Shown here piece after piece: positions 1-38,657 of a stretch of 38,657 nucleotides of DNA. Both the position numbers and the translations under genes were made by a program. The stretch's first letter is position 1, and each line of letters opens with the position of its first letter. Under the pieces are notes generated by a model, which was not told the origin of the DNA, did not search any database, and saw only the letters and a program-made list of their open reading frames with translations. The stretch is from Coriobacteriia bacterium (lineage in GTDB: Bacteria > Actinomycetota > Coriobacteriia > Coriobacteriales > JAEZZM01): NCBI GenBank assembly GCA_030532415.1, contig JAUNLE010000002.1:1-38657 (forward strand), read 5' to 3'.

Positions 1-602
1 CTCATTTTGTCAAATAATTTAATTCGATATAAGTAGAAGAGCGCAGCATGATAAAGAAAGCTTTCAGACCAAGCTGCAAGTAAATTTTTATCAATATACT
101 CTTCTTTAAGAATTTTATTTCTTTGCTGTAAAGTCTTTTCGAATTCTAATTTAATTTTTGAATAGTTTTTATGAAGTTGTATTCCAAAAACATCTAAACT
201 TTGTCTTCTTAAACCAGGTTGACCTTTAATGATTTGTAAATCATCTGGATAAAACAAAACACTGGGTAGAACTCCTCTAATTCCCCTGCTGTTAGTATTT
301 TTTCCATTTAATTTAAAAGTTTTTTTATCCTCTTCTATAAATAAATCTATTTCAATTGCCCTTAGTTCATTTTTAATTGACAAGCTTGCAGAACTTAATA
401 GCTCCACATCATGTAGTAAATTTTGAGCCTGCGGATTTCTAAAAGAAACACCGCTGGTAAGTAGTTGAATTGCTTCAATCGTGTTAGTTTTACCAATCGC
501 ATTAGGGCCTAACAAAATAGAAATATTGCTATCAAATTCAAAATACTTATGAGTAAAGTTCCTATAATTTTTTAGTTCGAGCGAATCTGCATACAGCTGC
601 AC
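1..602 (-). CDS. recF: RecF, DNA replication/repair ATPase (partial, 3' end outside window)
   Basis: An open frame runs leftward without a stop from a GTG at 602-600 to the window edge, about 200 codons. It begins MQLYADSLELKNYRNF and carries a Walker A motif, GPNAIGKTNT, near residue 32, as expected for the SMC-like ATPase RecF, which loads RecA at single-strand gaps. The later segment PSVLFYPDDLQIIKG matches the conserved RecF region around residue 110. The GTG start shares its G with the dnaN TAG stop, so the two genes are probably translationally coupled in the usual dnaA-dnaN-recF order. The Walker B and signature motifs lie outside the window. Identification is firm; the gene is cut only by the window. 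Confidence 0.93.
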   Translation of the reverse strand, partial: MQLYADSLELKNYRNFTHKYFEFDSNISILLGPNAIGKTNTIEAIQLLTSGVSFRNPQAQNLLHDVELLSSASLSIKNELRAIEIDLFIEEDKKTFKLNGKNTNSRGIRGVLPSVLFYPDDLQIIKGQPGLRRQSLDVFGIQLHKNYSKIKLEFEKTLQQRNKILKEEYIDKNLLAAWSESFLYHAALFYLYRIKLFDKM

Positions 603-1705
603 TAATTAATCCTTACAGGCATAACAAGGTAGAGGTAATTAATAGCACCATAGGATTTAAATATTCCTGGGCGAAGTGATGACTGTAGTTCTAAGTCAAG
701 CGATTCACTATCTTTGTAAGATAAGCCGTCTTGAACATAACTATAGTTGAAGGCAATATCCATGTTTTCACCTTCTATTTCAGCCGGAATAGATTCTTTT
801 GCTCCGCCTTGATCTGGTGTCTGTGCATAAAGCGTAAGCGTTTGGTTTTGAGCGTCGATTGAGAATTTAACAGGAGTAGCCTGACCTGCCATAACAGATA
901 CTCTATGCAGGGCATCTACTAAGTCATTGTTTGAAACACTTAATTTCGTTGCGCTTTCTTCTGGTATAAGTTGTTTGTAGTTAGGGAAATTACCTTCAAT
1001 CTTTCTTGCAATATACACCGTATTTTTGAAGGTGAAGACGATTTGATTAGACGTTTCACCTATTAATACATCCTCTTTTTCTCCCGCTAAAGAAAGTGCA
1101 TCATAAAAAACATTTGATGGAATAATTAATTCAAAATTACTCTCTAAGGAAGATGTTTCAACATTTGTATCTGCTATAGCAAGACGATATGAATCGGTTG
1201 CTACTAAACGAACGGTATTATTTTCGACTGTTAGCAAAATACCATTTAAAATTGCACGATTTTTATCAGTAGATGCAGCTTTTTTGACTTTGGATACCAT
1301 ATCCAACAAGAGTTGTGATGGCAATTGTACAGAAGTGTTTATTTCATAACTTGGAAATTCTTCAAAATCATCAGCCGACATCGTATTTAATTTAAAGTGA
1401 GCACGTTCACAATCTATTAAAAGTACGGTGTCTTCAAGGGTGAAAGTTATATTTGCATCAGGAAGAGACTTAATAATTTGAGCAAATACTTTACCAGGGA
1501 CTACACAGGCACCCTCTTCTTCAATAAGTGCTTGAATTTTATCTTGGATGGATATTTCTAAATCTGTTGATTGTAAAGTTAAATAAGGCTCTTTTGCAGA
1601 AAGGAGAATACCGGACAAAATAGGTAATCTTGAACTTGCAGCAATACCTTTCAAAGCAGTATTTACAGCAATGAGCAGAGTATCTTTGCTTACCGTAAAT
1701 TTCAT
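602..1705 (-). CDS. dnaN: DNA polymerase III subunit beta (sliding clamp)
   Basis: The product is the ring-shaped processivity clamp of the replicative polymerase. It starts MKFTVSKDTLLIAVNTALKG and ends YLYLVMPVRIN, the typical C-terminus of the family, and at about 367 residues is full length with three clamp domains. A TTG start six bases upstream (1711) is possible, but the sequence AAAGGA sits 8 bases before the ATG at 1705 and only about 3 before the TTG, so I prefer the ATG. It lies downstream of dnaA across a 235-base origin-like gap and overlaps recF by one base. Nothing is missing or broken. Confidence 0.97.
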   Translation of the reverse strand: MKFTVSKDTLLIAVNTALKGIAASSRLPILSGILLSAKEPYLTLQSTDLEISIQDKIQALIEEEGACVVPGKVFAQIIKSLPDANITFTLEDTVLLIDCERAHFKLNTMSADDFEEFPSYEINTSVQLPSQLLLDMVSKVKKAASTDKNRAILNGILLTVENNTVRLVATDSYRLAIADTNVETSSLESNFELIIPSNVFYDALSLAGEKEDVLIGETSNQIVFTFKNTVYIARKIEGNFPNYKQLIPEESATKLSVSNNDLVDALHRVSVMAGQATPVKFSIDAQNQTLTLYAQTPDQGGAKESIPAEIEGENMDIAFNYSYVQDGLSYKDSESLDLELQSSLRPGIFKSYGAINYLYLVMPVRIN

Positions 1706-1718
1706 CTTCAAAATCCTT

Positions 1719-1875
1719 TCTTAATATAAATAAATAATAATGATAATAAGCTTGGTGTAGATGTGTAAAAGTTTAAAATCTGCAGCTAAAGCTTGGTAAA
1801 ACCTTTAAAACTAAAAAGTTTAAAACATCATTGTTATACACACGTGACTTTTCAACCACTTTCCACTTTCCACCT
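1719..1875. other. Probable oriC part: DnaA boxes and AT-rich unwinding element between dnaA and dnaN
   Basis: The dnaA-dnaN gap (1706-1940) holds a perfect TTATNCACA DnaA box, TTATACACA at 1834-1842. It also holds a one-mismatch box, TTTTACACA (minus strand), at 1762-1770, and weaker TTTCCAC-type sites at 1860-1868 and 1867-1875. Next to the boxes, on the dnaN side, 1719-1749 is almost pure A+T and contains repeated TAA trinucleotides (1734-1749), resembling a DnaA-trio-bearing unwinding element. The dnaA-dnaN spacer is the usual oriC site in many actinobacteria and firmicutes. Placement of oriC here rather than at 4335-4911 is inference. Confidence 0.65.
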
Positions 1876-1940
1876 AAAACAGAGGGATATAAACAAAGAA
1901 TCCCAAATTTTCAACACAGTTTCCAACCAGTAAATATCAA

Positions 1941-2549
1941 CTAAGAACGCTCTCTAATTATTACTTTTAATTGTTCAATATCATCGTAAAATGTTCTATC
2001 TTCTTTCATTTTCTTTTCGATATTTCCAACCCCATTCATAATAGTAGTATGATCGCGGCCTCCAAATTTTTTTCCAATGGAAGCAAAAACTTCATCAGTT
2101 AGTTCACGAGATAAATACATAGCTATTTGTCTTGGGAAATTAATATTTTTTGTACGCTTTGAACCAATCATATCGTCATGTGACAAACCGTAACGTTTTT
2201 CTACCTCTCGCTGAATGGTTGCTATTTCAATTTTTTTACGCTGCGTGTCAAAAGCATCTTGAGCTAATTCAGTAATATCTTCGCGTGTTAGTTTATTACC
2301 GTTTCTATTTTTTGAGGTAGCAATAACCATTACCGATGTTAAAAATCCTTGTATTTCTCTGATGTTTGAGGATGAAAGTTCAGCAATATGTCTTAACATT
2401 TCATCCGAAATTTCAGCTTGATACCAAGATTCTGATTGAGAAGTTCTTTGATAGAAACTCTCTAGAATTGCGAGCTTCAATTCAAAACTAGGTGGTTGAA
2501 TATTCTGTGAGAGACCTGATTGAAATCGCGAAGTCATTCTTTCGTCCAT
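1941..2549 (-). CDS. dnaA: DnaA, C-terminal fragment (end of AAA+ domain plus DNA-binding domain IV)
   Basis: This frame continues DnaA in the same reading frame as the fragment at 2556-3473. It starts at the first ATG after an in-frame TAA (2558-2556), only two codons (Leu, Lys) later. It begins MDERMTSRFQSGLSQNIQPP, which is the DnaA box VII/arginine-finger segment followed by the lid. It ends with the domain IV DNA-binding signature GGRDHTTIMNGVGNIEKKM. It has no Walker A or B. Upstream of the ATG I see no convincing ribosome binding site, so expression would need stop readthrough or termination-reinitiation. The two pieces together give about 510 residues, a normal DnaA length. It is either a nonsense-mutated gene, a sequence error, or a genuinely split initiator. 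Confidence 0.9.
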   Translation of the reverse strand: MDERMTSRFQSGLSQNIQPPSFELKLAILESFYQRTSQSESWYQAEISDEMLRHIAELSSSNIREIQGFLTSVMVIATSKNRNGNKLTREDITELAQDAFDTQRKKIEIATIQREVEKRYGLSHDDMIGSKRTKNINFPRQIAMYLSRELTDEVFASIGKKFGGRDHTTIMNGVGNIEKKMKEDRTFYDDIEQLKVIIRERS

Positions 2550-2555
2550 CTTTAA

Positions 2556-3473
2556 TTATTTAGGAGATCTATCGGCCGATAAAACAATTTGTTTACCTTT
2601 AGAAATTAAAGATTCGAAAGTTGCAAAGAAATATTCCTGAGATTCATTCTTACCTTCAAAGAACTGAATATCATCAACCAGTAATACATCGACATTTCGG
2701 TAATGTTCCATGATAGGTTGACCAGTTTGTTTCTTTTTAGATTCAGCAATTTCACGGATATAGTCTTGTAAAAACTGTTCTGAAGTCACATATAAGGTTG
2801 TTTTTTCAGGATAAAATTCATTGATGTAGTTTTTTATTGCCATCAATAAATGGGTTTTACCAAGACCTGATTTTGAATATAAAAAGAAGGGATTAAACAT
2901 TCTACCTGGCATTTCTGCAACTTTTTGTGCAGATGCCATAGCAGCAGCATTTGAATCTCCAGCAATAAAGGTGTCGAAGGTTCTTGAATCTCTAATTATA
3001 TTTCTCTGACTTTTCCTTACTTGCATTTGAGGCGCCTGTTGTACAGGAGCTATCTCTTGGCTTGTACTTTCAGGTATTGAGTTTTGTATCCTAGCTGGAA
3101 TTTCTTCTTGCTTATTTTTCGCTGCATCAAGCGCGGGCGTTTCAGGCATTGCTGTCTGTATTTGATTAATTTGTTTTGTTTCTGCTTGATTATTGAGCTC
3201 TTTATTCAGTTCTTTGTATATTTCGGGATTAAATTGAGCGGTAAATGAAAAATCTTCTAAGGTAATGTCTTGCAAGCATTCTTCAATTTGTTTTTTGTAG
3301 TCTCTCATCACTACGTCAGCAGGCCATTGCAATTGAGATACACAAATTAAAGTTAAGTCCATGATTTTATAAGGCACGAGCTTTTCAAGCCACGCTAACA
3401 TTTTTACATCTTGATATTTTTGTCGGACTAATTCCAAAACATCCGACCATATTAAATGCGCACTGTTATCCAT
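2556..3473 (-). CDS. dnaA: DnaA, N-terminal fragment (domains I-III up to sensor 1), ends at an in-frame TAA
   Basis: This is the N-terminal 305 residues of the replication initiator. Domain I covers about residues 1-85, followed by a Gln/Pro/Glu-rich linker to about 160. The AAA+ domain then carries Walker A (SGLGKTHLL near residue 203), Walker B (DVLLVDDIQFF) and the sensor 1 strand KQIVLSADRSPK. There it stops at TAA, whereas the family continues straight into DERxxSRF, which is present in frame three codons further on. One G-to-T change (GAA to TAA) would explain the break, since many DnaA proteins have a charged residue here. The ATG at 3473 has AGG close upstream and lies 3 bases after the stop of the GHKL ATPase gene, implying an operon. 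Confidence 0.93.
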   Translation of the reverse strand: MDNSAHLIWSDVLELVRQKYQDVKMLAWLEKLVPYKIMDLTLICVSQLQWPADVVMRDYKKQIEECLQDITLEDFSFTAQFNPEIYKELNKELNNQAETKQINQIQTAMPETPALDAAKNKQEEIPARIQNSIPESTSQEIAPVQQAPQMQVRKSQRNIIRDSRTFDTFIAGDSNAAAMASAQKVAEMPGRMFNPFFLYSKSGLGKTHLLMAIKNYINEFYPEKTTLYVTSEQFLQDYIREIAESKKKQTGQPIMEHYRNVDVLLVDDIQFFEGKNESQEYFFATFESLISKGKQIVLSADRSPK

Positions 3474-3476
3474 TAC

Positions 3477-4334
3477 CTATTTTCCGTTCAAATTTTTACG
3501 ATGTACTTCTTTTAAATAAATAATCCCTTGTTGAGTTATAGTTCGTTTTTTATCACCATCTTTTTGGGCAAGAAGATATCCTTTATCCTCTAAACTCTTG
3601 AGTTGACGATAGGCTGTTGATACAGGGATATCTAAATAACTATTTAAATCAGTGGGTCCAACTGAGCTTAAGTCGGCTGATAATTCTAAAATTTGAATCT
3701 CTTTTGAGGTAAGTACTGGATATTTAGGTTCATTATCTTCGACCTCGTGTCTACCATTAACAGTTCCAAAGCCAGGAGCTTCAAACGCAGTAATTGTTAT
3801 AACAGTGCCTCGCTTAATATTATTTTCAATATAAAGTGTTCCACCAGTTTGTTCGAGATACTGCTTTACTATAGGTAAACCGGAGCCTACACCTCGAATA
3901 TATTTCTTCATAGGCTCAGTAGCAGAAGTAATACCTACTTTTTGTGCAAGAGAAATATCAACAATACCAGGTCCTTGATCGGTAAAACGGATTTTATTTC
4001 CCTTTTCCATTATTGAGATTGTAGGTTCTATAAAGGACGCGTGAATAAAATTTTCAACGAGTTCTCTAATCACCATAAATGAGAAAGAACCACCTTGTTC
4101 CTCAATAATCTTATAAGTTTGTATTTCGATTTCATCAAGATACGCAGCGGTTTCTTTAGCTTCTATAATAATTACGCGTGGAGTGGATAACAGATCATCA
4201 TATACAGCTATACGACATGGATATTTTACAATTGAGTAATCTATATCATTATCAATATGGTCTAAATCTTCTTCATGTAAGGTATTAGACTTTTTATCAA
4301 CAAGATTATTACTATCTTGAAAATAGTTTTTCAT
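3477..4334 (-). CDS. GHKL-type ATP-binding protein with C-terminal winged helix-turn-helix
   Basis: The 285-residue protein has a HATPase_c fold with an N box (IRELVENFIHASF, about residues 89-101), a G1 box (FTDQGPGI) and a G2 box (RGVGSGLPIVKQYLEQTGG). It has no phospho-acceptor histidine domain, sensor or membrane segment. In that it resembles SpoIIAB/RsbW-type anti-sigma kinases more than a sensor kinase. The C-terminal 75 or so residues (LTSKEIQILELSADL...STAYRQLKSLEDKGYLL) look like a MarR/ArsR-type winged helix. GGAGG lies 9 bases before the ATG at 4334. It is the first gene of the leftward origin operon and ends 3 bases before dnaA, so a role in controlling dnaA or the origin is plausible but inferred. 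I cannot give it a known gene name. Confidence 0.8.
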   Translation of the reverse strand: MKNYFQDSNNLVDKKSNTLHEEDLDHIDNDIDYSIVKYPCRIAVYDDLLSTPRVIIIEAKETAAYLDEIEIQTYKIIEEQGGSFSFMVIRELVENFIHASFIEPTISIMEKGNKIRFTDQGPGIVDISLAQKVGITSATEPMKKYIRGVGSGLPIVKQYLEQTGGTLYIENNIKRGTVITITAFEAPGFGTVNGRHEVEDNEPKYPVLTSKEIQILELSADLSSVGPTDLNSYLDIPVSTAYRQLKSLEDKGYLLAQKDGDKKRTITQQGIIYLKEVHRKNLNGK

Positions 4335-4374
4335 ACCTGTTTTCCTCCCCTCTTTTTAATTTTTCATCAAAAAC

Positions 4375-4403
4375 ACTATCAACATACTATGTGGAAAACT
4401 CAA
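4375..4403 (-). promoter_or_regulatory. Candidate promoter of the GHKL-dnaA operon with an overlapping DnaA-box-like site
   Basis: On the minus strand TTGAGT (4403-4398) and GATAGT (4380-4375) are spaced by 17 bases, about 40 bases before the GHKL gene start. The spacer contains TTTTCCACA (4398-4390), a relaxed DnaA box, which would fit autoregulation of dnaA. The -10 is a weak match, so this is tentative. Confidence 0.4.
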
Positions 4404-4831
4404 ATCAATAAAAGATAAGCTCAGGAACGAATAAGCCCAGCTTATTTCATATTTTTCCATTATGAAAACCATGCTTATACAGAGCTTTTCCAAGTTATTA
4501 ACAAAGTTTTCCATCTTTGTGGAAAAAGATGTAGAAAAATGAGTAAAAATTGGAAAAAGCCAGTAAAATTTTTCTCTCAAAATGGAAAAGAGATGAAAAA
4601 TATTAAAAAGTTGAAAACTCATTATTTCATAAATATGAATATCTGCTTATATTTATGCATTATTAAAAAGCTTTCCAGTACTTTTAAATATTTTTATTGA
4701 TTTATCAAGTTTCTCATCTAGTGTGTACTGAATTCTATCATTAAAATTGTGGAAATCTTCTCACTCTATGGATAATTTTAAAATTTCTTAGTTCACAAGC
4801 CGTTATTCATGTACTATTAGAACAATGTTTA

Positions 4832-4861
4832 TTGACTAAAATGCAAGATAAAAGATATAAT
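4832..4861 (+). promoter_or_regulatory. Promoter of the rpmH-rnpA operon
   Basis: TTGACT (4832-4837) and a perfect TATAAT (4856-4861) are separated by 18 bases, about 50 bases upstream of the rpmH ATG. A DnaA-box-like TTATCTACA (4870-4878) lies immediately downstream, near the expected transcription start, which could tie expression to DnaA. Confidence 0.75.
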
Positions 4862-4911
4862 TCGTAAGCTTATCTACATATGCATTAGTTTTTTTGGAGG
4901 AAAGCAAGACA

Positions 4912-5055
4912 ATGAAACGTACTTATCAGCCTAATAAGCGCAAAAGAGCTAAAACTCATGGCTTTCGCGCTCGTATGGCAACTGCAGGCGGACGCAAAGT
5001 GTTAGCAGCACGTCGTGCTAAAGGCCGCAAGAGATTAACGGTTTCTGATAACTAA
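4912..5055 (+). CDS. rpmH: Ribosomal protein bL34
   Basis: A 47-codon gene, below usual ORF length cut-offs, encodes [20 protein letters not shown] and continues with the basic [17 protein letters not shown] tail, diagnostic of 50S protein L34. GGAGG (4897-4900 and neighbours) precedes the ATG. It is the first gene of the rightward origin operon, with rnpA starting 6 bases after its stop, the near-universal bacterial order. The very basic composition is normal for the family. Confidence 0.98.
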
Positions 5056-5061
5056 TAATTT

Positions 5062-5406
5062 ATGTATGTTATTAAATCTAAGCAAGAGATTGAAAGCATA
5101 TTTAAAAATGGACGCTGGTATAACCATCCGTTTATAAATGTTTTAGTAAACCAATCAGATACACAACGCGATCCTTTGGGTCGCGTTGCTTTTATTGCAG
5201 GTAAAAAAACAGGGATGGCCTATCAACGAAATCGTTCAAAAAGAATGTTGAGGCAAGCTGCATTTGAAACAGGTTTACCTATACCTGGTTATGACATAAT
5301 ACTTGTAGCTACTCCTAAAACGAAAGAAGTTAGTTTAGAAAAGTTACATGAAGCCTTGGAAAAAGTACTGCTGAGAGCGCATATTAAAAATGAAAAGCAT
5401 CGTTAA
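5062..5406 (+). CDS. rnpA: Ribonuclease P protein component
   Basis: The product is the 114-residue protein cofactor that helps the RNase P RNA bind and cleave the 5' leader of precursor tRNAs. It has the signature [11 protein letters not shown] (about residues 57-67), the RNR motif of the RNA-binding helix, preceded by the beta-sheet core [18 protein letters not shown]. Length is normal. It follows rpmH by 6 bases and its 3' end overlaps yidD by 17 bases. An 8-bp inverted repeat (5164-5171 with 5181-5188) lies inside the gene and is listed as an observation. Confidence 0.96.
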
Positions 5407-5632
5407 TAAGCTTTTATGGCCACTTAAAAAAAGCTTTGTCTTATTAATACGGTTTTATCAGATTTTTATTTCTCCCCTTTTACCACCTTCATGTATTTAT
5501 ACACCTACCTGTTCTCAATATGCGATTCAGGCTATTGAGAAGTATGGACCTTTTAAGGGATTGTACTTAGCTATTAAGCGTATCTTACGCTGTCATCCTT
5601 TTCATAAAGGCGGCTACGATCCAGTTCCTTAA
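5390..5632 (+). CDS. yidD: YidD, membrane protein insertion efficiency factor
   Basis: A small 80-residue protein carries the family hallmark of closely spaced cysteines and prolines: [26 protein letters not shown], followed by [13 protein letters not shown] at the C-terminus (quoted in pieces; family DUF37). It associates with the inner face of the membrane and assists YidC-dependent insertion. The start overlaps the end of rnpA, and yidC starts 24 bases after its stop. This fits the conserved rpmH-rnpA-yidD-yidC block. Length is normal. Confidence 0.95.
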
Positions 5633-5656
5633 TTTACGTGTTAGCCTGGAGGCTTT

Positions 5657-6403
5657 ATGTGGAATTGGTTTTTAGATTTTATATACTCGATACTTCAGTT
5701 CTTTGTGGGCTTGGTGAGTGACTGGGGAATTGCAATCGTAATAGTTACGGTTATACTGCGTCTATTTATGATGCCACTTACCCTTAAACAACAAAAATCT
5801 ATGGCACAAATGCAGAAATTATCTCCGAAGCTCAAAGCGCTTCAAGAACGTTATAAAGACGATCCTCAGCGTTTAAACGAAGAGATGATGAAGTTTTACT
5901 CTGAAAACAAATTCAATCCTATTGGTGGATGTTTACCGATTCTTATACAGATGCCGGTCTTTATTGCTTTATTCCAGGTGTTACGTACAAGAGTTCCTGG
6001 TGACGCAAGCTTTATGCAAATCCTCCCTTGGCTTACTCAGTCTCCAAGTGCAATATTTACTTCACAGCCATTACTTACTTTCATACCTTATTTAATATTT
6101 GTAATCTTATTTGGTTCTTTGACTTTAATTCCTATGTTGATTCAGCCAAACTCAGATAAAAATATGAAGTATATGGCTATTGCGATGAGTTTAATGATGC
6201 TCTGGTTTGGTTGGGTATCACCAGCAGGTGTTTTATTGTTCTGGGTTATTTCTTCAGGCTGGGGTGTTATCCAACAGCTAACCATTAATAAGAAAATGAA
6301 ACTTGAAACAGAAGCAGAGCTCGAAGCACAAAAGGCTTTTGAACCTGTCGAGGTGGATGTAGTACGTAGAGTTAAGAAAAACCGTCCACGTAAAAAGAAT
6401 TAG
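5657..6403 (+). CDS. yidC: YidC/Oxa1 family membrane protein insertase
   Basis: The 248-residue protein is the short form without the large periplasmic domain of Gram-negative YidC. The first membrane segments hold the hydrophilic-groove arginine (VTVILRLFMMPLTLKQQKS). These are followed by a charged cytoplasmic hairpin (about residues 55-90), then FNPIGGCLPILIQMPVFIALFQVL and three further hydrophobic segments, and a basic tail ending RRVKKNRPRKKN that could contact the ribosome. There is no Cys-lipobox at the N-terminus. It inserts membrane proteins alone or with SecYEG. It lies between yidD and jag, as expected. Confidence 0.95.
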   Translation: MWNWFLDFIYSILQFFVGLVSDWGIAIVIVTVILRLFMMPLTLKQQKSMAQMQKLSPKLKALQERYKDDPQRLNEEMMKFYSENKFNPIGGCLPILIQMPVFIALFQVLRTRVPGDASFMQILPWLTQSPSAIFTSQPLLTFIPYLIFVILFGSLTLIPMLIQPNSDKNMKYMAIAMSLMMLWFGWVSPAGVLLFWVISSGWGVIQQLTINKKMKLETEAELEAQKAFEPVEVDVVRRVKKNRPRKKN

Positions 6404-6419
6404 TATCTGAGGCGAAGAT

Positions 6420-7031
6420 ATGTTAGATCAAAATGAATTAAATACGTCTGAATCAGAGGATATACAAGCAGAACCAAATTCAGACCTTGAATTAAAAGAA
6501 GATTATTCCGATTCTATTAATCCTGAGTTAACTAGAAAATTAAAGGCGGGAGAAGAGCTTAGTGATAAAGATATCGACTTTATCGCAGATATCAGCGTTA
6601 ACGTTATCAGAGACATTTTAAGCTTTTTTGATGCGGAAGACTCCCCTATTGACGAATATGAGGGTGATGAGGGAGAGCTTATTTTCGATGTTATTAACTC
6701 AGAACTTGCGGTCTTGATTGGTAAACACGGAAAAACACTCGATGCTATTCAACTACTTGCTACTTCTATTATCTATAATAAGATAAATTATCGATTCCCT
6801 ATCGTTATTGATATAGAATCTTATAAAAATAGACGAAAGCAGAAACTAATAGAATTAGCAATTAATTCAGCGCATAAGGCGATAAATCAAAATAGAAGCG
6901 TAAGATTATACCCTATGAATGCTTATGAACGTCGTATTGTTCATGTTGCGCTCAGAGACAATGTAAACGTAAAAACTTATTCTGAAGGTGAAGATCCTCA
7001 AAGACGCATAGTTATACAGCCCGCTGACTAG
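6420..7031 (+). CDS. jag: Jag/KhpB family RNA-binding protein (KH and R3H domains)
   Basis: The 203-residue protein starts with an acidic stretch, then a Jag-N-like segment around residues 45-75. A KH domain follows (ELAVLIGKHGKTLDAIQLL, about 97-115, GKHG being the GxxG loop). A C-terminal R3H domain ends with AYERRIVHVALRDNVNVKT and a RRIVIQP tail. Jag/KhpB binds RNA with KhpA and influences cell division and elongation in Gram-positive bacteria. It sits between yidC and rsmG in a conserved order. The N-terminal Jag_N domain appears short or divergent. Confidence 0.93.
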   Translation: MLDQNELNTSESEDIQAEPNSDLELKEDYSDSINPELTRKLKAGEELSDKDIDFIADISVNVIRDILSFFDAEDSPIDEYEGDEGELIFDVINSELAVLIGKHGKTLDAIQLLATSIIYNKINYRFPIVIDIESYKNRRKQKLIELAINSAHKAINQNRSVRLYPMNAYERRIVHVALRDNVNVKTYSEGEDPQRRIVIQPAD

Positions 7032-7051
7032 AATTCTTGAGCTGGTGAATT

Positions 7052-7795
7052 ATGTCAGATGCTAACGTTTTTCAAATTCTATCTGAAAAAGAGCAAATCC
7101 TTTTAAAAGAGGCATTGCTCTTTTTTAATATTGAAATTTCTGACGAACAAACTTTTGAATTACTGCATTATCTTGATTTGCTCTTAGTAAAGAATCAAAC
7201 TCTGAATTTAACGGCTATTAAAGACCCAAAAGATGCTGTTATTCTGCATCTTGTTGACTCGCTTCTATTTATAAAAATGTTGCCACTCAATTTAAATGGC
7301 TCCCTCCTAGATATGGGCAGTGGGGGTGGCCTTCCTGGAATTCCCCTAGCTATTGTCTCCAATCTTAGTATTAATCTTCTTGATTCAGTTGCAAAGAAGA
7401 CAAGGGCTCAAGAAGAATTTATTAATGCATTACAATTAACTAAGGCTAGAGCATTCAATAACCGCATTGAACTTTTTTCTAAAGAGAATAAATACAAGTA
7501 TGACTATGTGACAGCCAGAGCTCTTGCGCCTTTGAATGTTCTTATTGAGTACGCTTCTCCCCTCTTACCTGTTGGGGGCTCTCTTATTGTTTCAAAATCA
7601 ATTCAAATCAAAGAAGAGTTAAGAGAAGCTGAAAAAGCTCTCAAACTATGTGGATTTAAACTACATTCATCTGAATCTTTCAATCTTCCTTATGATTATG
7701 GTTACAGAGAACTGTTACTATTTAAGAAAGTAAAATTAGAAACTATTGCTTTACCTAGGTCTAACGGTAAAGCAAAAAATCAGCCATTAACTTAG
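7052..7795 (+). CDS. rsmG: 16S rRNA (guanine527-N7)-methyltransferase RsmG
   Basis: The enzyme uses S-adenosylmethionine to methylate N7 of G527 in the 530 loop of 16S rRNA. The SAM-binding motif is LLDMGSGGGLPGIPLAI (about residues 85-101), and the acidic motif II is NLLDSVAKKTR. Later conserved pieces are YDYVTARALAPL and GGSLIVSKS. At 247 residues it is slightly longer than usual, with a C-terminal tail after RELLLFKKV. It ends one base before an extended parS palindrome and 37 bases before parA. Confidence 0.95.
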   Translation: MSDANVFQILSEKEQILLKEALLFFNIEISDEQTFELLHYLDLLLVKNQTLNLTAIKDPKDAVILHLVDSLLFIKMLPLNLNGSLLDMGSGGGLPGIPLAIVSNLSINLLDSVAKKTRAQEEFINALQLTKARAFNNRIELFSKENKYKYDYVTARALAPLNVLIEYASPLLPVGGSLIVSKSIQIKEELREAEKALKLCGFKLHSSESFNLPYDYGYRELLLFKKVKLETIALPRSNGKAKNQPLT

Positions 7796-7814
7796 ATGTT
7801 TCACGTGAAACATC
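7795..7814. promoter_or_regulatory. parS centromere site (perfect palindrome)
   Basis: The sequence at 7797-7812 is TGTTTCACGTGAAACA, identical to the canonical chromosomal parS 16-mer bound by ParB. The palindrome extends to 20 bases (GAT on the left, ATC on the right). It lies between rsmG and parA, close to the origin, as in many bacteria. ParB loads here, spreads and forms the partition complex for origin segregation. Confidence 0.96.
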
Positions 7815-7832
7815 TTAATCTTTGGAGGAACC

Positions 7833-8630
7833 TTGGATTTCACAGATGTTGAGCGTAAAACAAACGAATCATCGAGAGTAATAGCAATACTTAATCAAAA
7901 AGGTGGAGTTGGTAAATCTACAACCACAATTAACCTTGCTGCAGCACTAGGAGAAAAGAAGAACAAGGTCTTAATTGTAGACTTTGACCCCCAAGGAAAC
8001 GCATCTAGTGGACTGGGAATCGATAAAAATGAAATAGACTCATCAATTTACGATGTCTTATTGAATGAAACTGACATAAAAGATGTAATACTCGAAAGTA
8101 GTGCAAAACATGTATACCTTGCGCCAGCAACTATACAACTCGCAGGTGCAGAAATTGAACTAGTGTCAGTCATGGCACGTGAAATGCAATTAAAGAATGC
8201 ACTTGACGAGATACGTGACGAATTTGACTATATTTTAATTGATTGTCCTCCATCATTAGGTTTACTTACAATAAACGCACTTACAGCAGTAGATTCAGTA
8301 ATCATACCGATTCAAGCGGAATATTATGCCTTAGAAGGTGTTTCAAAGCTCCTTGAATCAATAAAAATGGTTAAATCAAAGCTCAACAAGCATTTAGAAA
8401 TATTTGGTGTCCTTATAACCATGTATGATTCAAGAACATCTTTATCTAAGCAAGTTAGCGAAGAGGTGCGTAATTACTTCGATGAAAAGATGTTTAAGAC
8501 GTATATACCAAGAACAGTAAAGCTATCAGAGGCACCAAGTTACGGATTACCAATAAACCAGTACGCTCCTTTGAATAAAGGTGCAATTGCATACAAGAAT
8601 CTCGCAAAGGAAGTGATTAAACGTGCCTAA
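7833..8630 (+). CDS. parA: ParA, chromosome partitioning ATPase (Soj)
   Basis: A deviant Walker A motif, NQKGGVGKSTTTINLA (about residues 22-37), together with VDFDPQGNASSGLG and a Walker B-like YILIDCPPSLG, defines a MinD/ParA-family ATPase. ATP-dependent dimers bind the nucleoid and are displaced by ParB, moving origins apart. The start is a TTG at 7833, preceded by TGGAGGAA (7822-7829) at good spacing. At 265 residues it is the chromosomal small type without an N-terminal HTH. It overlaps parB by 8 bases and has parS directly upstream. Confidence 0.96.
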   Translation: MDFTDVERKTNESSRVIAILNQKGGVGKSTTTINLAAALGEKKNKVLIVDFDPQGNASSGLGIDKNEIDSSIYDVLLNETDIKDVILESSAKHVYLAPATIQLAGAEIELVSVMAREMQLKNALDEIRDEFDYILIDCPPSLGLLTINALTAVDSVIIPIQAEYYALEGVSKLLESIKMVKSKLNKHLEIFGVLITMYDSRTSLSKQVSEEVRNYFDEKMFKTYIPRTVKLSEAPSYGLPINQYAPLNKGAIAYKNLAKEVIKRA

Positions 8631-9492
8631 AAAAAGCGGATTAGGGAGAGGTCTAAGTTCTTTAATCAGTGAAGCGCAGGAAGAAGTAGGTATACAAGAA
8701 CAAAATAATGAAATTAGTTTAGATGAAATAATACCGAATCCTAATCAACCGCGTAAAAACTTTGACCAAACACTTCTTGAGGAATTAGCTGAAAGTATTA
8801 AGGAAGTTGGAGTACTCCAGCCCTTATTATTGAAAAAAGATAAAGATAAATACATTATTATCGCAGGCGAAAGACGTTATCAGGCATCTAAACTTGCTGG
8901 CTTGACTAAAGTACCAGCAATCATTAAGGATACAGATGAAATCGAAACACTTAAACTTGCTCTTATCGAAAATCTTCAAAGATCTGATTTGAATCCTATT
9001 GAAGAAGCAAGGGGTTTTAGGGATTTAATTAATGCAGGTGGATTGAAGCAATCAGAGCTTGCTGAAGCGGTATCAAAATCACGATCATCAATTGCTAACG
9101 CCTTAAGATTACTTGATCTGCCTGAAGAAATACAGACGCTCTTATATGATGAAAAAATTACAGCAGGACATGCTAGAGCGATTCTTGCAGTACCTGAAGA
9201 AGATAAAAGAATTAAGCTGGCTCAAAAGGTCGTTGAAGATAGTTTGTCTGTAAGAGAGACAGAAAGACTCGCTCCATTATATTCAGGCAATATTAGCAAC
9301 AACCGAACACGCACTGAAACTCCTAAATCCTTCAAAATAGCAGCAAGGACTTTGAAAAACATCCTTGGTACAAATGTTAGGGTAAGGAACGTGCGAGGTA
9401 AAAACAAAATTGAAATTGAATTCAATGATGAACGTGATTTAGCAAGATTAATTGATATGCTTGAAGATGGTGAAAATCATGAGATCTTCTAA
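8623..9492 (+). CDS. parB: ParB, parS-binding CTPase (Spo0J)
   Basis: The 289-residue protein begins with a basic patch (MPKKSGLGRGLSSLI) typical of chromosomal ParB. It then has the N-terminal domain with NPNQPRKNFD and the CTP-binding GERRYQASKLAG motif, and ALIENLQRSDLNPIEEARGF. A central helix-turn-helix that reads parS (LKQSELAEAVSKSRSSIANALRLL) follows, and a C-terminal dimerisation domain ends the protein. The start is a GTG inside the parA end. Its last bases overlap the next small gene. All conserved parts are present. Confidence 0.96.
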   Translation: MPKKSGLGRGLSSLISEAQEEVGIQEQNNEISLDEIIPNPNQPRKNFDQTLLEELAESIKEVGVLQPLLLKKDKDKYIIIAGERRYQASKLAGLTKVPAIIKDTDEIETLKLALIENLQRSDLNPIEEARGFRDLINAGGLKQSELAEAVSKSRSSIANALRLLDLPEEIQTLLYDEKITAGHARAILAVPEEDKRIKLAQKVVEDSLSVRETERLAPLYSGNISNNRTRTETPKSFKIAARTLKNILGTNVRVRNVRGKNKIEIEFNDERDLARLIDMLEDGENHEIF

Positions 9493-9739
9493 TTTTCTTT
9501 CTACTTCAATTTTCATCGCAGGAGCTGCAGCAGCGGGAATACTTGCTTACGGATTAATGCAGGATGATAAAGCAAAAGATAATATAAAAAATGCATTAAT
9601 TGAACTAAAAAGTTCCCTAGTTAGATTTAAAGAGATTAATGAAAATAAATCTAAAGAAGCTCAAGTAATGAAAGAGAAATCTGATGAGCAAGCGTCACAG
9701 TGGAAAAAGCAACAATGGGATAAATTTATTAAGCAGTAG
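9479..9739 (+). CDS. Small membrane-anchored protein of unknown function
   Basis: The open frame reaches back to 9452, but the likely start is the ATG at 9479, which overlaps the parB stop and gives 86 residues starting MRSSNFLSTS. A hydrophobic Ala/Gly-rich segment (about residues 8-28) is followed by a highly charged, helical Lys/Glu-rich tail. The architecture resembles YtxH-like small proteins, but I see no diagnostic motif. The coupling with parB suggests shared expression. Function is unknown. Confidence 0.7.
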   Translation: MRSSNFLSTSIFIAGAAAAGILAYGLMQDDKAKDNIKNALIELKSSLVRFKEINENKSKEAQVMKEKSDEQASQWKKQQWDKFIKQ

Positions 9740-9784
9740 CTTTTTATTAATCAACACATGCCTTTATTTAATAGAGGAGTAAAT

Positions 9785-11623
9785 GTGGCATTACAGTTAT
9801 ATGGCATCAAAAATTATAGAAATGCAAAACTTGCGATTGCTACTATTCTCAAAAGTTCTCTAGAGCGCTATCAGAATAGTTATCTTGTGTTTGACGGGTA
9901 TTATACCGAGGAGTTTTTACTCGCTGAAATAGAAGAAGGATTTAAAGTTCAAAGCTTCTCTAAGCTTGGCTTTCTTGCATTTTTATCAAATCTTATACAT
10001 AGCGAAAAGCTTTTAACAAATAAACAGGAGATTAATCATCTTGTTAATAGTTATCTTAAAAAAAGACAATTAGAACATGACAAGATTCTTGCGTATAAAT
10101 TAAAATCACTAGCACTACGATATGATCCTTATGATGAGGAAATATCCTTACCACAAGATGACATGCATGAGCTTAGAGAATTAGCGCGTTTTGCACATGA
10201 TTTAAATTGTAGGCTTCCATATCAAGACCTTAATGAACTTAAAATACCCGACAACTCCCAGTTAATATTTCTTAGTTCAGCAAAACTGGATGATGCATTT
10301 CATTTATTTCTTAACAAACATAAGGATACATGTGCTATAGAAGTTATTTCTTTAGATCCTGAAGCTCACATTGCAAATGCTGTTTTCGAGAATGCTTATT
10401 CAGAATATAAAGAATTAGCTTCTCAAGTAGTATCAATAGAGCAAGATGAGCCCTTTACGTCTAATGAGCTTAAGCTTATCAATAAGCATTTATATTCAAG
10501 TACCATAAATTTGAAAGCTCAGAGGGACTTTCATTTAATACTAGCTCATGGTAGGGAATCTCTTGTATATGCGGCAGCTAAGCAGGCGAATGAATACATA
10601 CAAGAAGGATTAAACATTGGCATTGCGCTTAGTGAATCCTCATATCTTAAACGTCTGCTACAGGAGCTGGAACTAAACGGATTAGAGGCAAGAAATCTAT
10701 TTGGAGAAGATCTGCTGCATTCCAATCTATTTTCGATAGTTATATCAACAATAAAATTTATCTATCTTGAGAGCTACGAAGACTTTTTAGGCTTTGTTCG
10801 ATATCTTGATGCTAAAACTACTCAAAATCTCTTAGACCTATACTTTTATAGTGAACCTCCTCAGATAATATCAGCTCTTACTAAGGAGTTAGAGGCAATA
10901 AACCAGGATGCATATAAAGTTTTACGTGAAACACGCGCTATCCTAAGTGAAGTTGACGATGTTGTGCAAGAAGACATTCATAAGCTTTTAGAAGACTTCA
11001 GGCAACTGTTAGGTAAAAAAGAAGAGGACTTTGTAGTTCAGAAGATACTTGAGAAAACATTATGGAGATCAGTCAAGTTAGCTCAAACTTTTAAGACTAA
11101 TGTTGATATGGAAGAGCTTATACAAGTACTGGAAAGCTTAAAACTCCATGAAGATAGTAATGATGCACAAGTCACAATATTTGACGGAACCATTCCATTA
11201 TTTGAAGACTTTGATAGTTTGATAGTTTTAGATTTAAATGCTGAATCTTATCCTTCATTTAAGCCAAATCAAGCCTTAGAAATATATTTAGATCAACATG
11301 GTTTACCTGCTCTATCTGACTTTTCATTAGAGAGAAAATTAGATTTTCACCATCTTTTAGCTAGGGGAAAACAAAAGCTTTGTTTGATGAAAAATGATAT
11401 TACACGCAATGGAACAGGCCTACAGTCCTCATTATTTTTAAATGAAGTTCTTGACTTGTATTTGAGTGATGAGGAAAGTGAGAAAACGAAAGAAGTTCCT
11501 GAAAATCTTTATGAAGCTGGAGTTGTTATAGAGTTTAGCGACTCAGACCTTGCTCGGGTTAGTCCTTCGGCATCGCAAATAAGCAGGTCAAAGAAAATTA
11601 TGATGCAAAATGGTGAGGCTTAA
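9785..11623 (+). CDS. addB: AddB-like protein, N-terminal fragment (inactive helicase-like part), ends at an in-frame TAA
   Basis: I place the start at the GTG at 9785 (MALQLYGIKNYRNAKL), because AGAGGAG (9773-9779) lies 5 bases upstream. An ATG at 9758 in the same frame has no such site. The 612 residues resemble the helicase-like half of AddB/RexB and lack a Walker A motif, as is common for AddB-type subunits that have lost motor activity. Segments such as IGIALSESSYLKRLLQELEL and FDSLIVLDLNAESYP fit UvrD-like domains. It ends at TAA (11621-11623), immediately followed in frame by the nuclease part. Together they would give about 930 residues, near full AddB length. Identification rests on context (addA downstream) plus the nuclease half. 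Confidence 0.75.
   Translation: MALQLYGIKNYRNAKLAIATILKSSLERYQNSYLVFDGYYTEEFLLAEIEEGFKVQSFSKLGFLAFLSNLIHSEKLLTNKQEINHLVNSYLKKRQLEHDKILAYKLKSLALRYDPYDEEISLPQDDMHELRELARFAHDLNCRLPYQDLNELKIPDNSQLIFLSSAKLDDAFHLFLNKHKDTCAIEVISLDPEAHIANAVFENAYSEYKELASQVVSIEQDEPFTSNELKLINKHLYSSTINLKAQRDFHLILAHGRESLVYAAAKQANEYIQEGLNIGIALSESSYLKRLLQELELNGLEARNLFGEDLLHSNLFSIVISTIKFIYLESYEDFLGFVRYLDAKTTQNLLDLYFYSEPPQIISALTKELEAINQDAYKVLRETRAILSEVDDVVQEDIHKLLEDFRQLLGKKEEDFVVQKILEKTLWRSVKLAQTFKTNVDMEELIQVLESLKLHEDSNDAQVTIFDGTIPLFEDFDSLIVLDLNAESYPSFKPNQALEIYLDQHGLPALSDFSLERKLDFHHLLARGKQKLCLMKNDITRNGTGLQSSLFLNEVLDLYLSDEESEKTKEVPENLYEAGVVIEFSDSDLARVSPSASQISRSKKIMMQNGEA
10918..10933. promoter_or_regulatory. Possible second parS-like site
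   Basis: AGTTTTACGTGAAACA inside the addB-like gene matches the canonical 16-base parS at 14 of 16 positions (mismatches at positions 1 and 6). It lies about 3.1 kb from the perfect site. A chance match inside coding DNA is possible. Confidence 0.35.
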
Positions 11624-12583
11624 ATGAATCGTATTAAGAAACGGATAGAGGACCCACAAGCTTTATCAAGCATAAAAAAACTCAGAATAAGCGCCTCTTC
11701 TATCGAGAGCTATCGTGCCTGTCCGTATAGATGGTTCGTAAGTTATGCGCTTAAAACGAATTCATATCAAAAGAGTTTAAATGCCCAGCTCAAAGGTTGT
11801 ATTGCGCATGATGTAATCAGTAAATTCTTAGGCGAACAGTCTTTTGAACATAAAGAACTTCTAGGGAACATAGAGGAAGCTCAAATACATCTTGGTGAAA
11901 TTTACGACTCGGTTTTTAATCAGTATTTAGAGCGAGATTTTAAGAATGTGGAAATCAACTCCAATATAATTGATGAATTTAAACAATTAAAAAATAAACT
12001 TCAAAACTACCTTTATTTTGAAGCACAGAGTTTTTTAGGTTTCGAAAATTTTGCGAATGAAATTGATGATGTGGGCACGTATGCGGGTGTCGAAATAAGG
12101 TACCGTCCCGATAGGCTTATCACACGTGGTGATACCTTCATAGTTATTGACTACAAGCTAGGTACTGGAGACATTAAACCGTATTGGGATGAAATCGGAA
12201 AAATAAAGGTCCAAACAGCAATATATGCAAAGTTACTTGAAGAAAAAATAAATAAACGCTGTATTGCCTGCTTATACATACCATTTTCAAATGGCGACAA
12301 ACAAAGCTCAAATAAAGTTGGGGGAGCAATAGACGGAGAATTTCTTAAGAGTCATGAAATTCATATAAGCAAGCGCAAGTATGATGACCTCATTGTTCAA
12401 AAAAATCGTGAGGAATTACAAGTTGAAAACTTTGCTTCATATTTAACTATGGTAGAAGAGCAGGTTAGCGAGGATATACTGCACATGCAATCTGGAATTA
12501 TCGATAAATATCCAGGAAATCCAAAAGGAGCTTACTGTCCAATACTGGATACCTGCGGATTATGCAAAAAGGTTGAATACTAA
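11624..12583 (+). CDS. addB: AddB-like protein, C-terminal PD-(D/E)XK iron-sulfur nuclease fragment
   Basis: The ATG at 11624 directly follows the TAA of the upstream fragment, in the same frame, with GGTGAGG 5 bases before it. This frame therefore has its own plausible ribosome site. The 319 residues carry a RecB-type nuclease: SYRACPYRWF near residue 30, IAHDVISKFL, YRPDRLITRGDTFIVIDYKLGTGD (D and DYK catalytic motif) and KVQTAIYAKLL (QxxxY motif), quoted in parts. Cysteines at 33, 305, 311 and 314 are candidate [4Fe-4S] ligands. Their C-terminal spacing is C-x5-C-x2-C rather than the C-x2-C-x5-C of Bacillus AddB. It is 2 bases upstream of addA, so coupling is likely. Confidence 0.8.
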   Translation: MNRIKKRIEDPQALSSIKKLRISASSIESYRACPYRWFVSYALKTNSYQKSLNAQLKGCIAHDVISKFLGEQSFEHKELLGNIEEAQIHLGEIYDSVFNQYLERDFKNVEINSNIIDEFKQLKNKLQNYLYFEAQSFLGFENFANEIDDVGTYAGVEIRYRPDRLITRGDTFIVIDYKLGTGDIKPYWDEIGKIKVQTAIYAKLLEEKINKRCIACLYIPFSNGDKQSSNKVGGAIDGEFLKSHEIHISKRKYDDLIVQKNREELQVENFASYLTMVEEQVSEDILHMQSGIIDKYPGNPKGAYCPILDTCGLCKKVEY

Positions 12584-12585
12584 TT

Positions 12586-15500
12586 ATGGCGAATGCAAAT
12601 AAAGCTCAACAAGCGGTAATAGATACATTTGGACAAGCCATGCAGGTTTCTGCAGGAGCTGGCACAGGAAAAACCTTCACCTTGGTGAAAAAGCTTATAC
12701 GGGCCTTTGAGAAAGATGAACATGGTCAAAGTCCCTTAGATGCTCCAAAGGAGATTCTAGCTATAACATTCACCAAGAAGGCGGCAGCAGAACTTGCACA
12801 ACGCGTGCGCCGTTCCTTGAAAAAGGCAGGTTACGACGAAATATCACGCCAGATTGACAGTGCGTGGATTTCAACCATTGATTCCATGTGCACCCGAATT
12901 CTTAGAGAGAATGCACTTCAAGCAGGAATAGATCCTGAATTTACACTCATGGATGAACAGGACAGGCAAGCTTATAGCGAACATATAGCAAGAAATATCA
13001 TTGACGATGTTCGAAAAAATCCCAGTTCACCCATTCAAATCGAACTATTAGATATCTATAAACAAAGCGATCTCATAACAATTATTTCAAGCTTGAGTGA
13101 GAATCTGTATACACTTGGAATTAAAGATATACAAAATGAAATAATACACGGTCCAAATACGCTTTCGTCAGGCGAAATTGGACATAAATTACTGGATAAC
13201 TATCTAGCCGCTCAGGGCTTAATCGGACTTCAATCACAAACATACGTAACGTGTGAAAACGGAATCCAAGTACTTCAGAACTTGCATAAGGACTTTACGG
13301 GAAATGAGCTACAGGACTATAAACTCATTATAAAGACTATAAGTCCGTTTATGATGAGGAAGGCTGGTAAAGCTAAGCCCTTTATCGAAGAGACGTATAT
13401 TTTGCTCGCTGAAGCATATGCTGGTATACGCCGCTTATATACTCAAGAGATCTTTAACCTAATCATAAAACATCATGAGGAGATGGATAGGAATTCTGAA
13501 GAGCTTTCTGAATTTACCTTTTCTCAAATTGCTCAAAAAACTTATTTATTGCTCCTAGAGCATCAGGATATTGCTCAAAATTATCGAGATCAATTTAAGT
13601 TAATTATGGTTGATGAATTTCAAGATACCAACCAACTTCAAGTTAATATCATTAAGCAATTATGTGCCCCAGATTTAAGTAACTTACTTACGGTAGGAGA
13701 TGCCCAGCAAGCTATCTATGGTTTTAGAGGTGCTGATGTACAAGTTTATTTGCAGCATCAAAGAGAAGTTAAAGAGCGTGGGGGAGTTTCGGTTAGTCTT
13801 GATGAAAACTTTAGATCTCATGAAGATATCTTGGATGCTGTACAAGGTATTTTCATTCAAGAAGATATGTTTGGAGATGAGTTTTTAAAACTTAAGGCTG
13901 CCCGTAACGAAGAAGAAGTTACGCAGAAATTTTCAGATGATTATCAAAGAATACAGCTGCTCGATGCTGTAAATCCAGAAACGGATATAACAGAACTAAA
14001 TGCAAAAAATATCGCTCGAAAATTAAAAGAACTACAAGCAGAGCAGGGTATATCACCAGGTGAAATGGCGATAATTTTAGAGCAGTTGAGCACTAAAGAT
14101 AAAGTTTATCTGAACGCATTAAGACAAGAAGGTTTTGACGTTGTTTTACACGGCGGTTCTGCTTACTACAGCAGTAAAGAGATACTTATACTAATTAATG
14201 TAATAAAATTCTTTATGAATCCTAAGGATGATATCGCTCTCGTATCTTTATTAACTTCGGAATTGTTTACTGTAGATGAAAGTGAGCTTTTAGTTCAAGC
14301 GCTTCAAGAAGATGCTCCCTCAAAGTTTCTATATGATCGCTTAACATACAATATTGATTCAGACTCTCAGCTTGGACAGGCATTAGCAATTCTTCAAAAA
14401 GCGCGTGCGTATGCATTGAAATACGAGCTTGATACATCACTGCTATATCTTATTGAAGCTTCGGGTTTTTCGTATGACTTGCTAGCACAAGGAGAGGAAG
14501 GAAAAGCTCGCTACGCCAATATCTTAAAGTTTATCGAAATAGTTCACACGCTTAATCTTGAAGGTATTCATGGAATTGATAGCATGTTCCAGAGAATTTT
14601 AGCACTTCAATCTGATCATGAGCCTCCTGCGACACTAGAAAGTAAAGATGCAATTAAAATTATGACCATTCATGCTTCAAAGGGCCTGGAGTTTCCACTT
14701 GTTGCAGTTGGTAACATCAGTAATGGATTTCAATCTGATAAAGAAGCCATAAAATTCATGTTATATGAAGGCTCGTACTATCTTGTTCCAAAGCTTGGTA
14801 CAAAACAAATTGCAGAATTTCTAGATGTAAAAGATGCACTTGGAAGCAAACTTGATTCTATGATTGAAACAATAAGCTTTCAGAGCTATGCAGAATACCT
14901 TCTTTCTTTCAATAATCTTCAAAGTGCTCGAAATAAGCTCGAAAAATATAGAAAATATTATGTGGCATTCACCAGAGCTCGCGAAAGTCTTTTGATGGCC
15001 AGCTCATATAAAACAAGAAGCAGCGCTCATGGAATGAGAAATTCTATTTTAACTGGTTTATCTGAGGATGATTCATTGGCATTTTTGGAAGATAAAGAAG
15101 CGAAAGAGCAAGTAGTTTTAGAAAACAAAATACTCGACCCAAAAACTAATCAAGATAAAACGATTTCTGCCTTATTTGAATTTATGGAAGATGATTTAGA
15201 AGAAGAGGATATACAGCAAGATGAAGACTATAGGCAAACTCCTTCTGATGTTAATAGGGGAGTAAGCTTATTAAAGGATAAGCAGCTTAAATCTAATCCG
15301 AATACCACGCTAAAACTTTCATATTCTACGCTTGCTCCAGAACTTAAAAAAGAAGCCAAGGTATCTGATAGTGAACAAGAATATCTCTCACTAAATCCAG
15401 AAATAACACCTCGAGCAAATGCGCTTGATTTCGGGACGATGTTCCACCGTTTAATGGAACTCTCTGCTTTATTTAGAAATGAATATCTTGCGAATCCTCA

Positions 15501-16011
15501 AAAATTTATTGAAGAAAAAATAAAGCTAATTGTTGCGCAATCGGAACAAACAGAACTAGAAGAGCTTATCTTACACACGTATATGCAGTGGCAAAAAAGT
15601 GAAGATCACGAAATTTTAAAGTCGTCAAAACTGCTTCATCCTGAAGCGCCTTTTGAATTTTCAATGTTGATACCAGGGGAAACTGAAGAAAAAACCTTCA
15701 TAGGTTTTATTGATCTAGTAGCACATGACGATATGTCAAAAGCATATATTTTGGATTATAAAACTGGTTATCATTCTCTAGATTCTAAGCAGGCGCAAGA
15801 AACTTTTGAGCTTCAAGGCGTAATTTATGCATATGCGGCCCTCTTAGCAGGCTTTAGTGAAGTAGAGCTTCATTTCGTGCGTGTTGAAGTAGGGAAGAGC
15901 ACGCGCTATTTGTATCATGAAGATGATAAGGCTTTGCTTCAAGCTAAAATTATCGCCGCATATAAGGACCACGTTCTTGAGAAAGGTGAACTTGAGCTGT
16001 CTGTTCAGTAA
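12586..16011 (+). CDS. addA: AddA-like ATP-dependent helicase/nuclease subunit
   Basis: The 1141-residue protein is a UvrD/Rep-type superfamily 1 helicase fused to a RecB-family nuclease. Motifs in order are Walker A (QVSAGAGTGKTFTLVKKL), Ia (AITFTKKAAAELAQRV), Walker B (LIMVDEFQDTNQLQ), III (TVGDAQQAIYGFRGAD), IV (LDENFRSHEDI), V (IKIMTIHASKGLEFPLVAV) and VI (YYVAFTRARESLLMA). The C-terminal nuclease follows (GTMFHRLMELS, FIDLVAHDD, AYILDYKTGYH, LQGVIYAYA). With the AddB-like partner it would resect double-strand breaks for RecA loading. All helicase and nuclease motifs look intact, so this subunit should be functional even if addB is broken. It converges on rlmN with a 6-base gap. Confidence 0.92.
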   Translation: MANANKAQQAVIDTFGQAMQVSAGAGTGKTFTLVKKLIRAFEKDEHGQSPLDAPKEILAITFTKKAAAELAQRVRRSLKKAGYDEISRQIDSAWISTIDSMCTRILRENALQAGIDPEFTLMDEQDRQAYSEHIARNIIDDVRKNPSSPIQIELLDIYKQSDLITIISSLSENLYTLGIKDIQNEIIHGPNTLSSGEIGHKLLDNYLAAQGLIGLQSQTYVTCENGIQVLQNLHKDFTGNELQDYKLIIKTISPFMMRKAGKAKPFIEETYILLAEAYAGIRRLYTQEIFNLIIKHHEEMDRNSEELSEFTFSQIAQKTYLLLLEHQDIAQNYRDQFKLIMVDEFQDTNQLQVNIIKQLCAPDLSNLLTVGDAQQAIYGFRGADVQVYLQHQREVKERGGVSVSLDENFRSHEDILDAVQGIFIQEDMFGDEFLKLKAARNEEEVTQKFSDDYQRIQLLDAVNPETDITELNAKNIARKLKELQAEQGISPGEMAIILEQLSTKDKVYLNALRQEGFDVVLHGGSAYYSSKEILILINVIKFFMNPKDDIALVSLLTSELFTVDESELLVQALQEDAPSKFLYDRLTYNIDSDSQLGQALAILQKARAYALKYELDTSLLYLIEASGFSYDLLAQGEEGKARYANILKFIEIVHTLNLEGIHGIDSMFQRILALQSDHEPPATLESKDAIKIMTIHASKGLEFPLVAVGNISNGFQSDKEAIKFMLYEGSYYLVPKLGTKQIAEFLDVKDALGSKLDSMIETISFQSYAEYLLSFNNLQSARNKLEKYRKYYVAFTRARESLLMASSYKTRSSAHGMRNSILTGLSEDDSLAFLEDKEAKEQVVLENKILDPKTNQDKTISALFEFMEDDLEEEDIQQDEDYRQTPSDVNRGVSLLKDKQLKSNPNTTLKLSYSTLAPELKKEAKVSDSEQEYLSLNPEITPRANALDFGTMFHRLMELSALFRNEYLANPQKFIEEKIKLIVAQSEQTELEELILHTYMQWQKSEDHEILKSSKLLHPEAPFEFSMLIPGETEEKTFIGFIDLVAHDDMSKAYILDYKTGYHSLDSKQAQETFELQGVIYAYAALLAGFSEVELHFVRVEVGKSTRYLYHEDDKALLQAKIIAAYKDHVLEKGELELSVQ

Positions 16012-16017
16012 GGTGCC

Positions 16018-17067
16018 CTAGTTATCCTGTTCATAGCGCTGTTTTAGCTGTCCGCAGGCAGCGTCAATATCGCTTCCACGAGAATTGCGAATCGTGCACT
16101 CTACGCCAGCCCGCTCTAAGCGACGCTTAAATTCAAGTGCACGTGCATGTGATGCCGGTTTAAAATCAGATTCATCAATTTCGTTGAGCTCAATAAGGTT
16201 TACGTGGGCAAGGGTGCCTTCAGTATATGAAACAAGTGCATCTAAATGTTTATCTGAGTCATTTAAACCTTTAATAAGTGCATATTCATAGCTAGGTCGT
16301 CTTGAAGTTTGTGCTATATAATTATCAATCGATGCCTTAAGACGCGTAAGATTAAAACCAGCGACACCAGGCATAAGTTGGTCTCGTGTCTCTTGAATTG
16401 CTGAATGTAATGATATTGCTAAGGTAAATTGTTCGGGCTCTTGTGCAAGCTTGTCGATACCCACAATCATTCCTGCAGTTGAAATAGTAATATGTCGAGC
16501 TCCAATACCCAAACCATCTTCTGAATTTATAAATCTTAAAGCGCTCATCATATTGTCGTAGTTTAAAAAGCCTTCACCTTGCCCCATTACTACGACGCTT
16601 GATGGACGAATGCCAAAATCTTCTCCGGCTACTCTAACCTGATCTACTATTTCGCCAATAGATAAATTCCTCGTAAAACCGTTTTGTCCTGTAGCACAAA
16701 AGGCGCAGCGAACTCTGCAGCCAGCTTGCGTTGATATACACACACTTAATTTAGTGTTGTTCTCGTTTGGCATACCAACAGTTTCAACCGTGACATCATC
16801 TTCCAATTTAAGAAGATATTTTCTTGTTCCATCCTTAGAAATTTGTTTTTGAACAAGCTCTGGAAAACTTAAGCTAAAGTTCTCTTTTAAGGTGTTGCGT
16901 AAAGCCAAGGATAAATTGCTCATCTCATCAAAAGAGCGAGCCCCCTTACCATACAGCCATTGAACGACCTGCTTAACTCGAAACTGGGGTTGATTAAAAT
17001 TTTTCATCATGGACGTGAGTTCTTCTAAACTCAGCGATTTTATATCAGTTTTTTGAGGATTAAGCAA
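16018..17067 (-). CDS. rlmN: RlmN, dual-specificity 23S rRNA/tRNA adenine-C2 methyltransferase
   Basis: This radical SAM enzyme methylates C2 of A2503 in 23S rRNA and A37 of some tRNAs. The cluster motif is CRVRCAFCATGQNGF (C-x3-C-x2-C) at about residue 115. Supporting motifs are VVVMGQGEGFLNYDN and ISTAGMIVGIDKLA. The catalytic C-terminal cysteine is in RGSDIDAACGQLK, and the second conserved cysteine has a homologue in the CxxxC cluster. At 349 residues it is full length. It is a single gene between convergent addA and a divergent membrane-protein gene. Confidence 0.97.
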   Translation of the reverse strand: MLNPQKTDIKSLSLEELTSMMKNFNQPQFRVKQVVQWLYGKGARSFDEMSNLSLALRNTLKENFSLSFPELVQKQISKDGTRKYLLKLEDDVTVETVGMPNENNTKLSVCISTQAGCRVRCAFCATGQNGFTRNLSIGEIVDQVRVAGEDFGIRPSSVVVMGQGEGFLNYDNMMSALRFINSEDGLGIGARHITISTAGMIVGIDKLAQEPEQFTLAISLHSAIQETRDQLMPGVAGFNLTRLKASIDNYIAQTSRRPSYEYALIKGLNDSDKHLDALVSYTEGTLAHVNLIELNEIDESDFKPASHARALEFKRRLERAGVECTIRNSRGSDIDAACGQLKQRYEQDN

Positions 17068-17181
17068 AAAATCAGCCCCTAAACAAAATGATTTCTTTTA
17101 CTAAGTAATATCGCTTAAACTGAAAGATATGTAAACAAATCTTTATACGGCGATTGAAATGCTTCTGAAAAAGGAGTTTAA

Positions 17182-17943
17182 ATGATGCAGGATAAGCTTA
17201 ACAATAAGGGACCGGATAACGATACATCTAAGCAAAATAAAGACGTAGAAGAAATTATGGATTCTATCATGTCTTCTATTTCATCTTCTGATATAAGTCC
17301 TTATGACGAAGTGCAAGAACCAGATTTTCCTGCAGCCGATGTTTACATTGAAGAAAAAACCGATGCAAGCGATGGCTCACAAAATGCTGAGGTTGATTGG
17401 GAAGCTCAGGCAGATGAACAAGCCTCTCAAAAAAAGCGCAGCAGCCTAGACGATGAAGATGAGGATACCGAAAGCGTCATTCGAGCCTATCAACAGCAGC
17501 AAATAGAGAAGCAAAAACAACTACAAAATACAGCAAGTTTTGCGATTCCTAAAGAGTTTACAGGGGATATATATCGCGCAGAGTTTGATTTTGGTGATAC
17601 GGCTTCGTCGAAAATCCTCACGGTTTTGCCTTTTGTGATTCACTTTCTTGTTGCCGTAGCGCTTGCAGGATTTTATTATTACAAACAGGTCCTAACTCAA
17701 AATCAGGCAGTTTCACTCTTATATTCCGATATGTTCATGAACTTAATAGTTGGATTTGCCGTAATTATTGGTCTAGGTTTACTGATTTCGCTTGTTGTGG
17801 GGATTGTTGCTCACCTAAAGTCACATGATGCATCCTGGTATGGCAAGTCATTTTTACGAGGTGGTATTACAAGCCTATTCGGTGTAATTTTATGGATTGC
17901 CGCAATTATTGTGGTAGAACTATTAAGTCAAAATATGATGTAA
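17182..17943 (+). CDS. Membrane protein with acidic N-terminal tail, unknown function
   Basis: The 253-residue protein has a disordered, Asp/Glu/Ser/Gln-rich N-terminal half (about 1-135). Three hydrophobic segments follow (near 148-170, 183-215 and 225-250), so it is probably a multi-pass membrane protein with a cytoplasmic tail. AAGGAG precedes the ATG at 17182, and a second in-frame ATG follows immediately. It lies 7 bases upstream of ddl, so the two are probably co-transcribed. A link to wall synthesis is only by context. I do not recognise the family. Confidence 0.75.
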   Translation: MMQDKLNNKGPDNDTSKQNKDVEEIMDSIMSSISSSDISPYDEVQEPDFPAADVYIEEKTDASDGSQNAEVDWEAQADEQASQKKRSSLDDEDEDTESVIRAYQQQQIEKQKQLQNTASFAIPKEFTGDIYRAEFDFGDTASSKILTVLPFVIHFLVAVALAGFYYYKQVLTQNQAVSLLYSDMFMNLIVGFAVIIGLGLLISLVVGIVAHLKSHDASWYGKSFLRGGITSLFGVILWIAAIIVVELLSQNMM

Positions 17944-17950
17944 GGAAGCT

Positions 17951-18892
17951 ATGAATATAACTGCTCCTCAAGATATTAAAGTAGCCCTTATTATGGGCGG
18001 AAGAAGCGATGAGCGCGAAGTGTCGCTTAATTCAGGCAGCCAGGCTTATGAGGCCTTGATACAAAAGGGTTTTCAGGTTAAAACATTTGACCCCATTGAC
18101 CATCAAATGTTACGTGATCTTATTGCCTATGATGCAGATGTAGCCTTTATTGCACTTCACGGTAAGTATGGTGAAGACGGAGTTATACAAGGTGCGCTCG
18201 AAGAAATTGGCCTTCCTTACACTGGCTCGGGGGTAAGAGCAAGTGCCCTTGCTATGGACAAGTTCCGCTCTAAAATTCTCTACAAGCACGTGGGGCTTCA
18301 AACTCCAAAATCCATCCTGATTGAGCGTGGGGATAGTTACTCTTGTTCAAATATCAGCTCACAACTTGGTGAAAAAGTGGTGGTAAAGCCTACCTCTGAT
18401 GGTTCAGCTTTAGGAGTGAGCATCGTACATGAGATTTCTCAACTAAATGAAGCGCTTGAAAAAGCCTTAGAAGTGGGCTCACGCGCCTTAATTGAATCAT
18501 ATATTCCTGGAACAGAAATAACGATAGGTGTGCTTGGTAATGAAAACGTCGAGGCGCTTCCCATCATAGAAATAGTCCCTCATGCAGAGTTTTACAATTA
18601 TGAGGCGAAGTATGAACAGGGAGGATCCGACCATATCATTCCTGCTCGACTGGATGAAGCAGTTTATCAGAAGGCACAAGACATTGCGATTCGCGCTCAT
18701 AAAATTCTAGGATGCAGGGGAATGTCTCGTTCAGATCTTATTGTTGATGAAGAAAACGAGATTTGGATTTTAGAAACTAATACTATACCAGGCATGACGC
18801 AAACATCTTTATTACCCGATGCTGCACGCCATGCCGGATATAGTTTTGAAGAGCTTTGCGCCTATCTTATAGAACTCGCATTAGAGCAATAA
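17951..18892 (+). CDS. ddl: D-alanine--D-alanine ligase
   Basis: This ATP-grasp enzyme makes the D-Ala-D-Ala dipeptide of peptidoglycan precursors. Evidence includes the N-terminal MGGRSDEREVSLNSG, the FIALHGKYGEDGVIQG motif, the ATP-binding KPTSDGSALGVSIV segment and the C-terminal metal/D-Ala site RSDLIVDEENEIWILETN followed by PGMTQTSLLP. The residue after the loop in the first motif and the absence of a Phe/Tyr vancomycin-type change cannot be judged by eye. At 313 residues it is full length. AAGGAAG lies upstream of the ATG. Its 3' end overlaps the convergent tail-anchored gene by 26 bases. Confidence 0.96.
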   Translation: MNITAPQDIKVALIMGGRSDEREVSLNSGSQAYEALIQKGFQVKTFDPIDHQMLRDLIAYDADVAFIALHGKYGEDGVIQGALEEIGLPYTGSGVRASALAMDKFRSKILYKHVGLQTPKSILIERGDSYSCSNISSQLGEKVVVKPTSDGSALGVSIVHEISQLNEALEKALEVGSRALIESYIPGTEITIGVLGNENVEALPIIEIVPHAEFYNYEAKYEQGGSDHIIPARLDEAVYQKAQDIAIRAHKILGCRGMSRSDLIVDEENEIWILETNTIPGMTQTSLLPDAARHAGYSFEELCAYLIELALEQ

Positions 18893-19523
18893 CAAAGGCG
18901 ACAAGTATTACAAGAACGAACAAAACTACGAGGTATGTTTTTATACGATCTTGAGGTTTAGAACTTACAAGATTGACTATAAGCTTGTCTGCTAAGGTGC
19001 GCTTGCGCTTGAATATTACCTCGCCACGCTCGAAAGTGGGGAGTGCTGCCCCTTGATTAATATCGATCTTGCCATCTAGCGCAACTATTTTTTTATGCTG
19101 CTGAGCATTTATCGTCAGTATTGGACGCTTGCCTTCTAGTATCATTTGTTTGCTTGTTTCAAAAAAATGCTTAAAGGCCAATAATTCTTGTTCTGCATCT
19201 TTAGGAGCATCATACATTTGGTAAGCTATTTCACCATGGAAACGTTTTTCTTCATTCACGTAATACACGAGTGACAAAATAAACTGCTTAAGCTCAAAGC
19301 TATCAAATCCATCTTTAAAGCTCAGTTTGTTTTTCGCTTTCACAAAGCCGATGGAATTTCCCGATTCAGTAAATACCTCGTATCTTCCATCCTCAAGCGC
19401 TTTTAAGGAAAGAAGCGAACCAATCATTGATTCATTTGATGCGAGGCGGGTTGATTGTTCTTCAGTTTTAGTTTCGAGCAGGAGGTAATCTGCAAGATAG
19501 GTATTAGTTTTTGACATATACAT
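18867..19523 (-). CDS. Tail-anchored hypothetical protein
   Basis: The 218-residue protein has no N-terminal signal but one strongly hydrophobic helix at the very C-terminus (about 195-217, YLVVLFVLVILVAFVIALM). It is thus probably a tail-anchored protein with a cytoplasmic domain. The soluble part is mixed alpha/beta with no motif I recognise. Start is uncertain: an ATG at 19523 (MYMSK) or an ATG six bases later, with a weak GGA upstream. It converges on ddl, sharing 26 bases, and diverges from the Rrf2 gene. Codon use looks ordinary. Confidence 0.65.
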   Translation of the reverse strand: MYMSKTNTYLADYLLLETKTEEQSTRLASNESMIGSLLSLKALEDGRYEVFTESGNSIGFVKAKNKLSFKDGFDSFELKQFILSLVYYVNEEKRFHGEIAYQMYDAPKDAEQELLAFKHFFETSKQMILEGKRPILTINAQQHKKIVALDGKIDINQGAALPTFERGEVIFKRKRTLADKLIVNLVSSKPQDRIKTYLVVLFVLVILVAFVIALMRVL

Positions 19524-19590
19524 CCAATGTTTTGGGCTTTCTTAAATAGTACGCCTACGTATAATCCTCACACAAGTGTCTCTTAAAATC

Positions 19591-19601
19591 CTATACTATA
19601 G
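19591..19601. promoter_or_regulatory. Dyad CTATACTATAG upstream of the Rrf2 gene, candidate operator
   Basis: A perfect 5+1+5 dyad lies about 27 bases before the Rrf2 start. It overlaps a TATACT (19592-19597) that could be the -10. Rrf2 regulators often repress their own promoters through such sites, so autoregulation is plausible but unproven. Confidence 0.4.
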
Positions 19602-19627
19602 TAGGGATTATAAAAAGGAGGTAAACT

Positions 19628-20071
19628 ATGCAAGTTTCTACAAAAGGTCGCTATGCTTTGCGCCTCATGGTCGATTTAGGCAGTGCCGACAAGGATGCGT
19701 TTACTCCATTACGTGAGATATCTGAACGTCAAAAGATTTCAGAAAAATATCTTGAGCAAATTATTCGTCCTTTGGCTAAAGCTGGCTATGTTAGAAGCGC
19801 TCGTGGAATTTTTGGTGGTTACCAGCTCGCAAAAGATTCTCAAGCAATAACAGTGGGGGAAGTATTAAGGGCCGTTGAAGGCGAATTAGCCCCGATTCCA
19901 TGTTCGAGCAGAATAGGCGATAACTGCGAAAATACAACGACTTGCGTTACCCGTGACGTGTGGCAGTCTATCAACGATTCAGTAAATGAAGTGGTCGATA
20001 ATATAACCTTAGAAGAACTAGTTTCAAGAAGTAACAATACGCGAGGTGCATGTCCAAGTAAGCTCATTTAA
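19628..20071 (+). CDS. Rrf2 family transcriptional regulator, possible Fe-S sensor
   Basis: The 147-residue protein opens MQVSTKGRYALRLMVDLG, the hallmark of the Rrf2/IscR/CymR family. A winged helix follows (LREISERQKISEKYLEQII and RSARGIFGGYQLAKD). Three cysteines in PCSSRIGDNCENTTTC (spaced C-x7-C-x5-C) lie where IscR holds its [2Fe-2S] cluster, so iron-sulfur, NO or redox sensing is possible. An AGGAGG site precedes the ATG. There is no iscS/nifU or cysteine gene next to it. The closest downstream gene encodes an acetyltransferase. The regulated genes are not evident from context except a possible own-operator upstream. Confidence 0.88.
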   Translation: MQVSTKGRYALRLMVDLGSADKDAFTPLREISERQKISEKYLEQIIRPLAKAGYVRSARGIFGGYQLAKDSQAITVGEVLRAVEGELAPIPCSSRIGDNCENTTTCVTRDVWQSINDSVNEVVDNITLEELVSRSNNTRGACPSKLI

Positions 20072-20122
20072 TATGTGTACAGTAACTATATGTACCGTAA
20101 CTTCATGTGTAAGGAATTAGCC

Positions 20123-20701
20123 ATGGGCGCTACAAGCAACTCTTCGTGTTTCGATAATTACTTTACGCTCAATAAAGTCAGATCAGGAAGAGAAAATTTA
20201 AAGATTGATTTGCTTAAAATCACAGATTTACTTCCTGAAGATATCAGTGAGCTTGATAAGCTGCGCACTGCAGCACTCAATCATTATGATGAAACAATAG
20301 TTCAAAAATGCAAAAGAATTCCTATTGAAGATGAAATTAAGTATGTTCCTGCTCGATTAAGCATGCAAGATAAGCTTATCTTTCGTGCTTTTGAACAGGC
20401 GAACTTGCTTGCTTATGCCCAGGTTTTTACTGGATGGCCACACTTTGATGAATGGACGGTCGAACAGCTCTATATTCATCCTGAATATGCACGTCAAGGA
20501 TTAGGGTCTAAACTTATTAATTCAGTAGAAAATGTGGCAAGAACGGCTGAAATAAAGGCTACTTCTGTACTTACGATGCCATCCAGAGAGCATGCCGATT
20601 CTTTTTGGCGAGCAATCGGATATGATGATTTATCTGCAAATCAAACGATTCAGGTACCTCGTAAATTTTCAAATTTACGAGTGCTCAGAAAAGAGCTCTA
20701 A
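20123..20701 (+). CDS. GNAT family N-acetyltransferase
   Basis: I prefer the ATG at 20123 (MGATSNSSCF), because AAGGA lies 7 bases upstream. An ATG at 20075 would add 16 residues encoded by repeated DNA. The 192-residue protein has a GNAT acetyl-CoA motif A, VEQLYIHPEYARQGLGSKLI (RQGLGS as the R/QxxGxG/A loop), and a C-terminal FWRAIGYDD typical of the fold's last strands. The acceptor substrate is not evident. It lies between the Rrf2 gene and dinG, which starts 4 bases after its stop, so it is probably in the same transcript. Confidence 0.85.
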   Translation: MGATSNSSCFDNYFTLNKVRSGRENLKIDLLKITDLLPEDISELDKLRTAALNHYDETIVQKCKRIPIEDEIKYVPARLSMQDKLIFRAFEQANLLAYAQVFTGWPHFDEWTVEQLYIHPEYARQGLGSKLINSVENVARTAEIKATSVLTMPSREHADSFWRAIGYDDLSANQTIQVPRKFSNLRVLRKEL

Positions 20702-20704
20702 TAC

Positions 20705-23596
20705 GTGGCAAATTCTATAAATCCCATACTTAAGTCTTTGTTCTTACCAAATACCGATTCAGATATTATTGATTCGTATGCAGGGCTTGCTCAGCGCGCC
20801 CAAGATAGAACCTTTGGCATGCTTGAAGAAGAAGTTGTCATTGTTGATACCGAGACTACGGGACTTGATTTACAAAACTGCGAGCTTATTCAAATTGCTG
20901 CCTGTCGTATTCATGAGAATAAGATAATTGAACGCTTTAACGAATTTATAAAGCCCAAGAAGGAAATTCCAAGTTTTATAGAAAATCTTACGGGAATATC
21001 GAATGAAATGGTCGCCAACGCTCGAAGCGCTGATGAGGTAATCGATAAGTTCAGTGATTTTGTTCATGGTTCGCCTATCGTTGCTCACAACGTAGCCTTT
21101 GATAGGCATTTTTTAGAGCGAGAAGCACAGGGCAGGTACCTAACTGATCTATGGATCGATTCGCTTACCGTATCTCGCATCGCTCTACCTCGGCTTAAGA
21201 ACCATAAACTCGCTACCTTAGCAGAAGCCTTCGGAGCGCCTCGGGTAAGTCATCAAGCTGACGATGATGTCGAAGCACTTGCCTTTGTTTGGCGCGTGCT
21301 GCTTACTGCCTTAAGCGAGATGCCCTTAGGCTATCTTGAACGAATGGCTCATTTAGACCCAGAAACACCCTGGAGTTTACGTCCTATATTTTCCTATCTT
21401 GCTGGTGAAAATCCTGGCGTCCCCTTTTCTCTCAAAGCGATTAGAGAAGAAAGGCTCAAACGCCTTAGCCTAGACAATAAGCGCGATTACTTCGAGCTTG
21501 AATCCTATGACTTTCTTGATGATAAGGACTTAAAAGAAGAATTTTCCAAAACGGGAATTTTGGGAAGCATGTATCCTTCCTATGAGCCTCGTTTAGAACA
21601 AGTAGCGATGTCATTAGAGATAAACAAGGCCTTTCGCACCTCTTGTCACAGTGCTATAGAAGCAGGTACGGGCGTTGGAAAGTCGATCGCATACCTTCTC
21701 CCTGCACTGTATCTTGCTAAAAAGAATAAGGTTACAACGGGTGTGGCCACAAAGACCAACACCTTGATGGACCAGCTTGTATCCAAGGAGCTTCCATCTT
21801 TGCAAGAGGCTTTTGATGAGCCAATCTCTTATCTTGCACTCAAAGGGTATGAGCATTATCCGTGTTTGAGAAAACTAGACCATCTTGCGAATGCCCAAAA
21901 TAAAGACTCTTCAGAAGATGTTCTTAATATGATAGCAACGCTCTATGCTTTTTCATCGCAAACAAGCTATGGAGACATTGACCAGATTAATCTGAATTGG
22001 AAGCACCTTCCTAAACACGAGGTCACAACCACCTCACACGAATGCACGAAAAAATATTGCCCGTATTATCCACAAAGCTGTTTTGTGCACGGAATTCGTA
22101 AAGCTGCTGAGCACGCCGATATTGTTGTCACAAACCACGCGCTGCTTCTTCGAGATGTAAGCAGTGAGGGAATGATTTTACCTCCTATTAGGCATTGGGT
22201 TATTGATGAGGCTCATTCTTTTGAACAAGAGGCAAGAAAACAGTGGGCCAAGTCGTTTTCTTATATGGAAGTCTTAGGCTTATTAGATGCAATAGGCACT
22301 GTTCGCTCACAAGCTTTAGGTCAGCTATCAAAACTTGCTCAAGCACATGCAGGAGGCACGCTTTTAATGGCTGCGATAAGCAAGGCGGCAAGTCAAACCT
22401 CTAGCGTATCTACCGTCTTAGCGTCTTTTTTCAGTGAGGTAAAAGCGCTCGCTCATTTAAGTAAGCAATCCGATGCCTATCATGCACAAACACTTTGGTT
22501 AAGTGCAGAACTTCGATCGAGCCAAGCGTGGCAAGAAATTGTTGAAATAGGCTATTCGCTCATAGACCACATGGAAAAGCTCTTCAACTTATTAAACGAT
22601 GCCTATAAGCTTGCCCTTGATATTGATGAAGAGGGTTTCTACGAGATTAGCCTCGTAATTCCAAGGCTTAAAGAAGCAATGGATTCTTTAATGCTGGTGT
22701 TGCTTGGTGAAAATAAAGATTATACCTACAGCGTTCAGCTTGATAGAAGAGATCAGGTGTTAAGCGAAAGCTTAGATGCAGAACCGCTTGAAGTTGGGCA
22801 AATGATTGCGAAAGATTTTTATCCAGAAAACTCAAGTGTTGTTTTCACAAGCGCAACTATAGCGGTGGATGAAAACTTCGACCACTTTTTAGATTCAGTA
22901 GGCTTACGCGAGCTTGATAGGGGAGACTACCACACGCTTCAACTGCAGTCATCGTATGACTATGAACGAAATATGAGCATTATTGTGGCAAAAGATCTAT
23001 CACAACCAAATACGCGTAACTACCTTTCAGATATGGAAGAATTTTTATACAAGACGCACGTTTCTATGCAAGGCGCCTGTTTGACACTTTTTACAAACAG
23101 AAAAGAAATGGAATACCTGCATAAATCTCTGAAAACTCGTCTTGAAAACGAGGGGCTTGAGCTTATTTGTCAGCTTAAAAACACCTCAATAAAATATGTG
23201 CGCGAGGCTTTCTTAGAAGATGAACGCACATCGCTTTTTGCCTTAAAGTCTTTTTGGGAAGGTTTTGATGCAGTGGGGGACACGCTTCGCTGTGTAATCA
23301 TCCCAAAACTGCCGTTTCCTTCTCCTAATAATCCGCTTTCGAAAGAACGAAGTTTGCGAGATCAAAGGGCATGGATTCACTATGATCTGCCCGAGACTAT
23401 TTTAAGCGTGAAGCAGGCTGCTGGTCGTTTAATTAGAAGCTCAAGCGATACGGGGTGTTTGATCTTAGCCGACTCAAGAGTGGTGCATAAGTCGTACGGC
23501 AAGCTCTTCTTGCGCTCACTTCCTAAAAAAGATTATTTGCTCTTAGGAAATGACGAGCTTGATTCGTATTTACGTATGTGGAATACGATTAATTAA
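20705..23596 (+). CDS. dinG: DnaQ-like 3'-5' exonuclease fused to DinG-type Fe-S helicase
   Basis: The 963-residue protein begins, after about 40 residues, with a DEDDh exonuclease: VIVDTETTGLDLQ (DxE), PIVAHNVAFDRHFL and HQADDDVEAL. A superfamily 2 XPD/DinG helicase follows. Its motifs are Walker A (IEAGTGVGKSIAYLLPA), DEAH box (HWVIDEAHSF), VVFTSATIA, a motif V region (FALKSFWEGFDAVGDTL) and motif VI (QAAGRLIRSSSDTG). Four cysteines between motifs I and II (YPCLRK, HECTKK, KYCPYY, QSCF) fit the [4Fe-4S] cluster. DinG unwinds R-loops, D-loops and G4 DNA after damage. The exonuclease fusion is known in Gram-positive DinG. The start is a GTG at 20705. The end overlaps the convergent WYL gene by 8 bases. 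Confidence 0.93.
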   Translation: MANSINPILKSLFLPNTDSDIIDSYAGLAQRAQDRTFGMLEEEVVIVDTETTGLDLQNCELIQIAACRIHENKIIERFNEFIKPKKEIPSFIENLTGISNEMVANARSADEVIDKFSDFVHGSPIVAHNVAFDRHFLEREAQGRYLTDLWIDSLTVSRIALPRLKNHKLATLAEAFGAPRVSHQADDDVEALAFVWRVLLTALSEMPLGYLERMAHLDPETPWSLRPIFSYLAGENPGVPFSLKAIREERLKRLSLDNKRDYFELESYDFLDDKDLKEEFSKTGILGSMYPSYEPRLEQVAMSLEINKAFRTSCHSAIEAGTGVGKSIAYLLPALYLAKKNKVTTGVATKTNTLMDQLVSKELPSLQEAFDEPISYLALKGYEHYPCLRKLDHLANAQNKDSSEDVLNMIATLYAFSSQTSYGDIDQINLNWKHLPKHEVTTTSHECTKKYCPYYPQSCFVHGIRKAAEHADIVVTNHALLLRDVSSEGMILPPIRHWVIDEAHSFEQEARKQWAKSFSYMEVLGLLDAIGTVRSQALGQLSKLAQAHAGGTLLMAAISKAASQTSSVSTVLASFFSEVKALAHLSKQSDAYHAQTLWLSAELRSSQAWQEIVEIGYSLIDHMEKLFNLLNDAYKLALDIDEEGFYEISLVIPRLKEAMDSLMLVLLGENKDYTYSVQLDRRDQVLSESLDAEPLEVGQMIAKDFYPENSSVVFTSATIAVDENFDHFLDSVGLRELDRGDYHTLQLQSSYDYERNMSIIVAKDLSQPNTRNYLSDMEEFLYKTHVSMQGACLTLFTNRKEMEYLHKSLKTRLENEGLELICQLKNTSIKYVREAFLEDERTSLFALKSFWEGFDAVGDTLRCVIIPKLPFPSPNNPLSKERSLRDQRAWIHYDLPETILSVKQAAGRLIRSSSDTGCLILADSRVVHKSYGKLFLRSLPKKDYLLLGNDELDSYLRMWNTIN

Positions 23597-24569
23597 GGTT
23601 ATTGAGTTTTTGTAAGGCAAGCTCTCGAACGCGTTCTCGTATTTCAGGCGGGCCAAGAACCTCTAGAGCACCAGCGCTTGCCAGTGCTTGATGGGCTAGA
23701 AATTCTGTTGAAACATAGGGAATATGATAATAGCGAGCATGATCGCGCGCCATAACTCCCTCTATCTTTTCAGCCTCTATTGGCATAATGCCAGGTAAAT
23801 CCATGTAATCTAAGACTTTTTCATCATAGACTGCCAAATATGCAAGCCTTTGGGTGTTAAGCTCAATTATCTTTGTGGGTCCTATCGCATGAACCTCGTC
23901 AAAGTATTCCTGCAGTTCTCGAAGTGATGCCATGCGGTCAAGTCGATAGGTCCTGATTTCCCCATGTTTTCTCGAAAAGGCCTCTACATACCATTTGTCT
24001 TGGTAGTTAAGAAGCTGGATAGGCTCAATGACTTGCTTTGGTGCTTGCGCATCTTTTGAGTTTTTAGCTTGCTGGGTAAAGGCAAGCGATGCGTAAGAAA
24101 TCTCTAGCGCTTGATGAGCTGTAATTGCATGTGAAATTCGCTCAACTAATTCACCAGAATTTTCAAGTTCGCTTGAAGAAAGCAAACTTTTCACTCTGCT
24201 TCGGTCAATCTCACTTGCACCTGTAGCAAGCAGCACTTTTCTTCTTAATTCACTTGACTCACTAACACCAGCAGCGTCTAGTGCGGCCATTAAAGCTAGG
24301 GATTCTTTATGAGAAAGGCGAAGTGATTTTTCCAAAATGGGTAATTCTTGCCAAACGTAAGCCTCATCACCACTGGTATATACACCCAAAAGTTGCGTGT
24401 CATTAATGCCGCACATGGAAACTATTTCTATGTCGCGTCTAGCTTGTTCAAGACTTATATTGAATACTTCAGCTATTTTTTGCAGAGGCACAGCTGTATG
24501 GGACTCATTTAAGAATTTGATTAATGCAATCAACCTTCGCGCATCATCTTTTTTTGAGGGTCTAGCCAT
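23589..24569 (-). CDS. WYL-domain transcriptional regulator, PafC-like (second gene of pair)
   Basis: The 326-residue protein has an N-terminal helix-turn-helix (VPLQKIAEVFNISLEQARRDIEIV), a central domain and a WYL domain (about 160-230, including WYVEAFSRKHGEIRTYRLDRM). It overlaps the upstream WYL gene by 8 bases in a translationally coupled pair, the arrangement of actinobacterial pafB-pafC. PafBC is a heterodimeric, LexA-independent activator of DNA-damage genes. Having dinG next door is consistent with that. Assignment to PafC by order is inference, and general WYL regulators have other roles. Confidence 0.82.
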   Translation of the reverse strand: MARPSKKDDARRLIALIKFLNESHTAVPLQKIAEVFNISLEQARRDIEIVSMCGINDTQLLGVYTSGDEAYVWQELPILEKSLRLSHKESLALMAALDAAGVSESSELRRKVLLATGASEIDRSRVKSLLSSSELENSGELVERISHAITAHQALEISYASLAFTQQAKNSKDAQAPKQVIEPIQLLNYQDKWYVEAFSRKHGEIRTYRLDRMASLRELQEYFDEVHAIGPTKIIELNTQRLAYLAVYDEKVLDYMDLPGIMPIEAEKIEGVMARDHARYYHIPYVSTEFLAHQALASAGALEVLGPPEIRERVRELALQKLNNLN

Positions 24570-25605
24570 GAAGCTTATAAACCTCCTTAATTTTTTCTAT
24601 ATAAAGCTCTTTAAGTTCTTGTGGCTCTAGAATTTCAAGATCAAATTCCTGAGCGAGAATAAATCGAATGAATTCATGACTATCTTTAACTTCAATCGTC
24701 CAGATAAAGTCGTCGCCTTTAGCGTGAAGCTCGCCTTTATGTTTCGTGAGTCCTGCTAAGCGCCAGCTATTTTGAGCGGAAATTTTGATGCGTGCCTCAA
24801 AGCTTTCATCACCATACATAAAAGGAAGGCCAATATAGTCACGAACATCAAAACTTACCGGAGTAAAGTCTGCTTTTGCCCTGGTATTCACTTGACGAAG
24901 GAATGTCATCCGATCATTTCGAAAGACGCGTAAATCATCTTTCGAACTATCTCGTGCTAACAAGTACCATCTTCCTGCCGTGCTGAACGTGGCAAGTGGT
25001 TCAACTTGTTTCGTACTGTTTTTGCCTGAAGCGTTGGTATAGTCGAACTTTAAAAATTTACGGTCTTCAACTGCCTTTTGAACGAGCAGTAAGTTCTTGT
25101 CTTGAGCGCCGGTATCTTTTTTATCTGCTTGAGCTTTCTCTAATTCACTATCCCTGCTCATGTCCAGTTCGAATGGATCGCCATCTTCACCCCAAATGAT
25201 TTCTTCTTCCTCTTGTGAAGACAGCGGTTTTGCAAGTGATGAAGTAAGCTTTGCGAGCGCAAACCGTAAATCATGCGCGAGTGGAAAGTTGGGGTCATCC
25301 ATAAGTGAATAGGCGATTGCCCTTACACTTGCAATTTCTAGGGGATCTAAATCGAGGTCAGATACATAGGATGCGTTGTCATCCAAAGCATAGGTATTGT
25401 CTGCACGTGTTGTAATAATAATGCCAGCTTGAGCAAGTTCTTGTTTGTCGCGAAAAAACATTTTCTTAAAAGCGGCTTCATGTGCATCTTGATCATATCC
25501 AATTTGTGAATTAAATTGGATATCCTGAGCGGTAAGCGGTCTTTTAGCAGATAAAAACGCAAGCGCTAAGTTAACGAGACGTTCCTCTGATGGTAGAGCT
25601 TGCAT
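24562..25605 (-). CDS. WYL-domain transcriptional regulator, PafB-like (first gene of pair)
   Basis: The 347-residue protein starts MQALPSEERLVNLALAFLSA, like PafB proteins, with an N-terminal winged helix about residues 1-75. The WYL domain is in the C-terminal half (FDYTNASGKNSTKQVEPLA and RWYLLARDSSKDDLRVFRNDRM). It is read first and overlaps its partner's start by 8 bases. It is divergent from the 493-residue membrane protein gene, with a 184-base gap containing an inverted repeat. A DNA-damage activator role is inferred from family resemblance and pairing. Confidence 0.82.
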   Translation of the reverse strand: MQALPSEERLVNLALAFLSAKRPLTAQDIQFNSQIGYDQDAHEAAFKKMFFRDKQELAQAGIIITTRADNTYALDDNASYVSDLDLDPLEIASVRAIAYSLMDDPNFPLAHDLRFALAKLTSSLAKPLSSQEEEEIIWGEDGDPFELDMSRDSELEKAQADKKDTGAQDKNLLLVQKAVEDRKFLKFDYTNASGKNSTKQVEPLATFSTAGRWYLLARDSSKDDLRVFRNDRMTFLRQVNTRAKADFTPVSFDVRDYIGLPFMYGDESFEARIKISAQNSWRLAGLTKHKGELHAKGDDFIWTIEVKDSHEFIRFILAQEFDLEILEPQELKELYIEKIKEVYKLHG

Positions 25606-25681
25606 AACATCACCCCAGGTAAAGAGCTCAAATAATAATGTAACTACTATAAGCGTAGTATAAGTATCAAAGGAAACACAC

Positions 25682-25704
25682 TTGTAATTCTTAAGAAATT
25701 ACAA
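25682..25704. repeat. 8-bp inverted repeat between divergent genes (operator candidate)
   Basis: TTGTAATT (25682-25689) and AATTACAA (25697-25704) are exact inverted copies separated by 7 bases. They lie in the gap between the PafB-like gene and the membrane coiled-coil gene. It could be an operator or a protein-free hairpin; the target regulator is not evident. The rest of the gap is AT-rich with no obvious strong promoter. Confidence 0.4.
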
Positions 25705-25789
25705 ACTATGTCAATAATTATAAATTATGCTGGTAAAATAACTTCTTAGGGATTTTATTCCGAAAATACGCCAGAAAGGAACTACTCGG

Positions 25790-27271
25790 ATGCCCAAGGA
25801 TGATAATCAATTTAATTATAATGATATGCCATCGGGTAATGACTCTCATGCAGACCAATTTTTTGGAAGCGCTGACCCTGGTGACACCTCAGAATTTCTC
25901 GCTGCTTATTCACAATTAAACGAAAATCAGGAAGGACCGCAAAGCTATTCAGGTTCAAGCCAGCAAGATACCTCTCATTACAATGCGCTTGATGATGATT
26001 ATGCCTATAGTGGTCAAACCGCGTATATGCCTCAAAACCAAGCATATCAAGCATATGATCAAGTGGGACCAGCTGCGTCTGTCCCTAACAATTTTATGAG
26101 CGAAGCAGCTCGCGATCGCAAGCGCAGGGCAAACACAGCTTTAATTATCTTGGCTATATTATTTGTCCTGGTAATCGGAGTTATTGCCTTCTTTTTCATC
26201 CAGTCTAATACTCGAATGAAAAACGCAAATGAAGGAACGAGCGCAATGAACGAGGCAATCTCACTCATTGCCGCTTCAGATGCTTCAATAATTAAGATGG
26301 ACCAAAGCGTTCAAGACCGCAGTAGTTTAAATCCTGATACTCATAGTGAGCTCAAAACCGAAATACCACAAGCGGATCAGTCACTTACGAGTGCTCAACA
26401 AAGTTTAAATAAAGCTAAGGATAAATATTCATCCTTAAGTGCAGAGCAAAAGAACACGGTTAATGCACTACAAGGCTCAATTGATGGTCGTAAAAATATG
26501 ATTGCGGCTGCTGTTCCACTTTTGGATGCATACGTAAAGCAAGATCAAACTATTCAGTCTGCAAACGAATTATATCTAAAGATTTTAGAGGCAGATCAAA
26601 AGGTTCGTGACGCTATTAGCCAGGCAAAAGTTTTTGCAAGTGGTGAACAACAGCGCGCGCAAGAGGCTATTAAAGCCGCTGAACAAGGCAAAAAAGTTGA
26701 TGAATCTAAAGAGAGCAGTGCTAATACGCTTACGGCACAAGCAATCGTGGACCTAGATAATCAGGCGCTCAACAGCCTTAAAGAAGCAAAGCAAATGCTT
26801 GAAGAACTTAAGGCAGGATACCCGGAGCTTAATACTGAAATCATCGACTCATATCTTAAAGCAAAAGAAGAAGCGATTAATCTTTTGATCGAAACCGACC
26901 AAGCTATTGTCGATAAAAAGGTGGACGTAGCAGTTGAGAAAGTAAAAGCTTATAACGAAAAAGATCAAGAAGTTATTGGCTTTGCTGCTCAATTACCTAA
27001 AACTCCTACTGAATTTATTGGATCGGCATCAACATCTGATCTTAATACTTTGTTAACTCAGTATAACGAAGGTCGCAAGATGGCTATGGATTCTGATGCG
27101 GTGGTACGTGAATATCAAAATCAAAGCATCAATATTGATTCAACGCAAACTTCTGCACCAAAAGAGCCAGCCGTCGACGCTGCGCCTGAAAACGCAGATC
27201 AACAATTACAAGAACCAGCACCAATTGAGAATACTGAAGATTCCCAACCTGATGCACCTACAAATAATTAG
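25790..27271 (+). CDS. Single-pass membrane protein with long coiled-coil region, unknown function
   Basis: The 493-residue protein has a disordered Gln/Ser/Tyr/Asp-rich N-terminal part (about 1-105). A basic RDRKRRA stop-transfer stretch precedes one membrane helix (about 115-137). A long helical, Ala/Lys/Glu/Gln-rich extracytoplasmic region follows (about 145-430), and the tail is Pro/Gln/Glu-rich. The charge pattern predicts the N-terminus inside. There is no signal peptide or catalytic motif that I recognise. It precedes the M28-like gene by 61 bases on the same strand, so they may be co-expressed as a membrane-associated pair. Confidence 0.7.
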   Translation: MPKDDNQFNYNDMPSGNDSHADQFFGSADPGDTSEFLAAYSQLNENQEGPQSYSGSSQQDTSHYNALDDDYAYSGQTAYMPQNQAYQAYDQVGPAASVPNNFMSEAARDRKRRANTALIILAILFVLVIGVIAFFFIQSNTRMKNANEGTSAMNEAISLIAASDASIIKMDQSVQDRSSLNPDTHSELKTEIPQADQSLTSAQQSLNKAKDKYSSLSAEQKNTVNALQGSIDGRKNMIAAAVPLLDAYVKQDQTIQSANELYLKILEADQKVRDAISQAKVFASGEQQRAQEAIKAAEQGKKVDESKESSANTLTAQAIVDLDNQALNSLKEAKQMLEELKAGYPELNTEIIDSYLKAKEEAINLLIETDQAIVDKKVDVAVEKVKAYNEKDQEVIGFAAQLPKTPTEFIGSASTSDLNTLLTQYNEGRKMAMDSDAVVREYQNQSINIDSTQTSAPKEPAVDAAPENADQQLQEPAPIENTEDSQPDAPTNN

Positions 27272-27332
27272 CTAGTGATTGTAGCTATGACAAGAACTAA
27301 AAACTGCAGCAAATAATGGGCATGGAGGACAC

Positions 27333-30206
27333 ATGGTAGACGTTTTAAAATACGTTCATTACCTGAGTGAAGAAATTGGCGTTCGACCCGCTAATACAGA
27401 AGAAGAATATTATGCTTCAAGCGAGATTGAAAAGCTGATGCGCGAGCACGGGGTTGAAACGATTGTTCAAGAATTCCAAGTTCCAACCTTTGCTAACTTA
27501 TCGTATGCAATCTGTTTTGTGGGAATGTTTCTCACCGCAGCGCTTTCAGGAATTAACTCCATACTTTCTATTATTACCTTCGTATTTTCGTTGATATTTT
27601 TAGGCCTGTTTATTGCAGAGCGCTTTGAAAAAGGGCTTCTTTCTAAATTGGGCACGTCCGGTGTGAGCCAAAATGTCATTGCTCGCCACCCAGGACAGAA
27701 AACCGATAGCGAACGTAGAGTTCGACCTATTGTGGTACTTGCTAATTACGACAGCCCAAAAGCAGACCTCTTATCAAATCCAACATTTTCTGGCTTTAAG
27801 CCTATGCTGGTAAAATTGGTTAATATCTTAATGCTTGTAGTTCCTGTTATTAACCTGCTTCATGCGATTGCGGTTTTACCACTAGGATTTAGAAATTTCC
27901 TATGGGCGCTTTCTATTGTCGCAGCGCTTCCTATTTTACTGTTAGGTGTTAATCTTTTAATTTCTCACTTTGCACTAGGCTATGTTCACGGAGCAAACGA
28001 CAATGCATCGGGTGTGGCAGCTATGATGGGAATTCTTGATCACACCGATCCTTTAGGCCTTAAAGCTCCTAAAAATCTTGCTTCAAATCAAGTTGTGCTC
28101 GAAGATGGCACTTCAGTGAGCTTTGAGCAAATTCAAGAAGTTGCCGAGCAAATGTCTCTTGAGCAGAAGAAAAAAGAGAAAGATTTCGAAAAGATTTCAA
28201 AAGATTTATCAAAAAGCTCGGCTGAACAGCAGGTACTTATATCTAAAGATAAGTCAATTCGCCGTGGCGCTGGTGTAGCAAGAGCTGCTGGCGTTTTACC
28301 AGAAGGCGTTGAAATTGTTTATACCAATGAAGATGCGCTGCTTGAGAAGGGCAAGAAAGCGTTAGCCTTAGTTGAGCAAACGCAGGAACTAAGCCTACCT
28401 TTGCAAGCTGATGAACAAGCACAAGAAAATGCAGCTCAAGCACACGAGGCTGAGCTTGAAGAAAAGACAGCAGAGCCTAAAGATACTGAAGAAGCGCTCA
28501 GTGCACGCGACCGATACCTTCAAGCAATGGCTGAAAAAGAGGCGCTTGAGGCTGAACGTCGCAAGAAGCTTGAAGAGAAAAATGCTGCAGAAGCAGCTCT
28601 TGCCAGACAAAAACCTGATCGTCCAAAGCCTCCAAAAGATGAGGACGGTAACGTTCAAGTTCGTTCACGCTTTGCAGATCTTCCAATCAAAAAATCTTTT
28701 GATGAAGATCCACAAGTGTCAAAGGTAAGCTACGAGCCAGATGCACCTACGAATACTGACACTTTAGATACTGCGTATAATAATCAGTCGCAAAATGTGG
28801 AACAAAGAGATGAATCACGTAGCGTTCCACAAAATAGGCCTGAAAAACCTGTATTAACTTTAGTGGGCGAAGAACCTGCAAAGGTAGAAGAAAAGAAGAT
28901 ACAGAGCGCAGAAGATGTCGAGGCTGCTCCTAGTTTCGACTTTAACTTAGAAGATAATGCAAAAATTCCGAACTATGACCCAGAAAAAGCAGTTCAAGAT
29001 GCTCTTGATGCAGGCAAACTAAATGACGAGCCTCATAAATTTGAGCCAGCTCCTTCACGCGTTCGCCAAATTGATACCTTAGGTATAGAGGATACGCGCG
29101 AGCAAGTCGAACAAAGTAGTGCACAAAAAATGCTTGAAGATGACCCAACCTGGGGTCGTACGAATTTCAATCCAAGCAAGCACATTAATATTTTGGATGT
29201 TCCAGACCCTTCCCTCAAAGAACAAGATCCATATGAGAGCAGTAATATTACCTATATGGATGACATCAACTTTAATCCTGAGGATTTTCCTGCAGATGAA
29301 TTTGAAAAGGGCGCCTATGAGTCGCAGCGAAATTCGCGCTCATCACGACGCAGCGAGCCTCAGATAAATATGCCTAAAGACAACGTTTTCCAGCGTTTTA
29401 GCAATCAGGTTGGAAAGCTTTTCAAAGGTAAAAATAAAGAGGAAGATGAAACATTCTCGGACTGGCTTGGCGTTGACGAAGATTTTGATGCTAAAAAAGA
29501 CGGTCGAAAGATTGGCTCCTGGGATAATTTCGATGATGATCAAGATAACTGGAGAGGTGGAGGTACCAAGGGCTATTCTGATGAAGAACGCGAGAATCTC
29601 CAGAAGAACTCTCTAGACCAAGACGATGACTTGGCTCAAACACCAGATAAAGATGGACAAGGTCCTGCTGACCAACAGCTAGCAGCCACTGAACAAGTTC
29701 GCGAACTTTCTGACAATGACCAAAAACAAATCCGTGATTATGTTATGTCCATGAGTGACTCAGACTTAGCAAGTCACGAGATTTGGTATGTTGCAACAGG
29801 AGCTTCCGATTTAAGAAATGCAGGAGCACGTGCCTTCTTTGAGGAGTATTCAAGTGAACTTCGCGGTGCACTTGTTATTAACTTAAAAGCCGTAGGTGCC
29901 GGTCAACTTTCAGTTTTAAGCAAAGAAGGAGCCTCACAAAGCAGAAATGGCGACCGCAGACTTATCAATATCGTGAAAAAGGTTGGTAAGGAATTCAACC
30001 GTCCTGTTACAGCAGTTGATATGAGCTGGATGAGCACAGATGCAACCGTTGCTATGCAGTCTGGTCATCGCTCAGTAACTATAGCTGGTACCGATCACGG
30101 TGTTATTACCGCAAGTGCATGGGCTGGAGATATAGTCGATATCGTAGACGAAGATCAAATCCGTGACGTTATCGATATTGTTGTAGAAACCATCAGAAGA
30201 TCTTAA
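27333..30206 (+). CDS. M28-peptidase-like polytopic membrane protein with long disordered insert; predicted catalytically inactive
   Basis: The 957-residue protein has an M28-like start (YLSEEIGVRPA) with four membrane segments (about 55-95 and 158-212). It retains GANDNASGVAAMM near residue 220, a known M28 zinc-ligand Asp region. Other catalytic sites look altered. The usual AHYDS reads ANYDS at about 137-141. The usual EE in TGAEE reads TGASD at about 822-826. The terminal zinc His is absent from TASAWAGDIVD. Between about residue 240 and 800 lies a charged, low-complexity, largely disordered insert (Glu/Lys/Gln/Asp-rich) that splits the domain. It is expressed with the 493-residue gene upstream and the RCK pair downstream. 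It is most likely a pseudo-peptidase scaffold; the function is unknown. Confidence 0.75.
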   Translation: MVDVLKYVHYLSEEIGVRPANTEEEYYASSEIEKLMREHGVETIVQEFQVPTFANLSYAICFVGMFLTAALSGINSILSIITFVFSLIFLGLFIAERFEKGLLSKLGTSGVSQNVIARHPGQKTDSERRVRPIVVLANYDSPKADLLSNPTFSGFKPMLVKLVNILMLVVPVINLLHAIAVLPLGFRNFLWALSIVAALPILLLGVNLLISHFALGYVHGANDNASGVAAMMGILDHTDPLGLKAPKNLASNQVVLEDGTSVSFEQIQEVAEQMSLEQKKKEKDFEKISKDLSKSSAEQQVLISKDKSIRRGAGVARAAGVLPEGVEIVYTNEDALLEKGKKALALVEQTQELSLPLQADEQAQENAAQAHEAELEEKTAEPKDTEEALSARDRYLQAMAEKEALEAERRKKLEEKNAAEAALARQKPDRPKPPKDEDGNVQVRSRFADLPIKKSFDEDPQVSKVSYEPDAPTNTDTLDTAYNNQSQNVEQRDESRSVPQNRPEKPVLTLVGEEPAKVEEKKIQSAEDVEAAPSFDFNLEDNAKIPNYDPEKAVQDALDAGKLNDEPHKFEPAPSRVRQIDTLGIEDTREQVEQSSAQKMLEDDPTWGRTNFNPSKHINILDVPDPSLKEQDPYESSNITYMDDINFNPEDFPADEFEKGAYESQRNSRSSRRSEPQINMPKDNVFQRFSNQVGKLFKGKNKEEDETFSDWLGVDEDFDAKKDGRKIGSWDNFDDDQDNWRGGGTKGYSDEERENLQKNSLDQDDDLAQTPDKDGQGPADQQLAATEQVRELSDNDQKQIRDYVMSMSDSDLASHEIWYVATGASDLRNAGARAFFEEYSSELRGALVINLKAVGAGQLSVLSKEGASQSRNGDRRLINIVKKVGKEFNRPVTAVDMSWMSTDATVAMQSGHRSVTIAGTDHGVITASAWAGDIVDIVDEDQIRDVIDIVVETIRRS

Positions 30207-30225
30207 GCAACACGTTAGGTGTTCA

Positions 30226-30867
30226 ATGGATGCAATCGTAGTTGGTTGTGGTCGTGTAGGTTCTGAACTTGCAATTATGCTTTCCCGAAACGGCCATAAC
30301 GTGTCTGTTATAGATAAAGACCCAAGTTCTTTTAAGCGCTTGGGTCGTAATTTTAATGGGCGCACCATAAAAGGCATGGGCTTTGATGAGGACGTCTTAG
30401 AGCAAGCGGGCGTAGAACATGCCGATGTTGTAGCCTCGGTAACCAGTTATGACAACACAAATTTAATGGTTGCCGAAGTTGCTCGTAGACTGTTCAATGT
30501 TCCCCATGTTATCACGCGACTTTATAATTCAAATCGTGTTACTGCCTACGAACAGCTTGGTATCGATTTTGTTTTAGGAACTTCACTTATTTCTGAAGAA
30601 ATCTATTCGAAGATACTTTCAGGTCATGCAAACCACATCGATATCTTTGGCGATGTTGAACTTTTGTCCTTTAACTTCAATTCGCCAAATGGACCGGTGA
30701 AGGTTCGCGATGTAGAGAAGGATAACCTTATTAAAGTGATTGCTTTCAAACACGAAGAGAGCTATATAATCCCCGTTGACAACAGCCTTTTGCATGATGA
30801 AGATCTAGTTTTAGTTGCAATTCACTCAAGTGAAACAGAAAATCTTTCACGGTATTTTAGGGATTAA
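30226..30867 (+). CDS. TrkA-like potassium uptake regulatory protein 1 (RCK domain)
   Basis: The 213-residue protein starts MDAIVVGCGRVGSELAIMLS, a Rossmann nucleotide-binding glycine motif. The acidic end of strand 2 reads SVIDKDPSSF, fixing an NAD/ATP-binding RCK_N (about 1-125). RCK_C occupies about 135-210. Such proteins gate Trk/Ktr potassium transport. A pair of half-length TrkA proteins replaces the single 450-residue protein of enterics, as in mycobacterial ceoB-ceoC. No TrkH/KtrB pore gene lies in this window. It starts 19 bases after the M28-like gene and is 3 bases from its paralogue. Confidence 0.88.
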   Translation: MDAIVVGCGRVGSELAIMLSRNGHNVSVIDKDPSSFKRLGRNFNGRTIKGMGFDEDVLEQAGVEHADVVASVTSYDNTNLMVAEVARRLFNVPHVITRLYNSNRVTAYEQLGIDFVLGTSLISEEIYSKILSGHANHIDIFGDVELLSFNFNSPNGPVKVRDVEKDNLIKVIAFKHEESYIIPVDNSLLHDEDLVLVAIHSSETENLSRYFRD

Positions 30868-30870
30868 GCT

Positions 30871-31542
30871 ATGTACATTGTCATTGGCGGAGGCGGCAAA
30901 ATTGCTGAGAACCTCGCCCACACGCTGCTCAAACAAAATCATGAAGTCGCCATTATTGAAGAGAATGAGGCAGTTGTCGAAGGACTTGTTGAATCACTAT
31001 CAGATAGATACATGGTAATTTTAGGCGATACCTGCGATTCAAATGTTCTAGAAGATGCGGGAATTAAAATAGCAGACATTTTTATTGCAACTACAGGCCA
31101 AGACGATGATAACTTAGTTGCCTGTGAAGTTGCTTCCGCGCACTTTTCTGTCCCAAGAATTATTGCCCGCGTAAATAATCCGAAAAATGAAAGAATTTTT
31201 AGGAAGCTTGGTATCGAGGCCATCTCTTCTACCTCTATTATCACGCGCATGATTGAAGATGAGACCATGCAAAATGAGATGAGGATGGTCTTGAGTCTTA
31301 AACAAGGTGACCTTACCATGATGGAGGTTGACCTGCCCTTTCACTCAAAACTTGAAGATGAAGGTGGCGTGCGTGTTGCCGACTTAGAGCTCCCATCATC
31401 GACGGTCATCGTTGCCTTGGGCCGCGAGGATAAACTTGATACCGTGCACGGTGATACGGTTTTACTCCCCGGTGACCAACTGGTAGTTTGTTGTAAGTCA
31501 GATAGAGAAGATGAAGTGAAAAAGTTCTTCCAATCGCTTTAG
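30871..31542 (+). CDS. TrkA-like potassium uptake regulatory protein 2 (RCK domain)
   Basis: This is a second RCK protein of 223 residues. Its N-terminal glycine motif is VIGGGGKIAENLAHTL (about residues 4-19) and its strand-2 acid is in AIIEENEAVV. RCK_C (about 140-220) ends LLPGDQLVVCCKSDREDEV. It and the preceding RCK protein probably form a hetero-oligomeric ring controlling a potassium transporter encoded elsewhere. Start ATG at 30871, 3 bases after the partner's stop. Its stop lies 34 bases before tRNA-Gly, so the tRNA promoter must lie in that short gap or inside this gene. Confidence 0.88.
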   Translation: MYIVIGGGGKIAENLAHTLLKQNHEVAIIEENEAVVEGLVESLSDRYMVILGDTCDSNVLEDAGIKIADIFIATTGQDDDNLVACEVASAHFSVPRIIARVNNPKNERIFRKLGIEAISSTSIITRMIEDETMQNEMRMVLSLKQGDLTMMEVDLPFHSKLEDEGGVRVADLELPSSTVIVALGREDKLDTVHGDTVLLPGDQLVVCCKSDREDEVKKFFQSL

Positions 31543-31576
31543 AAGTATCTAAGTTATACTTAGAGCTATCTTTTAT

Positions 31577-31651
31577 GCGGGCGTCGCCAAGTGGTACGGC
31601 AATAGCTTCCCAAGCTATCACTCGCGGGTTCGAATCCCGTCGCCCGCTCCA
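31577..31651 (+). tRNA. tRNA-Gly, anticodon CCC, CCA encoded
   Basis: GCGGGCG (31577-31583) pairs with CGCCCGC (31641-31647), giving a 7-bp acceptor stem. The anticodon arm is ATAGC-TTCCCAA-GCTAT (31602-31618) with CCC at 31609-31611. A T loop TTCGAAT sits at 31629-31635. The discriminator T and encoded CCA follow (31648-31651). It reads GGG glycine codons. TATACT (31555-31560) is a likely -10 upstream. Confidence 0.95.
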
Positions 31652-31800
31652 TGTTTACCTGGCGTTTTTCTAAACCCTTGCCATACATTGCCATAAGTCT
31701 CGACAGGGAAAGCCGTATAAATTAATAATCCAATTATCCAATAATAACGTATAAGTATCTTCCTATGGGTAAGTACGATGTATATCTAATCGAAAGTACT

Positions 31801-31826
31801 TCGTCTTTTCCTTAAAAATCAGACGA
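31801..31826. repeat. 6-bp inverted repeat upstream of the beta-helix gene
   Basis: TCGTCT (31801-31806) and AGACGA (31821-31826) are exact inverted copies with a 14-base spacer, about 26 bases before the ATG at 31853. It may be an operator or an mRNA hairpin near the ribosome site. The rest of the 31652-31852 gap is AT-rich with nothing else I can name. Confidence 0.3.
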
Positions 31827-31852
31827 TCTACGCAGCTAGTAGGAAGAAAATA

Positions 31853-33130
31853 ATGAAAGTTAGTAACGCTCAAGAATTAGCCGAAGCAATCAAAGCGCAA
31901 GAACAAATCATTGAACTTGAAGGAACTATTACAGGCTCTCCATCGATTACCCTTCCAGAAGGCACAACGCTCAAGGGAGGAACTTTGGAGTTTAAGGGCA
32001 AGGGTGTTCGATTAAGCAGAAATAATACGCTTGAAGATATCACCATTTCAACTCTTAACTATGAAGAAGCAATTTATAATGACAGCTCGATCGAAGACGC
32101 CGGAGTTTTCAAGTTACATAAGGTAGAAACTAAAGGACAAATTTCTATTGTTGCAAAAGATGCCATACACCATATACGCGTTGAAGCAGATGATGTATTT
32201 GTCCGTGAAGCCGACGTGCGCGGGCGTGCAATTCAGCCGCATGGCTTTGGGGTTGACGTTTTGCAGGGCGGTTTTACCCTATGGAACCAGCAAAAAGATA
32301 GTAATGCACACTTTAGTGCGACCTTACATGACATTAAGGTTGGAACAAAAGAAACTCCCGTAAGAGGATCTGGCGTATTTGTAGCAGGTTATGGCGATAG
32401 AGAAGGAAAGTCAGCGGGCGGTCTTTTCACGGCTGATGTAATTGAAACGGGCGATATTTATATTGACGGTGGAATAGCCAAAGATACCCCAGACAAGATT
32501 TCCGCTGGTGTTTTTGTTGTATCGGGAGCTGTGGTGCAAAAGATTGTCAATTCAGGCACCGTTACGACCTATGGACAAAACGATATGGTCTTAGATTTAT
32601 GGGGTGAAACGCCTCAGTGGATTGCGAACAATACCATCACTTCATACGGAGCTTCCGGAATTGGCTTTGTTAATTTCGGCAAAATGGGACACTTAGAAAT
32701 CAATGCTCCAATCGTTACGCATGGCGATGGCGCCCGCGGTTTTAATCTGTATGATGGCTCAATTGAATCTGCAAGCTTTAAATCGATTGAAACGAAGGGC
32801 AACGGTTCAATTGGAATTCAAGTTTCCAAACCAATGGGAGAGCTTCATGTTAAAGGAGCTGTGACAACGAATGGTAGTGAGGGAACTTCACTCGTTAAAG
32901 GTGTGCAAATGAAGCTAAAGGCGGTTGGCGTTTCAATCAAAGAAGGGGCCGACATTAAAAAGCTTCAAATAGATGGCACGGTTAGCACACAGGGCGACGA
33001 TTTAAACTCTGTTGAAGTCTTAGAAGGAGCACGTGTTCGTGAAATATCTATCAATAAAATTGAGGCTTTAGGCAAAAATTCTAAACGCATCGAATTATCA
33101 GGAGATGTGCCAGAAGGCTCTTTACGATAA
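31853..33130 (+). CDS. Right-handed beta-helix repeat protein, no signal peptide, unknown function
   Basis: The 425-residue protein is built of irregular beta-strand repeats rich in Ile, Val, Gly, Thr and Asn, such as GGTLEFKGKGVRLSRNNTLEDITI and GTVTTYGQNDMVLDLWG, cut short here. This fits a parallel beta-helix as in pectate lyases and carbohydrate-binding proteins. There is no cleavable signal sequence, LPxTG, or membrane segment, so it may stay in the cytoplasm or leave by another route. No catalytic motif is evident. It follows tRNA-Gly by 200 bases with an inverted repeat just upstream (31801-31826). Function is unknown. Confidence 0.7.
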   Translation: MKVSNAQELAEAIKAQEQIIELEGTITGSPSITLPEGTTLKGGTLEFKGKGVRLSRNNTLEDITISTLNYEEAIYNDSSIEDAGVFKLHKVETKGQISIVAKDAIHHIRVEADDVFVREADVRGRAIQPHGFGVDVLQGGFTLWNQQKDSNAHFSATLHDIKVGTKETPVRGSGVFVAGYGDREGKSAGGLFTADVIETGDIYIDGGIAKDTPDKISAGVFVVSGAVVQKIVNSGTVTTYGQNDMVLDLWGETPQWIANNTITSYGASGIGFVNFGKMGHLEINAPIVTHGDGARGFNLYDGSIESASFKSIETKGNGSIGIQVSKPMGELHVKGAVTTNGSEGTSLVKGVQMKLKAVGVSIKEGADIKKLQIDGTVSTQGDDLNSVEVLEGARVREISINKIEALGKNSKRIELSGDVPEGSLR

Positions 33131-33301
33131 ACATAAAGACCAGTTTTGCTGCGTCGTTTAACAAATATGCAACTAAATTGATAGTTCACCTATGAATATA
33201 CGCCGTCAGTCGAAATTCTAGCATAAATTATTAATTTTTCTTCCTGCTTCAGTAAGATAGTTCGATATTATCCGTCGTGTCAATTACTGTTAGGGGGAAC
33301 T

Positions 33302-34699
33302 ATGGCAGGAGAAAAAGATATTGCTGCTCTTCAGAATTTGACTCCTGAAGAGCAGTTAAAGGCAATGGGTTATGAGCAGGAGCTTAAGCGAGATTTAGGA
33401 TTTGGCGATCTGTTGATCTACGGCCTTATCTTCATGGTACCTATTGCTCCATGGGCTATTTTTGGATCGGTATACAACGAGGCGCACGGAATGGTTCCGC
33501 TCGTTTATTTCATTGGTCTTATTGCCATGATTTTTACCGCCTTGTCGTATTCGCAAATGGCGAAGGCTATTCCTATGGCAGGATCTGTCTACAACTATGT
33601 AGGTAAGGGTCTTCATAAAAATGCAGGTTTCTTTGCAGGTTGGTTAATCTTACTTGACTATATCTTGGTTCCAACCTTGCTCTATGTTATGGCAGCTGAA
33701 TCAATGATTGGTATTTTCCCCAATACACCTCGTGTGCTTTGGGCGCTTCTCTTCGTGGTCTTAAATGTTGCTATTAATCTCTCGGGTGTATCGTTCCTTA
33801 AGTGGTTTAACCGCGTTATTTTAGTAATCGAAATTTTCTTTGTAGGGTGGTTACTCGTTATCTTCGTATCTGCTCTTAATGGCGGCGTTATTCCTGATGC
33901 AAACTGGAGCATCAAGCCATTTTGGAATCCAGAAATTATGACCCCACCGCTCTTAGCTGCAGCACTTTCAATTGCGGTGCTGTCTTTCTTAGGTTTTGAT
34001 GGTATCTCAACGCTTGCTGAAGAAACTCGTGGTGGTAGAAAAACCGCAGGACGTGCCATGGTTATTGCCCTGCTCATCGTTGCAGTGCTCTTCATTTCCC
34101 AAACCTGGCTGGCTTCTCTTTTAATGGGTGAATTCGCGGTAATTCCAGATGAACAGATTGGTAATGCCTTCTTCGAGATTATTCGCCAAGTTGCAGGCAA
34201 CGGTGTGGTAAATCTCTTCTTCTTAGTAAATATCTTAGCGGTAGGTATTGCTAATGCGCTTGCTGCGCAGGCTGCATGTTCACGTATTTTGTACTCGATG
34301 TCTCGTGATGGTCAGCTTCCCGCATTCCTTCATCACATTAACAGCCGCCAAGTTCCATCATACGCAATCATCTTTGTTGCGTTTATCTCGGCTATATTAG
34401 TTACCTTCTTTGTTGGTCAAATCGGAACCTTATCGTCAATGGTGAATTTTGGTGCACTTTCAGGATTTATCCTCTTGCACCTTACGGTTATCTACTTCTA
34501 TTCCATCAAGCATAAAAATAAGAATATTTTCCTTCATTTAATAGTCCCAATTATTGGTTTTCTTATCATTAGCTACGTTTTGATTAACGCTGGTACTGAA
34601 GCTCAAGTTGCTGGCTTAATTTGGTTGGCACTAGGCTTTTTGCTCTTCTTGTACTACAAGAAAAAGGGTATCTCTATTGAGATGGCCGACGAAGAATAA
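33302..34699 (+). CDS. APC family permease (amino acid/polyamine type)
   Basis: The 465-residue protein has about 12 hydrophobic segments. It carries APC features: LGFGDLLIYGLIFMVPIAPW near the N-terminus, a consensus amphipathic ALSYSQMAKAIPMAGSVYNY segment, LLDYILVPTLLYV, and GFDGISTLAEETRGG. The LDYxxxP segment resembles putrescine importers such as PuuP, but substrate prediction by eye is weak. GGGGGAAC precedes the ATG. It starts a three-gene set with acetamidase/formamidase and malic enzyme, so uptake of an amine or amide feeding nitrogen and carbon metabolism is suggested. Confidence 0.85.
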   Translation: MAGEKDIAALQNLTPEEQLKAMGYEQELKRDLGFGDLLIYGLIFMVPIAPWAIFGSVYNEAHGMVPLVYFIGLIAMIFTALSYSQMAKAIPMAGSVYNYVGKGLHKNAGFFAGWLILLDYILVPTLLYVMAAESMIGIFPNTPRVLWALLFVVLNVAINLSGVSFLKWFNRVILVIEIFFVGWLLVIFVSALNGGVIPDANWSIKPFWNPEIMTPPLLAAALSIAVLSFLGFDGISTLAEETRGGRKTAGRAMVIALLIVAVLFISQTWLASLLMGEFAVIPDEQIGNAFFEIIRQVAGNGVVNLFFLVNILAVGIANALAAQAACSRILYSMSRDGQLPAFLHHINSRQVPSYAIIFVAFISAILVTFFVGQIGTLSSMVNFGALSGFILLHLTVIYFYSIKHKNKNIFLHLIVPIIGFLIISYVLINAGTEAQVAGLIWLALGFLLFLYYKKKGISIEMADEE

Positions 34700-34719
34700 C
34701 GTAGAAATGGTGAGCAAGT

Positions 34720-35652
34720 ATGAATCTTATTCAGTTTGATGGAGCAAGAGTAAAAAACGATAGCTTGATTTATGAGTTTTCTCAAGATAATAAACCTGCA
34801 CTTACCATTAAAAGTGGAGAAGAGGTTTTGTTAGAAACTTGTGATTGCTTTGAAGATCAACTTTCAAGCGAGCATGATGAACTTGATAAGCTTGATTGGG
34901 ATCATGTGAATCCAGCTACCGGTCCAGTATATGTCGAGGGCGCTGAGCCAGGCGATGTCTTAAAAGTTGAAATTCTCAAAATTGAACTTGCAGACGAAGC
35001 AACAATCATGACAGGCGAAGGTGTTGGAGTATATGGAGAAAAATTAAGTGATGGCTTATCGGTTCGCTATGCTAAAGTTCACGACAATATCTTAGAGTGG
35101 GATGACAAAGTTGCCTTTGAAATAGATCCAATGATTGGAGTTATTGGTGTTGCCCCAGCAGGCGATCCTGTAAACACAGGTACACCAGGCTCACATGGAG
35201 GCAATATGGATAACACCATGGTCCGCGAAGGCGCTACCTTGTATTTTCCAGTTTCTGCACCGGGTGCACTGTTTGCAGCTGGTGACATGCACGCCATTAT
35301 GGGTGATGGAGAAATTGGAGTGTCTGGCGCTGAAATCGCAGGAGAAATACTCGTAAGATTAACGGTCGTAAAAGGTCTTGAGATAAGCGATCCAGTTTTA
35401 ATTGATCAAGATGATTTTTCAACTATTGCATCTGCTGATACTATGGATGAGGCAGCTAAAAAAGCCGTTATCAACATGATTGAATTGTTGAAGCCTCGAC
35501 TACCTCTTTCAGCGAAAGATATTACGATGCTTCTGTCTTTAGCTGCCGATGTCGAAGTGTGCCAGATGGTAGATCCGCAACTTACGATGCGCTATGTAAT
35601 ATCGCGCGATGTACTTGATGCATACGACTTTGAATTTGAGCCACAACTTTAA
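34720..35652 (+). CDS. Acetamidase/formamidase family protein
   Basis: The 310-residue protein belongs to the FmdA/AmdA family, which hydrolyses short amides to ammonia plus formate or acetate. Conserved pieces are ATGPVYVEGAEPGDVL, PGSHGGNMDNTMVREG and FAAGDMHAIMGDGEIG, where His and Asp residues are likely metal and active-site ligands. It follows the permease by 20 bases and precedes malic enzyme by 11, so the three probably share a transcript. The exact amide is not determined. Confidence 0.88.
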   Translation: MNLIQFDGARVKNDSLIYEFSQDNKPALTIKSGEEVLLETCDCFEDQLSSEHDELDKLDWDHVNPATGPVYVEGAEPGDVLKVEILKIELADEATIMTGEGVGVYGEKLSDGLSVRYAKVHDNILEWDDKVAFEIDPMIGVIGVAPAGDPVNTGTPGSHGGNMDNTMVREGATLYFPVSAPGALFAAGDMHAIMGDGEIGVSGAEIAGEILVRLTVVKGLEISDPVLIDQDDFSTIASADTMDEAAKKAVINMIELLKPRLPLSAKDITMLLSLAADVEVCQMVDPQLTMRYVISRDVLDAYDFEFEPQL

Positions 35653-35663
35653 AGAGAGAATGT

Positions 35664-36818
35664 ATGTCTAATATTTATGAGGAAGCTCTTCAAAAACATG
35701 GTGAATGGAAGGGCAAAATTTCAGCTGAACTTGCTATAGCTATTGATTCAGCCCAAGACTTATCACTTGCGTATACACCAGGAGTTGCGGCTCCTTGTTT
35801 AGAGATACAAAAAGACCCTCATAAAGCGTATGACTATACTTGGAAAAGTAAAACTATTGCTGTAGTTTCTAACGGTACTGCAGTTTTAGGACTTGGAAAT
35901 ATTGGCGCACTTGCATCTTTGCCTGTAATGGAAGGCAAGTGCGCTTTATTCAAGCGTTTTGGTGGAGTATCAGCGGTACCAATCGTTTTGGACGTCCAAG
36001 ACAGCAAAGAACTTATTGCAACAATCAAAGCCCTAGCTCCTAGCTTCGGCGGCATTAATCTTGAAGATATTAAGGCTCCTGAATGCGTCGAAATTGAGCG
36101 TCGTTTAATCGAAGAGCTTGATATTCCTGTTTTTCACGATGACCAACATGGTACAGCCATTGTGGTTACGGCAGCACTCATCAATTCCTTGAAGCTTATT
36201 GGTAAAGAAGCGAAAGACTGCGTGGCAGTAGTATCGGGTGCGGGAGCTGCAGGTTCATCAATTGCGCGTCAAGTATCACAACTTGGCCTAAAAAATATCT
36301 ATGTATTCGATTCTAAGGCTGTGCTTTCCAGTGCACGAACTGATCTAAATTCCGTTAAACAAGAAATGCTCAGCTTTACTAATAAAGAAGATGAAGTTCT
36401 AGAGTTTGCCGATGCCATGGCGCGAGCCGACATATTTATTGGCGTTTCTGGTCCTGGAAAGCTCAATGAAGAGCTGGTGTCTTCTATGAAAGAAGATGCG
36501 ATTGTATTTGCCATGGCCAATCCTGAACCTGAAATAGCTTATGACAAGGCTAAGGCTGCAGGAGCCCGTATTGTGGCTACAGGTAGATCTGATTTTCCTA
36601 ATCAAGTCAATAACGTCCTCGTTTTTCCAGGTATTTTTAAAGGTATGTTACAAGTTCCTGGTGCAAAAATTACCGATGAAATAAAGATGGCCGCTGCTCG
36701 TGGGCTTGCTTCATGTGTATCCGACGAGGAACTATCGGAAGAAAAAGTTATTCCAAGCGTGTTTGATATGCGCGTTTCTGACATCGTCGCAAAAGCTGTT
36801 TTAAACGCAGCTCAATAA
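35664..36818 (+). CDS. Malic enzyme (NAD(P)-dependent malate dehydrogenase, decarboxylating)
   Basis: The 384-residue protein is the short bacterial form without the phosphotransacetylase-like extension. Motifs are LAYTPGVAAPCLEIQKDP near the N-terminus (active-site tyrosine), VFHDDQHGTAIVVTAALINS with metal-binding acids, and the nucleotide-binding AVVSGAGAAGSSIARQVSQ. It converts malate to pyruvate and CO2. As the last gene of the amide/amine set, facing the symporter on the other strand, it fits dicarboxylate catabolism. Cofactor preference cannot be told from sequence by eye. Confidence 0.93.
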   Translation: MSNIYEEALQKHGEWKGKISAELAIAIDSAQDLSLAYTPGVAAPCLEIQKDPHKAYDYTWKSKTIAVVSNGTAVLGLGNIGALASLPVMEGKCALFKRFGGVSAVPIVLDVQDSKELIATIKALAPSFGGINLEDIKAPECVEIERRLIEELDIPVFHDDQHGTAIVVTAALINSLKLIGKEAKDCVAVVSGAGAAGSSIARQVSQLGLKNIYVFDSKAVLSSARTDLNSVKQEMLSFTNKEDEVLEFADAMARADIFIGVSGPGKLNEELVSSMKEDAIVFAMANPEPEIAYDKAKAAGARIVATGRSDFPNQVNNVLVFPGIFKGMLQVPGAKITDEIKMAAARGLASCVSDEELSEEKVIPSVFDMRVSDIVAKAVLNAAQ

Positions 36819-36840
36819 GAAGACATCAATAAGAGAACAT

Positions 36841-36872
36841 AAAAAACAGGCATGACCGAAATCATGCCTGTT
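36841..36872 (-). terminator. Intrinsic terminator between convergent malic enzyme and symporter genes
   Basis: An exact 11-bp stem (36845-36855 with 36862-36872) has loop CCGAAA. On the minus strand it is followed by a T run (36846-36841), so it ends transcription of the leftward symporter gene. On the plus strand the T run is poor, but it may still stop the malic enzyme transcript partly. Confidence 0.8.
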
Positions 36873-36929
36873 GTAATACTGTCGAGCACCTAGGGCTTTT
36901 TACATAGCGCCCTTGTACGCAAAGATAGC

Positions 36930-38156
36930 TTAGTCCATCAGTTCTGCAGGAACTTGTTCGCCCTTTACTGAACCACGTGCAAATTTATTAACGATGAGAG
37001 AGATAGCTCCATCACCAGTTACATTACATGCAGTACCGAAGCTGTCAATTGCGATATAGAGTGCAACCATCAAACCATACATTGGATCGGTAAATCCTAA
37101 GGTTCCTACTAAGATTGCTTGAGCAGCGGTAATAGCGCCTCCTGGAACACCAGGTGCAGCAACCATGGTAATACCTAATAAGAGGATGAAGCCGAGCATT
37201 TGTGGGAACGTCCATGACCAACCAAGCATGAACATAACAGCCATAGCAAAGGTCGTAATCTTGATGGTTGATCCTGCAAGGTGAATCGTTGCACAAAGTG
37301 GAATCGTAAAGCCTGCAACTTCTTCAGACACGCCATTCTTAAGAGCAGATTTGTAAGTAACAGGTATTGTTGCAGCTGAAGATGAAGTTCCTAAAGCTGT
37401 GAAGTACGCAGGAAGCATATTCTTGATTGCAACAAATGGGTTCTTACCAGCAATACCGCCCGCGATAATGTATTGAATCAAGATGTACACGAGCGTGAGG
37501 ACAATAGATAAAACAATAACCTTAAGCATTGCAACGATAACCATTGCAATTTGTCCTGACTTTGCCATGTTCATGAAAATACCCATGATGTGTAATGGCA
37601 GAAGTGGAACAATTGCACGCGTAATCAAGAGCATGATGATGTCTTTGAACTCATGGAACATATCGATTAAGGTATCTGTTTTTAGAGATGCCATGCATAT
37701 ACCCATGATAAATGCAGACAGGAGTGCAGAAGTTACTCCAAAGATAGGTGGAAAATCGATGCCTTGAATAAGAGAGCCTACTGCATTTTCTGGAGCGGCG
37801 AGCTCGGGCATCACTTGTCCAGCTAAAAGGTTTGGAAGCATCGCATTAGCTACGAAATAGGTAGCGACACCAGCGACGATTGTAGAACCATAAGCGAGAG
37901 CTATGGTTACAAGCAACCATTTACCACCACTTTTGCCTAAATCAGCAATAGCTGGTGCAATAAGTCCCAAAATAATGAGTGGGACTGCAAAACTAAGAAA
38001 CTTACCGAAAATATCGTTAAAGGTTGCAAAAATTGCCACAAACCAGTTAGGCATAAACAAACCTAGAACGATACCAAGAATAATGGCAATAATGACCCAC
38101 AACAAGAGGTACTTGCCAACGCGGCCGGTTAGGCCTACATTCTCTTCTTGTTCCAT
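36930..38156 (-). CDS. Dicarboxylate/amino acid:cation symporter (DAACS family)
   Basis: The 408-residue protein has multiple membrane helices and DAACS signatures: the serine-rich ALGTSSSAATIPVTYKSA hairpin, FTIPLCATIHLAGSTIKI, AAPGVPGGAITAA and DSFGTACNVTGDGA. These correspond to the glutamate/aspartate/dicarboxylate transporter core. The usual NMDGT motif reads HLAGS-like here, so the substrate may differ (serine/threonine or dicarboxylate types exist). GGAAGG lies before the ATG. It converges on malic enzyme, giving a possible import-catabolism pairing. A Crp/Fnr-like site lies 78 bases upstream. Confidence 0.88.
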   Translation of the reverse strand: MEQEENVGLTGRVGKYLLLWVIIAIILGIVLGLFMPNWFVAIFATFNDIFGKFLSFAVPLIILGLIAPAIADLGKSGGKWLLVTIALAYGSTIVAGVATYFVANAMLPNLLAGQVMPELAAPENAVGSLIQGIDFPPIFGVTSALLSAFIMGICMASLKTDTLIDMFHEFKDIIMLLITRAIVPLLPLHIMGIFMNMAKSGQIAMVIVAMLKVIVLSIVLTLVYILIQYIIAGGIAGKNPFVAIKNMLPAYFTALGTSSSAATIPVTYKSALKNGVSEEVAGFTIPLCATIHLAGSTIKITTFAMAVMFMLGWSWTFPQMLGFILLLGITMVAAPGVPGGAITAAQAILVGTLGFTDPMYGLMVALYIAIDSFGTACNVTGDGAISLIVNKFARGSVKGEQVPAELMD

Positions 38157-38233
38157 AATCCTTCCTTTCTGTATACTTCACAGCTTACATTACTTCCCCA
38201 ATGGAAGACTAAGATTGAATTTAGCATACTAAA

Positions 38234-38247
38234 GTGACATAAGTCAC
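38234..38247. promoter_or_regulatory. Crp/Fnr-type palindrome upstream of the symporter gene
   Basis: GTGACATAAGTCAC has 5-bp inverted arms (GTGAC/GTCAC) and matches the GTGA-N6-TCAC core of Crp/Fnr-family sites. It lies about 80 bases upstream of the symporter ATG. Direct control by such a regulator is inference. The -10 of the symporter promoter is not clear to me. Confidence 0.5.
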
Positions 38248-38326
38248 GAATATAAAGGTAAATGGTCTTAATGTAGGGCCGAAGAGGCCTAAGAAAGGCA
38301 AGATCTTAAGAATGATAATGAGCATC

Positions 38327-38358
38327 AAAAAAAGAAACCGGCGGAACGAGTCCGCCGG
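38327..38358 (-). terminator. Strong intrinsic terminator, end of the candidate small RNA
   Basis: An 8-bp GC-rich stem (38338-38345 with 38351-38358) has loop ACGAG. On the minus strand the stem is followed by TTTCTTTTTTT (38337-38327). The plus strand has no T run, so it is specific for leftward transcription from the promoter at 38515-38542. Confidence 0.88.
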
Positions 38359-38508
38359 CAAGAAGTTACGTCTGAAAAGGGGAGGACAGACGCTCTTGGG
38401 TTTTTTATCCCAAGTTATTGGAGAGAGAAGAGACAACTGAAAGCAAGTTAGGGAGGAACTTTCAATCAATCTCTAATAATCAATATAAAGCTAAATTCCT
38501 AAAATGCA
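38327..38508 (-). ncRNA. Candidate small RNA (about 180 nt) with CCUCCC-type loops
   Basis: A strong promoter (38515-38542) and a strong terminator (38327-38358) on the minus strand frame about 180 bases with no convincing ORF. Read leftward, the RNA can fold three hairpins before the terminator. The first has AAGTT/AACTT stems (38445-38461) with loop CCUCCCU. The second has CTTGGG/CCCAAG (38395-38414). The third has CGTCTG/CAGACG (38369-38392) with a loop containing UCCUCCCC. The C-rich loops are complementary to Shine-Dalgarno sequences, as in UCCC-loop small RNAs of Gram-positive bacteria. Alternatively it is an attenuating leader of the symporter gene 170 bases further on. I know of no named family that fits. 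Confidence 0.6.
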
Positions 38509-38517
38509 ATAGGAATT
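38494..38517. repeat. 8-bp inverted repeat overlapping the small-RNA promoter -10 and start
   Basis: AATTCCTA (38494-38501) and TAGGAATT (38510-38517) are exact inverted copies with 8 bases between them. They cover the -10 edge and the expected transcription start of the candidate small RNA, the usual place for a repressor operator. Confidence 0.55.
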
Positions 38518-38542
38518 ATAGAAAATTCACCATCTTTAACAA
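38515..38542 (-). promoter_or_regulatory. Promoter of the candidate small RNA
   Basis: On the minus strand TTGTTA (38542-38537) and a perfect TATAAT (38520-38515) are spaced by 16 bases. This is one of the best promoter matches in the window. Transcription would start near 38508. Confidence 0.75.
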
Positions 38543-38657
38543 AACGTACAAAATAGCAGGTAAATACTATAGTTAACCATGGCTAATTTATGATGAAATT
38601 GTGATTAAAGCTTCTTAATAGTAAATGTGGTTAAAACAACAGTCTTGGTTTGAGACT

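Follow-up and report, generated by a model that had tools for sequence, protein, structure and literature searches.

An in-frame TAA in the dnaA gene of a draft Coriobacteriia genome: most likely a one-base error or stray variant in an ordinary initiator gene

The closest described counterparts of the gene analyzed here are the DnaA family as represented by the profile TIGR00362 (437 positions) and, with respect to structure, B. subtilis DnaA (pdb code 8btg). In a literature search covering titles and abstracts, no functional DnaA that is naturally split or interrupted by a stop was found among the entries listed. The sequence under study (the window) comprises the first 38,657 bases of a contig of 54,907 bases, which belongs to a draft genome of 1.41 Mb (97 contigs, 94% complete). 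Its dnaA gene occupies positions 3473..1941 of the minus strand and contains, according to the sequence and the list of open reading frames (ORFs), one in-frame TAA at 2558-2556, which is followed in the same frame by Leu-Lys and an ATG at position 2549. The deposited sequence thus does not encode a single uninterrupted DnaA polypeptide; if the stop is read through, the frame consists of 511 codons. The initial annotation had described exactly this arrangement, i.e. two pieces separated by one TAA, the Leu-Lys and the ATG in the same frame, and had stated that the total length is normal and that nothing is lost. Our analysis agrees in all these points: The N piece covers positions 1-245 of TIGR00362 and the C piece positions 250-434, so no part of DnaA is missing. 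As the two long ORFs follow each other as successive portions of a single known protein, the gene structure is far from chance. Table 1 lists the features of the region.

Table 1. Features of the dnaA region (positions in the window)
Feature	Position	Strand	Description	Basis
dnaN (sliding clamp)	602..1705	-	Downstream of dnaA; intact	ORF list; identity by position and sequence read by eye
dnaA C piece	1941..2549	-	202 aa, beginning with the Met of MDERMTSRF; contains the arginine-finger motif, the lid and DNA-binding domain IV	ORF, Bac_DnaA_C, TIGR00362
In-frame TAA stop of dnaA	2556..2558	-		Sequence; one stop within the profile match; alignment with PDB 8btg
dnaA N piece	2559..3473	-	305 aa; comprises domains I-II and the AAA+ core as far as sensor 1	ORF, Pfam Bac_DnaA, TIGR00362
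Gene upstream of dnaA	3477..4334	-	285 aa; HATPase_c and winged-helix domains	ORF list, Pfam
Probable oriC	4335..4912		Separates rpmH from the dnaA operon; contains the TTTTCCA motif seven times, twice as TTTTCCACA; GC-skew switch	

As had been proposed, Walker A and Walker B are located in the N piece, the arginine-finger motif and the DNA-binding domain in the C piece. The N piece matches Bac_DnaA (PF00308, E 2.5e-49) and contains an AAA+ ATPase domain of this type; Walker B and sensor 1 are intact, and Walker A reads SKSGLGKT, i.e. it has a serine in place of the first glycine. The C piece matches Bac_DnaA_C (PF08299, E 1.2e-25) and carries at the C-terminus the DnaA-box-binding helix-turn-helix with the signature GGRDHTT. 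In terms of the usual structural labels of DnaA, the stop follows the sensor 1 strand and precedes the arginine-finger motif. In the alignment with 8btg (B. subtilis DnaA) it is bracketed by residues 252 and 258, and the spacing assigns it to residue 253; it directly follows PPK (252 in B. subtilis DnaA), ahead of the arginine-finger motif.

Among the genomes compared, the family is represented by this one only, and the comparisons were made with dnaA genes of the order and the phylum. A search for contigs of close relatives returned only distant Bacteroidaceae, and a copy of the dnaA junction was sought in viral contigs and not found. With 15 distinct relatives kept in the alignment, the C piece carries the invariant residue in 25 of 25 columns, the N piece in 31 of 35. 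The complete conservation of the C piece means that any loss of dnaA is either very recent or unreal; judged by these columns, everything downstream of the stop appears to be still constrained. Besides the TAA, neither the ORFs nor the profile match revealed another lesion in dnaA. At four invariant columns the N piece deviates (V to I, L to F, I to L, and G to S). The last of these changes affects the first glycine of Walker A (~2850-2890, minus strand), a residue shared by all 15 relatives in the alignment, and the exchanges L to F and I to L cluster with it at the P loop, where they alter two invariant columns neighbouring the Walker A serine. This group of three changes looks more like lineage evolution than like recent damage. 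The stop site itself is a variable polar loop position, which is occupied by D, E, N or K in the aligned relatives. For two of these residues, a single substitution can convert a codon into TAA, which we counted in favor of a one-base error or variant. The earlier guess of a GAA-to-TAA change is reasonable, although the codon is not fixed, given these four residues in the relatives.

Three explanations had been offered initially, namely an assembly error, readthrough of the stop, and reinitiation at the nearby ATG; our results favor the first. In the case of reinitiation, the N chain would stop at the TAA, ribosomes would restart at the ATG, and the two chains would reassemble the AAA+ module, the C chain providing arginine finger, lid, and DNA-binding domain. 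Several properties of the locus suit such a two-chain DnaA: both pieces are in the same frame and keep their motifs, the ATG is reached within 6 bases, zero residues are lost, the break falls in a variable loop, and only one dnaA was found in the draft genome. However, the ATG 6 bases past the stop encodes the ordinary methionine of the DnaA motif MDER or MDDR. Nearly all aligned relatives have this methionine, and a leucine occurs only in L007 and L008. The presence of the ATG is therefore explained without the stop, and its closeness to the TAA is no sign of adaptation. Moreover, the anti-Shine-Dalgarno pairing computed for the 22 bases ahead of the ATG is +0.2 kcal/mol, whereas the majority of the other genes in the window reach values from -4 to -13. 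By this test, there is no Shine-Dalgarno sequence before the C-piece ATG and no ribosome-binding site for the second chain of a split initiator; reinitiation is possible without such a site, and nothing positive points to it. Finally, none of the other dnaA genes among the ~150 matches listed from the order (301 genomes) contains a stop, i.e. no relative in this set has a split dnaA. For these reasons we regard reinitiation as unlikely. A natural two-chain DnaA, whose AAA+ core would be cut after sensor 1 and whose arginine finger would come from a separately translated C chain, is likewise unlikely.

Readthrough implies that the TAA is real and is decoded at some rate by a suppressor or near-cognate tRNA, so that a small amount of full-length DnaA would be made. 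The gene dnaA is expected to be essential, and the fully conserved C piece is in agreement with such a mechanism. However, no suppressor tRNA was detected among the tRNA genes found, a set from which several expected tRNAs are missing in the draft. Of the 26 intact genes of the window, 17 end with TAA, which is thus used there more often than the other stop codons; for this reason, a recoded TAA was rejected. In addition, no other conserved gene read through at TAA was recognised in ~707 kb of the same genome. The tRNA genes found and the ORF pairs judged by eye thus gave no indication of stop reassignment or suppression, and we consider readthrough very unlikely. The scan for in-frame stops compared adjacent same-frame ORFs by eye in these ~707 kb of other contigs, which is about half of the genome, and is blind to frameshifts. 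Within this portion, no further nonsense codon in a conserved gene was recognised except for two TGA codons of the selenocysteine type. The latter lie in frame within the motif HQARI-TGA-H of two formate dehydrogenase genes (L111:418-420; L150, TGA at 2196, minus strand). As a tRNA-Sec gene is also present (L087:7946-8042), the organism probably uses selenocysteine.

A real TAA might also signal that dnaA is newly dead and that either a further dnaA copy resides in the portion absent from the draft or replication is initiated independently of DnaA. Some bacteria live without dnaA, the draft is incomplete (94%, 97 contigs), and the Walker A serine together with the two changed invariant columns next to it was counted in favor of this reading. 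In contrast, a complete second dnaA, the existence of which had been considered in the initial annotation, was not found when the 94% complete draft was searched with Pfam Bac_DnaA and at the DNA level; the interrupted gene is the sole DnaA detected there. Nor does the C piece show decay. The origin region likewise argues against a dead initiator: The seven TTTTCCA motifs of the probable oriC compare with a mean of 0.30 in 2000 Markov shuffles, none of which reached seven, and the GC skew changes its sign near 4-5 kb. Because these clustered motifs and the skew switch are retained upstream of dnaA, a DnaA-dependent origin seems to be maintained. A recent death of dnaA is accordingly judged improbable.

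An indication of how often dnaA is interrupted in deposited sequences comes from the phylum, where 147 of 150 genomes have dnaA. Besides the genome studied here, one of the remaining 146 (G304) has an in-frame TAA in a full-length dnaA, which gives a rough base rate for nonsense codons in this gene. In G304 (L162, G304:C39; the only matched dnaA there), the single TAA replaces a conserved tyrosine directly before Walker A. A split or restart product could not work there, as it could not give an ATPase, and an error or a stray variant is the best interpretation of this stop. Single stops in dnaA therefore occur as background. In two genomes of the comparison, the surroundings of dnaA are worth mentioning: G304 also has a similar gene with HATPase_c and winged-helix domains preceding dnaA, which makes it a conserved neighbour, and G387 possesses, beside an intact dnaA, another stretch of weak similarity to DnaA that is interrupted by four stops (G387:C109:10459-11097), probably a decayed paralogue. 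In the intact genes of the window, 4.6% of single substitutions create a stop. Assuming that the consensus contains 1e-5 to 3e-5 errors per base, one would expect 0.6-1.7 false nonsense codons in each genome. That no more nonsense was recognised in conserved genes of the ~707 kb fits this rate; one or two such events per genome are therefore unremarkable.

A second gene of the window is split in a comparable manner. The addB-like gene (9758-12583) is cut by a TAA at 11621-11623, immediately followed by an ATG. The break lies in a poorly conserved linker ahead of a PD-(D/E)XK nuclease domain, which is carried by the second part; nearly all relatives found in the order have the gene as one frame of ~850 to 1280 codons. 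As the ATG shows good anti-Shine-Dalgarno pairing (-6.4 kcal/mol) and the break is located in this linker, a true gene fission is plausible in the case of the addB-like gene, which in these points is unlike dnaA. Two same-frame TAA breaks 9 kb apart, with none recognised in the other contigs sampled, are slightly more clustered than random errors would be. We counted this against an error in dnaA, and it leaves a small doubt about pure chance. Further downstream, positions 27333-30206 encode a protein of 957 residues, whose sole Pfam match is an M28 peptidase in the C-terminal part (816-922), preceded by a long charged stretch.

Given the constrained C piece, the lack of any other lesion, the background case of G304, and the 0.6-1.7 false nonsense codons expected, this is probably an ordinary dnaA whose stop stems from a one-base sequencing or assembly error, or from a minor variant of low frequency (non-viable or strain-specific). 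We infer that the base in question is incorrect or belongs to a minority. Such an error or minority variant would have entered the deposited consensus and produced the nonsense codon, whereas the living population would most likely possess dnaA as one uninterrupted gene acting at the adjacent oriC. Besides the clustering with the addB-like break, we counted against an error that the loop after sensor 1 is one of the less destructive places for an interruption. A new two-part replication starter is nevertheless less likely than a one-letter error or a stray variant. A stop that is real and fixed would mean that an essential initiator works as two chains or via readthrough, which would come as a surprise to researchers studying replication initiation. 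The case shows that a single-base nonsense codon in a draft genome can mimic biological novelty.

The comparison with the G304 gene, which stems from a draft genome of another family of the same phylum, reveals a likeness and a difference. In both cases a single TAA interrupts an otherwise full-length, conserved dnaA; in G304 the stop is at the tyrosine before Walker A and unworkable for a split, whereas in the window it is located in the loop after sensor 1. Compared with B. subtilis DnaA, the gene of the window differs by the TAA at the position of residue 253 and by the serine replacing the first glycine of Walker A. Like the DnaA described by TIGR00362 and by the B. subtilis structure, it has all domains and motifs in order, and it adjoins dnaN and an oriC-like region.
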